The notes under the pieces are model-generated. The model made no database searches and was not told where the DNA came from. It was given only the letters and a program-made list of their open reading frames with translations. Below, piece after piece: positions 1 to 64,000 of a DNA stretch of 64,000 nt (positions are counted from its first letter, which is position 1; each line of letters starts with the position of its first letter). A program made the translations under genes and the position numbers. The DNA is from Methanobrevibacter sp. Its GTDB lineage: Archaea; Methanobacteriota; Methanobacteria; Methanobacteriales; Methanobacteriaceae. The stretch is from contig NZ_JAUNXI010000003.1 of NCBI RefSeq assembly GCF_030539875.1, forward strand, positions 1 through 64,000. Reading direction: 5' to 3'.

Positions 1-112
1 TCTGTTTTCATTTATTAAAATTTGAAAATTATTGTATTTTATTCAATATTCGCCATTTATATTGAGAATTATTTATTCAAGTATACTTTAATTTTTATAA
101 AATACAGTAACA

Positions 113-246
113 TTTATATACTATGTTGATTAACTTAATTAATAGAGACATGAACTGTTAGTTATTCTCTAAATTGATCATTATTTTTTATTGGAGATGA
201 AGTTAAAAAACATTTAACTCATCTCACTTCCTTCATGTTTTTTTTT
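113..246 (+). ncRNA. Possible small structured RNA with own promoter and terminator
   Basis: A TATA box TTTATATA lies at 113-120. About 30 nt after its first base a hairpin begins: TAGAGA (143-148) pairs with TCTCTA (166-171), and inside it AACT (153-156) pairs with AGTT (160-163). A second, stronger stem follows: GAGATGA (194-200) and GTTAAA (202-207) pair with TTTAAC (213-218) and TCATCTC (219-225) around an AAACA loop, with one bulged A. A T-run follows at about 238-246. The unit could be a roughly 100-nt transcript that ends before the next gene, whose start at 283 appears to have its own TATA-like stretch near 251-259. It could also be the tail of a gene outside the window or a structured leader. 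No box C/D or tRNA signature was seen. Confidence 0.4.
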
Positions 247-282
247 AAAATTATTAATACTTCTTTTACCTAATTATTATTC

Positions 283-972
283 ATGATTAAAAAAATTCCT
301 GTTATAGATTTAAAACAGCACCAAGCAGTAAGCGGTAAATCTGGAAATAGAGATACATACCAATTATTAAAGACAGTTTTTGCATCATCTTCCAATCCCG
401 TTGAAATAGCTCAGGGATTAAAATTAAACGGTGCAGACGAAATGTATATTGCAGATTTGGATTTGATAGAATCTGTTGGACATAATATCAATGATATTAA
501 AATGGTTAACACGATTTTGCCTGTAATTTTCGATGGGGGAGTTAAGAATTGTGAAAGCTTTGACTTTTTCATTGATTATGCATATAAAATTATTGTCCCA
601 ACAGAAACACTTGAAAGTATTGACGAGATGAAAAAGATTTTTGAAAAATATCCCAAAGAAAGAATTGTAGTAAGTGTCGACATTAAAGATGATGAGCTGT
701 ATGCAAAAAATCTGGATTTGGGTTTAGTGGAATTTAAAGAGATTTTAAAAGAGATTAATCCTAATGAAATTATCCTTTTGGATATTTCTGGTGTAGGAAC
801 CGAAAAAGGATATAATAAAAAATTGCTTGAAGAATTCAAAGATTTTAAAGAAAAATTAATAATGGCCGGAGGGCTAAACAAAGAATCTTTAAATGAATTG
901 GAGGCAATGGGAATAAAAAAAGTATTGATAGGAACTAGCCTACATTCTGGTGAAGTTAAATTGTTAGACTAG
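283..972 (+). CDS. HisA/HisF-related TIM-barrel protein
   Basis: A 229-residue protein of the HisA/HisF superfamily. It opens with the IPVIDLK segment typical of HisA and has the strand-loop pieces ADLDLIES, FDGGVKN and the C-terminal phosphate-site motifs MAGGLN and KVLIGTSLHSG. Methanogens carry such a HisA/HisF-related protein in addition to the true histidine enzymes, and its reaction is not established. It is shorter than HisA (about 240 residues), so I do not call it hisA. No ribosome binding site precedes the ATG; a TATA-like stretch at about 251-259 would place initiation at or next to the ATG, so the mRNA may be leaderless. It converges on a small membrane protein gene, overlapping it by 9 bp. 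Confidence 0.8.
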   Translation: MIKKIPVIDLKQHQAVSGKSGNRDTYQLLKTVFASSSNPVEIAQGLKLNGADEMYIADLDLIESVGHNINDIKMVNTILPVIFDGGVKNCESFDFFIDYAYKIIVPTETLESIDEMKKIFEKYPKERIVVSVDIKDDELYAKNLDLGLVEFKEILKEINPNEIILLDISGVGTEKGYNKKLLEEFKDFKEKLIMAGGLNKESLNELEAMGIKKVLIGTSLHSGEVKLLD

Positions 973-1143
973 AACGCTTAAAACTACATAAGGGAATATA
1001 CATGCTATAATAACTAAAACAACACCTAATATTAGTTTGGTATTGTCATTTTCTAATGATCCGGAAATAATCATTACAAATCCAAAAAATCCAAGGATTA
1101 CCGGAAGAATATGGGAAAAAATTGTTGTTCCAATCATTGTCAT
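964..1143 (-). CDS. Small membrane protein, 59 residues
   Basis: An open frame of 59 codons between the HisA-like gene and the CDF transporter, read on the minus strand. The product starts MTMIGTTIFSHILPV and has two hydrophobic helices (about residues 9-26 and 37-56) joined by a short polar turn with SLENDNTK, so it is a predicted two-helix membrane hairpin. An AGTGAT ribosome binding site (1150-1155 on the reverse strand) sits 6 nt before the ATG, which supports real translation. Its stop codon overlaps the end of the HisA-like gene. Family not recognised. Confidence 0.6.
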   Translation of the reverse strand: MTMIGTTIFSHILPVILGFFGFVMIISGSLENDNTKLILGVVLVIIACIFPYVVLSVLV

Positions 1144-1232
1144 TTTAAATCACTACTATAATTTTCATTTTTTAATTATATAAATATAACTTTAATAAGT
1201 TTTTTATTATTGGAATTTCAAATATTAAATAT

Positions 1233-2081
1233 ATGAGAATCGATGTACATCATCATCACAAAAATGCAAGCGAGAATCTGGCTTTTGTTTTCTTTATGAA
1301 TCTGGCTTTTAATATTATCGTCATTGTTGGAGGTATTGCAACAAACAGTATGGCGATACTTGCTGATTGTATTCATGACATGTCCGATACTATTTCCATT
1401 GCTTTTTCATGGTTTTTGGAACATATTGCTCAAAAGGATTCCAGTGATAAATATTCCTACGGTTATCAGAGGTTTTCGATTCTTGGTGCAGTAATAGTTT
1501 CTGTTTTTGTTATTTTTATGGCATTCATCATTCTTTCTGAAGCAGTTCCTAGATTATTTGCACCTGAAAGCGTTGATGCAGGAGGTATGCTTGCTGTTGC
1601 AGTTATCGGAATAATATTTAAATCAATTTCTGTTCACAGATTACATGATGGCGAAACATTTAGCGAAAAAGCTATTTTATTTCATCAGCTTGGTGATGTT
1701 TTTGAATGGGTGGCCATTTTAATTTTGAGTCTGGTTTTGATGTTTTGGGATGGCGCATCTTATTTGGATCCTTTCATATCAATAGGCATTGCTTTGTGGC
1801 TGTTATTTAATCTCGGAAGGAACTTGTATAAGTCTTTTGAGGTTTTACTTCAAAAAACACCGAATCATTTTGATGTTGAGGAATTTAAACAGGGTGTTTT
1901 AAATATTGAAGGGGTAAAATCTTTTGATGATTTTCATGTATGGTCACTTGACGGCATTGATTCGGTTTTAACATTAAAAGTTTCAATTGAAAATTTTAAT
2001 AATCAGGAAAAAATAAAAAAGGAAATTCATAATTTGTCATCTGAGTATCATATTGTTGATATTACTGTCGAATTTGATTAA
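1233..2081 (+). CDS. Cation diffusion facilitator (CDF) metal exporter
   Basis: A 282-residue transporter of the cation diffusion facilitator family, which exports Zn2+ or related divalent metals in exchange for protons. About six membrane helices cover residues 15-205, followed by a cytoplasmic ferredoxin-like domain (about 215-282). The metal site is visible: D45, H48 and D49 in ADCIHDMSD (helix 2) and H151 and D155 in FHQLGD (helix 5). The start MRIDVHHHHK holds a run of four histidines, plausibly a cytosolic metal-collecting tail. No clear ribosome binding site; a TATA-like TTATATAA lies at about 1176. Which metal it carries cannot be told from sequence alone. Confidence 0.9.
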   Translation: MRIDVHHHHKNASENLAFVFFMNLAFNIIVIVGGIATNSMAILADCIHDMSDTISIAFSWFLEHIAQKDSSDKYSYGYQRFSILGAVIVSVFVIFMAFIILSEAVPRLFAPESVDAGGMLAVAVIGIIFKSISVHRLHDGETFSEKAILFHQLGDVFEWVAILILSLVLMFWDGASYLDPFISIGIALWLLFNLGRNLYKSFEVLLQKTPNHFDVEEFKQGVLNIEGVKSFDDFHVWSLDGIDSVLTLKVSIENFNNQEKIKKEIHNLSSEYHIVDITVEFD

Positions 2082-2230
2082 ATTTGTTATTTTTATATAA
2101 ATTTTTAGATAAAAATCCATTTTTTTTAAACGATTAGTAGATAATCTATTAATTTTTTCCAATCAAAATTTGATAAAATATAAAAATAATAATATACTAT
2201 TAAAAACAATTATTTACTTGGTGTAATTAC

Positions 2231-2284
2231 ATGATTGCCTTTAAAAAAGCAGGGTGTTTTGCACTTGTTAGACAAATTTTATAA
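2231..2284 (+). CDS. Possible 17-codon leader peptide upstream of pdxS
   Basis: A very short frame, MIAFKKAGCFALVRQIL, preceded by TTGGTG 5 nt before its ATG and by a TATA-like AATATACT at about 2191-2198. It ends 47 nt before the pdxS start. It could be a translated leader or chance; the stretch from 2278 onward also looks like a second TATA box that would serve pdxS directly. No attenuator-like pairing was found around it. Confidence 0.2.
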   Translation: MIAFKKAGCFALVRQIL

Positions 2285-2331
2285 TATAAATTATATTGTT
2301 AATTTATTTGTTGAATTATGGTGAATTTTAC

Positions 2332-3216
2332 ATGGTAAAAAAAGGAACTGATGTATTAAAAGAAGGCTTCGCTAAAATGACAAAAGGCGGAGTTATTATG
2401 GATGTAGTAAATGCAGAACAAGCAGGAATTGCAGAAGATGCCGGTGCTGTAGCTGTAATGGCTCTTGAAAAAGTACCTGCAGATATCCGTGCTGCCGGAG
2501 GAGTGGCCAGAATGGCTGATCCGACTATTGTGGAAGAAGTTGTAGATGCAGTATCTATTCCTGTTATGGCAAAAGCTAGAATTGGTCATATTGCCGAGGC
2601 GCAAATCTTGGAGACTCTTGGTGTGGACATGATTGATGAAAGCGAAGTTCTCACACCAGCTGATGAAGAGTATCATATCAATAAAAAAGAATTCACTATT
2701 CCTTTTGTATGCGGTGCACGTAACTTGGGTGAAGCGTTAAGAAGAATCGATGAAGGTGCTGCAATGATTCGTACTAAAGGAGAACCTGGTACAGGAAATA
2801 TTGTGGAAGCAGTACGTCACATGAGAATGGTAATGGGTGAAATAAGAACTATTCAGGGAATGGAAGAAGAGGAAATCTGGAAATATGCAAGAAAAATTGA
2901 AGCACCAATTGACCTTGTTAAACAAACTGCAGAACTTGGAAAATTGCCTGTTGTAAACTTTGCAGCAGGAGGTATTGCAACACCTGCAGATGCGTCTTTA
3001 ATGATGCAGTTAGGTTCAGATGGAATCTTTGTAGGTTCAGGTATTTTCAAATCAAACAACCCTGAAGCGTTTGCAAAAGCTATCGTAGAAGCAACTGCTA
3101 ATTATGATAAGCCTGAAGTATTGGCTGAAGTATCTAAAGGATTAGGTCAGGTAATGAAAGGTATTGAAATGTCAAATTTAACCGAAGCAGATAGAATGCA
3201 AGACAGAGGAATTTAA
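2332..3216 (+). CDS. pdxS: Pyridoxal 5'-phosphate synthase, PdxS subunit
   Basis: The synthase half of the R5P-dependent vitamin B6 pathway. It condenses ribose 5-phosphate, glyceraldehyde 3-phosphate and ammonia (delivered by the PdxT glutaminase) to pyridoxal phosphate. The product has 294 residues, as usual for the family. Lys81 in MAKARIGH and Lys149 in RTKGEPGTG are the two lysines that carry the substrate. The ATG at 2332 is preferred because GGTGA (2320-2324) lies 7 nt upstream; a TTG 12 codons earlier has no such site. pdxT is not in this window. The stop codon lies inside a palindromic terminator. Confidence 0.97.
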
Positions 3217-3234
3217 ATTCCTCATATTTTTTTT
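3206..3234 (+). terminator. pdxS terminator
   Basis: A perfect 18-bp palindrome (GAGGAATTT / AAATTCCTC, 3206-3223) containing the pdxS stop codon, followed by a T-rich run to 3234. The next ATG is at 3236, directly against it. Confidence 0.7.
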
Positions 3235-3235
3235 C

Positions 3236-4045
3236 ATGACTCTTGTTGTAATAGGACCGGTGACAAATGATTTGATTTGCATCGGAGAGAATAACTTTCG
3301 CAAAACCGGCGGGGCAACATATTATCAGTCATTTATCTTTGATGAGTTTTACAAAGATTACCTGGCTATTGTAAACTGCAGCGATGCGAAGATAGTCAAT
3401 GATTTTCCAGATTCGGATAAGGTTAAAGTTGTCTTAAAAGATGACACTCATTTTTTTATAAATAATTATCCTGATATGGATAATCTTGATTACAGAGAGC
3501 AATTAAGCAATTTTGCCCAAATTCCAATTTTTCCAGGTGATTTGGAAGGATTTTTACCTGAAAAAATTGACGGATTTGTTATCAATCCTTTAAACAGATT
3601 TGATTTTCCACTAGAAACAATCGAATATTTGAAAAGTTTCAATGTTCCTGTTTTTATTTCAATACAGGGATTTTTAAGAGTTCCTGGCACTGAATCAAAT
3701 AACAGTTACAGTATAAAATTAGATAACTATGGCATGTTAACCGATATTTTATCAGGAGTTAATGCAATATTTTTAGATGAGTCAGAAGCAAACATAATTG
3801 GCCTTGACCATGATGTGGATGAGATGGTAATAACTGATGCAAGCAAAGGCTCCAGAGTTATTTGCGATGAAGAGGTAAAAATCGAAGCTGTAAAATGCGA
3901 TAATATTGTGGATTCCACAGGTTGTGGCGATACGTATATGGCATCTTATATTGTCAAAAGATTGAATAATTATTCAATTAAACAATCAGGGGAATTTGCT
4001 TCTTTAATTGCAAGTAAAAAATTAACAAAGTTTGGTCATTATTGA
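3236..4045 (+). CDS. PfkB-family sugar or nucleoside kinase
   Basis: A 269-residue ribokinase-like kinase. The N-terminal strand VVIGPVTNDLICIG and the GGATYY segment are typical, and the C-terminal anion-hole motif is TGCGDTYM (228-235) with the catalytic base Asp232. Most family members read GAGD, so Cys in place of Ala is a variant. The protein is short for the family (about 300). The substrate cannot be read from sequence; the neighbour pdxS makes a B6 kinase tempting, but nothing in the sequence proves it. The ATG lies 2 nt after the T-run of the pdxS terminator and has no ribosome binding site, so it depends either on read-through or on a promoter inside pdxS. Confidence 0.85.
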   Translation: MTLVVIGPVTNDLICIGENNFRKTGGATYYQSFIFDEFYKDYLAIVNCSDAKIVNDFPDSDKVKVVLKDDTHFFINNYPDMDNLDYREQLSNFAQIPIFPGDLEGFLPEKIDGFVINPLNRFDFPLETIEYLKSFNVPVFISIQGFLRVPGTESNNSYSIKLDNYGMLTDILSGVNAIFLDESEANIIGLDHDVDEMVITDASKGSRVICDEEVKIEAVKCDNIVDSTGCGDTYMASYIVKRLNNYSIKQSGEFASLIASKKLTKFGHY

Positions 4046-4181
4046 AGCGTTATTTTTCTTTTGTTAAGTGATTTTTAAGATAATATTTTAATCTTTTACT
4101 TAAATCATAAACTTTATTAATTAATATTTAAATACTTATATAATAGTTTTCTTAATTTTTTAAACACTACAAAGGGGCATC

Positions 4182-7100
4182 ATGTTAAATAAATCATCAA
4201 ATATAATTGAAAAGGAATTTAAGAATTTACGTAAGGAGCTATTGGACTTAACTTTAAGAAATCCTCTTCTTAACTTTAAAACAAGAGCTAAAACCATTAC
4301 TATAGTAAATCAATCTCCCATTAATCTTTTTCAAACATTAGTTTTACAAAAGAATAAGATGTATTTTGTAGCTAATAAAAAAGACAAAAAGGAAGACAAG
4401 TCATCGGTTTGGGATCATATTCCATTTGATTTTTCGAAGTTTTCCGACGGAGATAAGAAGTTAGCTACTGATTTGACTCCAAAAGAGCTCCAAAAAAGAT
4501 TATATTACATCAATAACCAAGCTAAAACAATGCTTCAGGAACAGGGTTATAATATCTTATATTTAGCAGTCGGTTTTTTGGAATGGAAAGATAAATCAAA
4601 ACCAAGACAAAAAAACAGTGCTCCTTTGGTTTTAATTCCGGTTGCAATGGAAAGGAAAAAGGTTGGGGAATCATTTAACTTAGAATGGACAGGAGAAGAT
4701 ATTCAAACCAACATTTCACTTAAGGCCAAATTACTGGAAGCAGGTATTGACTTTCCGGATTTTGAGTTTAAAAAATACGGTGAAGTCATTGACCACTATA
4801 TAGCCAGCGTCCGCCGTGCAGTTGGCAGAATGAATGGGTGGGAAGTTAACAGTAATGTTGCTTTAGGTTTCTTTAGCTTTACAAAATTTGTAATGTATAA
4901 TGATTTAAACCCTGAAGCATGGGAATCCAATGTGGATTTGACTAAAAATGAATTAATTCAGGCTATTTTTAATCCTGCTAAAAATAATCAGGATGTTTTC
5001 AGAGAAGAGGATATTGATTCAAGTCTTGAATACAGGGATATGTATCAGGTTTTAGATGCTGATTCATCACAGATTGCAGCTATTCAGGATGTTAAAGCCG
5101 GAAACAATCTTGTTGTTGAAGGGCCTCCGGGAACAGGTAAATCACAGACAATTGTGAATTTGATTGCTGAGCTATTGGCTGAAGGCAAATCTGTTTTATT
5201 CGTATCAGAGAAGATGGCCGCACTTGATGTGGTGAAAGATAGGCTGGCTGCAGTTGGGCTCGGTAAATTTGTTTTGGAATTGCATTCACATAAAACAAGA
5301 AGGAAAAAATTCCTTAAAGATTTACAAAAGGCTACTAATGTAAGAAAACAGGAGCCGTTGAATATTGACCAGACAATTCGTAAGTTGGAAACTTTACGAC
5401 GTCAGCTTGATGATTATTCCCAGATTATTCATAAGCCATTATTTGCCGTAAACTTCTCAGCATTTCAATTATATGGTATGAAAGAATCTGCTGATGATCA
5501 TTTTGCAACTAAAGGTATGATAATGCCGTTGGTCAGATTTGAAAATCCGGATTCCATTACTTTAAAAGATTTGGATGACATGAAAATAGCTTTGGAAAAC
5601 TTAGCAGAATTATATCAGACAATTTCTAAAGAAAACCCTTGGAGCAAATGCGCTCCAAAAAGTTTGCTTCCGGCCGATTTAAGAGAAATTGAAATGTTGA
5701 TTGGAGATTCCTTGTTTTCTCTTGATAATTTCTTAGTGGAACGCGGAAGGGTTTATGATATTTATGGAATTAAAAAGCCGGACACTCTAAATGAATTTCA
5801 AAATTCACTTTCTGCTTTTGAAATAATTAAATCTCAAAATGCAGAACTAATTGACGGAAGCATACTGAAATCCGGAGCATGGAATAATAACAGTGATGAT
5901 GCATTTAAATTAATCAAAGAACTACAAACATATCAAAAATATGCCAGAAATTTAACTAAATTTAATCAAAGCATTTTTCAAGCAGATATTGACGCATTGA
6001 TATACGAGTTAAGAAATATTTCTAATAAAAAATTCAGGTTCTTTAATAACAAACAGCACATTGAACTTGTTGAAAGATATTATAAAAGCCCTGTTTCAGG
6101 AAATATTGATGAAATTATAAAAGATTTGCAGGAAGCAAAAGCAATTATTAAAATTAGAAAAAATCTTGAAGCTAATGAAGAGATAGGTCGAAAATACTAT
6201 GGGGGATATTGGCATTTAAATGCAAATGTCAATGATTTAAAGGCTATTGCTAAATGGATGCATGAGTTTAATGCACTTGTTCGCGCTGGAACATTTTCCC
6301 AAAACACGATTGACTTATTGAGTAAGGATTTATTCGATATTAAACCTGAAAGAGACCTTGCTGATTATATTGATGCAGGTGAAGAATTTGTTAAAACATT
6401 ATCCAAACTTAAAGACAAGTTAAATCCAAGAAGTAAATTAATCTTTAAAAGAGAAACAGGGGATGTTCCTTTTGAAGCATGGAAAGAACAGCTGTATAAC
6501 TGGAGAGGTCAGCTTTCAAGCCTTCATTTATGGTCTCAATATCTAAATACTAAAAAAGCACTTAAAAGTTCCAATGCTAAAATGTTTGTAGATTCAATCG
6601 AAAAAAGAAACATTAAAAAAGAGGATATTGAAGCGTTAGTCGAGGGGAACTTTGCAGATTCACTTTTAAATATCTTATTTATTGAAAATCACGAATTGGC
6701 AACATTTGTTGGTGAACTTCATGAAAATAGAATTAGGGAATTTGAAGATTTGGATAAACGGATTTTAGTCCTAAACCGTAAAAGGATTTACCATAAACTA
6801 AACAATAATATTCCGAAAATATTCGGTGGAACAGAAAATCCGCAGGCTAAAATTTTAGCCGGAGAATTTACAAGAAAAAGCGGGCACATGCCGGTTAGAA
6901 AACTTTTGGAAAAAACAGGAGGATTGATAAAACAGATTAAACCTTGTTTTATGATGTCTCCGTTATCAATTGCACAATACCTGGATCCGACAAATGAGGA
7001 ATTGCAGTTTGATGTTGTTATTTTCGATGAAGCAAGTCAGGTAAAACCTGAAGATGCATTGGGTGCATTTATGAGGGGAAAAACTGCTGTCGTCATGGGA

Positions 7101-10100
7101 GATACCCAACAATTGCCTCCAACTTCATTTTTCGACCAGATGTCAGATACAGAAAGTGATGAAGAAGAGGCAACATCAATCGACATGGAAAGTATTCTTC
7201 ATCTATGTAAATTATCATTTCCTGTTAAAATGCTTAAATGGCACTATCGAAGTCGTCACGAATCATTAATTACAGTTTCAAACCGGGAATTTTATGATGA
7301 TGATTTATTGGTTTACCCTTCACCTTCACATGATGACCCCGAACTTGGTTTAAAATTCCATTATAATCCAAATACAGTGTACCATAGAGGTTCATCTTCT
7401 GCAAACCCTCTGGAAGCGGAAGATGTAGTTGATGAAATATTCAATCACTTTGAAAAATATGGTGATACAAAAAGTTTGGGTGTTGGAACATTTTCCGTTG
7501 CTCAAAAAAATGCGATTCTGGAATCATTGGAAGTAAGACGTAAAGAAAGACCCGAATTCGAACCGCTGTTTTCTGATAATAAAGAAGAAAGATTCTTTGT
7601 TAAAAACCTTGAAACAATTCAGGGTGATGAAAGAGATGTTATTTTAATAAGTGTAGGTTACGGATATGATGAAGAGAGAAAAATGTCACTTAATTTTGGT
7701 CCTCTAAACCAAAATGGTGGTGAGAGAAGGCTTAACGTATTAATTACACGTGCAAGGGAAAAATGTGTCGTATTTTCAAACTTCAAGGCATATGATATGA
7801 AATTGACAGCAAATCCTCCATATGGTGTAAAATCTTTAAAAGAATTTTTGGAATATGCTGAAAACTTAACATTGGGAACCGCTAATCGGGATGAGTATAG
7901 TGAAGAGCCATTTGAAGATGCGATAGCTAGTTTTCTGGAAGAAAATGGTTATACAGTTGACAGACAAATTGGCTGTGCAGGTTTTAGAGTAAACCTTGCC
8001 ATAGTGGATGACGAAAATCCCGGAAAATATATTTTAGGTATCACAACTGATGGAAAAATGTACTCATCAAGTAAAGTGGCACGTGACAGAGACAGGCTCC
8101 GTGAACAGGTATTGACCGGATTAGGTTGGAAACTTTATCATTTATGGTCTACTGACTGGTATCGAAACAGAGATTTGGGTCGTAAAAAACTTTTGGATTT
8201 TGTTCAAAAATCAATCCGTCAAACCCGTAAAGAGGAAAAACGCAAATCTGAAGAAGAAAAAAAATTGGTTGAAAAAAGAAGATTGGAAGCTGAAAAGAAA
8301 GCTGAAGAATTGCGTATTGCACGTAAAAGGGAAGAAGCTGAGAGAAAAGCCCAGGAAGAACAGCACTATGGGGATATTGGTCCTATCGATTTTGTTGAAG
8401 TTGAAAAGGTTGATGATAGGGATATTTTAGAAAAACCTATTGATGTTAGTTCCATTTCTCCTTCAGAATTCTTTGAAGATGAAAATTCACAAGATTTGAT
8501 TAATGAAAATCGCACAACTGAAGATTATCCTTCTCAAGATTCATATAAAAAAGCCGATGCTGAAACATCTTCAAATTCGGCAGATAATGTTGAAAATGAA
8601 TCTGTTAAAAATAAACGCATAAAAGAAGAAACATTTGATGAAGAAATCTGGGAATATAATGAAGGAATTTCACCGGAAGATAATGCTGAAGTTTGGGAAA
8701 ATGATAAAGATTATTCAGATGAATCAAAAGGCGTTTCTCAAATAATTTCAGATAAGGTTAAGTCATTTCTGAAATCAGATGAGGAACAGAAGGATGAAGG
8801 TAAAAGTTCAATTTTCCCGTCTCTTAAATTTACGAAAAATATTGGTAATGATTCATCTTTTGATGAAAATATTGACAATACTGATTCAGAATTTGATAAA
8901 ACTTCAAAAGAGGATGATTCTGGTAAATCTGTGAAAGTTTCAGATTCTGAAACTGATAAAACTTCAAAAGAGGATGATTCTGGTAAATCTGTGAAAGTTT
9001 CAGATTCAGAATTTGATAAAACTACAAAAGATGAGAAGTCCAATGTAAAAGCACCAACTTTCAGCAGTAAAGTCGATTTAAAGTCAGGTATGGATAATTC
9101 TAAAATTAGTTCTGGAAAAAAACCATCTGGAAAATCCAGTGATAATGAAGTTGATTTGGACTCTAAGATTGATGAAGATAAATCTATTGGAGATATTAAT
9201 CCTAAAGATAAATCAGGTGATGGAAAAGTTGATTTAGGTTCTGATGAGGATTATATCTATGTTGACCACGGTCATGACCTGGAATATGAATCAGATAAGA
9301 AAATTGATGAAGAATTTAATTTCAAGTCTCATGATGGTGAAGAACAAGAAAAACCTCAAAGTCAAAAATATCCAAGGTCAAGCAGCAATTTTGTAAAATC
9401 AGTCATTTCCAATGTTGTTGCCGGAGAATCACGGCTTGAAAAAGAAGAAATTGAAACTGTTAAAGGCGAAATTGTTGAAGATAAGGATGCGCCTCTTCAA
9501 AAACCGTCTCCAAAAAAGGATTTTGTTGTAGAAGCGGAAATTGTTAATGACGGCAAGGATTTAAACATTTTCACTGATAGTTTTTCTAATGATGAAAACA
9601 TTAATCTTGAAAGACCTGCTCATAAGATGGATTATACTGAAGGTGAAGAATTAAATATTTTCACTGATAAATTACCTGATGAGACTCGGGAAATAATCAA
9701 CAGAAAAGCTAGTGATATTGTAGGCCGGGCAGTAGAAGAATTCCTTGATGATATGTTTGAAGATAAGGATATGATTGATGAAGATGACAATGAAACTGAA
9801 ATCAAATTTAAAAACGGAATTGATGAAGAAGCTCTTGAAGATGATAAAGTAAACATCAAAGATAATGAAGAGACCCAACAGGAAAATGAGGAAATTCCTA
9901 AAGAGAATATGGGTGATGGTTTTACTTATTATAAAGGTTCAAATGATGTGACAAGTAAACTTAGGAAGAATAATTTCTATTATGAAGAGGAAAAGCCGAA
10001 ATCTGTTAGAGATTCCATTAAAGGGATCAAAAAGGACATGAAATATATTAATAAATCATTAAAGGAAATTGAAAATCCAACTCAAATAGATTATGTCTCT

Positions 10101-10973
10101 GTTGTTGATAGAACCGAGGATTTTGACCCTATGGACTATTTAAATCGGCCAAGTGATGATGATTCTGATAAAATTATCGAAAGAGAAGAAAAATATGCAT
10201 TCGCTGAAGAAGAGTTAAAAACTGAAAATGAAACTATTGAGGATGATTTTACAAATGAAACTCCTGAGGAGGAGGTTATTGTTCCAATTCATGAACAAGA
10301 ACTTAAAGATCAAACTTTAGAGGATATTATTTCAAGTGCTAATGAAGACTATAAAGAAATAGAACGCGAAAGACGCCTTAAAAACAATCAATTAAAGTCA
10401 TTTGACGATAATAAACTTCCGGGCAAAAGAAAAATGGAAGATGAAATTGTTGATTATGTTCAAATTGAAGATATTGGACTGCATTCATCTGATGAGTTAT
10501 ACAGGCAGTCAGTTGAGAAAGTTGCCAAATCTGTTAATAACATTGTAGATATTGAAGGTCCGATTCATGTTAGTGAAGTCATTAATAGAGTTAAAGTTTC
10601 ATGCAATATTAAAAGAGCAAGTTCTAATTTGAAAAAACGGGTTAATGAAGCTATTGGCGAAGCAGAAAAATCAGGACATATCATTAAAATTGGAGACTTT
10701 TTATATGATGCTTCAAATAATAATATAGTTATTAGAAAACGGATTAAGCCGAATATTGATTTGATTTCAGATGAAGAAATTGCCAAAAATATCGAAACTG
10801 TATTGCTTCACAAACATGACATTACAATAAAGCAGGTTGCAAAAGAAACATCACGTAATTTCGGTTTCAAATCAACATCTAAAAAAACCGCAACAAGAAT
10901 TAATAGTGTTTTGGATTTGATGATTGCCAATAATAAAGTTAAACTTGACAATGATATTGTCGAACTTAAATAG
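4182..10973 (+). CDS. Giant DUF4011-type SF1 helicase with nuclease-like domain
   Basis: A 2263-residue protein. Residues 1-270 match the DUF4011 type N-terminus (LRKELLDLTLRNPLLNFKTR). An SF1 helicase core follows: Walker A GPPGTGKS (314-321), DEAS Walker B (949-952), a GDTQQLPPTSFF segment, and motif VI in the GGERRLNVLITRARE segment (about 1178-1192). Residues 1243-1345 resemble the restriction-endonuclease-like domain common at the end of these helicases. Then come a charged coiled-coil (1345-1400), a very long Asp/Glu/Ser/Lys-rich linker (about 1400-2080) with an internal tandem repeat, and a C-terminal DUF3320-like winged-helix part (about 2085-2263). Relatives are usually much shorter, mainly for lack of the acidic linker. 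A role in defence or DNA repair is inference; uvrC follows 7 bp later. TATA at 4136-4143, AAGGGG ribosome binding site. Confidence 0.85.
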   Translation: MLNKSSNIIEKEFKNLRKELLDLTLRNPLLNFKTRAKTITIVNQSPINLFQTLVLQKNKMYFVANKKDKKEDKSSVWDHIPFDFSKFSDGDKKLATDLTPKELQKRLYYINNQAKTMLQEQGYNILYLAVGFLEWKDKSKPRQKNSAPLVLIPVAMERKKVGESFNLEWTGEDIQTNISLKAKLLEAGIDFPDFEFKKYGEVIDHYIASVRRAVGRMNGWEVNSNVALGFFSFTKFVMYNDLNPEAWESNVDLTKNELIQAIFNPAKNNQDVFREEDIDSSLEYRDMYQVLDADSSQIAAIQDVKAGNNLVVEGPPGTGKSQTIVNLIAELLAEGKSVLFVSEKMAALDVVKDRLAAVGLGKFVLELHSHKTRRKKFLKDLQKATNVRKQEPLNIDQTIRKLETLRRQLDDYSQIIHKPLFAVNFSAFQLYGMKESADDHFATKGMIMPLVRFENPDSITLKDLDDMKIALENLAELYQTISKENPWSKCAPKSLLPADLREIEMLIGDSLFSLDNFLVERGRVYDIYGIKKPDTLNEFQNSLSAFEIIKSQNAELIDGSILKSGAWNNNSDDAFKLIKELQTYQKYARNLTKFNQSIFQADIDALIYELRNISNKKFRFFNNKQHIELVERYYKSPVSGNIDEIIKDLQEAKAIIKIRKNLEANEEIGRKYYGGYWHLNANVNDLKAIAKWMHEFNALVRAGTFSQNTIDLLSKDLFDIKPERDLADYIDAGEEFVKTLSKLKDKLNPRSKLIFKRETGDVPFEAWKEQLYNWRGQLSSLHLWSQYLNTKKALKSSNAKMFVDSIEKRNIKKEDIEALVEGNFADSLLNILFIENHELATFVGELHENRIREFEDLDKRILVLNRKRIYHKLNNNIPKIFGGTENPQAKILAGEFTRKSGHMPVRKLLEKTGGLIKQIKPCFMMSPLSIAQYLDPTNEELQFDVVIFDEASQVKPEDALGAFMRGKTAVVMGDTQQLPPTSFFDQMSDTESDEEEATSIDMESILHLCKLSFPVKMLKWHYRSRHESLITVSNREFYDDDLLVYPSPSHDDPELGLKFHYNPNTVYHRGSSSANPLEAEDVVDEIFNHFEKYGDTKSLGVGTFSVAQKNAILESLEVRRKERPEFEPLFSDNKEERFFVKNLETIQGDERDVILISVGYGYDEERKMSLNFGPLNQNGGERRLNVLITRAREKCVVFSNFKAYDMKLTANPPYGVKSLKEFLEYAENLTLGTANRDEYSEEPFEDAIASFLEENGYTVDRQIGCAGFRVNLAIVDDENPGKYILGITTDGKMYSSSKVARDRDRLREQVLTGLGWKLYHLWSTDWYRNRDLGRKKLLDFVQKSIRQTRKEEKRKSEEEKKLVEKRRLEAEKKAEELRIARKREEAERKAQEEQHYGDIGPIDFVEVEKVDDRDILEKPIDVSSISPSEFFEDENSQDLINENRTTEDYPSQDSYKKADAETSSNSADNVENESVKNKRIKEETFDEEIWEYNEGISPEDNAEVWENDKDYSDESKGVSQIISDKVKSFLKSDEEQKDEGKSSIFPSLKFTKNIGNDSSFDENIDNTDSEFDKTSKEDDSGKSVKVSDSETDKTSKEDDSGKSVKVSDSEFDKTTKDEKSNVKAPTFSSKVDLKSGMDNSKISSGKKPSGKSSDNEVDLDSKIDEDKSIGDINPKDKSGDGKVDLGSDEDYIYVDHGHDLEYESDKKIDEEFNFKSHDGEEQEKPQSQKYPRSSSNFVKSVISNVVAGESRLEKEEIETVKGEIVEDKDAPLQKPSPKKDFVVEAEIVNDGKDLNIFTDSFSNDENINLERPAHKMDYTEGEELNIFTDKLPDETREIINRKASDIVGRAVEEFLDDMFEDKDMIDEDDNETEIKFKNGIDEEALEDDKVNIKDNEETQQENEEIPKENMGDGFTYYKGSNDVTSKLRKNNFYYEEEKPKSVRDSIKGIKKDMKYINKSLKEIENPTQIDYVSVVDRTEDFDPMDYLNRPSDDDSDKIIEREEKYAFAEEELKTENETIEDDFTNETPEEEVIVPIHEQELKDQTLEDIISSANEDYKEIERERRLKNNQLKSFDDNKLPGKRKMEDEIVDYVQIEDIGLHSSDELYRQSVEKVAKSVNNIVDIEGPIHVSEVINRVKVSCNIKRASSNLKKRVNEAIGEAEKSGHIIKIGDFLYDASNNNIVIRKRIKPNIDLISDEEIAKNIETVLLHKHDITIKQVAKETSRNFGFKSTSKKTATRINSVLDLMIANNKVKLDNDIVELK
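8886..9025 (+). repeat. 60-bp in-frame tandem repeat in helicase linker
   Basis: About 2.3 copies of a 60-bp unit (20 residues, core DKTSKEDDSGKSVKVSDSE). The first two copies differ at only a few bases and the third decays after about 30 bp. The unit keeps the reading frame, so copy number can change the linker length without breaking the protein. It recurs in coding sequence with no spacer, so it is not a CRISPR array. Confidence 0.9.
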
Positions 10974-10980
10974 GTAGTTT

Positions 10981-12732
10981 ATGTCAGCTAAAGTTAAATC
11001 TCCGGATAATTTGCCAAATAAACCCGGTGTCTATATAATGCGCGATAATACAGGCACCATAATTTATATTGGTAAGGCAAAAAGTCTCACAAAGAGAGTT
11101 AAATCCTATTTTCGAGAAAAACTTGACAGGCCAAAAACTCAAATCTTAATGAGTCATTTTGACAGTTTAGAATATATTGTAACTAATTCTGAAAAAGAAG
11201 CTTTAATTTTAGAAGCCACTTTAATTAAAAAACATCATCCAAGATACAATGTCCAGCTTAAAGATGATAAAAGATATCCTTATGTTAAAATTACCAATGA
11301 AAAATTTCCCCGTCTTGTAATCACAAGAAATGTAACAAAGGATGGAGTGTATTTCGGTCCGTTTACCGATGTGGGGTCTGTTAAACAAACTGTTAAGTTT
11401 TTAAAATCTTTATTTAAAATAAGGACTTGCAGGAATATGAATGGACCTTGCTTAAACTCACAAATTGATTTATGTCATGCTCCTTGTGATGGTGGAATTT
11501 CTAAAGAGGAATATAGTGAAATAATCAATAAAATTGATTTATTTTTCCAGGGAAAATATTCTGCTATTGTTAAGAATCTTAAAAAAGAAATGGCTGAAGC
11601 TGCAGCTAATGAGGAATTTGAAAAGGCTGCAGTCATAAGAGACCAGATTTCATCTATTGAAGAGATTATGGAAAAGCAATTTGTTGATTTGGTTGATGAT
11701 GATTTGGATCAGGACGTAATAGCTATAGCTCCTGGCAAAAATGAGGTTGTAGTTATAATAATGCCTATTAGAAACGGGAAGATTGTTGGTCGTGATGACT
11801 TTTTAATGAGCGGTTCTCAATATGATTCTCCGTCTGAAATCATGTTTTCATTTATTCAACAATATTATGGCTATAATAGGCATATTCCGAAGCAAATTCT
11901 TTTGGATGAAGATATTGATGAAAAAGAGTTGCTTGAGGAATGGTTAAGTGATTTGAGAGGAAACAAAGTCAAAATTAAAGTTCCTCAAAAAGGTGTTAAA
12001 CTAAGGCTTGTTAAAATGGCTAAGAAAAATGCCGAAATCATCAATCATCAAAAGAAAAAGATGGAAAATTCACTAATAGAGCTTAAAAAATATCTTAAGC
12101 TTGATAATGTTCCTCATGTCATTGAAGGGTATGATATCAGTAATATTTCAGGTAAATTTGCTGTTGGTTCAAAAGTGTCATTTAAAGATGCAAAACCTAA
12201 TAAAAAAATGTATAAGTATTTTAAAATGGAAACTCCAGGACCTAACGATTTTGCAATGATGGAGGAGCTGCTGACTCGCAGATTAAAACTGATTGATTCA
12301 GACCCCGAACCTGACTTAATAGTAATTGATGGTGGTAAGGGACAACTTGGTATGGCTTGCAGTGTTTTGGAAAAATTAAATCTTACTCATATACCTATTA
12401 TTGGCATTGCGAAGGAATTTGAAGAGATATATCTTCCTAATTCAAAACGTCCAATTATCATTCCGAAAAATAATAGGGCTCTACATTTACTTCAACAAAT
12501 CCGTGACGAATCACATCGGTTTGCAATAACCTATCACAGAAAACTCAGAAGCAAGGCTATTCGAGCCTCTTCACTTGATGATATCGTTGGAATTGGTAAA
12601 AAAAGAAAAATGAACCTTTTAAAAGAATTTGGAAGTGTTGATAATATTAAAAAGGCTTCAGTTGAGGAATTAACTAAAATAAAAGGCATGAATTTAAAAA
12701 TAGCTGAAAACGTCTATAATTATTATCACTAA
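10981..12732 (+). CDS. uvrC: UvrC, nucleotide excision repair incision subunit
   Basis: The 583-residue nuclease that cuts on both sides of a UvrAB-marked lesion. It has the GIY-YIG domain at the N-terminus (PNKPGVYIMRDNTGTIIYIG), four cysteines around residues 148-165 (CRNMNGPCLNSQIDLC then APCDG), a UVR motif (NEEFEKAAVIRDQISSIE), the RNase H-like 5' nuclease domain starting GYDISNISG with VIDGGKGQL, and tandem helix-hairpin-helix motifs at the end (GIGKKRKMNLL, IKGMNLKIA). Full length. Mesophilic methanogens hold UvrABC from bacteria; uvrA and uvrB are not in the window. The gene begins 7 bp after the giant helicase, which suggests co-transcription. Confidence 0.97.
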   Translation: MSAKVKSPDNLPNKPGVYIMRDNTGTIIYIGKAKSLTKRVKSYFREKLDRPKTQILMSHFDSLEYIVTNSEKEALILEATLIKKHHPRYNVQLKDDKRYPYVKITNEKFPRLVITRNVTKDGVYFGPFTDVGSVKQTVKFLKSLFKIRTCRNMNGPCLNSQIDLCHAPCDGGISKEEYSEIINKIDLFFQGKYSAIVKNLKKEMAEAAANEEFEKAAVIRDQISSIEEIMEKQFVDLVDDDLDQDVIAIAPGKNEVVVIIMPIRNGKIVGRDDFLMSGSQYDSPSEIMFSFIQQYYGYNRHIPKQILLDEDIDEKELLEEWLSDLRGNKVKIKVPQKGVKLRLVKMAKKNAEIINHQKKKMENSLIELKKYLKLDNVPHVIEGYDISNISGKFAVGSKVSFKDAKPNKKMYKYFKMETPGPNDFAMMEELLTRRLKLIDSDPEPDLIVIDGGKGQLGMACSVLEKLNLTHIPIIGIAKEFEEIYLPNSKRPIIIPKNNRALHLLQQIRDESHRFAITYHRKLRSKAIRASSLDDIVGIGKKRKMNLLKEFGSVDNIKKASVEELTKIKGMNLKIAENVYNYYH

Positions 12733-12833
12733 TCTAATATCAATTTTTATGAAAAATAACTAATTTTTACATAAGTTTAAATATAAGTTTTTTAATAAAT
12801 TTTTTATAACAACTTAAAAGGATTTATATATTT

Positions 12834-13373
12834 ATGGTGAAATGTCCGCGCTGTGGTTATGAAAATTCCTCCACGGCAATGTATTGTGATAATTGTGCTT
12901 ATCTTTTAACTGATTATAAAGGCAACAGAATCAATAATTCGTCTCGTCTTGGCAGTTGGAATATAAGTATTGCAAAAAAGATTGTTATCGTTATAGGTAT
13001 TGTTATTATAGCGCTGCTGCTTTTCTCTTTTATTCATGATAATACTCAGCCGTCACATAAAGAATCTTTAAATATAATTACTGATGATGGCAGTATTCAG
13101 AAATCTGCTTCTTACCCTTATCAGGCTGTTATTGAATATGAGGGCACTTGGGGAGCTGAAATGGGCAATCCGAATTATCTTGTAAAAAAGGAAGGATATG
13201 GTCATAAGAAAGTCACCCTTGATTGTGCAGCATGGGATAAGGTTGTAATTAATGCTAATAAATATGATTATGGTGAAGGGGAGTTAAAAGTTAAATTATT
13301 AAGAAATGGTGAAATTGTAGCTGAAAATTCAACTACAAATGTAACAGGTGGAGTAACTATCAATTATAATTAG
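12834..13373 (+). CDS. Zinc-ribbon, single-span membrane protein
   Basis: A 179-residue protein with a zinc ribbon at the N-terminus (CPRCGYEN...YCDNCAYLL, cysteines 4, 7, 19, 22), a single membrane helix (about residues 48-65, KKIVIVIGIVIIALLLFSFI) and an outside domain of about 110 residues that looks all-beta (YPYQAVIEYEGTWGAEMG). This layout, cytosolic zinc ribbon plus helix plus extracellular beta domain, is frequent in Methanobrevibacter and function is unknown. TATA-like TTTAAATA near 12777 and AAGGAT before the start. The stop overlaps the convergent gene by 4 bp. Confidence 0.75.
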   Translation: MVKCPRCGYENSSTAMYCDNCAYLLTDYKGNRINNSSRLGSWNISIAKKIVIVIGIVIIALLLFSFIHDNTQPSHKESLNIITDDGSIQKSASYPYQAVIEYEGTWGAEMGNPNYLVKKEGYGHKKVTLDCAAWDKVVINANKYDYGEGELKVKLLRNGEIVAENSTTNVTGGVTINYN

Positions 13374-13669
13374 TCTAATTGGTTGACTTTGGATTGTAAC
13401 AATTCTATTAACTCGTCGGTTTTATATAATCTTATTTCGGTTTGATTTTTATCTCCGAAAATTTTAATAAACTCTATAAGATCATTGCATAATTGGTCGT
13501 ATTGGATATTTAATGTGTTAAAGTTATTCATTAATGTAACTAGTTTTTCCTGTTCGATTTCATCTGGTTCTCTTAAAATCCTTTCGATATTTACAAAATG
13601 AGTTTCAATAAGCAGTTTTTCTTCTTCTAAGATGTTTTGGTATTCTTGAACTTTGCTTTCGTTAGCCAT
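13370..13669 (-). CDS. Small coiled-coil protein, unknown function
   Basis: A 99-residue, mostly helical, charged protein (MANESKVQEYQNILEEEKLL at the start) with heptad-like spacing over most of its length and no cysteine pattern or known motif other than helix. The ATG at 13669 is chosen because AGTGAT lies 5 nt upstream; an in-frame GTG three codons earlier is part of that ribosome binding site. It is divergent from the AtwA-like gene and shares its 87-bp promoter region. Family not recognised. Confidence 0.65.
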   Translation of the reverse strand: MANESKVQEYQNILEEEKLLIETHFVNIERILREPDEIEQEKLVTLMNNFNTLNIQYDQLCNDLIEFIKIFGDKNQTEIRLYKTDELIELLQSKVNQLD

Positions 13670-13696
13670 TTTTATCACTTATTTTTTTTAATTAAA

Positions 13697-13743
13697 TATA
13701 AATATAAATACTTTCATTTATATAAATTTACATTAATGTAAAT
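13697..13743 (+). promoter_or_regulatory. Promoter and 18-bp palindrome before atwA-like gene
   Basis: TATA-like repeats TATAAATA (13697-13704 and 13703-13710) are followed by a perfect palindrome ATTTACA-TTAA-TGTAAAT (13726-13743). It starts 29 nt after the first TATA base, at the expected start of transcription. As RNA it would be a 7-bp stem with a 4-nt loop just before the GGGG ribosome binding site; as DNA it could be an operator. A second TATA-like TTATATAA at about 13719 is an alternative. Confidence 0.45.
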
Positions 13744-13756
13744 GGGGCAATAAAGA

Positions 13757-15460
13757 ATGATTAAAGTTGAAAATATTAGTAAAGATTATGAATTAGCTGA
13801 TGGAACTAAGGTTACCGCACTTAAAGATGTTAGTTTTGAAGTTAAAGAAGGGGAAATTTTAGGCGTCATTGGTAAAAGTGGTTCTGGTAAAACCACACTA
13901 TTAAGGGCACTTAGAGGTGTTGAACATATTGATAGCGGCAGTATTGCCGTAGGCAGTGCAAAGGTCACTTCTGATTCATCTCAATTTTATTACAATAATC
14001 TGAAAAAGGAAACTGCAATTCATCTTCAAAGGTCTTTTGGTATTTGGCCTGATACTGTTCGTGAAAATGTTTTAAGAAAATTATATGCCAGACGCTATTT
14101 TGATGAGGGAGATACCAATTTTGAAATTGCGGAAAGCGAATTTGGCCAGGAAGCTGATGAACTTTTAGAACTTGTTTCATTAACAGATAAACAGAATCAT
14201 TATGCTTCTGTATTAAGTGGTGGGGAAAAACAAAGACTCATTATGGCAAGACAGCTTGCTAAACAACCTAAAGCTTTATTGCTTGATGAACCTGCTACTA
14301 TGGCATGCCCTAAAACTAAACAAGAAATATTGGATGCAGTTAAAAAAATCAACAAAGAATTAAATATAACAGTTATTATTGTATCTCACTTGCCGGATAT
14401 CCAAAAATATTTGGCAGATAGGGTAATTCTGCTTGAAGATGGTGAAATTGTTGATGAAGGTTCTGCAGATGAAATCTGCGATAAATTCATGGAGGACATG
14501 GATGATATTGCTGAAATAGAAAATATTCCTGCTGACGAGGATGTTATTCAGGTCAATGATATTTACAAAAGATTTTATTTATTAACCGGCGGGGAAGTTT
14601 TACAGATTGAAGATGTTAACTTCACTATTCAAAAAGAAAACATATTAAGTATTATAGGTCCAAGTGGAGCCGGAAAAACAGTTCTTTTAAGAATGTTGGG
14701 CGGTCTGGAAGATCCCGATAAAGGAGAAGTATTGTTCAATGTTGACGGTGAATGGAATGATGTGGATATTCCAGGTATGGGCCGTATGAAAATCAGATCC
14801 AAATTAGGATTTATGCATCAGGAATTTGCATTAAACCATTATGCTACTGTTTTAAATCAATTGGCTACCAGACTGGGGTATAAAAATCAAAATATTGTTA
14901 AAGAAGCTCAAGAGAGAGCTAGAAAAATAGGCCTTAGTGAAGAATTATTGGATTCATTTTACCTCCTAACTGATCTGCCTGAAATTGAAGCAAGGGAAAG
15001 ATTGAAAAAAATAGGTCTTGATTCTGATATTTTAGAAGATTTATTCCCAAGATTCCCTGAAACTGCAACTAAAGAAGCGGTTGCAGACATATTTGAAAGT
15101 CTTGATTTGGATATGGATATTTTACATAGGAAATCTTATGAATTGTCAGGCGGTCAGAAGGTTCGTGTAATGCTTGCATTAATTCTTGTTTCCAAACCAA
15201 AATTTTTACTTTTAGACGAACCGTTCGGTGATTTGGACCCGGTTACTTTAAGAGATGTGACAAATGCTCTTAAAAAAATCTCAAAAACTTACGGAATTAC
15301 TATTATAATGATTTCTCACAATACTGACTTTATTAAAGAGTTAAGCAATAGGGCAGTATTTATGGATGATGGTAAAATCATCGATGATAGCGAAGATATT
15401 GATAAAATTGTTGATAATTTCATTGACTTCTGTCATGCCGATTATTTAAAGGGAGAATGA
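13757..15460 (+). CDS. atwA: Double ABC ATPase, methyl-CoM reductase component A2 type
   Basis: A 567-residue protein with two ABC ATPase domains and no membrane part. The first has Walker A GKSGSGKTT, signature LSGGEKQ and Walker B LLLDEPATMACPKTKQE; the second has GPSGAGKT (301-308), LSGGQKVR and LLLDEPFGDLDP. The TMACP wording after the first Walker B and the helical insert near residues 370-430 match component A2, the ATP-dependent factor for reductive activation of methyl-coenzyme M reductase. Methanobrevibacter genomes hold several paralogs, so it may be a paralog and not the A2 protein itself. A UspA gene overlaps its stop. Confidence 0.75.
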   Translation: MIKVENISKDYELADGTKVTALKDVSFEVKEGEILGVIGKSGSGKTTLLRALRGVEHIDSGSIAVGSAKVTSDSSQFYYNNLKKETAIHLQRSFGIWPDTVRENVLRKLYARRYFDEGDTNFEIAESEFGQEADELLELVSLTDKQNHYASVLSGGEKQRLIMARQLAKQPKALLLDEPATMACPKTKQEILDAVKKINKELNITVIIVSHLPDIQKYLADRVILLEDGEIVDEGSADEICDKFMEDMDDIAEIENIPADEDVIQVNDIYKRFYLLTGGEVLQIEDVNFTIQKENILSIIGPSGAGKTVLLRMLGGLEDPDKGEVLFNVDGEWNDVDIPGMGRMKIRSKLGFMHQEFALNHYATVLNQLATRLGYKNQNIVKEAQERARKIGLSEELLDSFYLLTDLPEIEARERLKKIGLDSDILEDLFPRFPETATKEAVADIFESLDLDMDILHRKSYELSGGQKVRVMLALILVSKPKFLLLDEPFGDLDPVTLRDVTNALKKISKTYGITIIMISHNTDFIKELSNRAVFMDDGKIIDDSEDIDKIVDNFIDFCHADYLKGE

Positions 15461-15462
15461 GC

Positions 15463-15888
15463 ATGTTTGATGTTATAGCTGTTCCTGTTGACGGGTCTGA
15501 TTATGGATACGAAGCGGCCGATGTAGCTATTGAAATTGCTCGGAAATTTAATTCCAAAATCGCTGCAGTATATGTTCTTGAAGAGTTTTCTTTTAATAGT
15601 TATGATTCAGAAGAAGACTCTGGAAATGAGATTTTAGCAAAAGTTACAAAAAAAGCTGATGATGCAGGAATTGAAGTTGTTGAACATTTGCTTACTGCTG
15701 ACCCTTTAAGAGATATGAAGTTTATTATTGACCAAACACGCGCTGATTTAGTAGTTATTCATGCTCATGGTTCTAATAATAACCGATTTGTATCATTTGA
15801 GCAAAACAGTGTTTCCGATACTCAAATAGGTTCAGTTTCAGAAAGACTTTTGAGAACATCTGAAATACCTGTATTATTGGTAAAATGA
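15463..15888 (+). CDS. Universal stress protein, UspA family
   Basis: A UspA-fold protein of 141 residues. It starts MFDVIAVPVDGSDYGYEAAD and has the Usp core VVIHAHGSNNNRF near the nucleotide loop and the end strand SEIPVLLVK. The canonical ATP-loop G-2x-G-9x-G(S/T) is only partly kept, so nucleotide binding is unsure. The ATG at 15463 is preferred because GGGAG (15451-15455) lies 7 nt upstream; the in-frame ATG at 15457 overlaps the previous stop. It is translationally coupled to the AtwA-like gene, a pairing that suggests a shared stress or activation role, by inference. Confidence 0.85.
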   Translation: MFDVIAVPVDGSDYGYEAADVAIEIARKFNSKIAAVYVLEEFSFNSYDSEEDSGNEILAKVTKKADDAGIEVVEHLLTADPLRDMKFIIDQTRADLVVIHAHGSNNNRFVSFEQNSVSDTQIGSVSERLLRTSEIPVLLVK

Positions 15889-16010
15889 TATTTTAAAATT
15901 TATTTATTTTCTCTTTTTCCTTTAATTTTCCGTTTTTTACCAAACCTTTTATATAATAAATGACATAATAATTACAGTATAATTTTTTATGATTGGAGGA
16001 GATTTGTTTT

Positions 16011-16178
16011 ATGATAGTTAAAGATTGGTGCTCATTTTGCGGTGAGTGTGCTGGAGTTTGTCCAAGAAATATAATTCAAGTAAGAGAATATTCATTAGTA
16101 TTTAATGATGATGACTGTAAAGGTTGCGAAACATGTGTTAAAGCATGTCCAATTGACGCATTAGAAAAAGAGGATTGA
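16011..16178 (+). CDS. 2[4Fe-4S] ferredoxin
   Basis: A 55-residue ferredoxin with two complete CxxCxxCxxxCP motifs (CSFCGECAGVCP and CKGCETCVKACP), hence two [4Fe-4S] clusters. The ATG at 16011 is preferred over an upstream TTG because the strong GGAGGAGA ribosome binding site (15995-16002) overlaps that TTG. TATA TTTATATA at about 15948-15955. It ends 4 bp before the geranylgeranyl reductase gene. In other methanogens a ferredoxin next to this reductase can supply its electrons, so a dedicated donor role is likely here. Confidence 0.93.
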   Translation: MIVKDWCSFCGECAGVCPRNIIQVREYSLVFNDDDCKGCETCVKACPIDALEKED

Positions 16179-16182
16179 TTTT

Positions 16183-17361
16183 ATGATTGAAACTGATGTA
16201 ATTGTAGTAGGTTCTGGACCTGCAGGTTCAAGCGCAGCTAAACATGCTGCATTAGGCGGAGCAAAAGTTATTTTAATGGATAAAAAATCTGAAATTGGTT
16301 CACCAAAAAGATGTGCTGAAGGTGTTTCAATTCAGGGACTTGAAAAATTAGGAATTGAACCTTCTCCACGTTGGATTACTAAGGAAATTGAAGGTGTAAG
16401 AATACAAACTCCTGACGGAACAGATGTTTGGCTAACAAATGATGAAGTAAAAATTCCGGAAGCAGGTTACATTTTAGAGAGAAAAGTATTTGATAAGCAC
16501 ATGGCAATGGATGCTGCAAGAGCCGGAGCAGAAATTAGAATCAAGACTTTGGTAACCGACGTTGAAAAAATTGATGACGGTTATAAGGTTTTTACAGAAT
16601 CCATGGGAAAAGAAGAAGTGTTCCAGTGCAAAATCTTAATCGCAGCTGACGGTCCTGAAGGTCACATTGCAAGATGGGCAGGTTTAAAACCTGCTGCTAA
16701 AGCAAAAGAAATGGAATCCGGTGTACAGTACGAAATGTGCAATGTTGAATTTGAAAAACCGGGCGTAATTGAATTTTATTTAGGATCATGCGCACCTGGC
16801 GGATATGTATGGATTTTCCCTAAAGGTGACGATATTGCAAACGTCGGTTTGGCAATTTTACCTCACAAAGCTGAAAAAACTGCTATTGAATACTTAGATG
16901 ACTTTGTTGCTAACAGCCCTTACTTGAAAAATGCTCAGGCTGTTGAGCTTAATGTAGGCGGAGACCCTGTCGGAGGAATGTCTACTAAACTTTATGATGA
17001 TAATATTTTAGTTTGTGGAGATGCTGCAGGTCAGGTTAACCCGTTAACCGGTGGAGGAATTATCAGCGGTATGACCGGTGGAATGTGTGCGGGTCAAGTA
17101 GCTGCTCAGGCTATTAAAGAGGATTGTTCTAAAAAATTCTTAAAACAGTACGACGAAATGGCTCATGCAGAATTAGACCATGAAATTGTAAGATATAAAA
17201 AAGTACAAGAATACTTACTTACTTTATCCGATGACGAGTTAAACACTATTGCTCATGCATTTGAAGGAGAAACATTTGAAAAAATTTCCACTACTGAAAT
17301 TGTTAAAAAATTAATTAAATTATCTCCAAAAGCATTACTTAAATTAGGTAAATTTATCTAA
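16183..17361 (+). CDS. Digeranylgeranylglycerophospholipid reductase family
   Basis: A 392-residue FAD enzyme of the geranylgeranyl reductase family, which saturates the isoprenoid chains of archaeal membrane lipids. It has the dinucleotide site VIVVGSGPAGSSAAKHA, the family motif KRCAEGVS around residue 45, the PGGYVWIFPKG stretch in the substrate half and the FAD-binding GDAAGQVNPLTGGGI. Length is normal. The ferredoxin just upstream probably donates electrons. Methanogens often hold more than one member of this family, so the exact substrate remains inferred. Confidence 0.9.
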   Translation: MIETDVIVVGSGPAGSSAAKHAALGGAKVILMDKKSEIGSPKRCAEGVSIQGLEKLGIEPSPRWITKEIEGVRIQTPDGTDVWLTNDEVKIPEAGYILERKVFDKHMAMDAARAGAEIRIKTLVTDVEKIDDGYKVFTESMGKEEVFQCKILIAADGPEGHIARWAGLKPAAKAKEMESGVQYEMCNVEFEKPGVIEFYLGSCAPGGYVWIFPKGDDIANVGLAILPHKAEKTAIEYLDDFVANSPYLKNAQAVELNVGGDPVGGMSTKLYDDNILVCGDAAGQVNPLTGGGIISGMTGGMCAGQVAAQAIKEDCSKKFLKQYDEMAHAELDHEIVRYKKVQEYLLTLSDDELNTIAHAFEGETFEKISTTEIVKKLIKLSPKALLKLGKFI

Positions 17362-17371
17362 AGGTGTTTTG

Positions 17372-18340
17372 ATGATTCTAGTTACTGGTGGAGCAGGTTA
17401 TATTGGTTCCCATACAAATAAAGCATTGCATGAGGCAGGTTATGATACTGTTGTAGTGGATAATCTGTCTAAGGGTTATGAAAACTTTGTTAAATGGGGA
17501 CACTTTGAAAACTGTGATTTTGGAAGTAAAAATCTAAGGGAAGTTTTTGAAAAATATGATATAGATGGTGTTATTCACTTTGCTGCATTTTCATCAGTGG
17601 CAGAATCAGTTCAGCTACCTCAAAAATATTTTAAAAATAATTATAAAAACACTTTAAATCTTTTACAAATAATGAGAGAATTTGGTGTTGATAAATTTAT
17701 TTTATCTTCAACTGCTGCTGTATACGGTAATCCTAAAAATGTTCCGATTACCGAAAATCAGGACTTAAAACCAATCAATCCTTATGGACACTCTAAATTT
17801 ATCACTGAAAAAGCTCTTGAAAGGGAAGCTGAAAAAGGTGATTTTAATTTTGTATCATTAAGATACTTTAATGCGGCAGGTAGTGATTTTGACTGTGAGA
17901 TTGGAGAATTGCATGACCCAGAAACTCATCTGATTCCGTTGATACTGGATGCAGCTATTGGAAAACGTGAAAGCATTTCTATTTTTGGTGATGATTATAA
18001 TACTCCTGATGGAACTTGTATTCGCGATTATATTCATGTCAATGATTTGGCTGATGCTCACATCAAAGCATATGAATATTTATGCAAAGAAAATGAATCC
18101 AATATCTTCAATCTTGGAAATGGTAAGGGATATTCCGTTCTTGAAGTAATTGATATGTGCCGGAAAGTAACTGGCTGTGATTTTGAAGTTAAAATTGATA
18201 ATCGTCGTGAAGGCGATCCGGATATACTGGTTGCTGATTCAACTAAAATTAAGGAAAAGTTAGGTTGGACTCCTAAATATAATTTAGAGGAAATTGTCGA
18301 GTCTGCTTGGAAATGGCATGAAAAAATGAATGGGATTTAA
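17372..18340 (+). CDS. galE: UDP-glucose 4-epimerase
   Basis: A 322-residue extended short-chain dehydrogenase that interconverts UDP-glucose and UDP-galactose. It has the NAD motif TGGAGYIGSH at the start, the catalytic Ser-Thr in LSSTAAVYGN and the YGHSK (YxxxK) pair. The end WTPKYNLEEIVESAWKWHEKM is typical of GalE. The ATG at 17372 follows AAGGTG; an in-frame TTG directly before it is not needed. It begins 11 bp after the lipid reductase stop. A role in glycans or glycolipids is plausible from context. Confidence 0.92.
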   Translation: MILVTGGAGYIGSHTNKALHEAGYDTVVVDNLSKGYENFVKWGHFENCDFGSKNLREVFEKYDIDGVIHFAAFSSVAESVQLPQKYFKNNYKNTLNLLQIMREFGVDKFILSSTAAVYGNPKNVPITENQDLKPINPYGHSKFITEKALEREAEKGDFNFVSLRYFNAAGSDFDCEIGELHDPETHLIPLILDAAIGKRESISIFGDDYNTPDGTCIRDYIHVNDLADAHIKAYEYLCKENESNIFNLGNGKGYSVLEVIDMCRKVTGCDFEVKIDNRREGDPDILVADSTKIKEKLGWTPKYNLEEIVESAWKWHEKMNGI

Positions 18341-18393
18341 CCAGTAATCATAAAATTTGCATATATCAGGTATTTAATTATAAAACTGTAATG

Positions 18394-18432
18394 GGCATTA
18401 TTTTGATAATGCCAATAATTTAATTTTTTTTT
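18394..18432 (+). terminator. Terminator after galE
   Basis: An 8-bp stem GGCATTAT / ATAATGCC with a TTTG loop (18394-18413), followed by a T-run at 18424-18432. It closes the ferredoxin, lipid reductase and galE operon before the purF promoter (TTTATACT at about 18462). Confidence 0.75.
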
Positions 18433-18514
18433 GTGACTGATTTTATTAAAACAATTATTATTTTATACTAGTTAAAATATAATTATAAATATATTATTAT
18501 TAAGGAGTTAGCAA

Positions 18515-19936
18515 ATGCAAGGAGAGATGGAAGATAAGTGTGGTATTGTTGGAATCCATTGCAATGATGAATCCAGAAATGTCGCATCTTTTGTTTATTA
18601 TTGTTTGTATGCTTTACAGCACAGAGGTCAAGAATCAGCAGGAATAGCTACTTTTAATCCAAATAAAGGATTAAATTATTATTGTGGTATGGGTTTAATA
18701 ACTGATGTTTTTAAAGATTATGAAATTCAGAATCTTAAAGGAAACATGGCTATTGGGCATGTTAGATATTCAACAACCGGCCAATCAAGGCTTGAAAATT
18801 CACAACCATTTGTAACTGATTTTGATGATGGATTTATTGCAATGGCTCATAATGGGGATATAGTAAACTCTGATGTGTTAAGAAAAGAGTTAATAAAAGA
18901 CGGTTATGAGTTCAAATCAGATACTGATTCTGAAGTGATTTGTTACATGCTTAAAAAAGAGCATCATGATAATAATAAAAATATTATTGATTCTATTGAA
19001 TCTGTTTCTAAAAGGCTTGTAGGATCTTATGCTTTGACTATTTTAGTCAATGGTGATTTATATGCTGTTCGCGATCCTATGGGAATAAAACCTCTTGCAC
19101 TTGCAAAAAGAGAAGATAAATTTATTCTTGCTTCTGAAACTGTTGCATTTGATGTGATTAATGCAAAATATATCCGGGATATTGAACCTGGTGAAATAGT
19201 ATACTTTGAAGGTGATGAAGTAAAATCCTACATGTTGGAATCTGCAGGGACCTGTAAAATTTCACACTGTATGTTTGAATATGTGTACTTCGCAAGACCT
19301 GACAGTAATATTGATGGAATCAATGTTTATGAAAGTAGAGTTAATATTGGCCGTCAACTGCATGAATTATATCCTATTGATGCTGATGTTGTAATTCCAG
19401 TACCTGATTCTTCGATTCCTGCAGCTATTGGATACTCAAGAGCTTCCGGAATTCCATACGGTGAAGGATTAATTAAAAACAGGTATGTCGGACGTACATT
19501 TATCATGCCAACTCAGGAAGAACGTGAGTTAGCAGTCAGGCTTAAATTAAATCCAATTAAAGATGCTATTAAAGGCAAAAAGATTATTTTAATAGATGAT
19601 AGTATTGTAAGAGGAACCACCTCTAAAAAATTATTGGACCTTGTAAAAGAAGCAGAACCTGCTGAAATCCACTTTTTGGTAGGTTGCCCTCCGGTAATTT
19701 CCCCTTGTTTTTATGGTGTGGCAATGGCGACAAAAAAAGAGTTAATTGCGGCTAATTATTCTATTGAAGAGATTAAAAATCAGCTTGAGATTGATACATT
19801 AGGTTATATTACTCTTGAAGCTTTAGTTGAAGCTATTGGAATGCCTAAAGAGGATTTGTGTTTGGGATGTATAAATGAGGAATATCCTACTGAGATTCCA
19901 GACGGTCTTGAAGCTGAAACTTACTACAAACCTTAG
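18515..19936 (+). CDS. purF: Amidophosphoribosyltransferase, first purine step
   Basis: A 473-residue enzyme that makes phosphoribosylamine from PRPP and glutamine. The N-terminal nucleophile cysteine is Cys9 after an 8-residue propeptide (MQGEMEDK then CGIVGI), which must be removed. The glutaminase part shows HRGQESAG and GHVRYSTTGQ; the PRPP loop is ILIDDSIVRGTTS; cysteines near the end (CLGCINEEYPTE) resemble the Fe-S ligands of the bacterial enzyme. The start is supported by AAGGAG (18502-18507), 7 nt upstream. Confidence 0.97.
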   Translation: MQGEMEDKCGIVGIHCNDESRNVASFVYYCLYALQHRGQESAGIATFNPNKGLNYYCGMGLITDVFKDYEIQNLKGNMAIGHVRYSTTGQSRLENSQPFVTDFDDGFIAMAHNGDIVNSDVLRKELIKDGYEFKSDTDSEVICYMLKKEHHDNNKNIIDSIESVSKRLVGSYALTILVNGDLYAVRDPMGIKPLALAKREDKFILASETVAFDVINAKYIRDIEPGEIVYFEGDEVKSYMLESAGTCKISHCMFEYVYFARPDSNIDGINVYESRVNIGRQLHELYPIDADVVIPVPDSSIPAAIGYSRASGIPYGEGLIKNRYVGRTFIMPTQEERELAVRLKLNPIKDAIKGKKIILIDDSIVRGTTSKKLLDLVKEAEPAEIHFLVGCPPVISPCFYGVAMATKKELIAANYSIEEIKNQLEIDTLGYITLEALVEAIGMPKEDLCLGCINEEYPTEIPDGLEAETYYKP

Positions 19937-19942
19937 ATATTT

Positions 19943-21190
19943 ATGGTTGAACTATTAGCTCCTGCCGGAAATTTCATTTCGCTTCGTGCTGTTTTAGAAA
20001 ATGGCGCTGATGCTGTTTACTTTGGCCTTGACGATTTTAATATGAGGGCCAATGCCAAAAATTTTGCACTGGACGATTTAAGTGATGTGTCCAAAACGGC
20101 TCAGGAATATGGGGCTAAAACCTATTTGTGCACCAACACAATTTTAAACGAGAAATCGGCTTGTAAGCTTGACAGCAATCTTGAGGTTATTTCATCATCT
20201 GAAATAGACGGACTTATTTTATCTGATATAGGATTGATTGAAAATACTGTTTCTCATGATCTTGAAGCACATATCAGTGTTCAGGAAAATGTTACCAATT
20301 CCTATACTTTGAAAACCCTTAAGAAATTAGGTGCCAAAAGGGCAATTCTTTCACGGGAACTTTCATTAAAAGAAATTGGTGAAATAACTGAAAAATCACC
20401 GATTGAAACAGAAATTTTTATTCATGGTGCTATCTGCATGGCGATTTCCGGGCGCTGCTTTTTAAGTTATGGTCTTTATGGTAGAAGCGCTAATTGTGGA
20501 GATTGCTTACAGCCATGTCGCAAGAATTGGACATTAACTTATGAGGATGGTGAAGATAGTGTTGTAAACTTTTCAGATGTTGAGGATGAAAGTTTTATTG
20601 TTGCCAAAAGTGATGATGAAAGTTATAGGACTAACTTTTTTTCACCTAAAGACATGTGCATGATTGAATATATTCCGGAACTTATGAAAAGTGGTGTTGC
20701 TTCATTTAAAATTGAAGGAAGATCTAGAAGTCCTGATTACGGCGCAAATGTTACTGGAATTTACAGACAAGCCATTGACAGTTATAATGATAATCCATTA
20801 AATTATAAAGTTAAGGATGAATGGATGGACGGGCTTAAAAGTGTTTTCAATCGTGGATTTGATACTAATTTTTATTTTTACACTCCATTCGAGACAAGCG
20901 AGGATAATCAATCTAAATATATTAAAAAAGATATTGGTCAGGTTGTAAATTATTATAATAAAGTTAATGCAGCAGAACTTAGAATCTGGGATGATTTAAA
21001 ACTTGGTGATAAAATATTAATTCAGGGCAGAACTACCGGATCCATTGCCCATACAATAGATTCTATGCAAATTGAAGGCAAAACCGTTGAAAGCGTTAAG
21101 AAAGGTTCAAATGTAGCAATTGCAATTACAACAAAAGTAAGGGAGAATGATTTTGTTTATAAGTTAGTTGAGAGGAATGCCAATGATTAA
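19943..21190 (+). CDS. Peptidase U32 family protein
   Basis: A 415-residue U32-family protein. It starts MVELLAPAGNFISLRAVLENGADAVYFG, the family signature, and holds the cysteine cluster SGRCFLSYGLYGRSANCGDC with PCRK, thought to hold an Fe-S cluster in related RNA-hydroxylating members (RlhA, TrhP). A C-terminal beta domain covers about 320-415. In spite of the name, many U32 proteins modify RNA and are not proteases; the substrate here is unknown. The stop lies 7 nt inside the next gene. Confidence 0.85.
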   Translation: MVELLAPAGNFISLRAVLENGADAVYFGLDDFNMRANAKNFALDDLSDVSKTAQEYGAKTYLCTNTILNEKSACKLDSNLEVISSSEIDGLILSDIGLIENTVSHDLEAHISVQENVTNSYTLKTLKKLGAKRAILSRELSLKEIGEITEKSPIETEIFIHGAICMAISGRCFLSYGLYGRSANCGDCLQPCRKNWTLTYEDGEDSVVNFSDVEDESFIVAKSDDESYRTNFFSPKDMCMIEYIPELMKSGVASFKIEGRSRSPDYGANVTGIYRQAIDSYNDNPLNYKVKDEWMDGLKSVFNRGFDTNFYFYTPFETSEDNQSKYIKKDIGQVVNYYNKVNAAELRIWDDLKLGDKILIQGRTTGSIAHTIDSMQIEGKTVESVKKGSNVAIAITTKVRENDFVYKLVERNAND

Positions 21191-21977
21191 AAAAATAGCT
21201 ATTTATGGAAAGGGTGGAATCGGAAAAAGCACTACTGTAGCCAATCTATCTGCCATATGGGCTAATGATGATTTAAATTGCCTTGTAATCGGTTGTGATC
21301 CTAAGGCAGACACAACACGTACATTATATGGTTCAAGAATTCCGACTGTTGTTAATACTTTAAAGAATAATAGAAAACCTCAAATTGATGATTTGGTTTT
21401 TAAAGGATTTAAAGACATTTTATGCGTTGAAAGCGGAGGTCCGGAACCTGGTGTGGGTTGTGCCGGACGTGGTGTTATTGTTGCTATGAAACGCCTTGAA
21501 AACTTAGGTGTTTTTGACCAGGATCTTGATGTTGTAGTTTATGATGTATTGGGGGATGTAGTTTGCGGGGGTTTTTCAGTTCCTCTCCGTGAAAAATATG
21601 CTGATGAGGTAGTAATTGTGACTTCAGGTGAATATATGGCATTATATGCTGCAAATAATATTGTAAAGGGTGTTAAAAAACTTAAAGGCAACTTAAGCGG
21701 TATTGTTTGTAATTGCAGAAATGTTGAAAATGAGGAACGTATTGTCAATGACTTTGCCGAAAAGATTGGTACACAAGTTATTGGTACTATTCATAGAAGC
21801 AATTTAATTCAAGAGGCTGAATTAGATGCAAAAACCGTTGTAGAAAAATACCCGAACAGCAAGGAAGCACAAGAATACAGGAGTCTTGCTTCAAATATAA
21901 TGTCTAATGAAAATGTGTCAACTCCAGAACCTATGGATGATGAGGAATTCGAAGCATTTTTTAAATCATACCTGTGA
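21183..21977 (+). CDS. cfbC: NifH-like reductase, CfbC type (coenzyme F430 synthesis)
   Basis: A 264-residue NifH-family ATPase. It has the P-loop GKGGIGKST (9-17), switch I GCDPKADTT, the ESGGPEPGVGCAGRG loop with Cys93 and the DVLGDVVCGGF loop with Cys128. The two cysteines bind the shared [4Fe-4S] cluster of the dimer. No nitrogenase genes accompany it, and sequence and setting fit CfbC, which feeds electrons to CfbD to close the F430 ring system. A different NifH-like role cannot be excluded. The ATG at 21183 is preferred because AGAGGA lies 6 nt upstream; the gene overlaps the U32 stop. Confidence 0.72.
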   Translation: MIKKIAIYGKGGIGKSTTVANLSAIWANDDLNCLVIGCDPKADTTRTLYGSRIPTVVNTLKNNRKPQIDDLVFKGFKDILCVESGGPEPGVGCAGRGVIVAMKRLENLGVFDQDLDVVVYDVLGDVVCGGFSVPLREKYADEVVIVTSGEYMALYAANNIVKGVKKLKGNLSGIVCNCRNVENEERIVNDFAEKIGTQVIGTIHRSNLIQEAELDAKTVVEKYPNSKEAQEYRSLASNIMSNENVSTPEPMDDEEFEAFFKSYL

Positions 21978-21982
21978 TTAAT

Positions 21983-22462
21983 ATGTACTACTCAACTGAT
22001 TATTCCTCTCCCCTTGGTGAAATGCTAATTGTAAGTGATGGTGAAGCTATTTGTGGGGTTTGGTTTTACAATCAAAAATTTTTTAAAAACGGCATAACTG
22101 ATGCAATCGAAAATGATGATTTGCCTATTTTTAAAAAGGTTAAAAAATGGTTTGATGATTATTTCAATGGCAAAAATCCTGAAATTAACTTTAAACTAAA
22201 CCCCCTGGGCAGTGAATTTAGACTTGAAGTTTGGAAAATCTTGTCTCAGATTCCTTACGGTGAGACATTGACCTATGGGGAGATTGCATCTGAAATTTCA
22301 AATACAATGTCTGCTCAGGCTGTTGGAGGAGCAGTTGGACAGAATCCAATTTCTATTTTAATTCCATGTCATCGCGTTTTAGGTGCAGATGGAAAACTTA
22401 CAGGTTATGCCGGTGGCTTGGATAAAAAGATTGAATTGTTAAGATTAGAAAAGATAATATGA
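21983..22462 (+). CDS. ogt: Methylated-DNA-protein-cysteine methyltransferase
   Basis: A 159-residue DNA repair protein that takes the methyl group from O6-methylguanine onto its own cysteine. The active-site motif IPCHRVLGADG has Cys129, and the helix-turn-helix finger TYGEIASEISN precedes it. The ATG at 21983 follows TGTGAT, which also contains an in-frame GTG 3 codons earlier. It follows the CfbC-like gene by 5 bp and overlaps the next gene by 4 bp (a TTG-less join at ATGA), so it is part of a tight operon. Confidence 0.93.
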   Translation: MYYSTDYSSPLGEMLIVSDGEAICGVWFYNQKFFKNGITDAIENDDLPIFKKVKKWFDDYFNGKNPEINFKLNPLGSEFRLEVWKILSQIPYGETLTYGEIASEISNTMSAQAVGGAVGQNPISILIPCHRVLGADGKLTGYAGGLDKKIELLRLEKII

Positions 22463-22986
22463 ATTTGCCGCTTAATATCCTCATAGGTAATGCAGTATCA
22501 TTAATTGCAGGTATTTTCATTATACTTAGCATGTGTGTTAACGATGAGAAAGATGTATACAAGTATCAGTTTTTCAATGCTTTCATTTTAATAATTTCAT
22601 CAGTATTTTTCTTATCATGGACAGGTGTTGTAACTATGGCTATTGCAGCGTCAAGAAATGCAATGGTTTACTATGACAGATTGACCTTTAAATGGACAAT
22701 CTTTTTTATCATTATTTCGGTTTCTCTTGGCTGGCTGGTAAATACAATGGGTATTGTTGGTTTATTGCCCATTGTTGCAATTGTCCAGATTACATTATGC
22801 AATTACTATCTAAAAACCATAAAACCGATTAAAACAAGTTTTATTGTAAATAGTGCGATTTATGTAATTTATTTTTTGGCTATTTTAGATTTTTCATCAG
22901 CAGTTATTGAATTCATTACAGCATTAATCGGTGTTGTTTCATTATTTAGATTAATTTTTGCTGATTTAAATTTAGTTAGTCATTAA
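22459..22986 (+). CDS. YgjV-like integral membrane protein
   Basis: A 175-residue protein, nearly all membrane helix (about six), with FIILSMCVNDEKDVYKYQFF between the first two. This is the pattern of the YgjV family of inner-membrane proteins, whose role is unknown. It overlaps the ogt stop by 4 bp. No charged substrate site can be seen. Confidence 0.75.
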   Translation: MNLPLNILIGNAVSLIAGIFIILSMCVNDEKDVYKYQFFNAFILIISSVFFLSWTGVVTMAIAASRNAMVYYDRLTFKWTIFFIIISVSLGWLVNTMGIVGLLPIVAIVQITLCNYYLKTIKPIKTSFIVNSAIYVIYFLAILDFSSAVIEFITALIGVVSLFRLIFADLNLVSH

Positions 22987-23043
22987 CTATTTTTATCATG
23001 ATGGATATATTTTGATTTGATAAAATAAAAGGTAGGGGTAACG

Positions 23044-23394
23044 GTGTTATTTGTACAATATCCAAAATGTTCCACATCAAGAAAAGCTATGAAATGGTTA
23101 GACGAACACAATATAGAATACGAATTAAGGCATATTGTAGAAGATAATCCTAAAGAGGATGAACTTGAAGAATGGTATAATAAATCTGATCTGCCTTTAA
23201 AAAGATTTTTCAACACCAGCGGCAAGATATACAGAGAAAATAAAATAAAAGATAAACTTCCTGAAATGTCTCAAAAAGATCAGTTCAAACTTTTAGCCAC
23301 AGATGGAATGCTTGTTAAAAGGCCAATTGTTGTAGATGATGATTTTGTGTTGGTTGGATTTAAAGTTAAAGAATGGGAAGAAAAACTGTTATAA
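23044..23394 (+). CDS. ArsC/Spx-family thioredoxin-fold protein
   Basis: A 116-residue protein of the ArsC/Spx/MgsR family. The start LFVQYPKCSTSRKAMKWLDE keeps one cysteine in the CxxS-type loop and lacks the CxxC of Spx. The RP segment (KRPIVVDDDFVLVGFK) is the conserved cis-proline end. Such proteins may act as glutaredoxin-coupled arsenate reductases; no ars genes lie near, so the substrate is uncertain. The start codon is GTG at 23044. Confidence 0.85.
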   Translation: MLFVQYPKCSTSRKAMKWLDEHNIEYELRHIVEDNPKEDELEEWYNKSDLPLKRFFNTSGKIYRENKIKDKLPEMSQKDQFKLLATDGMLVKRPIVVDDDFVLVGFKVKEWEEKLL

Positions 23395-23761
23395 TCTTTT
23401 AAATTAAAAAAAATAGAATAATGGCAATGATAATTATATCATGCCGAAAATGAGAGATGGCTTTTTGTATTAATTCTTTAGGGAATATTTTGGGATTGGT
23501 ATTTTAAGCTCAACGCTTTTTTCAAAAAAGTCTTGAAATCACATGATTATATTTTTTTTATTTGCTTTATTTTCTATTGGGAGGAAAATGGAGGGTCATG
23601 TTCATTCACAGGTTTTTTGATTTATCACCATCTCTTCAATACATCTATTGGACAAATCATATTTAAATGCTTTTGGTAACCATTTGCTCACCATAATCAT
23701 TAACTTTAAATATTTAAAAAATAATTATTTATTAAATAATAAATTTATTGGAGGGTTTATT
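23395..23761. other. Intergenic region between ArsC-like and HxlR genes
   Basis: About 367 bp with no supported gene. It holds a hairpin GGCA-(A)-TGATA / TATCA-TGCC (23423-23445) that may end the upstream operon, a short frame near 23588 that lacks family evidence, and a TATA-like TTTAAATA at 23706-23713. An AT-only inverted repeat ATTATTTA/TAAATAAT follows just before the HxlR ribosome binding site. Confidence 0.6.
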
Positions 23762-24133
23762 GTGAATGCAAATGCTCAATTAAATAGTTTCCCAATAGAT
23801 AATGTTATTCAATTAATTCGAAAAAAATGGGTTGTGCAAATCATAAACGATTTATTTTTTGGCAAATCCCGTTTCCATGAATTTAAAGAAGATAAACCTA
23901 AATTATCCAATAGAGTTTTAAGCAGTTGTCTTAAAGATATGGAGGATAATGGTTTAATTAAGCGCATAGCTGACAAATATGATAAAAAGAATGTTAGATA
24001 TTATCTGACTGAAAAGGGTCGGTCATTAAATAAGATAATGTATGAAATGGCAATATTCAGTGTTGACCGTGAAAACTATACTGATAAAACTAAAACAGAA
24101 CTTAAGTCTGTTTTTAGGGAAAAATTATTATAA
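23762..24133 (+). CDS. HxlR-family winged-helix regulator
   Basis: A 123-residue HxlR-type DNA-binding protein. The core runs IRKKWVVQIINDLFFGKSRFHEFKED, then the recognition helix SNRVLSSCLKDMEDNGLI and the wing KRIADKYDKKNVRYYLTEKG. The start is GTG at 23762, 6 nt after GGAGGG (23750-23755); a longer frame from 23648 would add 38 residues with no family match. There is no cysteine near the usual redox position, so a redox-sensing role is not indicated. It stands alone; the target is not evident. Confidence 0.88.
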   Translation: MNANAQLNSFPIDNVIQLIRKKWVVQIINDLFFGKSRFHEFKEDKPKLSNRVLSSCLKDMEDNGLIKRIADKYDKKNVRYYLTEKGRSLNKIMYEMAIFSVDRENYTDKTKTELKSVFREKLL

Positions 24134-24698
24134 TCTGTTGTAGTGATTGGACCTTCAATAATGTAAAATTAATTTAATTTTACATTTTTTTTCTATTTTT
24201 TTTAGACTTATTTTTTATAACTTTTTAAATGTTTTTGTCCATGTTTTATACACAAAATCCGGTTCAAAAATTGTTTTATTTTGGATTTTTAATATTTTTA
24301 TAGCTTTTTGATTATTTGACCTTATTTTTAAATGTTAGTGATTATATGTATTGTTTTTTACTATAACTTAAATGAAATCAATGATTTTAGATTAAATAGC
24401 TTATAATCACATGTTATTTTATATAATGGGTCTTGTACTTACTGTTTGTAATTTGATATAATCTGTTATCTTAATATTTCATTTCATATACTTTAAAATT
24501 TTTATAGCTAGATTCATATTCATTTGTTCTTAATATCTTATTTTTATTATATTTTAACCTTATTTTTAAAAATTAGACTCATTTAAAGTGTTTTAAGGAA
24601 TAAAAAGCTTTATATAAGATATTTGACTAAACGTATTCTTGAAGTGAGACGGATGTCTCATGGATGAAATAAAAAAATTGTTATGGAGGTAAAATATT
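24134..24698. other. Long AT-rich upstream region of the wall protein
   Basis: 565 bp without a gene. It contains two diverged direct repeats: ATTTTTATAGCT at 24294-24305 and 24498-24509, and ACCTTATTTTTAAA at 24319-24332 and 24557-24570, in the same order. The promoter for the next gene sits at its end. Long AT-rich stretches of this kind are usual before adhesin-like genes in Methanobrevibacter. Confidence 0.5.
24609..24660 (+). promoter_or_regulatory. Promoter and leader hairpin of the wall protein gene
   Basis: TATA TTTATATA at 24609-24616, with the purine-rich AAAAAGC before it as a possible BRE. A perfect stem TGAGAC-GGAT-GTCTCA (24645-24660) starts 36 nt after the first TATA base, close to the expected 5' end of the mRNA. 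A 38-nt gap then leads to the TTG start, with GGAGGT at 24685-24690. Confidence 0.5.
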
Positions 24699-27600
24699 TT
24701 GAACAAACAAATGTTACTTGCATTATTGGTTGCAATGGCTGCTGTATTATCAGCGGGTGCAGTCTCAGCAGGTGATGTAAATGTTACAGATTCATATTCT
24801 GCAAACTTACTTGATAACTCATCTGATATTTCAACCCAAATAGATGATGATGCTGACTCATCTGTGAGTTCTGCATCTGAAGGGACAAATGTTGATAATG
24901 ATTTGTCTGTAGGTGAAGGAGTTTTGGAATCTGGAGAATCAAATAATTTATCGACTAACGCTGAAAATAACTCTTTAAGTGATGGTGCTGATGAAGATGA
25001 TTCATCAAATTTAGAAAACAATAGTTCTCAAACTATTGATGCATCTAATACTGTTACTTCAAAAGATCTTACTAAATATTACAAAGGAAGCAACCAATAC
25101 TATGCAACATTCCTGGATAAGTATGGTAATCCGCTGGTTAATAGTGAAGTTAATATTACTGTTAATGGAGTTACTTATACTAGAATGACTGATGAGTTTG
25201 GGGTTGCTTTTTTAGAAATAAATCTTTACCCAGGATTATACAATATTACATCTGAAAATCCTATTACTGGTTTTAAGCTTATTAATGTCATTAAAGTTTT
25301 ATCTACTGTTAGTTCAAAAGATCTTACTAAGTATTATAAAGGAAGTAATCAATACCAGGCAACTTTTTTAGATGGAAATGGAAATCCATTAGCAAATACT
25401 AATGTTAAAATTTCTGTTAATGGAGTTACATATACTAAAAAGACTAATTCGAAAGGTGTTGCTTCCCTAACCATTAATCTTAATCCTGGAACATATACGA
25501 TTACATCTCAAGATCCTGTTTCCGGTTATAAACTTAAAAATACAATTAAGGTTTTATCCACTATCACTGCAAGTGATATTTCCAAAGTTTACACTGACGG
25601 AAGGCTGTTTTATGCAACATTCTTAAACAGTGAAGGTAAACCTTTAACTAATAAAAATGTTAAGTTTAAGATTAACGGAAAAACATACACTAAGAAAACT
25701 AATGGTAAAGGTGTTGCTAGTCTTTCAATGACCAGTCTCAAGACAGGTACATACAAAATCATTTCTTATAACGTTGACGGTTTAACAAAAACCAACACAG
25801 TTAAAGTAATCAGTAAGACTAGTTCTAAACTTATTTCCAGTAGTTACACATTCTTTGAAAGTGATAAGAAGGTTATTAAAGTTACATTGCATAACGGTTT
25901 AGGTTATGCTCCGGGCAGCGGAAAAGTAATTAAATTCACAATTAACGGTAAAACATATTCTGCAAAGAGTAATAGTGCAGGGGTAGCTTCACTTACATTG
26001 CCTTATTTAAAGGAAGGCACTTATACAGTAAAATACAGTTTTGCAGGAAATATTTTCTATACAGCATCCAGTGCTTCTAATAAAGTATATATATTTTCCA
26101 GTAAAACGCCTAAATTCACTGTTAAAAGTGGAACTACTTTTGGTAAAGGTGCTGATTTACCATTTAAAGTTGCATTAACTTCAGGTAATACGCCTTTAGC
26201 GAAAAAAACTGTTATTTTCACTGTTAATGGTGTGTCATATACTAAAACCACTGATGAGAAGGGAATAGTTTCATTGCCTATTGGTCTAAATCCGGGCAAA
26301 TACACTATAACCTACAAATTTAATGGCGATTCAATATTTAACGCCAAAACTGGATCTTCAACTATCACAACTAAAGAAAGAGTTCCTGTTAATCTTGTTT
26401 GGAAAAGCGGAAATTCCTTCAGCCAGGGTGCACAAACTTACAAAATTTTACTACAGGATAACTCCGGTAAGGCTTTAGGCGGTAAAGTAATTAAACTGAC
26501 TGTTAATTCCAAAACCTATCAGGCTACTACAGCTTCAAATGGATATGCAACATTTAATGTAAATCTTGCAGCTGGAAATTATTCAGTTTCACTTAATTAT
26601 CTTGCAACTGGTGATAATGATTATGCACCTAGTTCTGGTAAGGTTAATATTTCTGTTGATAAAAAACCAAATGATGCTTATGGATATTGGGTTTATGGAC
26701 AAGATATGAAGAGTGTAAGCCTTAATAACTTAGCTTCACAGGGAACTACTGATTTATTCTTAAACTTTAAAGCGATTGAAACTCATGGTCAATCTGTGGT
26801 GGAATCATGGATAGATAATGCTAAAAAGTTAGGAATGAGGGTTCATATTTGGATGCAGGTATTTATGGAAGGTGGAACTTGGACAAATCCTGTTAAGGAC
26901 GGTAAGCCTAATACAGCATTTTTTGAGAAAAAAATAACTGAAGCTCAAAAATATGCAAAAATTAAAGGTATTGCAGGAGTACACCTGGATTATTTAAGAT
27001 ATCCAGGCAATGCTAATGAGACTGTTGGCGGTACTGAAGCTATAAATACTTTTGTTAAAGATATCGTTGGAGCTATTCATAATATTGATTCTAATATTAT
27101 CGTTTCATGTGCATTGATGCCTGAAACTACAAGCAGTGCATATTACTACGGTCAGGATTATTCTGTGATCAGTAAATACATGGATGTAGTTGTTCCAATG
27201 ATTTATAAAGGAAACTACGGCAAAACTTCAGCATGGATTACAACCACTGCAAAATGGTATATTGACAATTCCAAAGGAGCTCAGGTATGGGCAGGTATAC
27301 AGGGATATGTATCTGATTCAAATCCTACCAAACTATCAGCTTCTGCCATTAAAACTGATGCACAGGCTGCATTTAATAGTAAAGCTCCAGGAATAATCAT
27401 ATTCAGATGGGGTACAACTAACTTTGTGGATTTCAATTCATTATCTCAAACATCCTCAAGTGTTAGTGGGTACGTATCAATTGAAGAGATTATAGCTACT
27501 GCAATTAACTTAAAGAATACTATTGATTCAAAAAAAGAAATTCCAAAAACAGTTACTGTTGCAGGAGTAAGTTATTCAATTTCCCAGTTCTTGTATCTGA

Positions 27601-28898
27601 TGAGTGAAGCTGTCAAGCAGATTAATGCAGGCAAAGCTTCATCACAAATTAAACCAGTTTCATCAGGCAATCCTGCTGATCCTTCCGGTTCATTTAAAGG
27701 TACTTTAACAACTGCACAATATGTTGATGTGGCAAAAAGAGTAAGTTCTTATATTGTAAGTAACGGTCGTGCTCCAAACTATGCGAGTTTAGGTAATAGT
27801 GAAATTAAGTACGAGTCTTTAATAGAATTGTTTGCTAAAGTTTTAGCAGATTATTATGATAATCAAAAATTGCCAAGCAGTGAATCTGTGGGTGTTAGTA
27901 CAAATACGAATACAAATCCGCAGCCTATAACTAAAACAATATCTGTTAAGAATATTGTTCTTGGCGCTTCTAATTTGAAATCATACTATGAAAAAAATAA
28001 GGTATTGCCGTCCACTGTTACTGTGGCGGGAATTAAATTTTCATTACATGATTTCATGTATTTGATGAGTCAGGCCATTTATCAATTAGGTAACTCCAAT
28101 ACTAAGGACATTACTATAGTTGAAGGCATATCTGCTCCAAGCAATCCTTCCGGAGATACTATCAAATCAAAGGATTTGGATAAAGCCAACTTTATTAAAG
28201 TAGCTCAAAATACTGCAAGCTATATGAAAACTAATAAAAAAGCTCCTAATTACTCTGGTTCTGCAGTAGGTAATATTATTTACTCTGAACTAGTTGATGC
28301 ATTTTCACGTATCTTGGCTTTCTATAGTACTAATAATCGTTTACCTAATACTGTAACCATTAGTCATTCCGCTTCCGGATCTAGTTCTGAATCTGGAGTT
28401 GGGGCTACTGGTACCGGGTTAAATGAGAAAAATACTATCAAAGACTTAACAGCATATCTTAAAGCTTCTACTAACTGTCAGGTGAATAATGCTAAAATCA
28501 AAGCTCTGGTTGATTCATTAACTAAAGGTTTAACTTCTGATGAAGCCAAGGCTAAAAAGATATTTGAATATGTAAGGGATACTTTATCTTATAGTTTCTA
28601 TTACAACACCAAATATGGTGCAGTAGGCACTTTAAATGCCAAAGCAGGAAACTGTGTAGATCACTCACACTTATTAGTTGCCATGTACAGAAATGCAGGA
28701 CTCGCAGCCAGATATGTCCACGGAACATGTAAATTTACCAGTGGAAGCACATACGGTCACGTATGGGTTCAAGTGTTAGTTGGTGACACATGGCGTGTTG
28801 TTGACGCAACAAGCTCAAGAAATTCATTTGGAAAAGTAGCAAATTGGAATACAAACTCCTTTACCTTAAAAGGAATATATTCTAGTCTTTCATTCTAA
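24699..28898 (+). CDS. Secreted wall hydrolase: Ig-like, GH-like, PMBR, transglutaminase-like
   Basis: A 1399-residue exported protein. Order: signal peptide (1-26), acidic Ser/Asn linker (to 117), six Ig-like repeats of about 85 residues (118-655), a TIM-barrel domain like putative glycoside hydrolases with GVHLDYLRYPG around 758-768, four pseudomurein-binding repeats of two alternating kinds (about 926-1235), and a transglutaminase-like cysteine protease domain with Cys1319 (GNCVDHSH), His1354 (TYGHVWVQ) and Asp1369 (VVDATSS). The last domain resembles pseudomurein endoisopeptidases of methanogen viruses. So the protein can bind pseudomurein and may cut both its glycan and its peptide cross-links, as a wall-remodelling autolysin or a weapon against other methanogens. 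TTG start, 8 nt after GGAGGT. Confidence 0.85.
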   Translation: MNKQMLLALLVAMAAVLSAGAVSAGDVNVTDSYSANLLDNSSDISTQIDDDADSSVSSASEGTNVDNDLSVGEGVLESGESNNLSTNAENNSLSDGADEDDSSNLENNSSQTIDASNTVTSKDLTKYYKGSNQYYATFLDKYGNPLVNSEVNITVNGVTYTRMTDEFGVAFLEINLYPGLYNITSENPITGFKLINVIKVLSTVSSKDLTKYYKGSNQYQATFLDGNGNPLANTNVKISVNGVTYTKKTNSKGVASLTINLNPGTYTITSQDPVSGYKLKNTIKVLSTITASDISKVYTDGRLFYATFLNSEGKPLTNKNVKFKINGKTYTKKTNGKGVASLSMTSLKTGTYKIISYNVDGLTKTNTVKVISKTSSKLISSSYTFFESDKKVIKVTLHNGLGYAPGSGKVIKFTINGKTYSAKSNSAGVASLTLPYLKEGTYTVKYSFAGNIFYTASSASNKVYIFSSKTPKFTVKSGTTFGKGADLPFKVALTSGNTPLAKKTVIFTVNGVSYTKTTDEKGIVSLPIGLNPGKYTITYKFNGDSIFNAKTGSSTITTKERVPVNLVWKSGNSFSQGAQTYKILLQDNSGKALGGKVIKLTVNSKTYQATTASNGYATFNVNLAAGNYSVSLNYLATGDNDYAPSSGKVNISVDKKPNDAYGYWVYGQDMKSVSLNNLASQGTTDLFLNFKAIETHGQSVVESWIDNAKKLGMRVHIWMQVFMEGGTWTNPVKDGKPNTAFFEKKITEAQKYAKIKGIAGVHLDYLRYPGNANETVGGTEAINTFVKDIVGAIHNIDSNIIVSCALMPETTSSAYYYGQDYSVISKYMDVVVPMIYKGNYGKTSAWITTTAKWYIDNSKGAQVWAGIQGYVSDSNPTKLSASAIKTDAQAAFNSKAPGIIIFRWGTTNFVDFNSLSQTSSSVSGYVSIEEIIATAINLKNTIDSKKEIPKTVTVAGVSYSISQFLYLMSEAVKQINAGKASSQIKPVSSGNPADPSGSFKGTLTTAQYVDVAKRVSSYIVSNGRAPNYASLGNSEIKYESLIELFAKVLADYYDNQKLPSSESVGVSTNTNTNPQPITKTISVKNIVLGASNLKSYYEKNKVLPSTVTVAGIKFSLHDFMYLMSQAIYQLGNSNTKDITIVEGISAPSNPSGDTIKSKDLDKANFIKVAQNTASYMKTNKKAPNYSGSAVGNIIYSELVDAFSRILAFYSTNNRLPNTVTISHSASGSSSESGVGATGTGLNEKNTIKDLTAYLKASTNCQVNNAKIKALVDSLTKGLTSDEAKAKKIFEYVRDTLSYSFYYNTKYGAVGTLNAKAGNCVDHSHLLVAMYRNAGLAARYVHGTCKFTSGSTYGHVWVQVLVGDTWRVVDATSSRNSFGKVANWNTNSFTLKGIYSSLSF

Positions 28899-29078
28899 TT
28901 TCCTACTTCTTTTTTTATTTTTTTCAATCTTGTATAAATCCTCAAATTAATACACCCAGATTTACTATTTTTTGCTGTTTTTAATAATTTTTTAAAATCT
29001 TTTTTTATGAATTAATCATTACATTTAAAAAATAAAAAAATCATATTATATAATGATTAAAAAATCAGGGGACAAAAA

Positions 29079-30356
29079 TTGTTAGATATAAAATTATTCA
29101 GAGAAAATCCTCAATTAATTATTGACTCTGAAAAGAAGAGATTTAGAGACACAGTAAATGTCGAAAAAGTAATTGAATATGATAATTTATGGAGAGACGG
29201 TGAGAAAAAACTTAACTTGCTCAGGTCTGAAAAGAATAAATTGTCTAAATCATTTAAAAAAGCAAAAGAAGAAGGTAATTTTGAAGAGGTTATCGCCAAA
29301 TCCAAACAGGTGGCTAATGATATTAAGGAATTAAGTGCTAAAAATGCAGACTTTCTTAAACTTAGAGATGATTACAGATATAAAGTTGGAAACATTATTG
29401 ATGAGGATGTGCCGATTTCAGATACCGAAGACGATAATGTGGTGATTACAACCTACGGTGAAATTCCAGAGTATGATTTTGAACTTTTAAACCATGTAGA
29501 TTTAATTAAAAAAATCGATGGAGCCGACCTTGAAACTGCTGCTGAAATTTCAGGGGCTCGTTTCTACTACTTAAAAAGGGATATTTTGCATCTGAACCTG
29601 GCATTAATCCAATTTGCATTATCAGAACTTGAAGCCGAAGGATATATTCCGATGCAGACACCATTTTTTGTCAAAGGTGAAGTTGCAGCCGAAACCTCTG
29701 AACTTGGTGAATTTGAAGAAACATTATACAAAGTGGAAAATGAAGATTTGTATCTGATTGCAACTGCTGAGCAGACATTAGCGGCGCTTCACAGAAATGA
29801 AATAATTTCACCGGAAGACCTGCCATTGAGATACTGTGCACTTTCAACCTGTTTTAGAAAAGAAGCAGGATCTCACGGAAAGGATACCTTAGGAATATTT
29901 AGGGTTCACCAATTTGAAAAAATTGAACAGTTCATTTATTCAACACCTGATGATTCAAGAAATCAGCATAATCATTTAATGGAAGTAACTGAGAGGATTT
30001 ATCAGAAATTAGGTCTTCCATATCAGATAATAGCTATTGTTTCATCTGCTTTAAATGATAATGCAGCTATCAAATATGATTTGGAAGCATGGTTTCCGGG
30101 TTCCGGAGCATTTAGAGAATTAGTTTCCTGCACTAACTGTAAAGATTATCAGGCACGTAAAACTAAAACACGTTATGGAAAAGCCGGTTCCGGAGATGCT
30201 CAGGTATTGCACACTTTAAACAGTACTGCTATTGCTACTGAGAGAACCATGTGCTGTATTTTAGAAAATTACCAACAGGCCGACGGCAGTGTCAAGATTC
30301 CTGAAGTGTTAGTCCCTTACATGAACGGAAAAACTATTATTGAAGTTAAAAAATAA
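29079..30356 (+). CDS. serS: Seryl-tRNA synthetase, common (bacterial) type
   Basis: A 425-residue class II synthetase. It has the N-terminal coiled-coil arm for tRNA(Ser) (about 30-105), motif 2 in ALSTCFRKEAGSHGKDTLG, motif 3 in NSTAIATERTMCCILENYQ and no zinc-binding N-terminus. So it is the common type and not the rare SerRS of several methanogens. The start is TTG at 29079, preceded 6 nt by GGGGA. An inverted repeat TTAATCATT (29012-29020) / AATGATTAA (29052-29060) lies upstream. Confidence 0.95.
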   Translation: MLDIKLFRENPQLIIDSEKKRFRDTVNVEKVIEYDNLWRDGEKKLNLLRSEKNKLSKSFKKAKEEGNFEEVIAKSKQVANDIKELSAKNADFLKLRDDYRYKVGNIIDEDVPISDTEDDNVVITTYGEIPEYDFELLNHVDLIKKIDGADLETAAEISGARFYYLKRDILHLNLALIQFALSELEAEGYIPMQTPFFVKGEVAAETSELGEFEETLYKVENEDLYLIATAEQTLAALHRNEIISPEDLPLRYCALSTCFRKEAGSHGKDTLGIFRVHQFEKIEQFIYSTPDDSRNQHNHLMEVTERIYQKLGLPYQIIAIVSSALNDNAAIKYDLEAWFPGSGAFRELVSCTNCKDYQARKTKTRYGKAGSGDAQVLHTLNSTAIATERTMCCILENYQQADGSVKIPEVLVPYMNGKTIIEVKK

Positions 30357-30370
30357 TATTTTATTTAAAA

Positions 30371-30386
30371 GTGTGTATTTTCACAC
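30371..30386 (+). terminator. Terminator after serS
   Basis: A short stem GTGTG (30371-30375) / CACAC (30382-30386) followed by T-rich sequence to about 30400. Confidence 0.55.
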
Positions 30387-30425
30387 ATTTTACTATTTTT
30401 TTAATTAAGTTTTTAATGTGATTAA

Positions 30426-31058
30426 ATGAAAACAATTGTAATTAATGCAAGTCCGAGGAAAAAATGGAATACGGCTGAAATAATGCAGTCTGCTCAAAAG
30501 GGAGCTGAATCTGTTGGTGCTGAAACCGAATATTTTAATTTATATGATTTGGTTTTTACAGGTTGCAGGAGCTGTCTTGCTTGTAAATTAAAAGAAAAAA
30601 CTAAAGGCATATGTTACTGGAGAGATGATTTATCACCTTTAATTGAAAAAATATTGGATGCTGATGCTTTACTTATTGGGTCTCCGATTTATTTTGGCCA
30701 ACCTACAAGTGAATTCAGAGCTTTGGTTGAAAGATTGATATTCTGCATTCTTTCTTATGATGATGGATCAAGCTATTATACCGGTAAAGTTGATGTTGGA
30801 ATATTTTATACTATGAATGCTCCTTTGGATTATTATGAAAATTCTATGAAAGAAAGTTTGGCAAGCACCGAATTTTTATTCTCATTTTTAAACGGTAAAA
30901 TTGTTTCATATCCTGTTTGCGATACAATTCAGGTAAGTGATTATTCTAAATTTAATATGGCTGGTTTTTCACAAGAGGCTAAAGAAAAACAATGGATTTT
31001 ACAATTTCCAAAGGATTTGGAAAAAGCTTTTGAGATTGGTGCTGAATTAAGCAAATAA
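30426..31058 (+). CDS. Flavodoxin-fold NAD(P)H-dependent oxidoreductase
   Basis: A 210-residue FMN-reductase-family protein. It starts MKTIVINASPRKKWNTAEIM, the usual phosphate-binding loop for FMN, and has the CRSCLACK motif (cysteines near 48-54) that holds an Fe-S cluster in iron-sulfur flavoproteins, and the flavin segment LIGSPIYFGQPTSEFRAL. The CxxCxxC pattern plus a later Cys (GICYW) makes it like archaeal Isf. Electron donor and acceptor are unknown. GTGAT precedes the start. Confidence 0.85.
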   Translation: MKTIVINASPRKKWNTAEIMQSAQKGAESVGAETEYFNLYDLVFTGCRSCLACKLKEKTKGICYWRDDLSPLIEKILDADALLIGSPIYFGQPTSEFRALVERLIFCILSYDDGSSYYTGKVDVGIFYTMNAPLDYYENSMKESLASTEFLFSFLNGKIVSYPVCDTIQVSDYSKFNMAGFSQEAKEKQWILQFPKDLEKAFEIGAELSK

Positions 31059-31116
31059 TCTGGCCATTATTTTTTTTAAAATTTTTCCACGTATACATTT
31101 TTTTAAAATGAATACA

Positions 31117-31175
31117 TTTATATACTTCCTTATCGCAATATATTATTGTATACAAAATTTAATTTTGTAATACAA
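31117..31175 (+). promoter_or_regulatory. Promoter with long inverted repeat at the start site
   Basis: TATA TTTATATA at 31117-31124. An inverted repeat follows: TTGTATACAAAAT (31146-31158) against ATTTTGTAATACAA (31162-31175), 13 bp per arm with one extra base in the right arm. It begins 29 nt after the first TATA base and ends just before GGTGAT (31179-31184). It could be an operator or a 5'-terminal hairpin. Confidence 0.5.
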
Positions 31176-31187
31176 ATAGGTGATACA

Positions 31188-31946
31188 ATGACAAACCAAA
31201 AAAGAACTAGAAAATTCGAATTCGGAAATGAAAGATTTGGAGGTTCATATACTCCAGGTGAATTTGAATTTAATTTTCCCGAAGATATGACACGTGAAGA
31301 GTTCGAAAAAATGTTTACCTCAAAAATGCAGGCTCTTCACAAAAGAAGTAATGATTTTGCAGAAGAAATATTCGATTACAAATCAAGAAAGGAAAACTTG
31401 AAACCTTTAAGTATACGTGTAAAACAGCATACAAAAGATTTCTTTAAGGACCAGTCAATTTTGTCTCCAAGAGATGTGCTTGAAATGTATGAAGAATTCA
31501 ATAACGGAAGTGAAGCATTTATCAATTCATTAATTGAAGAAGAAAAAGAACTTAAAAATGAATTAAATCACATTCAGGAAAAATTACACAATGCAAAGCT
31601 ATTTAAAGAAAAATTATGCGAAATGGAACCTCAAAATGAAGTATTGACTGATGAAGACAACATGATTAATCTTCAGAATTCATATGAAAATAGTGAAATT
31701 AAATCAATTGGAAATGAAACACCGTCTAAAAAAGCTCAAAATGATATTATAAATGAAATTCAAACATATAATACGCTGAAAGTCAGTTTCATTAATAACC
31801 AGTATTTGGTGATTACTGTTTATAATGATGTTCAGCCGGTTGTATATTATTTCAAAAATGAATATCAAAATGAGGATATCTGCGATATAATTAATCAAAT
31901 TGAAGAGTTCTGCAAAAATAATAGTATTGATTTTAAAAAAAATTAA
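31188..31946 (+). CDS. Unknown protein with possible ribbon-helix-helix and coiled-coil
   Basis: A 252-residue protein not matched to any family. Residues 73-105 read like a ribbon-helix-helix unit: strand PLSIRV, helix KQHTKDFFKDQSI, then helix SPRDVLEMYEEF. A coiled-coil follows (about 110-145, LIEEEKELKNELNHIQEKL), then an Asn-rich linker and a small beta domain (NQYLVITVYNDVQPVVYYF). The ATG at 31188 is chosen for GGTGAT 3-4 nt upstream; an in-frame codon 14 triplets earlier lies inside the upstream inverted repeat. A DNA-binding role is inference from the strand-helix-helix pattern. Confidence 0.6.
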   Translation: MTNQKRTRKFEFGNERFGGSYTPGEFEFNFPEDMTREEFEKMFTSKMQALHKRSNDFAEEIFDYKSRKENLKPLSIRVKQHTKDFFKDQSILSPRDVLEMYEEFNNGSEAFINSLIEEEKELKNELNHIQEKLHNAKLFKEKLCEMEPQNEVLTDEDNMINLQNSYENSEIKSIGNETPSKKAQNDIINEIQTYNTLKVSFINNQYLVITVYNDVQPVVYYFKNEYQNEDICDIINQIEEFCKNNSIDFKKN

Positions 31947-31954
31947 ATAGTTAA

Positions 31955-31981
31955 AAGTGTGAGAATTTACTTTTCACACTT
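31955..31981. terminator. Shared terminator between convergent genes
   Basis: An 8-bp stem AAGTGTGA / TCACACTT (31955-31962, 31974-31981) extended inward by A-T and G-T pairs, with T-rich sequence to the right and A-rich to the left. It can end transcription from both directions. Confidence 0.65.
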
Positions 31982-32016
31982 AAAAAATTTTTATCTGTTT
32001 TTATATTAACCGAGTT

Positions 32017-32502
32017 TCAATCATCCAATAAAAAGTTTAAGCCTTCAATAATTAAAACAATACCAATAATTATTGATATGTATATCGGCTGGTTAAGTGC
32101 AAATACTGCAAGTGCAATAACTACAATACCCATTAGTAAAACGAGTACTGATGTGAATGAGGATATACGATTCATTTTAGACAATAATCCAGTTATTCCA
32201 AATGCAATCATTATAAATCCAACAATATAGAACTGGAATGCAACTATAAATGAAATGGCATTGATAAAGAATATAAATGCAATTCCAAGAATAACTGATA
32301 TGATTCCGATTATCATTACGGCAGTAGAGAATCTGTTTCTATAATTTCTCATATTATATCCCATGAGTATTGCTGAAATACCAAAGAACAATAAACTTAA
32401 TCCAACAATTATTGAAATTAGTCCTGATGAAAACATAGGGAATAAAATGAATATTAAACCAAGAATAAAGCAGAATATTCCTGAGGGGTTTTCAATTTCC
32501 AT
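32017..32502 (-). CDS. DUF308/HdeD-like membrane protein
   Basis: A 161-residue membrane protein with six helices. Two-helix units of similar type recur (GLISIIVGLSLLFFGISAI, GIISVILGIAFIFFINAI, IGIVLIIEGLNFLLDD), as in the DUF308/HdeD family. A GGAGGT ribosome binding site precedes the start. HdeD helps acid resistance in E. coli, but for archaeal members no function is known. It diverges from the nitroreductase gene. Confidence 0.8.
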   Translation of the reverse strand: MEIENPSGIFCFILGLIFILFPMFSSGLISIIVGLSLLFFGISAILMGYNMRNYRNRFSTAVMIIGIISVILGIAFIFFINAISFIVAFQFYIVGFIMIAFGITGLLSKMNRISSFTSVLVLLMGIVVIALAVFALNQPIYISIIIGIVLIIEGLNFLLDD

Positions 32503-32561
32503 TTAATTTTACCTCCATTATAAAAATAATTATTTATATGATAGTCATGTTATTTATAAAT

Positions 32562-33080
32562 ATGTTTGACTTTGATGAAGTAATTAACACAAGAAGAAGT
32601 ATCCGCGAATATCAGGACAGGGACGTTGGCGATGATTTGATATTAAAAATATTAAAAGCGGGAATGCAAGCACCCGGATCAAGACTTGGTTGTGAACCTT
32701 GGGAATTTATTGTAATTAAAAACAAAGAAACTTTATCCTGCCTTGGTGAGATTAAACCTCGCGTGAAAAATGCACCTGTGGCAATTGTACTTGTTGCCAA
32801 TATTAAAAGAGCATTTTATAAAACTGTTTGGCAACAGGATATGAGTGCTGCTGCTGAAAATATGTTGCTTGAAGCGGTCAATCTTGGCTTGGGCGGACTT
32901 TGGAATGGTGTTGCACCTGATGAGGAAAAAATGGTTAATGTTGCTGAAATTATTGGAATTGATGATATTGCTGATTTAAAACCGTTTTGTATAATTACAG
33001 TGGGTTATCCTGCTAAAGGCTGGCAGAATAAATTTATGGACAAATTTGATGAGGGAAGGATTCACTATGAAAAATATTAA
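32562..33080 (+). CDS. Nitroreductase family protein
   Basis: A 172-residue FMN-dependent nitroreductase-fold enzyme, starting MFDFDEVINTRRSIREYQDR, where the RRSIRxY stretch binds the flavin phosphate. GLGGLWNGVAPDEE forms the second flavin contact, and the end IITVGYPAKGWQNK is typical. A TATA-like TATTTATA near 32531 would put the start of transcription at 32562, so a leaderless mRNA is likely; two earlier in-frame ATGs (32538, 32547) are possible starts. It overlaps the next gene by 14 bp, so it is probably coupled to it. Confidence 0.85.
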   Translation: MFDFDEVINTRRSIREYQDRDVGDDLILKILKAGMQAPGSRLGCEPWEFIVIKNKETLSCLGEIKPRVKNAPVAIVLVANIKRAFYKTVWQQDMSAAAENMLLEAVNLGLGGLWNGVAPDEEKMVNVAEIIGIDDIADLKPFCIITVGYPAKGWQNKFMDKFDEGRIHYEKY

Positions 33081-34245
33081 ATATGATTTTAAAACCGTAA
33101 TAGACCGACGAAACACCAATTCAATGAAATGGGATTATTTTGGTGATGAACTGCCTATGTGGGTAGCAGATATGGATTTTAAAGTAGCGCCTGCCATACA
33201 GGAAGCAATTTTAAAAAGAATAAATCATCCTGTATACGGTTATACAATTGTTCCAGATGAATTATTTGATTCCTATATTGGATGGTGGGATAGAAGATAT
33301 GGCTTTAAAATGTCTAAGGAGAACATGTTATATTCAATAGGGATAATGCCTTCCATATCATCAATAATAAGATGTTTGACCGATGATGGTGATGAAATAT
33401 TAATCCAGTCTCCGGTTTATCATGTATTTTTCCATGTTATTGAAGAGAATAACCGTAAAGTCGTTGAAAATCAATTAGTATATGAAAATGGAAAATATTC
33501 AATTGATTTTAATGATTTGGAGGATAAATTATCAAAGGTTAAAATGATGATTCTCTGCAATCCCCACAATCCGATTGGTAAACTTTGGTCAAAAGAAGAT
33601 TTGGCAAGAATAGGTGATTTATGCTCAAAGCATGATGTTATTTTAGTATCTGATGAAATTCACTGTGATTTAACAGATAATGGTCTTAAATATAATCCTT
33701 TTGAATTATCTTCAAATAATAAAAATACAATAACCTGCCTGTCCCCTTCAAAATCATTTAATATAGCCGGCTTTAAAAGTTCTATAGTTCACACTAAAAA
33801 TAAAGAATTTTTAGAAAGTATTGAAACTCAGATGCATATTGATAATTCGGATTCATGTAATGTATTTGCTTCAATAGCGGTTATTGCAGCTTATAATGAA
33901 TCGGAAGAATGGCTGGATGGGCTTAAGTATGTGCTGTTTGAAAACAGATCCTTTGTTAAAAAATATTTGGAAGAGGAATTGCCGATGATTAAATTGGTTG
34001 AAAGTGATGCAACTTATTTATTATGGCTTGACTGTTCAGGTTTAAAAATGCCTTCAAGAGAGTTATCTGACTTTTTAAGAAAAAAACAGGGGTTATTCCT
34101 ATCTCCCGGTGTTGAATTTGGTCAAAATGGTGATGATTTCTTAAGGATGAATATAGCATGCCCTGAAAAATTGTTAAAAGATGGGCTTAAAAGGTTAAAA
34201 GACGGAATAAACGATTTAAACACTGTCAATAAAGTTCTGCATTAA
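33067..34245 (+). CDS. MalY/PatB-type PLP enzyme (cystathionine beta-lyase like)
   Basis: A 392-residue class I PLP enzyme of the MalY/PatB group, which cleaves C-S bonds in cystathionine or cysteine conjugates. It has the group's N-terminal NTNSMKWDYFGDELPMWVADMDF, the NPHNPIGKLW substrate site, the SDEIHCDL motif and the PLP lysine in SPSKSFNIAGFKS. The ATG at 33067 follows GGGAAGG; the gene starts inside the nitroreductase end. A role as an aminotransferase cannot be excluded from sequence. Confidence 0.9.
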   Translation: MKNIKYDFKTVIDRRNTNSMKWDYFGDELPMWVADMDFKVAPAIQEAILKRINHPVYGYTIVPDELFDSYIGWWDRRYGFKMSKENMLYSIGIMPSISSIIRCLTDDGDEILIQSPVYHVFFHVIEENNRKVVENQLVYENGKYSIDFNDLEDKLSKVKMMILCNPHNPIGKLWSKEDLARIGDLCSKHDVILVSDEIHCDLTDNGLKYNPFELSSNNKNTITCLSPSKSFNIAGFKSSIVHTKNKEFLESIETQMHIDNSDSCNVFASIAVIAAYNESEEWLDGLKYVLFENRSFVKKYLEEELPMIKLVESDATYLLWLDCSGLKMPSRELSDFLRKKQGLFLSPGVEFGQNGDDFLRMNIACPEKLLKDGLKRLKDGINDLNTVNKVLH

Positions 34246-35031
34246 CCAGTCAGATATGCTGATGTCTGAGTCATATCTTATGATTTCATCTTTTTTAAAC
34301 CATTTTGCCTTTAGGATTTCATCTCCGTCAACTTTAATGTCGCCAGATTCATATTCGCCACTAAAACCAAGCATTAGAGAGTTTGGAAATGGCCAGGATT
34401 GACTTTTTTCATATTTCAGATTTTTAATTTTAATTCCAACTTCTTCTAAAACTTCTCTGTGCACTGCTTCTTCAATGGATTCCCCAGGTTCAACAAAACC
34501 TGCTATTAAAGCATATTTTATTGTTTCATGATAGCTGTGTTTTGCCATGAGCAGTTCATCACCTTTTCTTATGGCTACAATAATTGCAGGGGCAATACGG
34601 GGATAATGGTTTTGACCGCACTCTGGGCATTTTAACATCATGTCTTTTTCATCTATTTGGGTCTTAGTGCCGCATTTTCCGCAAAATTGATGTGATATAT
34701 ACCAGTCGTTAACAAGAACGGCCTTTCCACTGATTAAATATAAATCTTTATCAAATTCGTAAATATCTTTAAGAGAGTAAAACGAGTCTTCTGTATTAAC
34801 ATTTGCAATAAATGCTTTTTTATTTTCATATTTTCCTATATATAAACAAAAATTGGTATCAAAGCCGTCAAGTGTATTAGGTAATTTATTATTTTCGTCC
34901 AGATATAATTCCCGTTTGCTGTTAAAAATAAAAATGTAATCGTTTTTTGTTGGTGTTATCTTATCATCAAAATCGATTGTGTAGTTTTCATAAAGTGACT
35001 TTTCAATCATATTATCAATTATGTCCTTCAT
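34216..35031 (-). CDS. nudC: NADH pyrophosphatase, NudC type
   Basis: A 271-residue Nudix hydrolase that splits NAD(H) into NMN(H) and AMP. It has the zinc ribbon CGKCG...CPECG, the Nudix box GFVEPGESIEEAVHREVLEE and the NudC signature SQSWPFPNSLMLGF (classical SQPWPFPxS, with one Ser for Pro). The N-terminal domain is unrelated to catalysis. It overlaps the convergent MalY-type gene by 30 bp. Bacterial NudC also removes NAD caps from RNA; whether this one does is open. Confidence 0.93.
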   Translation of the reverse strand: MKDIIDNMIEKSLYENYTIDFDDKITPTKNDYIFIFNSKRELYLDENNKLPNTLDGFDTNFCLYIGKYENKKAFIANVNTEDSFYSLKDIYEFDKDLYLISGKAVLVNDWYISHQFCGKCGTKTQIDEKDMMLKCPECGQNHYPRIAPAIIVAIRKGDELLMAKHSYHETIKYALIAGFVEPGESIEEAVHREVLEEVGIKIKNLKYEKSQSWPFPNSLMLGFSGEYESGDIKVDGDEILKAKWFKKDEIIRYDSDISISDWLMQNFIDSV

Positions 35032-35082
35032 TTATCTTAAAATTTATATGAAATTAACAACAAAAATTACAATGGTGATATA

Positions 35083-35586
35083 ATGGTATCTGAAAATATG
35101 GAAAAAGCATTAAATGCTCAATTAAACGCTGAAATGTACTCAGGATATTTATACTTATCAATGGCAGCTTATTTTGAAGATGAAGACTTATCTGGTTTTG
35201 CTAATTGGATGAGAGTACAGGCAAATGAAGAATTAGATCACGGATTAAAATTCTATGACTACATTATTAGAAGAGGAGCTTCTGTTACATTGACTGAAAT
35301 TGAAGCACCTCAAACTGAATGGGATGGTCCCCTTGCCGCATTTGAACATGTTTTAGAACATGAAAAAAAAGTAACTGGCCTTATTAATGATTTGGTAAAC
35401 ATTGCTATTGAAGAAAAAGATCACGCAACTAACAATTTCCTTCAATGGTTTGTTGAAGAGCAAGTTGAAGAAGAAGAAAATGCAATGGAACTGGTTGCTA
35501 AAGTTAAATTAGCTGATGGCGATAACAGATTAATTTACGAATTAAACAAAGAGTTGGCTACTCGCGTACCTTCTACCCAAGACTAG
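35083..35586 (+). CDS. Ferritin
   Basis: A 167-residue bacterial-type non-heme ferritin, a four-helix iron-storage subunit. The diiron ligands are visible: Glu in [11 protein letters not shown], the [12 protein letters not shown] stretch (E and H), Glu in EKKVTG and the Gln/Glu of the fourth helix ([11 protein letters not shown]). It starts after GGTGAT. Oxygen protection is the likely role in an anaerobe, fitting the two rubrerythrins and the flavoprotein. Confidence 0.93.
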
Positions 35587-35611
35587 ATTTTTTCTAGTCT
35601 AACTTTTTTTC
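35581..35611 (+). terminator. Ferritin terminator
   Basis: A 7-bp stem GACTAGA / TCTAGTC with a TTTTT loop (35581-35599) that contains the stop codon, followed by a T-run. Confidence 0.75.
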
Positions 35612-35722
35612 TTTTATAATCATATAAATCTTTATTCTAGACCATTACAAAACCGCCATCAATCAGATGTTTAATTTTACTGATTTTTTTATGCAAAACT
35701 TTATAAAACTTCATATACATAA

Positions 35723-35745
35723 ATATATAAGATAAATTTATATAT
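35723..35745 (+). promoter_or_regulatory. AT-only hairpin before mptG
   Basis: ATATATAA (35723-35730) and TTATATAT (35738-35745) form an 8-bp inverted repeat around GATAAAT, between a TATA box TTTATAAA (35700-35707) and GGTGA. All pairs are A-T, so chance is a real option. Confidence 0.3.
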
Positions 35746-35754
35746 GGTGAAAAA

Positions 35755-36738
35755 ATGATTATTAGAGCACCTTCAAGAATACATATGTCTCTTATTGATT
35801 TAAATGGGTCATATAGAAGAGTCGATGGTGGAATTGGTCTTGCTTTACAGGACCCTCAATTTGTGTTAGAAGTTAAACAGATAGACAGCGGAATAGAACT
35901 CGAATTTGCAGATACCGTAGATGATGAAGAAGCAATTATGGAATGTAGTGAAAAAATTCCAAATGCTGCTAAAAGAACTGTTGAGCACTTCGGTATTGAT
36001 TCCGGTTTTAAATTTATTGTTCATCAGACATATCCTCCACATTCAGGATTTGGAAGTGGAACTCAAATTGCCATATCAACCGCTCACCTAATAACTGAGA
36101 CTATGGGTATTGAAGTAGAAAGCAGAACCCTTAGTAGTGTTGTTGGAAGGGGAGGAACTTCTGGAATAGGAACATATACTCATGATTTGGGAGGATTTAT
36201 TGTAGACGGTGGTCACAGTAAAGAGGAAAAACCTTTATTTTTACCTTCAGGAGCTTCTAAAGCAAAGCCTGCAACATTGATTGCAAGATATGATTTTCCG
36301 GAAGAATGGAACATATTAATAGCCATTCCTAAAATAGAAAAACACATGGAAGGTGATGATGAAGTAGATGTTTTCCAAACTTATTGCCCTATTCCAAAAG
36401 AAGAAGTGGAGCAGGTATCTCACTTAATTTTAATGAATCTTATTCCATTCATGCTTGAAAAAGATATTAAAAACTTCGGATGGGCTGTAAGCCAACTTCA
36501 AAAAGTTGGATTCAACAAATTAGAACATTCCCTTGACGATAACTATTTGCCAATTATGAAAGCAATTGAAAATGCAGGTGCATATGGTGTAGGTATTTCT
36601 TCATTCGGCCCTGTTTTATACACTGTTTTTGATGAATCAAACGAGGAGATTGTTGAAAAAACTAAAGAGATTATTGGTGATAAGGGCACTGTCTTTGTAA
36701 CTAAAGCGCAAAACCACGGATTCACCATAGAAAAATAA
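35755..36738 (+). CDS. mptG: Beta-ribofuranosylaminobenzene 5'-phosphate synthase
   Basis: A 327-residue GHMP-superfamily enzyme that joins PRPP with 4-hydroxy- or 4-aminobenzoate, an early step in tetrahydromethanopterin synthesis. It has IRAPSRIHMSLIDLNG at the start and the glycine-rich loop PPHSGFGSGTQ, and near the end GAYGVGISSFGPVLYTVF. It supplies the carbon carrier used by Mch, encoded 15 kb away. The start follows GGTGA. Confidence 0.95.
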   Translation: MIIRAPSRIHMSLIDLNGSYRRVDGGIGLALQDPQFVLEVKQIDSGIELEFADTVDDEEAIMECSEKIPNAAKRTVEHFGIDSGFKFIVHQTYPPHSGFGSGTQIAISTAHLITETMGIEVESRTLSSVVGRGGTSGIGTYTHDLGGFIVDGGHSKEEKPLFLPSGASKAKPATLIARYDFPEEWNILIAIPKIEKHMEGDDEVDVFQTYCPIPKEEVEQVSHLILMNLIPFMLEKDIKNFGWAVSQLQKVGFNKLEHSLDDNYLPIMKAIENAGAYGVGISSFGPVLYTVFDESNEEIVEKTKEIIGDKGTVFVTKAQNHGFTIEK

Positions 36739-36765
36739 AATAAAATTACTGTTGTTCCTCTTTTC

Positions 36766-36909
36766 ATGTTTACAAAAGTAAAACCATTATATGATTTGGA
36801 ATGGCAATGATTTACTCAACCATTCGCCAAAAAACCTAAATCAATTAAAATTATTATTGATACTGAATTGAGATATTTTCTCAAGGTTAAAAAAAGAATA
36901 GATAATTAA
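36766..36909 (+). pseudogene. Possible decayed small gene with in-frame TGA
   Basis: From an ATG at 36766 the frame reads 14 codons (MFTKVKPLYDLEWQ), meets TGA at 36808-36810, then continues 32 codons (FTQPFAKKPKSIKIIIDTEL onwards) to TAA at 36907. The reading after the TGA looks protein-like (ELRYFLKVKKRIDN). No ribosome binding site is seen. It may be a broken remnant or chance. No selenocysteine context is known for these genera. Confidence 0.25.
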
Positions 36910-36916
36910 AAATTAT

Positions 36917-37348
36917 CTATAAATTGTATGCTTCACTGCTTGGAACAAGGGGTATGTTGTTTTCCTGTAATGCAGAAATCAATCCTTCAAGATTGTCAGT
37001 GTGAAGTAATAAAATAGCTTTATTTGTTTTATCATGTGTAAATGCATAAAGGTATTCTAAATCGATTTCATTATCTTTTAAGACTTTTAAAACTTCTGTA
37101 AGGCCGCCCGGTGCATCATTCATTTCAACACCGATGATGTCTGTAACCTTAACGAGGAAATTATTTTCCTCTAAAATTTCCTTTCCTTTTAACGGGTCAT
37201 TTACAACAAGTCTTAAAATGCAGAATTCAGAAGTATCTGCCATGGACATTGCCCTAATATTTATATTGTTGTTGGAAAGTAATTCTAAAGGTTTTGATAA
37301 GCTGCCTTTTCTGTTTTCTAAAAATACTGATAACTGTTTGATTTTCAT
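36917..37348 (-). CDS. Tandem ACT-domain protein
   Basis: A 143-residue protein with two ACT domains, MKIKQLSVFLENRKGSLSKP and a second unit from about residue 70 (GVEMNDAPGGLTEVLKVLKDN). ACT pairs bind amino acids. In methanogens and clostridia this protein is usually next to a phenylacetate-CoA ligase type enzyme and indolepyruvate oxidoreductase, so it probably senses an aromatic or branched amino acid and controls that enzyme. The ATG at 37348 is used since GGTGAT lies 4 nt upstream. Confidence 0.88.
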   Translation of the reverse strand: MKIKQLSVFLENRKGSLSKPLELLSNNNINIRAMSMADTSEFCILRLVVNDPLKGKEILEENNFLVKVTDIIGVEMNDAPGGLTEVLKVLKDNEIDLEYLYAFTHDKTNKAILLLHTDNLEGLISALQENNIPLVPSSEAYNL

Positions 37349-37357
37349 TTTCATCAC

Positions 37358-38659
37358 CTAGTGCAAGTTTCTCTCATCAATTACTCTTTTAGCTTTTCCT
37401 TCGAATCTTGGTAATGTTTTTGGTTCAACGAGAGTTACTTTTACACGAATTCCAGTTTCATTTTCAATGGATTTACCAATTTTTTCTTGGATTGCTATCA
37501 TTTCTTTTACACCATCAAAGAAAATATCCTGTGATGCTTCTACTTTCACTTCAATTTCATCTAAAGTTCCAGGCCTAGTAACTATAATCATGTAATGAGG
37601 CTCTACATCACCAACTTTAAGTAATGCTTTTTCGATTTGTGACGGGAAAATAGCTACTCCTTTTACTTTAATCATATCATCAGATCTGCCTGTTATTCTA
37701 CTCATTCTTGCATGGGTTCTGCCGCAGCTGCATTTTTCATAGGTAAGTGTGGTTAAATCTTTTGTTCTAAATCTTATAACTGGCATTCCTTCTCTTTCCA
37801 AATTGGTTAAAACCAATTCTCCAGATTTTTCGCTGCCAATTACCTTTCCGGTATTAGGGTCAATAATTTCCGGATAGTAAATGTCTTCTGCTATGTGTAA
37901 TCCGTTTTGTTCTCCGCATTCTACACCTATGCCCGGTCCCATAAGTTCTGTTAATCCATAGATGTTGTATGCTTTTGCTCCGAAAAGTTCTTCAACTCTT
38001 TGTCTGATTTCTTCAGTCCACATTTCGGCTCCAAAACCGATAGCTTTAATTCCTAAATCTTTTGGATTGATTCCGTCTTCAAGAGCAACTTCTCCAATAT
38101 GGATTCCATATGATGGAGTAAATATTAATCCTGTAGTGCCGAAATCGCTCATGATTTCAATCTGTCTTCTAGTTTGGCCGGTGGAAATGGGGATAATTGT
38201 TGCACCTATTTTGTGACATCCGTAGTGAACTCCAAAACCCCCAGTAAACATTCCATATCCATGAGTGTTTTGCAATATATCTGCTTTACCGAGTCCCATC
38301 ATTTTCAATCCTCGAGCAGTGGTTTCTGCCCAGGTATCTAAGTCTTTTTCAGTATATCCTGATACAACAGGTTTTCCTGTGGTTCCTGATGATGAATGTA
38401 ATTCTTTAATTTCTTCAATATCTACTGCAAAAAGTCCAAAGGGATAACTTTCTCTCAGGTCATCTTTTGTGATAAATGGAAGTTTTTCAATATCTTTTAA
38501 AGTTTCTATATCTTCTGGATAAACTTCAGCTTGAGTATATCTTTTATTATAATAAGGTATTTTATTAAACGCTCTTTTTACTGTTGCTTGAAGTTTTTTT
38601 AATTGTAATTCCTCAAGGTCTTGCCTTGGCATTGTTTCAATTTCTTCATTCCAAAACAT
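37358..38659 (-). CDS. paaK: Phenylacetate-CoA ligase family enzyme
   Basis: A 433-residue acyl-adenylating enzyme. The N-terminal MFWNEEIETMPRQDLEELQ, the P-loop SSSGTTGKPVVSGYT, the GLTELMGPG segment and the C-terminal SDDMIKVKGVAIFPSQIE are family hallmarks. In methanogens it pairs with indolepyruvate oxidoreductase in arylacetate activation or aromatic amino-acid synthesis. The start is put at 38659, 6 nt after GAGG; a longer in-frame start 15 codons earlier has no ribosome binding site. The ACT gene begins 9 bp downstream. Confidence 0.85.
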   Translation of the reverse strand: MFWNEEIETMPRQDLEELQLKKLQATVKRAFNKIPYYNKRYTQAEVYPEDIETLKDIEKLPFITKDDLRESYPFGLFAVDIEEIKELHSSSGTTGKPVVSGYTEKDLDTWAETTARGLKMMGLGKADILQNTHGYGMFTGGFGVHYGCHKIGATIIPISTGQTRRQIEIMSDFGTTGLIFTPSYGIHIGEVALEDGINPKDLGIKAIGFGAEMWTEEIRQRVEELFGAKAYNIYGLTELMGPGIGVECGEQNGLHIAEDIYYPEIIDPNTGKVIGSEKSGELVLTNLEREGMPVIRFRTKDLTTLTYEKCSCGRTHARMSRITGRSDDMIKVKGVAIFPSQIEKALLKVGDVEPHYMIIVTRPGTLDEIEVKVEASQDIFFDGVKEMIAIQEKIGKSIENETGIRVKVTLVEPKTLPRFEGKAKRVIDERNLH

Positions 38660-38801
38660 TTTTTGCCTCATTTTTTTATTAATACAATAAGTATATTTTT
38701 TCAATACCTTAAAAGTTACTGATTTTTATCTGTTTATTATTTAAATGATGAAATTTAATATATTAATGATAGTATTTAAGCTACACATCGATTTTAAAAA
38801 G

Positions 38802-38848
38802 TTTATATACTTAGTTTAACTAATATGTAAATGTAATTTATTAAATTA
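38802..38848 (+). promoter_or_regulatory. Promoter of the DUF2162-ExbB operon
   Basis: TATA TTTATATA at 38802-38809, then an AT-only stem TAATTT-ATT-AAATTA (38834-38848) 32 nt from its first base. GAGGA then precedes the ATG at 38872. The stem alone is weak evidence. Confidence 0.4.
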
Positions 38849-38871
38849 AGATTGATTTTGAGGAAATTAAT

Positions 38872-39582
38872 ATGGATATGATGAGTGTTTTATGGCAAGT
38901 TGGTATTTTTGCTTCGGTTCTTGTTTTTGGAATGAAAATTGGATTAGCTTCAGGTCTAGCTAATTTACCTAAAAAACTTTTTGCAGTAATCTGTCTGTCT
39001 TATGGTGGTGGAGTAATTCTTATTTCTTATATTGCTTCTTTTTTCGCAGAACAGCTAGTTCAGGCAATTTTTAGTTATAATACAATATTTTATATTATTA
39101 TGGCTTCAATTATGATTGGTGCCGGTTTATTTACAATAAGAGAATGGAAAATACATGACAAGAATACGTCTACTGCAACTTCTCTTGCTATTATTGCTCC
39201 CTGTCCGTGCTGTTTTGGTTCGATTATTGCAAGTGTTTTAATTGTTGCACCGACTATCGGTGTAAGTTCACTTAATTTAAGCTGGTATGCAGCTATAGCA
39301 TTAGTTGTTGTAATGATTGTAACTTACTTCGCGTCAAATATGATTGTTAGATTCATTAACAAACCATATCCTGTTGTTTTAGGTAATTTCATGCTTTTGA
39401 TTGGAGCATATTTCTTACTTTCAGCAATTGTAATTCCAAATATTGCATCAGTTTTGTCAAAAACTGTAACTCCTATTGCAATTAGTTCTCCTCAAGATTT
39501 GCTTTTGATTATAATAACCTTCGTTATTTTAATTTTTGGCGGTATAATTTTAAATAAAAATAGTGGAAATATCTTAGAATAA
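38872..39582 (+). CDS. DUF2162-type membrane protein, putative transporter
   Basis: A 236-residue protein with seven or so helices. It shows the motif IIAPCPCCFGSI in a central helix, three cysteines in a proline-rich kink, like the motifs of transmembrane thiol or metal carriers. The family is near-limited to methanogens and goes together with an ExbB-like protein and a DUF2149 protein, as here. The gaps are 16 and 7 bp, so the three form an operon. Substrate unknown; metal or small molecule uptake by a proton-driven complex is inference. Confidence 0.75.
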   Translation: MDMMSVLWQVGIFASVLVFGMKIGLASGLANLPKKLFAVICLSYGGGVILISYIASFFAEQLVQAIFSYNTIFYIIMASIMIGAGLFTIREWKIHDKNTSTATSLAIIAPCPCCFGSIIASVLIVAPTIGVSSLNLSWYAAIALVVVMIVTYFASNMIVRFINKPYPVVLGNFMLLIGAYFLLSAIVIPNIASVLSKTVTPIAISSPQDLLLIIITFVILIFGGIILNKNSGNILE

Positions 39583-39598
39583 AATTTAGGTGAAAATT

Positions 39599-40243
39599 AT
39601 GGTTTTAAACATTCCTGGAGGAGAATTTTTAACAGGTTCTCTTGATGTAATATCTCAAAGTTTAACAATTCCTGTATTGGTTATTTTACTTGTTATTGTT
39701 ATTATTTCAATTGTTACATTGGGAGGAGTTATAGCAGAGTATACTTCAAGAAAGAAAGTTCCAATCGGAACTATTAGAGATTTAATTTATGATATTAATG
39801 CTGCAGAATCTGTTGATGGATTAAAGGATGTAATTTCAAAATCTGAAATTCCAAAATCACAGAAAAAAGTTTTAAATGAAATTGCATTATCCGAATCTTT
39901 AGGCGTTTCTTCTAGAGAAGCTTTAGCCAGTAAGTTATTTGAATTTGAAGAAGAAAAAACTGTAGATTCATTACAAAAAACTGATATAATTACTCGTATC
40001 GGACCGACTTTAGGATTGATGGGTACTTTAATTCCGATGGGTCCTGGTCTTGCTGCTTTAGGTGCTGGAGATATTAATACTCTTGCAAATTCATTAACTG
40101 TTGCATTTAACACTACTATTGTAGGTATTGGTTCTGGTGCTTTATGTTACATTATCGGTAAAGTCAGAGCTTCATGGTATGACAGATATTTGTCAGATTT
40201 AGATGCTTTAATTGATGCTGTTTTAGATTATATGAATAAATAG
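39599..40243 (+). CDS. MotA/TolQ/ExbB-family proton channel subunit
   Basis: A 214-residue protein with the ExbB layout: one N-terminal helix (about 18-42), a long soluble helical loop, then two helices in the conserved segment RIGPTLGLMGTLIPMGPGLAA and IGSGALCYIIGKV. The proton channel family powers membrane processes. ATG at 39599 after AGGTGA. In Gram-negative bacteria it drives TonB; an archaeon has no outer membrane, so its use here must differ. Confidence 0.9.
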   Translation: MVLNIPGGEFLTGSLDVISQSLTIPVLVILLVIVIISIVTLGGVIAEYTSRKKVPIGTIRDLIYDINAAESVDGLKDVISKSEIPKSQKKVLNEIALSESLGVSSREALASKLFEFEEEKTVDSLQKTDIITRIGPTLGLMGTLIPMGPGLAALGAGDINTLANSLTVAFNTTIVGIGSGALCYIIGKVRASWYDRYLSDLDALIDAVLDYMNK

Positions 40244-40250
40244 TGGTTTT

Positions 40251-40571
40251 ATGGTAAGGAAAAATTCAAGACGCAGGTCTAAAAGAGTTGAAGAAGACCC
40301 TATGGCAGGTACTACTAACCTTGTAGATGCGATGCTTGTGATTGCTGTCGGTTTTCTTGTTTTTGTTATTATAAGCTGGAATATGCAAGTAATGGTTGAT
40401 CCAAATCAAAGTATACAGGATGCACTGCAAAAACAGACAACTGAAGTTGATCAGGGCAGTCAATTAAATGAAACACCAGATACTTCAAATAGTTCTGGTC
40501 AAGGTTATACTGAACTGGGTAAAGTATACAAAGACCCTGTTACCGGTAAGCTGATAATGGTGGAAGGTTAA
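40251..40571 (+). CDS. DUF2149 (ExbD-like) membrane protein
   Basis: A 106-residue protein with a basic N-terminus (MVRKNSRRRSKRVEEDP), one membrane helix (LVDAMLVIAVGFLVFVIISW) and a soluble C-terminus. The Asp in NLVDAML at the mouth of the helix matches the proton-carrying Asp of ExbD/MotB, and the topology is the same. It follows the ExbB-like gene by 7 bp. A palindromic terminator overlaps its stop. Confidence 0.85.
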   Translation: MVRKNSRRRSKRVEEDPMAGTTNLVDAMLVIAVGFLVFVIISWNMQVMVDPNQSIQDALQKQTTEVDQGSQLNETPDTSNSSGQGYTELGKVYKDPVTGKLIMVEG

Positions 40572-40597
40572 ACCTTCCACATCTAAACTTTTTTTTC
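40560..40597 (+). terminator. Terminator after DUF2149 gene
   Basis: A 10-bp stem GTGGAAGGTT / AACCTTCCAC (40560-40580) around one A, containing the stop, then a T-run 40589-40596. Confidence 0.8.
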
Positions 40598-40660
40598 GAA
40601 TATTTTATAAACAACTTTTACTAAACTAATACTTACGAATTTTTAATGGTGTTTAATAAT

Positions 40661-40978
40661 ATGGAATTCTGTCCTGATTGTGGTGCAATGTTAATGCCTG
40701 AAAACGGCAGCATTAAATGCACATGCGGCTATGAAAAATCATTAAGTGATGAAGATTTAAAAGAACAATATCATATGGAAGGGGAAACCAATCCTGAGAC
40801 AAAAGTGATTGTAACTGATAGGAATGATGTAGCACTGCCAACAACAAGAATTACTTGCTATAAATGCGGTGGAACAAAAGGATACTGGTGGACTGTGCAG
40901 ACCCGTTCTGCTGATGAAGCGCCGACTAATTTTATTAGATGTGCTAAATGCGGAAACACTTGGAGAAGTTCAAATTAG
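40661..40978 (+). CDS. tfs: Transcription factor S (TFIIS-like cleavage factor)
   Basis: A 105-residue protein that rescues backtracked RNA polymerase by making it cut the RNA. It has an N-terminal zinc ribbon (CPDCGAMLMPENGSIKCTCG) and a C-terminal TFIIS-type one (CYKCG...CAKCGNTW). The catalytic acidic pair in QTRSADEAPT is intact, so it is a cleavage factor and not an Rpb9-like subunit. Start at 40661 after GGTG; an in-frame ATG 5 codons earlier is an alternative. Confidence 0.93.
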   Translation: MEFCPDCGAMLMPENGSIKCTCGYEKSLSDEDLKEQYHMEGETNPETKVIVTDRNDVALPTTRITCYKCGGTKGYWWTVQTRSADEAPTNFIRCAKCGNTWRSSN

Positions 40979-41017
40979 CTTAAATTAAAAAAATAAAATA
41001 ATAAAATTGTTTAAATT

Positions 41018-41689
41018 TTATTCTGATTCGATATCTGGCCTTTTGAAAGTTTGCATGAATATTATTCTTGAACCGATATTGACAGTTTTATCTGCAATTC
41101 TCTCAAAGTTCCTTGCAAGCAGGATTAGATCCATGAAATGTGAAATTATCTCTTTATTTTCAATCATTAACATTGTTTGGGCTAAAATTGAATCATATAT
41201 CTCATCAACTTCATCATCATCAATAGCCAGTTGCCTTGCTTTTTGCATGTCCTGATTTAAAAAAGCGTAAACTGATTTTTCAAGCATGTCCTGAACATAA
41301 TTTCCCATACATATTAATTCTTTGATTATTTTATCTGAAATTTCAATTTTCTGAATATTTTTTATGGATTCGGCGGTTTTCATTAATAAACGGCCAATTC
41401 TTTTAATGTGGCTTATTACTCTTGTTGCAGATTCAATAAATATCAGGTCATGTGCTACTGGCTGTTCTGTTGCCATGAATGTAATGCACTCTCTTTCTAA
41501 ATCAACTGCTTTAATATCAATTTCTTTAGAACGGTTTAATATGTTATTATATAATTTTTCATCATAACAATCAAATAAAGAAATAACCTCTTTGTTGGAT
41601 TTGATAGCTAAATTGCCTAATTCTTCTATATTATATTTAATTTTTGTAATTCTGTTTTCAAATGAAATGCTTGGGTACTCTTTATCCAT
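41018..41689 (-). CDS. phoU: PhoU, phosphate uptake regulator
   Basis: A 223-residue PhoU protein with two three-helix bundles, each carrying the E/D-rich metal motif (DLERECITFM and LILLARNFERIADKTVNIG). It restrains the Pst transporter when phosphate is plentiful. It is the last gene of the pst run, 22 bp after pstB. An 8-bp or so A/T-rich gap separates it from the convergent tfs gene. Confidence 0.93.
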   Translation of the reverse strand: MDKEYPSISFENRITKIKYNIEELGNLAIKSNKEVISLFDCYDEKLYNNILNRSKEIDIKAVDLERECITFMATEQPVAHDLIFIESATRVISHIKRIGRLLMKTAESIKNIQKIEISDKIIKELICMGNYVQDMLEKSVYAFLNQDMQKARQLAIDDDEVDEIYDSILAQTMLMIENKEIISHFMDLILLARNFERIADKTVNIGSRIIFMQTFKRPDIESE

Positions 41690-41711
41690 ATTTTCACCTT
41701 TTTTTAGTTGA

Positions 41712-42464
41712 TTATCCGAATCTTCCTGTAATGTATTCTTCTGTTTTTTCTTCTTTCGGCTTAATGAAAAGTTCTTCTGTTTTTCCGGTTTCTATGATTT
41801 CACCATTTAAGAAAAATGAGGTATAGTCTGAAACTCTTGAAGCCTGCTGCATATTGTGTGTTACAATAATAATTGTATACTCTTTTTTAAGGCGGTGTAT
41901 TAGATCTTCAATTTTAAGAGTTGAAATTGGATCCAGAGCAGAACAAGGTTCATCCATTAAAATGATTTTTGGATTATTGGCTATTGTTCTTGCAATGCAT
42001 AATCTTTGCTGTTGGCCTCCAGACAATCCCATTGCGGACTGGTCAAGCTTGTCTTTAACTTCATCCCAAATAGCGGCTGCTTTTAAAGACTCAATCACTC
42101 TTTTTTTTATAAAATCCTCATCATCAATTCCATGAATCCTCAATCCATATGCCACATTCTCAAATATGGATTTTGGAAATGGATTTGCTTTTTGAAAGAC
42201 CATGCCTATTTTTTTTCTTAATTCTACAACATCAACATCTCCGTCATAAATATTTTTATCATCCATGTAGATGTCTCCTTTATAATTAAAAGAAGGTATT
42301 AAATCGTTCATCCGGTTAATGGATCTTAAGAATGTCGATTTTCCGCAGCCGGAAGGGCCTATTAAGGCTGTTACCGTATTTTCCTGAATTTTAGTATTGA
42401 TGTTTTTGAGAATATGGGTATCGTCAAAGTAGGTATTGAAATTTTTAACTGTAATTTTATCCAT
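41712..42464 (-). CDS. pstB: PstB, phosphate transport ATPase
   Basis: A 250-residue ABC ATPase with Walker [11 protein letters not shown]-loop [18 protein letters not shown], signature LSGGQQQRL and Walker [19 protein letters not shown]. These PstB features are clear, especially PFPKSI and SALDPIST. Part of the minus-strand pstSCAB-phoU run, 22 bp after pstA. Confidence 0.97.
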
Positions 42465-42486
42465 GATATAAACCTCTGTTTTTATT

Positions 42487-43338
42487 TTATTTTCCCATCA
42501 TTTTTTTCTGATATCTGTTTACATAGTAGTTTGTAAGAAATGTTATTACTAAAACAATAATTACAAGAACTGTTGCAGTTCCGTATGCATTGGGAAGGGA
42601 AACTCCTTCTGTTGCCAGGACATATAGATGTAGAGGCAATGGTCTTCCAGGATCAAACATTGAAATTGGAATTGAAGTAGCAGAACCTACAGCATACATA
42701 ACAGCTGCTGCTTCTGAAATAACTCTTGTTATTGCTAAAATAACTCCTGTAACAATTCCAGGAATTGCTGCAGGTAGAATCACTCTGGCAATTGTCTGCC
42801 ATTTTGTAGCACCTAGACCAAAACTTCCTTCCTTATATGCACTTGGAACTGAAGCTAGTGAAACTTCCGCAACTTGGAAAATTGTTGGAATTGCCATAAT
42901 GGCCAGTACCAATCCTGCTGAAAGAACAGACCATCCTAATCCTAAAAAGATTACAAAGAATGATAATCCGAACAGACCAAATACAATGGAAGGGATTGAA
43001 GCTAATGTTTCAGCACCAAAGCGGATTAATTTTGTTAATAATCCGTTTTGAGCATATTCGGCCATATAAATTGCAGCGCCGACACCTAAGGGAGTAGCTA
43101 TTAAAACTGCAATAAATGTAACATATAGGCTTGATATTATCATTGGAAATATTCCGCCGGATTTTCCTGAATCGGCTACATCTCCAAAAATGAACTCAGG
43201 GCTACATACTGGAAGTCCGTTTACAAGAATATATCCTAAGATAATAATTAGAATGGATAATGTTAAAACTCCTGATAAAATGAAAACATTATTCATTATT
43301 TTTTGAGAGGTTTTAGGTGTAATAAAATTAAACTTCAT
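42487..43338 (-). CDS. pstA: PstA, phosphate permease
   Basis: A 283-residue membrane permease with six helices and the EAA-type loop [27 protein letters not shown]. It forms the phosphate channel with PstC. The start overlaps the pstC stop by 4 bp and a strong GGAGGAGG lies before it. Confidence 0.96.
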
Positions 43339-44213
43339 AATGAACCTCCTCCAATGTCCATTTTATATTTACGTTTTATATAATTTGCAATAACTAATAA
43401 CAATACAATAATAAAGAACAGTATTACTGCAGTTGCAAATAATGAATTATAATGAATGCCAGTTGCATAATTCATTTCCAAAGCAATATTTGAAGTTAAG
43501 GTTCTAACTGGATCAAATATGGAATGAGGTATTTCTGCAACGTTACCTGCAACCATAATTACAGCTAATGTCTCACCTACTGCCCTTCCCATACCTAATA
43601 TGACGGCTGTTACAATGCCTGGTAGTGCTGCTGGAAATATTACTTTGCTTATGGTTTGCCAGCTTGTGGCACCTAATCCTAAAGATGCCTCTTTATACTC
43701 ATGAGGAACGCCTGATAAAGCATCAAATGATACTGAAATGATTGTAGGTAAAATCATCACTGCTAAAATGATTCCTGCAGTGAGAATGCTAAAACCGGTA
43801 CCTCCAAAATAATGTCTTACTAATGGAACAAGAACTATAAGGCCGAAAAATCCATAAACTACTGATGGAATTCCAGATAAAGTTTGAATAACAGGTTTTA
43901 AGAAATTTTTAATCTTTTCATCTGCTACTTCTGCCATAAATATGGCACATAAAACTGACAGCGGAACTGCTATAATCAGGGAAATTATAGTAACGCAAAG
44001 TGTTCCGATAATCATTGGAAATACTCCGTAGTTTCCATCACTTGGAGACCAATCCATACCTAATAAAAATTGAATAAATCCATTTTCCTGAAATGCCGGC
44101 AGCCCTTCAATGAAAATAAATCCTAATATAACCAATATCGTAATAATAGAAAACATTGCTGTTAGAAGTAACCCTTTTTCTATAAAAAATTCTGATAAAT
44201 TCTTTTTGTTCAT
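43335..44213 (-). CDS. pstC: PstC, phosphate permease
   Basis: A 292-residue permease with six helices and the EAA loop [22 protein letters not shown]. It carries the usual PstC N-terminal helix and the long first extracellular loop ([20 protein letters not shown]). It lies between pstS and pstA. Confidence 0.96.
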
Positions 44214-44238
44214 TTTAACCTCTTTAAATTTTTTCTAA

Positions 44239-45054
44239 TCAATTTGTATTTTTAATTATTTTCTCTTCTTCTAGAATCTTTTGACCTTCAGGACCATTTA
44301 CCCAATCGATAAACTCTTTTAATTCAGGTGATGGTGTTCCTTTAACAAGGAATAAAAATGGCCTTTGTAATTCATATGAACCGTCGGCAATTGTCTCAAC
44401 TGTCGGGTTTACTCCATCAATTGTAAGTGATTTTACATCACTTGACATATGGGCAAATGATACAAATCCGATTTCATTTTCATCTTGTTTTACAGATTTT
44501 TTTACAGATTCAGTTGAACTTTGTACAATTGCATTATCCTTGATATCAGTGTCTTTTCCTAAAACGATATTTTTAAATGCATTTAATGTACCTGATCCTT
44601 CTTCACGAGTAATAACATTAATCTCTCCGTCATTTCCTCCAACCTGATTCCAATTTGTAATTTTTCCTGAAAATATGTCTTTTAATTGTTCTTTTGATAA
44701 ATCGGTTACTGTATTTTTATTGTTAACTGCAATTACAATTCCTTCCTGACCGATATTGTATTCTGTAAGTCCTGCCTTTTCATCTTCTTTTAATTCTCTA
44801 GAACTTGTTCCAATATCTCCAATACCTTCGTGAACGCTTTTAATTCCTACGCTTGAACCTCCACCTTGAACATTAAAATTAACATCGGGATGTGTTTCTT
44901 TGTATGCTTCAACAAGTTTTTCAGCTACTGGCTGTACTGATGATGATCCTACAATATTAAATTGAGTTGAACTTCCAAAAAATGAAACCAATGTAATTCC
45001 AACAATAATAATGATAATTGCTGCCATTATTGCAATAGCTTTTTTATTTTTCAT
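44239..45054 (-). CDS. pstS: PstS, phosphate-binding protein
   Basis: A 271-residue phosphate-binding protein anchored by an N-terminal helix ([20 protein letters not shown]). Binding residues sit in [29 protein letters not shown], the SREL stretch and [11 protein letters not shown]. No lipobox cysteine is seen, so the helix itself is the anchor. First gene of the operon; its promoter holds two palindromes. Confidence 0.95.
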
Positions 45055-45371
45055 TTAGATATCACCATAATTTTATTTTAGAATGTAACTTTTTATTGTG
45101 TACACAATTAAAAAATTATTTTTTGCATATTTAAAGGTTACTAAATAAGAATTATTATTCACATATTGTGAATATAATTAAATTAAATAATGCGCCTCAA
45201 AATAATATATGTCCTAAAATGAGAATAAAAAATCATCAATTGCACAATTTTGAAGAAAAATCAAAAAATAAGAAGAATTTCATATATAAAATCAGATTAA
45301 AGAAATTAAAAGAAATAAAAAAAGAAAACAAAAACAAATAATGGAATGATTATGTCATGAATAACTGAATG
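45055..45371. other. Intergenic region upstream of pstS
   Basis: 317 bp with the pst promoter at the left end and the 3' region of the HTH-PhoU gene at the right. The left part holds the two palindromes. From 45181 to 45371 the sequence is A-rich with no gene or clear hairpin. Confidence 0.6.
45095..45174 (-). promoter_or_regulatory. pst promoter with two palindromes
   Basis: On the minus strand a BRE/TATA stretch ACCTTTAAATAT covers about 45127-45138. A perfect 14-bp palindrome ATTGTGTACACAAT lies at 45095-45108, 27 nt downstream of the first TATA base, at the start site. A second inverted repeat TATTCACA-TAT-TGTGAATA lies upstream at 45156-45174. Both contain TGTG/CACA, so one protein could bind both; the nearby HTH-PhoU protein is the natural candidate. 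Confidence 0.55.
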
Positions 45372-46259
45372 TTATTCTCTAAATGTACGGGGAATTGTTG
45401 GTCTTGGGATGTCTCTGTGAAATTCAGCAGCCAGTTCCATAATTTCAACTGAAATGTCACCCATTCTTTCAAATGATTTAACTACTCGGGAGATATACAG
45501 GTAGTAATTAGATCTTTCAACATCATCAAAAGAAGTTTCAGCCATCTGATTGGCAATTTTAGTCATGGCTTTTTGCTGATATTCATGCATTTTTTCTTCT
45601 GAATCCATTAAATCTCCACGTAAGGATAATTTTTCATTAATAAATGCGTCAGTTGCACATGAAATGGATTGTTGTGCGTATTTATGCATTTTTTTTAGAA
45701 TATTTAAAAGCTCATCATCAACAGTGGACTCATCATTTATGACAAATTTGGCAACATGGCCTGAATAATCGCCGATACGTTCATAATTATAGGCGGCTTC
45801 ATTGAATAATATTATTTTAGAAAGTTTAAAGTGAGGATTTATGTTAACAATTGTTTCAACAGAAGAGCGAACCTTTTCAAACATATTGTTGGTGGTAAAA
45901 TCTAATTCCAATGCCTCTTCAGCAAGCTTTTTGTCATTTTTTAAAACAGATTCAAAGGACAGTTCAACCTGTTTTTTGACATGTTCCGCCATGTTGTTCA
46001 ACATATTTTCAATTAAATAATAAGCGGAATTCTGCTTTGAGCTAAAAGTGGAATCCTGAGAACCATAAACTTCGTCATATTTTTTTAAATCGATTACATA
46101 TGACCTTTTAACAATGTCTTCATCAATTAACGGTTTAAGCAGCTGAGTAACGTATCTGCGGCTAAGCCCCAGTTTAGCAGCAATTTCTTCCTGAGTAGAG
46201 GGATTATCATATAAAATGACATCTAAAATATCTTCCAATGTTTTATTGCGTCTTGCCAA
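45372..46259 (-). CDS. HTH-PhoU fusion, probable pst regulator
   Basis: A 295-residue protein with an N-terminal winged helix-turn-helix (ARRNKTLEDILDVILYDNPS, recognition helix LSRRYVTQLLKPLIDED) joined to a PhoU domain with metal motifs NYERIGDYSGHV and SFERMGDISVEIM. So a phosphate-signalling domain is fused directly to a DNA-binding domain, which suggests it is a repressor of the pst operon next to it. The start codon is TTG at 46259, 7 nt after GGAGG. Confidence 0.88.
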   Translation of the reverse strand: MARRNKTLEDILDVILYDNPSTQEEIAAKLGLSRRYVTQLLKPLIDEDIVKRSYVIDLKKYDEVYGSQDSTFSSKQNSAYYLIENMLNNMAEHVKKQVELSFESVLKNDKKLAEEALELDFTTNNMFEKVRSSVETIVNINPHFKLSKIILFNEAAYNYERIGDYSGHVAKFVINDESTVDDELLNILKKMHKYAQQSISCATDAFINEKLSLRGDLMDSEEKMHEYQQKAMTKIANQMAETSFDDVERSNYYLYISRVVKSFERMGDISVEIMELAAEFHRDIPRPTIPRTFRE

Positions 46260-46276
46260 TGAAATTCCTCCGTTTA

Positions 46277-46294
46277 ATGTTTAATAGTAAACAT
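46277..46294 (-). promoter_or_regulatory. Inverted repeat in the leader of the HTH-PhoU gene
   Basis: ATGTTTA-ATAG-TAAACAT (46277-46294), 7 bp per arm, lies between an AT-rich TATA-like stretch (46316-46327) and the GGAGG site. Either a 5' hairpin or an autoregulatory operator. Confidence 0.4.
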
Positions 46295-46391
46295 ATTATA
46301 ATCTTAACATTTAAGTATTAATAATTATGTTATTTTCAAATAATAATCTTAAAACCGCTAATTACTTTTAAGGATAGCTGCCCATTAGCCA

Positions 46392-47552
46392 TCAACTGTA
46401 TTTTAATTTAATCAGGTTTTTATCAATAATGTAATATAGCACTATAAACGCTCCTGCCAATGGAATAATTGCACCTATAAATATTGACATTATGCCAAAG
46501 CCATTTACTAAAAATCCTCCGATTGCTGATCCGATGGCTATTCCTCCATTTAAAATGCTTACGAAAATTCCGTTTGCAAGCTCTGGAGTGTCGGGTAGGG
46601 AACATGCTTCGACATATTGAATGAAATTATAACCCATTCCATCTAAAACCCCTAAAATAAGAACTAAAATCACTGCAAGAATTGTAATTGAACCGAGGAA
46701 ATACAATGCACTAATCATTATAATGCAGACCAGCTGAAATCCTATTAAAGTCAATTTATCTTTTTTTATTAGGATTTTCCCGCCAATCCATGTGCCGAAA
46801 ACTGAAACCAAACCATAAATAAATAAAAGGGCGCTTAATTTGTATGTGTAAATGTGTGTCACTGCTTGCAGGTAATAGCTCAGATAACTATAAACAATAC
46901 AAAATCCGATTGGCATAAGTATAATTCCGAGGGTAGGCAATAAGAAATTCTTTGATTTTAGAGAAGATAGTGAAGCTTCATATTTTTTCTCTTTTCCCTT
47001 TAGTGTAGGGAAGAATATTGCCACCAGGATTAATGATAAAAAGTTTATGGCGAAAATCCATAAAATTGTAGCCTGATATCCGACGGTTGTACCTATAAAT
47101 GTTGTAATTGGCAGTCCTAAAATACTTCCAATTGAAATTCCAAGTAAAATTAATGTTATATAATCTTGTGATTTGTCTGAAGGCGCTATTTCCTCTGTAA
47201 ATGTAAGGGCAGTAGCTAAAAATCCAGGATATATGATTGCAGGTATTACCCTTAAAGCCAGCGCAAAATAAAAATTATGAACAAATATGCTTATGAAGTT
47301 GCAGACTGAAAAAACTGATAAAATAAAGATAAATGTCTTTTTCCTTTCATACTTTGAAAAGAAAACAGGTATGAATAATCCGCAAATGGCTATTGTAAAA
47401 GTAAATGAGCTGATGAAAAGTCCCACTGTAGCTATTGAAATATTAAAATAAAGTGATATTTCTTTTACAATGCCCACAAGACTTAATGGTGTGTTAATTG
47501 CAAGGGTGGATATCACCAGTATATAAACAAGTATTTTCGGATTGATTTTCAT
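46392..47552 (-). CDS. MFS transporter
   Basis: A 386-residue major facilitator family protein with about 12 helices. The family's basic loop 2-3 appears as FFSKYERKKTFI. Such proteins in gut archaea resemble DHA1 drug/sugar efflux carriers. It lies 10 bp after the cysteine synthase family gene, so it may move a sulfur amino acid or its product, by context only. Confidence 0.85.
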   Translation of the reverse strand: MKINPKILVYILVISTLAINTPLSLVGIVKEISLYFNISIATVGLFISSFTFTIAICGLFIPVFFSKYERKKTFIFILSVFSVCNFISIFVHNFYFALALRVIPAIIYPGFLATALTFTEEIAPSDKSQDYITLILLGISIGSILGLPITTFIGTTVGYQATILWIFAINFLSLILVAIFFPTLKGKEKKYEASLSSLKSKNFLLPTLGIILMPIGFCIVYSYLSYYLQAVTHIYTYKLSALLFIYGLVSVFGTWIGGKILIKKDKLTLIGFQLVCIIMISALYFLGSITILAVILVLILGVLDGMGYNFIQYVEACSLPDTPELANGIFVSILNGGIAIGSAIGGFLVNGFGIMSIFIGAIIPLAGAFIVLYYIIDKNLIKLKYS

Positions 47553-47562
47553 TTGAATCCTG

Positions 47563-48528
47563 TTATATTACTTCAAAACCAAGAAGCTTTACTTTATTGG
47601 AAAGCAGTTCCGGATTGTCATCGATTTTTTCGGATAATTTGGTTGTGATATATTTTTTATTGTCATCAGCAAATACTGTTGCTATTTTAAAGTCATCATT
47701 ATCCATTAAAACACTGGCTAAAAAATTCGCTCCACTGGATATGCCAATACCTAAACCGAATTCTTTGGCTATCCTTTTGGACATATTTATAGCATCTAAA
47801 TCATCGATTAAAATGATGTCGTCAATTAAATCTTGCTCAATGATTCCTGGAATGAAATCGTCCCCAATTCCTTCAATCATGTGGCTTCCCTCTTCCATTC
47901 CCATTTTAAGAATGGAAAGTGTACTTGGTTCTAATGCAAAAATCTTGGAATAGGGATTATATTCTTTTAATTTCTTACCAATTCCCATAAGTGTTCCTCC
48001 AGTTCCAATGCCTGAAACAAAAGCATTGATATCTGGAATCGCATCAATAATTTCCTGGCCTGTTTTAAATTGAGCTTCTACATTTAATTTATTATCAAAT
48101 TGGAGTGGTCTATATGCACCATTTTCTTTTGCAAATTTTTCTGCAAGTTCAAGACCTCTTTTAAATCCGCCTTCTTCTTTAGATATAAGATGAACATGAG
48201 CCCCATACATTTCAATAAGCTTTCTTCTCTCAATAGATACCCAGTCAGGCATGAAAATATGAACATCATGACCATATAATGCGCCGATGGCGCTAAAGGC
48301 AATGCCTGTATTTCCACTTGTAACCTCTACAATGGCCTGACCATCCTTTAAATTACCATTTCTTCTTTCTGTTTCAATAATGTATAATGCAATTCTATCT
48401 TTTATACTCCCGGAGTAGTTGTAATACTCAAGTTTAGCATATATGTCACCTGTTTTTCCCTCATATTCATAATTAATCTTTATCATCGGCGTATTGCCAA
48501 CTAATTTTTTAACATTCATAATATTCAA
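47563..48528 (-). CDS. PLP-dependent cysteine synthase family protein
   Basis: A 321-residue CysK/CysM-family enzyme. It has the PLP lysine in YNYSGSIKDRIA, the substrate loop TSGNTG and the PLP-phosphate glycine loop GIGTGGTLMGIGK. The end differs from CysK. Methanogens often make cysteine on tRNA, so a CysK-like enzyme may be a later gain; cystathionine beta-synthase type activity is also possible. It is coupled to an MFS transporter. Confidence 0.88.
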   Translation of the reverse strand: MNIMNVKKLVGNTPMIKINYEYEGKTGDIYAKLEYYNYSGSIKDRIALYIIETERRNGNLKDGQAIVEVTSGNTGIAFSAIGALYGHDVHIFMPDWVSIERRKLIEMYGAHVHLISKEEGGFKRGLELAEKFAKENGAYRPLQFDNKLNVEAQFKTGQEIIDAIPDINAFVSGIGTGGTLMGIGKKLKEYNPYSKIFALEPSTLSILKMGMEEGSHMIEGIGDDFIPGIIEQDLIDDIILIDDLDAINMSKRIAKEFGLGIGISSGANFLASVLMDNDDFKIATVFADDNKKYITTKLSEKIDDNPELLSNKVKLLGFEVI

Positions 48529-48678
48529 TCCAATTTAATAATAAATAACATTATAAACTATATATTTATCTTTTAAAATACTTTTTTAAAATAAATGCCG
48601 TTTTGTAATCATTTTTTCAATTTTCATTCAATGATGATTGTAAATAATTTATATGATATATTATAATATTATTAAGTA

Positions 48679-50238
48679 ATGAAAAATCTTGAAAAAACAT
48701 TAAGGTCTATTTTCACCAATCCCAAGTATATTTTCCGTTTGACTATTCAGGGTTTGATGGTAGGTGTCTTTGCCGGATTGATGGTATGTTTATATCGTTT
48801 TTTGCTTTACGGTTCAGAAAATATATTGAGAAATTATTTATCTATAATCAATGGAAATCTGTTTTATATAATTTTATTTTTCATTGCATTGGTTATCATG
48901 GGTCTTTTAGTCGATTGGTTAACAAAATGGGAAGTTGACTCTGCAGGAAGTGGAATACCTCAAGTTTATGCTGAAGTGAAAGGGCATATGGAAGCTAATT
49001 GGATAAAAGTATTGTTTTCTAAAATCGTATCGGGAGTTTTAACAGCTCTTGGCGGTTTATCACTTGGTCCTGAAGGTCCATCAGTTCAAATTGGTGGTAT
49101 GGCAGGAAAAGGGGTTGCCAAATTATTTAAAGGATCAAAGAATGATGAGTTAAGATTGATTTTAGTAGGTTCTGCAGTTGGTATTACGGCAGCATTTAAT
49201 GCTCCGTTAGCAGGAGTATTATTTGTTTTTGAAGAAATCAATCATGGATTCGATAAAAATTTAGTATTTATTGCACTTGTATCTGCCATTTCATCTGATT
49301 TTATATCAAAACTTATATTTGGTCAATCAACTGCTTTAACATTCCCTATTCCAAATATTCCATTGGAGTATTATTGGTTGTTGATTATTTTAGGAATTCT
49401 GATTGGAATTTTTGGTTATCTGTATAATATCGGAATGGTAATGTCAAGTGATTTGGTAAATAAACTTAAAATTCCATCTTCGATTAAATTTGTATTGGTG
49501 TTTGTAGTATCTGGTGTTGTTGCTCTGTCAATACCTGAAATAAGTGATGGCGGACACTTCATGTTGGATATGTTAGATGTAGCCATACCTTCTTTCGGTG
49601 TTTTAGTTTTACTTTTAGTTTTAAAATACTTGTTTTCAATGTTTTCATTTTCATCCGGTGCTCCGGGAGGCATATTTTTGCCGATTTTAGTATTGGGGGC
49701 TTACATTGGAGCGGCTTTTGGTTCGGTAATAGTTCCGATTTTTGGTTTTGAACATGATTTGATTTATAAATTCATTGTTATTTCAATGGCGGGATTTTTT
49801 GCAGCAACAATCAGATCCCCCATTACAGGGGTTGTTTTAATCGCTGAGATGTGTGGGTCTACTGAATCTTTAATTGCTATGATTATTGTGTCACTGTTGG
49901 CTTATATAGTTCCGACTATTTTAGGCAATGAACCTATTTACGAATCCTTGTATGACAGGCTGCTTTTAAAGAAAAATAAGGACTTTATTAAAAAACCTTC
50001 AAAACATATTTTATCAGAATATGTAGTTCCTCTTGATTGTAATTACATTAATTTTAAAATTAAAGACATACCATTCCCGAAAAATGCGATTGTAGTTTCT
50101 GTTATTCGCAATGGTAAATATGTAATTCCTACAGAAGATTTTAATCTTCTATATGGTGACCAAATCCATATATTGTCTGACGTTAATGACTATCCTTTTG
50201 TTCGTGAAGAAATTGAAAATTTATTCAAAAGTGCATAA
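48679..50238 (+). CDS. ClC-family chloride channel/transporter with RCK_C end
   Basis: A 519-residue ClC protein. The selectivity filter motifs GSGIP (90-94) and GPEGP (130-134) are present, with the gating glutamate Glu132; the third GXFXP-like segment is GGIFLPILVLG. About 12-14 helices, then a TrkA_C/RCK_C-type cytosolic domain (about 450-519). A proton/chloride antiporter is likely given the gating Glu. A TATA at 48648 would place initiation near the ATG, so the mRNA may be leaderless. Confidence 0.92.
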   Translation: MKNLEKTLRSIFTNPKYIFRLTIQGLMVGVFAGLMVCLYRFLLYGSENILRNYLSIINGNLFYIILFFIALVIMGLLVDWLTKWEVDSAGSGIPQVYAEVKGHMEANWIKVLFSKIVSGVLTALGGLSLGPEGPSVQIGGMAGKGVAKLFKGSKNDELRLILVGSAVGITAAFNAPLAGVLFVFEEINHGFDKNLVFIALVSAISSDFISKLIFGQSTALTFPIPNIPLEYYWLLIILGILIGIFGYLYNIGMVMSSDLVNKLKIPSSIKFVLVFVVSGVVALSIPEISDGGHFMLDMLDVAIPSFGVLVLLLVLKYLFSMFSFSSGAPGGIFLPILVLGAYIGAAFGSVIVPIFGFEHDLIYKFIVISMAGFFAATIRSPITGVVLIAEMCGSTESLIAMIIVSLLAYIVPTILGNEPIYESLYDRLLLKKNKDFIKKPSKHILSEYVVPLDCNYINFKIKDIPFPKNAIVVSVIRNGKYVIPTEDFNLLYGDQIHILSDVNDYPFVREEIENLFKSA

Positions 50239-50345
50239 AAAAAAGCCATAATTGATAAAGAAAAGTAATAATTTATAAAAAAGATATTCAAATGATTAGT
50301 AAAGTATAAATATCTGTAAACATATATTACTTTTGAGGTGATTTT

Positions 50346-50864
50346 ATGTATAAAAAGATATTAGCATTATTGCTTTTTGTATTCTTTTTAGTAGGTACTG
50401 TAAGTGCTATTTCTGCAGAGCCTATTAATCAAGATATTGAAAATATAGCTGATGAATTTAATTATCTAAATGATAATCAAGATATTGATGATTTGGATGA
50501 TGATATTTCTGATGTTGAACTTGGTGAGGACATTCTTTTAATGGAAACCGATAATCTAAATGATACTCAGGATACTGATGATTCAGATAATAATGAAAAC
50601 GTTTCTGATGATGACCTTGGAAATGACACTGTTTTAGATGACGATATGAATGAAACAGATGATTCAACAAACTCTACAGATGATGATGTAATTCCAATTT
50701 CTGATGATGAAATTGACGATAACAAAGCAGATGAACACGCTGATAAAGATATGAACAATAACATGGGCAAAACCAAATTAAAAGAGACTGGTATTCCAGC
50801 AGTTATTTTAGTATTGGTCATGATTGTCGCAGCTGTCGTTCCATTATCACACAGGAAAAAATAA
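50346..50864 (+). CDS. Exported Asp-rich protein with C-terminal membrane anchor
   Basis: A 172-residue protein: signal peptide (1-25, ILALLLFVFFLVGTVSA), a very acidic middle full of Asp and Asn with a loose repeat (LNDNQDIDDLDDD, LNDTQDTDDSDN), then a C-terminal helix (AVILVLVMIVAAVVPLS) and basic tail HRKK. It has a cell-surface anchor layout. The acidic stretch could bind cations. AGGTGAT is the ribosome binding site. Family not recognised. Confidence 0.75.
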   Translation: MYKKILALLLFVFFLVGTVSAISAEPINQDIENIADEFNYLNDNQDIDDLDDDISDVELGEDILLMETDNLNDTQDTDDSDNNENVSDDDLGNDTVLDDDMNETDDSTNSTDDDVIPISDDEIDDNKADEHADKDMNNNMGKTKLKETGIPAVILVLVMIVAAVVPLSHRKK

Positions 50865-50871
50865 ATAAAAA

Positions 50872-50908
50872 ATGATGATGAATATTCATCATCATATTCT
50901 TTTTTTTT
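50872..50908 (+). terminator. Strong terminator after the Asp-rich gene
   Basis: A perfect 24-bp palindrome (ATGATGATGAAT and its mirror, 50872-50895) followed by a T-run at 50900-50908. Confidence 0.85.
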
Positions 50909-51055
50909 AAAACTCGAAAATTAACTTTTGAATATGTTCAGTTTATTCAGTTGTAAACTAAAAAAAAATTTGCATATAAGAATTTACTTTTATCGGCACT
51001 CGAAAAGAATGTCTCTAATTATTTAATTACTTATTTTAAAATTCATTTAGGCAAA

Positions 51056-51108
51056 TATAAATATTAATTGCAATAAAAATCTATTCAATAACTTAACATT
51101 TTAAGTTA
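51056..51108 (+). promoter_or_regulatory. mch promoter and leader hairpin
   Basis: TATA-like TATAAATA at 51056-51063, then an 8-bp stem TAACTTAA-CATT-TTAAGTTA at 51089-51108, 33 nt from the first TATA base. It would be at the 5' end of the mch mRNA, before GAGG. Confidence 0.45.
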
Positions 51109-51130
51109 CTATTTAATATGAGGTTAAACT

Positions 51131-52102
51131 ATGGTAAGTGTAAACATAGAAGCTAAAAAAACCGTAGATGTAATGATTGAAAAAGCAGATGAATTAAACA
51201 TCGCTGTTGAAACTTTAAACAACGGTGCTACTATTTTAGATTGTGGTGTAAATGTAGATGGAAGTTTTAAAGCTGGTGAACTTTATACTAAAGTTTGTCT
51301 TGGCGGACTTGCAGATGTTGGAATTTCAATTCCAGGAGATTTATCTGAAAAATTTGCTCTTCCTTCAGTAAAGATTAAAACCGACTCACCTTCTATTTCA
51401 ACCTTAGGTTCTCAGAAAGCAGGTTGGTCTGTATCTGTAGGGGATTTCTTTGCATTAGGTTCTGGTCCTGCAAGAGCTATTGCATTAAAACCGGCTGAAA
51501 CTTATGAAGAAATAGGATATGAAGACAAAGATGCTGATTTGGCAATCTTAACTTTAGAAGCTGATGTATTGCCTGGAGAAGATGTTGCTCAGTATATTGC
51601 AGATGAATGTAATGTTGATGTTAAAAATGTTTATTTGCTTGTAGCTCCTACCTCTTCCCTTGTTGGATCTATTCAAATTTCCGGTAGGGTAGTTGAAAAC
51701 GGAACCTACAAAATGTTGGAAGCTATAAAATTTGATGTAACTAAAGTAAAACACGCTGCAGGTATTGCACCTATTGCACCTATTGACCCTGATGGACTTA
51801 AAGCAATGGGTAAAACCAATGATGCAGTATTGTTCGGTGGAAGAACTTATTACTATGTAGAATCTGATGAAAATGATGATATTGCTGATGTAGCAGCTAA
51901 ATTACCATCTTCTGCAGCTGACGGATATGGAAAACCATTTTTCGATGTATTTAAAGAAGCAGAATTTGATTTCTACAAGATTGATAAAGGAATGTTCGCT
52001 CCTGCTGAAGTAGTAATCAATGATTTAACTTCAGGTAAACTTTACAAAGAAGGATTTGTAAACGTAGATTTACTTAAAAAATCCTTTGGTTTAGATGAAT
52101 AA
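51131..52102 (+). CDS. mch: Methenyl-H4MPT cyclohydrolase
   Basis: A 323-residue enzyme that interconverts 5-formyl- and methenyl-tetrahydromethanopterin, the third step of CO2 reduction to methane. Family signatures are GSGPARA in the middle, PIAPIDPDGLKAMGKTNDA and GGRTYYYVE. Full length and well matched to the methanogen enzyme. It stands alone with its own promoter. Confidence 0.98.
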   Translation: MVSVNIEAKKTVDVMIEKADELNIAVETLNNGATILDCGVNVDGSFKAGELYTKVCLGGLADVGISIPGDLSEKFALPSVKIKTDSPSISTLGSQKAGWSVSVGDFFALGSGPARAIALKPAETYEEIGYEDKDADLAILTLEADVLPGEDVAQYIADECNVDVKNVYLLVAPTSSLVGSIQISGRVVENGTYKMLEAIKFDVTKVKHAAGIAPIAPIDPDGLKAMGKTNDAVLFGGRTYYYVESDENDDIADVAAKLPSSAADGYGKPFFDVFKEAEFDFYKIDKGMFAPAEVVINDLTSGKLYKEGFVNVDLLKKSFGLDE

Positions 52103-52283
52103 TTATATTCATCTCTTTTCTTTTTTAAATATTCTTTAAAATTAATCAGTTTTCAAGTTTTGTTATTCTATAATGCTGGATGCAATAACTGAATAATTTT
52201 CAAATAATTATACTTTTTTTTATTTTATCAAAAATCGATTTTAACCAATATTTTTAATTAAATTTTTCAGTTTCACATAAATT

Positions 52284-52330
52284 TTAAATATTATCAAATT
52301 TAAATTATATTACATACTCTATTGGGTATT
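52284..52330 (+). promoter_or_regulatory. Promoter and leader hairpin before DUF4013 gene
   Basis: TATA-like TTTAAATA at 52284-52291, then a stem ATACTC-TATT-GGGTAT (52315-52330, one G-T pair), 31 nt from the first TATA base. AAAGGTG follows before the ATG. Confidence 0.45.
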
Positions 52331-52353
52331 TTATTTAAAAAAGGTGTTTTAAA

Positions 52354-53187
52354 ATGGAAATTACTGATATAATTAAAGAATCATTTATTTTCCCATCAAA
52401 TAATATGGATAAACTTGCAATTTTCATTGTTTTATCTTTTGTTATGGGTTTATTACTTGTTGGAGGAATTTTTTTAATAATATATGGTATTGATTCGTAT
52501 TTATACTTAATTTTAGGAATAATTCTCTTTATTCTTTCATTAATTGTAGCATTTATCACTTCAGGTTATCAGATTAACATTATAAAATCAGGTATTGACT
52601 TGGAAGATAATGCTCCTGATTTTGACTGGAAAAATAATGCAATATTAGGCATTAAGAATTTTGTTCTTTCTATTGTTTACTTGATTATTCCTACAATTGT
52701 TACAGTAATCATGGCATTTATAACAAATATTCCGGGTAATTTTACAAAAGCGGCACAAGAATATGCAATATATTATTATAGTCCATATATGGCATCTAAT
52801 TCAACTTCAGCTATTGTTCCTGGTGTGTCTGATGCAACTATGTCAGCATTATTATCTTCAATGGTTATAACTGCAATTGTTGCAATTATTGTATTTATTA
52901 TATTTTTGTTCATTCAAACTATTGCTGAGGCAAGATTAGCAAATACAAACAGTTTAACTGAAGGAATTAACATTCCAGAAGTTCTCAAAGACATTCCAAG
53001 AATAGGTGTAAGTAAAACTATTGCAGTTATTCTTTTATTGATAATTGTATCTGGTGTTATTCAAGCTATTTTAGGTTATTTATCTGGTGTAATACAGCCA
53101 TTAGCTATTTTATCAATAATTGTAACTCCTTACTTAGCGTTTTTCCTAAAAAGAGGAGTTGGATTGTTATATTCCGATATTGCATAG
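52354..53187 (+). CDS. DUF4013 membrane protein
   Basis: A 277-residue membrane protein of the DUF4013 type with six or more helices. It has the extracellular loop SPYMASNSTSAIVPGVS and the conserved middle SGYQINIIKSGIDLEDNAPDF. Function unknown. Methanobrevibacter genomes hold many copies of this family. It ends at a hairpin terminator. Confidence 0.8.
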   Translation: MEITDIIKESFIFPSNNMDKLAIFIVLSFVMGLLLVGGIFLIIYGIDSYLYLILGIILFILSLIVAFITSGYQINIIKSGIDLEDNAPDFDWKNNAILGIKNFVLSIVYLIIPTIVTVIMAFITNIPGNFTKAAQEYAIYYYSPYMASNSTSAIVPGVSDATMSALLSSMVITAIVAIIVFIIFLFIQTIAEARLANTNSLTEGINIPEVLKDIPRIGVSKTIAVILLLIIVSGVIQAILGYLSGVIQPLAILSIIVTPYLAFFLKRGVGLLYSDIA

Positions 53188-53236
53188 GAAATTATTATTA
53201 ATTTCCTTTTAATTTTTTAATTTTTTTTTTTTTTTT
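53187..53236 (+). terminator. Terminator with 16-T run
   Basis: An 8-bp stem GGAAATTA-TTAT-TAATTTCC (53187-53206) followed by T-rich sequence that ends in 16 consecutive T (53221-53236). Confidence 0.8.
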
Positions 53237-53242
53237 GAAAAG

Positions 53243-53261
53243 CTTTTTATTTGATAAAAAG
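53243..53261 (+). promoter_or_regulatory. Inverted repeat in rubrerythrin promoter
   Basis: CTTTTTAT-TTG-ATAAAAAG (53243-53261), a perfect 8-bp inverted repeat that covers the likely TATA box (TTTTTATTT after GAAAAGC) of the first rubrerythrin. It could be an operator or a part of the preceding terminator. Confidence 0.4.
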
Positions 53262-53291
53262 TATATCCATTAATTAAGGGAGATGTATATT

Positions 53292-53837
53292 ATGGTTGAT
53301 TTAAAAGGTAGTAAAACTGAAGAAAATTTAAAAACAGCATTTGCCGGTGAATCTCAGGCACATACTAAATATAAATACTTCGCAGCTAAAGCTAAAGAAG
53401 AAGGATATGTGCAAATTCATGATATTTTCATGGAAACTTCTAAAAACGAAAGAGAACACGCTAAAATCTGGTTTAAATTTTTGCATGACGAAGATATTCC
53501 AGATACAATAGCCAATCTTAATGAAGCAGCTTCCGGTGAAAATTATGAATGGACTGAAATGTATAAGGAATTTGCCGAAACCGCACGTGAAGAAGGCTTT
53601 AATAAAATCGCATTTTTATTTGAAAAAGTAGGTGCAATTGAAAAAGAACATGAAAACAGGTACAGAACATTACTTGCCAATGTTGAAAACGGCACCGTAT
53701 TTAACAAAGAAGAAGATATTGAATGGAAATGTGAAAACTGCGGATTTGTATTTTCAGGATCTGATGCTCCTGAAAGATGTCCTGTATGCGGATTTCCTAA
53801 AGCATACTTTGAAGAAAGAGCTACTAACTTTAAATAG
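53292..53837 (+). CDS. Rubrerythrin 1
   Basis: A 181-residue rubrerythrin: a diiron four-helix domain ([42 protein letters not shown]) plus a C-terminal rubredoxin-like site (CENCG and CPVCG). It reduces hydrogen peroxide in anaerobes. The start at 53292 follows AAGGGAG. A paralog follows 83 bp later; the two share a 55-bp identical stretch. Confidence 0.95.
53542..53596 (+). repeat. 55-bp identical segment, copy 1 of 2
   Basis: Identical over 55 bp to 54171-54225 in the second rubrerythrin (from ATTATGAATGGACTG to CGTGAAGAAGG), while the flanks differ at many bases. This looks like gene conversion between the two paralogs. Confidence 0.85.
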
Positions 53838-53920
53838 CCTTTAATTTTTATTTTTTTTTATTTTTAAGTTAGTAATTCATTTCTAAATTTCATATAATTA
53901 TTTTTTGGAGAGGATAAAAA

Positions 53921-54466
53921 ATGGTAAATTTAAAAGGAACTAAAACTGAAGAAAACTTAAAAATAGCAATTGCCGGTGAATCTCAAGCACGTGTAAAATA
54001 TGAATTTTATTCATCTCAGGCTAAAAAAGATGGTTATGTTGAATTTAAAGAAATTTTCAAAGAATCATCTGACAATGAAAAAGAACACGCAAAAGTATGG
54101 TTTAAACTTTTACATGGAGGTAAAGTACCTGATACTGAGACTAACCTTATAGATGCGGCTGCTGGCGAACATTATGAATGGACTGAAATGTATAAGGAAT
54201 TTGCCGAAACCGCACGTGAAGAAGGTTTAGATGATGTTGCTGTTTTATTTGATGCAGCTGCAGCTACTGAAAAAGCCCATGAAGAAAGATACAATGCTTT
54301 ATTAGAGAAACTCAAAACAGGCAAAGTATTTAAAAAAGATGAAGAAATTGCATGGAAATGCAATAACTGTGGATACATTCATCATGGAAAAGAAGCTCCG
54401 GAAGTTTGTCCTTTATGTAATCATCCACAAGCTCATTTTAGAAAACAAGATACTAGCTATATCTAA
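53921..54466 (+). CDS. Rubrerythrin 2
   Basis: A 181-residue rubrerythrin paralog with the same two domains: [32 protein letters not shown] and [12 protein letters not shown], then CNNCG and CPLCNHP. The rubredoxin pair has Asn in CPLCN where CPVCG is usual. GGAGAGG precedes the start. It is probably expressed together with copy 1, or from its own promoter in the 83-bp gap. Confidence 0.95.
54171..54225 (+). repeat. 55-bp identical segment, copy 2 of 2
   Basis: The second copy of the stretch shared with 53542-53596. It encodes the diiron helix segment [18 protein letters not shown], which is under strong selection, but exact DNA identity including all third positions goes beyond that. Confidence 0.85.
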
Positions 54467-54473
54467 ATTAATT

Positions 54474-54507
54474 AGGAATGGAGTTTTTATTACTCCTTCC
54501 TTTTTTA
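54474..54507 (+). terminator. Terminator after rubrerythrin 2
   Basis: AGGAA-(T)-GGAGT pairs with ACTCC-TTCCT (54474-54501), followed by a T-run. Confidence 0.8.
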
Positions 54508-54603
54508 TATGGTGTATCTGCAGGTAAATTCTTCTATGCAAAATTTTATTTATTTTTCAATTGAATCTGTATTTTTTTCAATTATTGATTTTTGGCAAAG
54601 ACA

Positions 54604-54633
54604 TTATATAATTAATATCAGGTAAGTGATATT
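54604..54633 (+). promoter_or_regulatory. NAMPT promoter with palindrome over the RBS
   Basis: TATA-like TTATATAA (54604-54611), then AATATCA-GGTAAG-TGATATT (54614-54633), a perfect 7-bp inverted repeat that ends right at the ATG. It holds the GTGAT ribosome binding site in its right arm. It could be an operator or a structure that hides the start. Confidence 0.45.
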
Positions 54634-56049
54634 ATGATTGAAAATAACATATGTTTATTAACAGACAGTTATAAATTGACTCATCATTATTTTTACCCTA
54701 AAGGAACAGAAAAAATCTATTCTTATCTTGAAAGCAGAGTAGGTGCTGAATTCAATAAAACTATTTTTTATGGATTGCAGTATATTATAAAAAAATATTT
54801 GGAAGGTCCTGTTGTAAACCCGCAAAAAATAGAAGAGGCAAGTGAACTTATTTCAAGTCATATAGGCGAGGATATTTTCAATGAGGAAGGTTGGTATTAT
54901 ATTTTAGATAAGTATGAAGGATATCTTCCAATTGAAATAAAATCAGTTGCTGAGGGAACTCCTGTTAATGTGGGAAATGTGTTGATGACTGTGGAAAACA
55001 CAGATAAAAAGTCATTTTGGTTAGTTAATTACTTGGAATCTCTTCTTCTGCAGGTCTGGTATCCGTCAACAGTTGCAACATTGTCAGCTGAAGTAAGAAA
55101 GTTGGCAAACTTTTATCTTGATGTTACTGGGTCCTGTAAGGACAATATGGATTTTATGTTGCATGATTTCGGATATCGTGGTTCCAGCTCAACAGAATCT
55201 TCAATGTTGTCAGGTTCTGCTCATTTGCTTAGTTTTTCTGGAACTGACACTATTGCTGCATTAACTATTCCTAAAAACTATTATAATGATTCAAATTTAT
55301 ATGGTTTTTCAGTTCAGGCCACAGAACATAGTATAATGACTTCATTAGGTAATGATGGTGAATTTGAACAGATTTTGAATGTTATTAATAATGCAAAAAA
55401 CGGAATATTGTCTGTTGTTATAGACTCCTATAACTACAGAAACTTCTTAACCGAAGCTGGAAAATCCAATACTCATTTAAATAAAGCCATTAATGATTTC
55501 TTGGATATTGATGGAAATAAAATCGTATTTAGGCCGGACAGTGGTGATCCGGTATCAACTACTATTGATTGTTTGAATATCCTGGAGGAGGGTTTTGGAT
55601 CTTATCTGACAGACAAGGGATATAAGGTGTTTGATTCAAATATTGGCCTTTTATGGGGTGATGGTCTAAACTATCATAAGATTAGGGATATACTATTTGC
55701 AATGAAGTCAAATGGATGGGCAGCTGAAAATATTGTATTTGGTATGGGTGGAGGTCTTCATACCTCTGTAAACCGTGACACTCAAAGAAATGCATTTAAA
55801 TGTTCAGCTCAATTGCGCAATAATAAATGGTTTGATATTTATAAAAATCCTCTAGATTCAAGTAAAAAATCCAAAACAGGGAGATTTAAATTAATTAAAG
55901 AAGATAATTCCTTTAAAACAGTAGCTATTGATTCATATGGGGAAGATTATCTCAGACCAGTATTTAGAAATGGTGAACTGTTAATTGAAGATACATTTGG
56001 TGATATTAAATCAAGAACATTAAAATATTCAAATTTTTTGGTAAGGTGA
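54634..56049 (+). CDS. Nicotinamide phosphoribosyltransferase type (NAMPT/NadV)
   Basis: A 471-residue enzyme that makes NMN from nicotinamide and PRPP, the eukaryotic and phage-like NAD salvage route. It starts LLTDSYKLTHHYFYPKGTEK and has HDFGYRGSSSTESS, the SVQATEHSIMTSLGNDGE segment (for human PAAEHSTI), FRPDSGDPVSTT and GMGGGLHTSVNRDTQR. These match NAMPT and not the shorter nicotinate enzyme. It is followed 4 bp later by the bile salt hydrolase. Confidence 0.9.
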   Translation: MIENNICLLTDSYKLTHHYFYPKGTEKIYSYLESRVGAEFNKTIFYGLQYIIKKYLEGPVVNPQKIEEASELISSHIGEDIFNEEGWYYILDKYEGYLPIEIKSVAEGTPVNVGNVLMTVENTDKKSFWLVNYLESLLLQVWYPSTVATLSAEVRKLANFYLDVTGSCKDNMDFMLHDFGYRGSSSTESSMLSGSAHLLSFSGTDTIAALTIPKNYYNDSNLYGFSVQATEHSIMTSLGNDGEFEQILNVINNAKNGILSVVIDSYNYRNFLTEAGKSNTHLNKAINDFLDIDGNKIVFRPDSGDPVSTTIDCLNILEEGFGSYLTDKGYKVFDSNIGLLWGDGLNYHKIRDILFAMKSNGWAAENIVFGMGGGLHTSVNRDTQRNAFKCSAQLRNNKWFDIYKNPLDSSKKSKTGRFKLIKEDNSFKTVAIDSYGEDYLRPVFRNGELLIEDTFGDIKSRTLKYSNFLVR

Positions 56050-56053
56050 TAAA

Positions 56054-57034
56054 ATGTGCACATCACTCAGTTATATGACAGAAAAAAATTATTTTGGACG
56101 TAACTTTGATTATGAGATTTCTTATAATGAAAGAGTTATAATAACTCCTAGAAACTATGAATTTAAATTTAGGGAAATTGATGATATTAAATCTCATTAT
56201 GCAATAATCGGAATTGCAGCAGGTATAGATGAATATCCTCTATATTATGATGCATGTAATGAAAAAGGATTGGCTATTGCCGGTTTGAACTTTCCAGAAA
56301 ATGCAGTCTATAATGAAATTAAAGAGGATATGGTAAATATCGCTCAGTTTGAATTGATTCCATATATACTTGGCTGTGCAGGAAGCATTGATGAGGCTTG
56401 TAATTTATTAGATGAAATTAATTTGGCAAATATTAATTTTTCAGATAAATTGCCTGTATCTCAACTTCACTGGATGCTTTCTGATTCAAGCGGGAAATCT
56501 ATTGTAGTTGAATCATTAGAGGACGGTTTGAAAATATATGATAATCCTGCTGGTGTTTTAACTAATAATCCTCCTTTTGATAAACAGTTATTTTATTTAA
56601 ATAATTTTAGGAGCTTGTCTAGTAAAAACCCTAAAAATACTTTCTCAAAGGAATTTGATTTAGAAGAGTATTCAAGAGGAATGGGTGCAATCGGACTTCC
56701 TGGGGATTTATCTTCATCATCCAGATTTGCAAAAGTTGCATTTACACGTGCAAACTCTTTGTCTGATTCAGATGAAAACAGCAGTGTTGGCCAATTTTTC
56801 CATATTTTAGGTTCTGTTGAACAGCAGAAGGGCTGTACTTTCATAGCTGATCCTGATTTATATGAATATACTATTTATTCATCCTGTTATAATACTGATG
56901 AAGGAATATTGTATTATAAAACATATAATAATGCTCAGATTACAGCTGTAAACTTAAATAATGAAGATTTGGATTCCAATAATTTGATTAATTATCCATT
57001 AATCAATGAAGAACAAATTAACCTTATTAATTAA
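56054..57034 (+). CDS. Bile salt hydrolase (choloylglycine hydrolase family)
   Basis: A 326-residue Ntn hydrolase of the conjugated bile acid hydrolase family, which cleaves glycine or taurine from bile salts. Cys2 is the nucleophile after Met removal, and Arg16, Asp19 (FGRNFDYE), Asn79 (GLNFPEN), Asn171/172 (LTNNPPF) and Arg224 (SSSRFAKVAF) match the known active site. Penicillin V acylase or another amide is possible in the same family. Its ribosome binding site overlaps the NAMPT stop, so the two are one unit. Typical of gut archaea and bacteria, probably laterally acquired. Confidence 0.9.
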   Translation: MCTSLSYMTEKNYFGRNFDYEISYNERVIITPRNYEFKFREIDDIKSHYAIIGIAAGIDEYPLYYDACNEKGLAIAGLNFPENAVYNEIKEDMVNIAQFELIPYILGCAGSIDEACNLLDEINLANINFSDKLPVSQLHWMLSDSSGKSIVVESLEDGLKIYDNPAGVLTNNPPFDKQLFYLNNFRSLSSKNPKNTFSKEFDLEEYSRGMGAIGLPGDLSSSSRFAKVAFTRANSLSDSDENSSVGQFFHILGSVEQQKGCTFIADPDLYEYTIYSSCYNTDEGILYYKTYNNAQITAVNLNNEDLDSNNLINYPLINEEQINLIN

Positions 57035-57233
57035 TTCTTTTTTTATTTTTTTTACAATATTTTAAATAAATTTCACAATTTACACACAAAATTAAATAAA
57101 AATAGTATTTTTATATATCAATTTTAATATTTTCATCTAAATTTAAAATATTATTTATATTATGAGCTGTTTAAATAATAATGATGATTGTTAATTTTCA
57201 CTATTCGCCATATCTTAAAAAGGAGGAACTGTT

Positions 57234-60200
57234 TTGCATAAACTTAAAAAATCTGCCGTAATATTTTTAATAGCTTTAATTTTTATTATTCCAACTGCAT
57301 ATGCCAGTGATAATCAAACGGAACTGAGTTTAAATGGTGATGAGGGTGTTTTATCCGATTCATATTATTTTGATGCAGGTGTTGCTGATGATATGGGAAA
57401 CGGATCAATCGATAATCCTTATAAAAGATTAACAAAAAATAGGATTAAGGATGACTCCACTATTTATTTAAATAATGGAGTATATGATAATGGAGTTTAC
57501 AAACAGGTTTCTAATTTAACCCTCATTGGTAAAAGTTGTGAAAACACGGTTATTGGGAATTTAAATTTAGAGATTAACGGTTATTTATTGGTTTATAATG
57601 TAACTTTTATTGATTGTAAAATTACCAGTTATGGAAATGTTTCATTGTTCAATTCAATTTTTAAAGATTCTTCATCATCAAATGGAGTTTTAACTTTGAA
57701 TTCAAAAACATTTCTTAATATAACTAATTGTACATTTACAAATAACTCTGTAAGTGATTATGGAGGAGTTATATGTGCAAACAATTCAAATATAAATATT
57801 TTCAATTCAGTTTTTGATGGAAATTCTGCAGAAAAATTTGCAGGAGCCATTTATTGCGATAACCGGTCAATGGTGACAATTAAAAATTCAAATTTTACTA
57901 ATAATCATGCGAAAAATGATGCAGGTGGGGCAATATATGCTATAAACTCAACCATTGTAGCAGATTATTTAAATATTTCAAATTCTTCAGCTACTTTTGG
58001 CGGTGCAATAACTTCCCTTAATTCCAATCTGCATCTGACTAATTTCAAATCTTCCAATAATAAAGCAAAATATCGTGGAGGTTCTATTTATTCAATTTAC
58101 GCCAATCAGACAATTGTAAATTCTACATTTGAAAATAACACTGCATTGGACGGCGGCGCCATATTTATTAATTATCCTTTTTTACTAAATCTAACTTCAA
58201 ATAAACTGATTAAAAATAATGCTTTTAACATTGGCGGAGCTATTTACATATTGTCTGATAAAAATAATTCTATTTTCAACAATACCTTTTTAAATAATTC
58301 TGCTGTATTTAATAATGATTCATATGAAACTGAATTGCCTAACTTGGCAATTGGAAATGGTGACTATATTCTAATTTATCATAATCAGCCTTTCATTGGC
58401 GATTTGCCAAGTAGCTATGATTTAAGAACTCTAAATCAGGTAACTCCTGTTAAAAATCAGGGTAGCGGAGGTAACTGTTGGGCATTTGCAGCATTGGCCA
58501 GTTTGGAATCTTGCATTTTAAAAGCAACAGGTAAAACTTTTGATTTATCTGAAGAAAATATGAAAAATTTAATGGCATTATACTCTGATTATGGATGGAA
58601 TATGAATCCTAATAATGGAGGTTTTCCTTCAATGGCAATTGGATATCTCACTTCCTGGTTAGGAGCTATAAACGAAAGCGATGATAAATATTATAGTTTA
58701 TCTGCATTATCTTCAGTATTTAACAGTTTTATTCATATTCAAAATATTTTATTTTTAAACAGAAAGAATTATACTGATAATGATGAAATAAAAAGGGCAA
58801 TTATCGAACATGGAGCTGTTTCAACCAGTATTTATTGGAAAACTGATTATCAAAATGGTAAAAGTTACTATAATGATAATGTTTCCAGTGCTAATCATGC
58901 AGTAGCCATTGTTGGATGGGATGATAATTATTCAAGAGATAATTTTAATAAACCTGCTCCTGGTGATGGTGCATGGATAATTAAAAACAGTTGGGGCAAG
59001 TATGCAGGAGAAAATGGATTTTATTACGTTTCATATTATGATTTAAGTATGGCCCGTATTAACGATCCATCAAAATCATATACTTTTGTTTTATCAGATT
59101 CAATTAAATATGATAAGAATTATCAATATGATATTTCAGGACAAACAGATTACTTATTTAGTTCATCAAGTTCAGTCTGGTATAAAAACAGGTTTACAGC
59201 AACTGATGAGGAATATCTAACTGCTATTTCAACATACTTCCAAAAAGAAACATCCTGGAATCTATATGTTTATGTAAATGGCGAGCTTAGATTAACTCAG
59301 TCAGGCAGTGCTGGTGCAAGCTATAAAACAATTGAATTGGACCAATTTATTCCTCTTAAAAAAGGGGATGTTTTTGAAGTTGCAATTAAATTAACTGCTG
59401 ATGGTGATGTAGGTGTTCCAATTTCAGAATACTTCTCTTTAAGTCATTTGCTTTTTGGTAAAAATGTTTCTTATATAAGTTATGATGGTGAAAACTGGTT
59501 TGACCTGTTCGATTTTAAGGGAAAATATCTTAGTCATACATATCACGGCTTACAAGTGGCTTGTATTAAAGCATTTACTGTATTGAACAAAATCAATTCA
59601 ACAATTGCACTGATTGTTGATGATTTAAATCCTGTTGAGTTAACTGCTATAATATTAAATCAATATGGAAATCCAATAAAAACAGGTAAGGTGACCTTCA
59701 ATATTGAAGGAACCGACTATGCTGCTGATGTTATAAACGGTATCTCGAAGTTTTATTATAAATTTAAAAATAATGAAAGTAAAGTAATATCCGCTAGTTT
59801 TAGTGATGTAGGATATATTGGGTCTTCTTTTAATATGACCATTATTCCAAGACAAGGTTCAATAATGGCGGATGATTCTGTTTATTATTATAATGAAACC
59901 ATTTATTATTCGGCTTTACTGCTTGACAATAACATGAAGCCTGTTTCTAATAGGGAAATTAAATTTAAAATTAATAATACTGAGTATGTTGCTTTAACTA
60001 ATAATGAAGGTATTGCAACTGTTTCTCTTAAATTAGATTTAAACAGTTACGATATTGAAATTGGTCTTAAGCATGATGAATTTAGCTTAGCTAAAAAAAT
60101 TACAGTCAAATCTTCAATTAAACTTCCAACCAACAAAAGATATGCTTACAATTCAAAATATTATGCTGCTCTTTTTGATGCAGAGGGCAATCCTATGTCC

Positions 60201-60875
60201 AATTGCAATTTAAAAATGATTATTAATGATGCATCTAAGTATGTAACCACTGACAGCAACGGTTATATTAACTACAATATTGCTTTAAATCCTGGGTCCT
60301 ACTCAATCATTATCATAAATCCAAAAACCAATGAGCAGTCAACTCAAACAATCAGTGTTGTTTCAAGAATAACTCAGAATAAGGATTTGACAATGTATTA
60401 TGGTGCCGGAAGCTATTATAAAGTTAAGGTTGTAGACGATAATGGAAAAGTTAAGAAGAATCTTAAGGTATCTTTTAAAGTAAATGGCAAGACATATTAT
60501 AAATACACTAATGAAAAGGGATATGCATCAATTAAAATTTCGCTAAAATCGGGAAAATATACAATTCTAACTACATATAAGGGATATAAGGTATCTAATA
60601 AAATCACTGTTAAGCCAACAGTCATAACAAAAAATATTAAAATCAAAAAAGGAAAAACAGGCAAATTCACAGCTAAATTAATCAGCAGCAAAGGCAAAGT
60701 TTTAAAATATAAAAAGATCACTTTTAAATTTAAAGGCAAAACATACATTATTAAAACAAATAAATATGGAATAGCTACTTTAAAGATTCCTAAAATAAAA
60801 TCGATTAAGAAGTATTCAGTAACTACAAGTTATGGTAGTCAGAAATATAAAAACACGATAAGCATTGTAAAATAA
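57234..60875 (+). CDS. Surface protein: beta-helix, papain-type protease, Ig-like repeats
   Basis: A 1213-residue exported protein. Signal peptide (1-24), then parallel beta-helix repeats with many GGAI and NSxF turns (about 50-380), then a papain-family (C1A) protease: Gln409, Cys415 (GNCWAFAALASLE), His555 (ANHAVAIVGWDD) and Asn585 (IIKNSWGKY). A lectin-like or jelly-roll domain follows (about 600-770) and several Ig-like repeats (about 780-1213), the last very lysine-rich (pI high), possibly binding the wall. All catalytic residues are present. TTG start, AGGAGG 7 nt upstream. Adhesin-like proteins of this genus often hold the C1 domain. Confidence 0.88.
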   Translation: MHKLKKSAVIFLIALIFIIPTAYASDNQTELSLNGDEGVLSDSYYFDAGVADDMGNGSIDNPYKRLTKNRIKDDSTIYLNNGVYDNGVYKQVSNLTLIGKSCENTVIGNLNLEINGYLLVYNVTFIDCKITSYGNVSLFNSIFKDSSSSNGVLTLNSKTFLNITNCTFTNNSVSDYGGVICANNSNINIFNSVFDGNSAEKFAGAIYCDNRSMVTIKNSNFTNNHAKNDAGGAIYAINSTIVADYLNISNSSATFGGAITSLNSNLHLTNFKSSNNKAKYRGGSIYSIYANQTIVNSTFENNTALDGGAIFINYPFLLNLTSNKLIKNNAFNIGGAIYILSDKNNSIFNNTFLNNSAVFNNDSYETELPNLAIGNGDYILIYHNQPFIGDLPSSYDLRTLNQVTPVKNQGSGGNCWAFAALASLESCILKATGKTFDLSEENMKNLMALYSDYGWNMNPNNGGFPSMAIGYLTSWLGAINESDDKYYSLSALSSVFNSFIHIQNILFLNRKNYTDNDEIKRAIIEHGAVSTSIYWKTDYQNGKSYYNDNVSSANHAVAIVGWDDNYSRDNFNKPAPGDGAWIIKNSWGKYAGENGFYYVSYYDLSMARINDPSKSYTFVLSDSIKYDKNYQYDISGQTDYLFSSSSSVWYKNRFTATDEEYLTAISTYFQKETSWNLYVYVNGELRLTQSGSAGASYKTIELDQFIPLKKGDVFEVAIKLTADGDVGVPISEYFSLSHLLFGKNVSYISYDGENWFDLFDFKGKYLSHTYHGLQVACIKAFTVLNKINSTIALIVDDLNPVELTAIILNQYGNPIKTGKVTFNIEGTDYAADVINGISKFYYKFKNNESKVISASFSDVGYIGSSFNMTIIPRQGSIMADDSVYYYNETIYYSALLLDNNMKPVSNREIKFKINNTEYVALTNNEGIATVSLKLDLNSYDIEIGLKHDEFSLAKKITVKSSIKLPTNKRYAYNSKYYAALFDAEGNPMSNCNLKMIINDASKYVTTDSNGYINYNIALNPGSYSIIIINPKTNEQSTQTISVVSRITQNKDLTMYYGAGSYYKVKVVDDNGKVKKNLKVSFKVNGKTYYKYTNEKGYASIKISLKSGKYTILTTYKGYKVSNKITVKPTVITKNIKIKKGKTGKFTAKLISSKGKVLKYKKITFKFKGKTYIIKTNKYGIATLKIPKIKSIKKYSVTTSYGSQKYKNTISIVK

Positions 60876-60889
60876 GGTTGGATATAACC

Positions 60890-61588
60890 CTATTTATTTG
60901 CTTTTATTAATTTACGGGCTGCTTTTAAGTCAGTATTGTAAATGTGGCCGGAGGTTGAGTGGTAGTGAACTCCGCCGAAGTTTAATTTTTCACCGACAAT
61001 TTCTTTGTTGACCTCTTCTTTCATTTTAAGGCCCAAATATGCGATGAAAAACATGTTTGAGTAAAAAGCACCAAAAATGTCATTGCTTCTAAATATGCAA
61101 TGGATAGTCAATTCATTGTCACGAACAATACATTGTAAAAACTGAAGGCATGGAATATCTTCTCTATCTGCATCAAGTTCAGGGTCAATTGTAACTGCAA
61201 CTGCACGATTGGAACCGGTAGCAGTTAATATTCTTTCTTTCATGGTGTTAAATTGATCAACATCAAAATGTGCAAAAATACGGTTGGGATAAGTATAAAC
61301 AAATCCCTGGTCGTCAGGATTTTCAGCAGATTTTACATACTCATAAAGAGCATCACTTTTAATGGGACAACCTTCTATGTCGAATTTGCCAGATTTAATA
61401 TCACTTAACATCATGTCGGTAGTATAATGTTGATATTTGGCTCTAAATTTCAAATCTAACGGGTCATCAATAATATAAAAGTTACCTAAGCTTTCAATTA
61501 AGTGATGATTAGAGTCTTTATAAGTTTCATTTCCTTGTTTTAAGATTTTACTTACAAAATCTAAATAACATTGATTAATGGTTAGCAT
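60890..61588 (-). CDS. Thymidylate synthase, archaeal type
   Basis: A 232-residue protein of the short methanogen thymidylate synthase family, which methylates dUMP to dTMP. The probable nucleophile is Cys147 (PCLQFLQ), followed by the phosphate and base motifs FRSNDIFGAFYSN (RSND 167-170) and YHSTSGHIYNTD. It is shorter than ThyA (264 residues) and its cofactor is likely a methanopterin derivative. It converges on the papain-type surface gene 14 bp away. Confidence 0.82.
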   Translation of the reverse strand: MLTINQCYLDFVSKILKQGNETYKDSNHHLIESLGNFYIIDDPLDLKFRAKYQHYTTDMMLSDIKSGKFDIEGCPIKSDALYEYVKSAENPDDQGFVYTYPNRIFAHFDVDQFNTMKERILTATGSNRAVAVTIDPELDADREDIPCLQFLQCIVRDNELTIHCIFRSNDIFGAFYSNMFFIAYLGLKMKEEVNKEIVGEKLNFGGVHYHSTSGHIYNTDLKAARKLIKANK

Positions 61589-61835
61589 AATATCAGTCCT
61601 TTATTAAATAAATTTATGTTTTTAATAGTATAAATTAATATCTAGACAGACATGTGACAAAGCACTAACTAATCTATTTTTCAATGACAATTTTTGATAG
61701 AAAGTGAATATTTATTTTTTTATTATCTCGAAACCGATTATTTGTTTAGTTTTAAGATATGTTTATATATAGAATTGAATATAATTATAAATACTTAAAT
61801 CTTTTTAAGTAAATCCAAATTTAAGATGTGAAAAT
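61589..61835. other. Divergent intergenic region
   Basis: 247 bp between the thymidylate synthase gene and the XRE-cupin gene, read outward in both directions. It has TATA boxes for each side; no gene. Confidence 0.5.
61762..61811 (+). promoter_or_regulatory. XRE-cupin promoter and leader hairpin
   Basis: TATA TTTATATA at 61762-61769 and a perfect 7-bp stem TACTTAA-ATCTTT-TTAAGTA at 61792-61811, 30 nt from the first TATA base. Confidence 0.5.
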
Positions 61836-62408
61836 ATGACAAATGAAGATTTTGCAAAAAAAATTAAAGACATAAGAGATAGGCAGAATATGACTATTGA
61901 AGAACTTGCTGAGAGAAGTGGGGTAAAACTTGAAGTTTTACAAGCTATGGAATCTGGAGAAGTTATTCCCTCACTTACACCATTAACTAAAATGGCTAGA
62001 GCGCTTGGTGTACGTTTAGGTACTTTCCTGGATGATACTCCGGAACTCGGGCCGGTTGTTACCAGAAATGGTAAAACTGAAAATTCACTTTATTTCTCAG
62101 GAAGAGAAGATGTAACAAATTCATCTAATTTAGAATTCCACTCATTAGGTGCAGGTAAAATCGATAGAAACATTGATCCTTTCATAATTGATATTGATTA
62201 TGAAGAGGGTGATAAGGAATTATCTTCTCACGAAGGTGAAGAATTCATTTATGTATTGGAAGGAGAAATTGAAGTAATTTATGGAAAAGACTCATATATT
62301 ATTGGAAAAGGAGACACAATATTTTATGATTCAGTAGTGCCTCACCACCTTCACGCAAGTGGGGATGATAAGGCAAGAATCCTGGCTGTATTATACACTC
62401 CATATTAG
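61836..62408 (+). CDS. XRE-family regulator with cupin sensor
   Basis: A 190-residue protein: N-terminal helix-turn-helix (MTIEELAERSGVKLEVLQAMES, residues about 18-40) and a C-terminal cupin barrel (SSHEGEEFIYVLEGEIEVIYG and VVPHHLHA, with histidines and glutamate as metal ligands). In methanogens this regulator lies upstream of an acyl- or acetyl-CoA synthetase, as here, and is thought to sense a small ligand such as an acyl compound. Confidence 0.9.
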   Translation: MTNEDFAKKIKDIRDRQNMTIEELAERSGVKLEVLQAMESGEVIPSLTPLTKMARALGVRLGTFLDDTPELGPVVTRNGKTENSLYFSGREDVTNSSNLEFHSLGAGKIDRNIDPFIIDIDYEEGDKELSSHEGEEFIYVLEGEIEVIYGKDSYIIGKGDTIFYDSVVPHHLHASGDDKARILAVLYTPY

Positions 62409-62433
62409 ATTAGAATAGATAGGACTTGGTAAA

Positions 62434-62580
62434 ATGTTTGAGATAGTATTAAAACAACAAAAAATTGAAAAAAGGTTAATTGGATTTTTCACTCGTAGTT
62501 TGGATTTGCGTTATTTGTTGTTGTGTTTGCAAGAATATTTTACAAGTTTAAATGAAATTAAAATGGAGGTTTTCCAATGA
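62434..62580 (+). CDS. Possible small ORF coupled to the CoA ligase gene
   Basis: A 48-codon frame ([20 protein letters not shown] at the start) between the XRE-cupin and CoA ligase genes. Its TGA overlaps the next ATG as ATGA and a GGT precedes it weakly. Coding nature is unproved. Confidence 0.25.
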
Positions 62581-64000
62581 GCGAATTATTTACAGAACTC
62601 CCGCTAGGGAAATTTTTTGAATCAATGGTTGAAAAACAACCAGATCATGAATTTATTATTTATCCGGATAGAAATTTAAGATTTACATATAAAGAATTTG
62701 ATGAAAGAGTTGACGATTTAGCAAAAGGAATGCTGGCTATTGGGATTGAAAAAGGAGATCATGTTGGTATATGGGCTAAAAATGTGCCTGAATGGTTAAC
62801 TTACATGTTTGCAACTGCAAAAATCGGTGCAACAATTGTTACAGTCAATACTGCTTATCAATCACATGAATTGGAATATGTTTTAGGTCAGTCTGATATG
62901 AAAGCATTGGCTATGACTGATGGATTTAGAGATACAAGCTATTTTGATATTATAAATGAGCTTGTACCTGAACTTAAAACTTGTGCTAGAGGTCATTTAG
63001 TAGCTGAAAAATTCCCTCATTTAAAATTTGTTTTCCATGTAGGTCAGGAAAAGCATCGTGGAATGTTTAATACAAATGAATTATTACTGCTTGGTCAAAG
63101 CTATGATGATGATAAATATCAGGAAATTAAAGATTCAGTTACTCAAAATGATGTAATCAATATGCAGTATACTTCCGGAACTGAAGGTTTCCCGAAAGGC
63201 GTAATGTTAACTAGCCGCAATATTGTAAACGACGGTTACTACATTGGGGAAAATATGAATTACACAGAAGAGGATAAATTACTGTTACAGGTTCCTCTTT
63301 TCCACTGTTTCGGAACAGTTCTTGGGGTAATGGCTATTATAACTCACGGTTCTACAATGGTTGTTCTTGAAGAGTATGATCCGTTATTGGCTATTTCTTC
63401 AATTCAAAAAGAACAGTGCACCTCCATTTATGGGGTGCCTACAATGTTTATCGGCATGATGAACCATCCGATGTTTGACATGTTTGACATGTCTTCACTG
63501 CGTACCGGTATTATGGCAGGTTCCACTTGTCCTGTTGAAACCATGAAAGATGCAATCGAAAAAATGAACATGAGGGAAATCACAAGTGTATACGGGCTTA
63601 CTGAAGCTGCACCAGGTTTTACACAAACCAATGCATCTGATTCATTTGATAAAAAAATCAATACTGTTGGACGTAAATTCCCGAATATTGAAGTAAAAAT
63701 CGTTGATCCTGAAACTGGTGAGGAAGTAGGTGTTGGTGAAACCGGTGAGATTATGTGCAGAGGATTTAATGTTATGAAGGGATATTATAATATGCCTGAA
63801 AAAACTGCAGAAACAATCGAACCAGACGGATGGCTTCACTCAGGAGACCTTGCAACTGTTGATGAAGATGGATATTACTCAATTGTTGGCCGTATCAAAG
63901 ATATGATTATTAGAGGCGGGGAAAACATCTATCCTCGTGAAATTGAAGAATTTTTATTTACACATGAATGTGTGCAGGATGTTCAGGTAGCTGGAATTCC
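62577..64000 (+). CDS. Acyl-CoA synthetase (AMP-binding), cut at the window end
   Basis: The first 474 or so residues of an AMP-forming CoA ligase. It has the P-loop [14 protein letters not shown], the [13 protein letters not shown] segment and the hinge [20 protein letters not shown], all intact, so only the end is missing. Substrate: a medium-chain or aromatic acid is likely from its resemblance to fatty-acid ligases. Start at 62577, 6 nt after GGAGGT. Under probable control of the XRE-cupin gene upstream. Confidence 0.88.

Follow-up and report, generated by a model that had tools for sequence, protein, structure and literature searches.

Can a single protein encoded in an archaeal chromosome cut both the glycan and the peptide of pseudomurein? 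This question is raised by a gene of Methanobrevibacter sp. found at positions 24699..28898 of the window, that is, the whole stretch of 64,000 nucleotides that was analysed; the gene and all features described below lie on the forward strand. According to an early review, no enzyme was known to hydrolyse pseudomurein sacculi before pseudomurein endoisopeptidase (Pei), and two proteins of M. smithii may have Pei activity (PMC2989375). The pseudomurein-cutting enzymes described in openly searchable literature are peptide-cutting ones only; a search of this literature, subscription papers and preprints excepted, turned up no description of a glycosidase for pseudomurein. The original prediction placed a hydrolase-like barrel, four pseudomurein-binding repeats (PMBR) and a transglutaminase-like (TG) protease in one polypeptide; Pfam confirms this arrangement, and AlphaFold2 predicts the folds of the two putative catalytic domains.

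The open reading frame list and its translation give a putatively secreted protein of 1399 amino acids, in which a signal peptide is followed by Ig-like repeats, a glycoside-hydrolase-like (GH) barrel, PMBR and a TG domain; the order GH-PMBR-TG within one protein is called here the trio. As read from the sequence, the frame starts with a TTG codon preceded by a Shine-Dalgarno-like GGAGG (24685..24689), and the beginning TTG-Asn-Lys is common to this gene and to a second copy in the same genome. Residues 1-24 (24699..24770; ...SAGAVSA/GD) appear in the translation as a putative signal peptide or signal anchor. Six Ig-like repeats (Big_1 / Big_3_5, about residues 120-640, 25056..26618; Pfam Big_1 4.7e-27, six stretches) probably form a stalk. 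The PMBR array occupies residues ~926-1222 (27474..28364), with a Pfam PMBR value of 4.1e-29 and four significant stretches. NCBIfam has no model above its cut-off for this protein.

The domain between stalk and PMBR (residues 655-920, 26661..27458) is assigned to a DUF4015 / GH18-like TIM barrel by Pfam, AlphaFold2, Foldseek and profile searches. The Pfam match to DUF4015, described as a putative glycosyl hydrolase, barely passes (E 1.9e-6; 27.7 bits, with the cut-off at 27), and a score so near the cut-off was counted against the reading of the protein as a bifunctional hydrolase; the viral L144 sequence reaches 35.3 bits. AlphaFold2, supplied with 67 homologues, models residues 650-922 as a TIM barrel with a pLDDT of 95.1 and a pTM of 0.92, so that the hydrolase fold on which the original prediction depended is indeed predicted. 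The nearest solved structure found by Foldseek is Cwp19 (E 3e-10, TM ~0.68-0.70), with PgaB and SleL among the lower-ranked matches. The substrate of PgaB is an amino-sugar polymer, and SleL is a cortex-lytic enzyme. A profile of the GH family searched against the PDB retrieves the GH18 protein 4wiw (4e-12) and spore YaaH/SleL. The likeness to Cwp19 is one of fold only, the window protein missing the Pfam GHL10 cut-off (18.3 against 27.9 bits).

The predicted fold and the alignment of 177 GH domains together present a (beta/alpha)8 barrel whose strands end in conserved acidic residues. Asp764 (codon 26988..26990), part of an HLDYxR motif where beta-4 ends, is invariant in 177/177 domains and is the putative catalytic residue; Glu809 (27123..27125), in an MPE motif at the end of beta-5, is kept in 175/177 and is the second candidate. 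In Cwp19, a GHL10 autolysin of C. difficile, the active-site residues are Asp196-Tyr197 (beta-4), Tyr297 (beta-6) and Phe367 (beta-8) (PMC5765458). Judged from strand order, D764-Y765, Y836 and F902 of the window protein would lie at the equivalent strand ends, so that both barrels have Asp-Tyr at beta-4, Tyr at beta-6 and Phe at beta-8, and these residues are near-invariant across the 177 GH domains, viral and bacterial ones included. Cwp19 also resembles the trio in carrying wall-binding repeats after the barrel (PMC5765458, PMC6016235), but it acts on bacterial peptidoglycan, lacks a peptidase domain and shares only 16-17% identity.

The C-terminal transglutaminase-like / Pei-like domain (residues 1245-1399, 28431..28895) is identified by Pfam, AlphaFold2 and Foldseek. 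Transglut_core matches residues 1269-1370 (E 4e-23), and AlphaFold2 gives residues 1245-1399 a papain/transglutaminase fold with a pLDDT of 94.1. Among the Foldseek matches are PeiP (8z4f, 1.5e-6) and PeiW (8jx4, 2e-5), along with 3isr. The putative nucleophile Cys1319 (28653..28655) and the other triad members, His1354 (28758-28760) and Asp1369 (28803-28805), are present without exception in the TG domains of 76 trios and of 12 proteins that lack the GH. The protein thus has the Cys-His-Asp triad and the PMBR repeats that define Pei (C71) enzymes, whose characteristic reaction is hydrolysis of the Ala-epsilon-Lys isopeptide bond, and it matches the PHROG family "pseudomurein endoisopeptidase" at 1.5e-6. 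The Pfam Peptidase_C71 cut-off is missed (20.6 bits against 22), a score that was likewise counted against the bifunctional-hydrolase reading. PeiW and PeiP consist, as the original prediction stated, of PMBR and protease only; they are like the window protein in combining PMBR with a Cys-His-Asp TG-like domain, and unlike it in being viral proteins of ~300 amino acids, with N-terminal PMBR and neither GH domain nor Ig stalk.

The GH domain is present in 123/139 genomes of the family and in 134/152 genomes searched across the phylum, covering 20/20 genera and four families. The full trio occurs throughout Methanobrevibacter and in many other genera, and chance is excluded as an explanation of the architecture because its order recurs in dozens of species. 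The genome that we take to be that of M. smithii PS encodes an Ig-bearing trio of 1503 amino acids (L075), while trios without Ig-like repeats occur in Methanobacterium-like genera and also in the genomes presumed to be those of M. thermautotrophicus delta-H and Methanothermus fervidus. In other arrangements the GH is joined to PMBR but not to TG, or to Ig-like repeats but not to PMBR. GH domains that lack PMBR and TG are common, and include tandem Ig-GH pairs and those of genomes assumed to be of Methanosphaera. The GH search returned no match in two Methanothermobacter-group genomes or in the genome that we take to be M. ruminantium M1, and the function of the domain is therefore dispensable or replaceable.

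Within the genus of the window, a thermosome gene adjoins the trio in 18/18 sampled loci, accompanied by a DtxR-like regulator gene in 17 and by trpS in 16 of them. In the window genome, this thermosome/DtxR/trpS locus holds the second trio copy, split by the assembly over two contigs (C26/C12). Since the core locus is already occupied in this way, the gene under study is a relocated paralogue. Its neighbours are housekeeping genes, the adjacent one (29079-30356) being a seryl-tRNA synthetase as judged by its sequence; the gene is chromosomal, as the original prediction had it. A prophage origin of the gene was considered and is ruled out by these neighbours and by the core-locus paralogue. 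The two copies are ~82% identical, with a dS of ~0.25 and a dN/dS of ~0.4, against ~0.1-0.3 per domain in comparisons with other species. Their TG parts are 96% identical with a dS of 0.07, which suggests, on sequence grounds, gene conversion in this part of the gene.

Viruses offer a view of the GH domain outside its host. Two rumen IMG/VR contigs of ~80 kb (L144 and L145; in wider form L225 and L226) encode proteins of 582-588 amino acids, in which the GH domain is followed by two PMBR and then, at the C-terminus, by a cysteine-peptidase-like domain. This last domain scores as Peptidase_C39 at 2e-4, slightly below the cut-off. The related viral contigs L228 and L231 encode PMBR with the same peptidase domain and no GH, in the place that the GH-bearing protein has in L144 and L145, and a small protein of like type comes next in both kinds of contig; in L231, whose peptidase domain matches PHROG endolysins, an integrase-like frame also follows, and Baseplate_J and an archaeal MCM are found on the same stretch. 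In the GH tree the viral domains (support 100) are nested inside a clade of Methanobrevibacter trios that is itself well supported (99). The natural reading of these sequences is that a virus added the GH blade of its host to its own lysin, and the viral GH-PMBR-C39 protein is, as far as its predicted domains go, a second two-bladed enzyme assembled separately. Among the indirect evidence for an attack of the GH domain on the wall these proteins carry the most weight, and they lend independent support to the putative glycan target. A tblastn search for the GH domain in named phages returned no match, so that the viral evidence rests on metagenomic contigs. The viral C39-type domain had no match in the genome taken as that of M. 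ruminantium M1, where a relation to PeiR was sought, and for this reason no link to PeiR is claimed. A PMBR-TG protein is itself encoded by a named virus: orf35 of Methanobacterium virus Drs3, which closes the series of tail genes, has motifs as in the trio C-terminus.

Rumen metagenome-assembled genomes labelled Kiritimatiellae/Verrucomicrobia, with a GC content of 0.55-0.64, encode stand-alone GH proteins of ~300-390 amino acids, 46-56% identical, several with a visible signal peptide. They form one clade (support 99) within the same trio clade as the viral domains, and by their sequences the GH of Kiritimatiellota looks like an acquisition from methanogens. Mis-binned archaeal contigs were rejected as the source of most of these copies, which have a GC content of 0.55-0.65 and bacterial-type neighbours. 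The bacterial proteins may serve in attack on or digestion of methanogen walls, or the substrate of the GH may be broader than pseudomurein. In view of these stand-alone copies and of the common GH domains free of PMBR or TG, the substrate may in some cases be other than pseudomurein.

The window protein is probably a bifunctional pseudomurein-remodelling hydrolase of the autolysin type, a reading drawn from sequence and predicted structure and favoured by the folds, the invariant residues, the spread among pseudomurein producers, the core synteny and the viral reuse of the GH domain. The signal sequence would export the protein, the Ig-like repeats would serve as a stalk and the PMBR array, by its known function, would dock it on pseudomurein; the GH barrel would then cleave the glycan strand of amino sugars, while breakage of the (iso)peptide cross-link would fall to the Cys-His-Asp domain, and both cuts together would open the wall so that the cell can grow, daughter cells can separate or wall material can be turned over. 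The TG domain could conversely make cross-links as a transpeptidase while the GH trims or transfers glycan, the trio being then loosely like a class A PBP. The window domain has a far better score with Transglut_core than with C71, an exported transglutaminase group (OG0000044) has been named the best candidate for Glu-Lys cross-linking (PMC11915815), the same proposal appears in PMC2812497 (Fig. S6), and PBP-like genes are not known in pseudomurein-walled archaea. The TG tree is too poorly resolved to split hydrolases from cross-linkers. Cross-linking would nevertheless make little sense for the PMBR-TG protein of a virus that shares these motifs and is encoded last among the tail genes, the structural matches include PeiP and PeiW, the viral lysin-like proteins pair the GH with a C39-type peptidase, and absence of the GH from the genome taken as M. 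ruminantium M1 excludes the trio as the general polymerase. Hydrolysis is preferred since this GH and a relative of the TG both serve viruses in proteins resembling lysins, and a cross-linking role is considered unlikely.

A surface role would see the GH act on rumen or host glycans, as in an adhesin-like or digestive protein, with PMBR as mere anchors and the TG fixing the protein to the wall or to other proteins. The Ig-like repeats do resemble adhesins, Ig-GH paralogues without PMBR and TG are many, the GH stands alone in rumen bacteria, and PMC11532034 classes TG and PMBR proteins of M. smithii as adhesin-like. Against this, viruses place the GH in a PMBR-endolysin. Trios without Ig also occur in genomes that we take to be of Methanothermobacter and Methanothermus, thermophiles living outside the gut, and a surface role of this kind seems distinctly improbable. 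The bacteriocin-like weapon of the original prediction, released to lyse competing methanogens, has in its favour the presence of a pair of lytic-type domains beside repeats that bind the wall, and the fact that some bacterial wall hydrolases, of the lysostaphin type, are weapons (a class discussed in PMC12352652). A weapon of this kind would be expected in a variable or mobile locus with an immunity gene. The trio instead belongs to an old family of wide, vertical-looking spread with one conserved core locus (18/18 sampled), the window copy is surrounded by housekeeping genes, and neither mobile context nor an immunity-like neighbour was noticed in the neighbourhoods examined (the window and the sampled genus loci). 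The weapon is considered very improbable, and the remodelling hydrolase is preferred.

A parallel in architecture is staphylococcal Atl, which has two wall-cutting domains, amidase and glucosaminidase, in one polypeptide (PMC3409170); the window protein likewise combines two different putative wall-hydrolase domains with wall-binding repeats, its activities being predicted ones. This is analogy only, as folds and wall chemistry are unrelated and Atl is processed by proteolysis. The novelty of the domain combination was overstated in the original prediction: it is common in genomes and partly tabulated for M. smithii in PMC11532034. The adhesin-like proteins of Group III (TG type) in M. smithii and M. 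stadtmanae are described there, like the trio, with N-terminal Ig, PMBR and C-terminal TG, and a putative glycosyl hydrolase domain is tabulated in one M. smithii adhesin-like protein; in the sections consulted no glycan-cutting role is proposed for the latter and no link is made to PMBR-TG. PMBR-TG proteins are thus already known and the combinations partly catalogued. Openly searchable literature appears to contain no account of the trio as a conserved enzyme of the wall, of the captures by viruses and bacteria, or of the nested tree.

A broader proposal, put forward tentatively, is that the GH is the first known family cutting the pseudomurein glycan, ancestral in the pseudomurein-walled Methanobacteria, fused with an isopeptidase to give an archaeal counterpart of Atl, captured by methanogen viruses for two-bladed endolysins, and acquired by rumen Kiritimatiellota as a secreted enzyme for attack on methanogen walls or for feeding on them. 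If it does cut the glycan, the GH blade would aid DNA extraction, protoplasting and the control of rumen methanogens. An apparent trio homologue is present, at about 299180-301380 of contig C1, in the genome that we take to be that of M. thermautotrophicus delta-H, a genetically tractable species. With the trio as a conserved candidate for both blades, the way in which such archaea breach the wall around them in order to grow and divide becomes directly testable.

The window's genome carries a second copy of the trio of glycoside-hydrolase-like (GH), pseudomurein-binding-repeat (PMBR) and transglutaminase-like (TG) domains, which lies in two pieces at contig ends (C26:1-1902, locus L053, and C12:64501-66067, locus L052) and occupies the conserved thermosome/DtxR/trpS locus. 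Between this copy and the window copy, the TG parts share 96% identity (dS 0.07), and the sequences suggest that this likeness may have arisen by gene conversion. An extra GH paralogue in the same genome (C6:74031-74791) is broken across two reading frames; the break probably reflects either decay of the gene into a pseudogene or a fault in the assembly. In the Methanothermobacter-group genome G151, a trio (L252:2939-6277, 1113 aa) has an amplified PMBR block made up of long, near-identical tandem copies.

Two other genes in the window, both on the plus strand, encode large proteins. The adhesin-like protein at 57234-60875 (1213 aa) combines a papain-family C1 protease with lectin-like and Big_1 domains, a type for which a role in pseudomurein turnover has been proposed (PMC2812497). 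The DUF4011-helicase-MTES_1575 nuclease protein at 4182-10973 (2263 aa), matched by PADLOC to PDC-S37 (1646 bits) and Hhe, is likely the product of an anti-phage defence gene.

Stand-alone GH homologues, apparently secreted, are found in rumen Kiritimatiellota/Verrucomicrobiota MAGs (loci L176, L177, L180, L184, L186, L187, L190, L192, L193, L211 and L218) and look to have been acquired from methanogens. The methanogen trio clade also encloses the GH domain of viral proteins with a C-terminal cysteine-peptidase-like, C39-type domain (GH-PMBR-C39), encoded on the IMG/VR contigs L144 (5992-7737) and L145 (5992-7755). The C-terminal peptidase domain of the former (7219-7737) matches the solved PDB structure 22oc ('P210 WT'; E 1.6e-22), and both proteins are candidate two-bladed endolysins.
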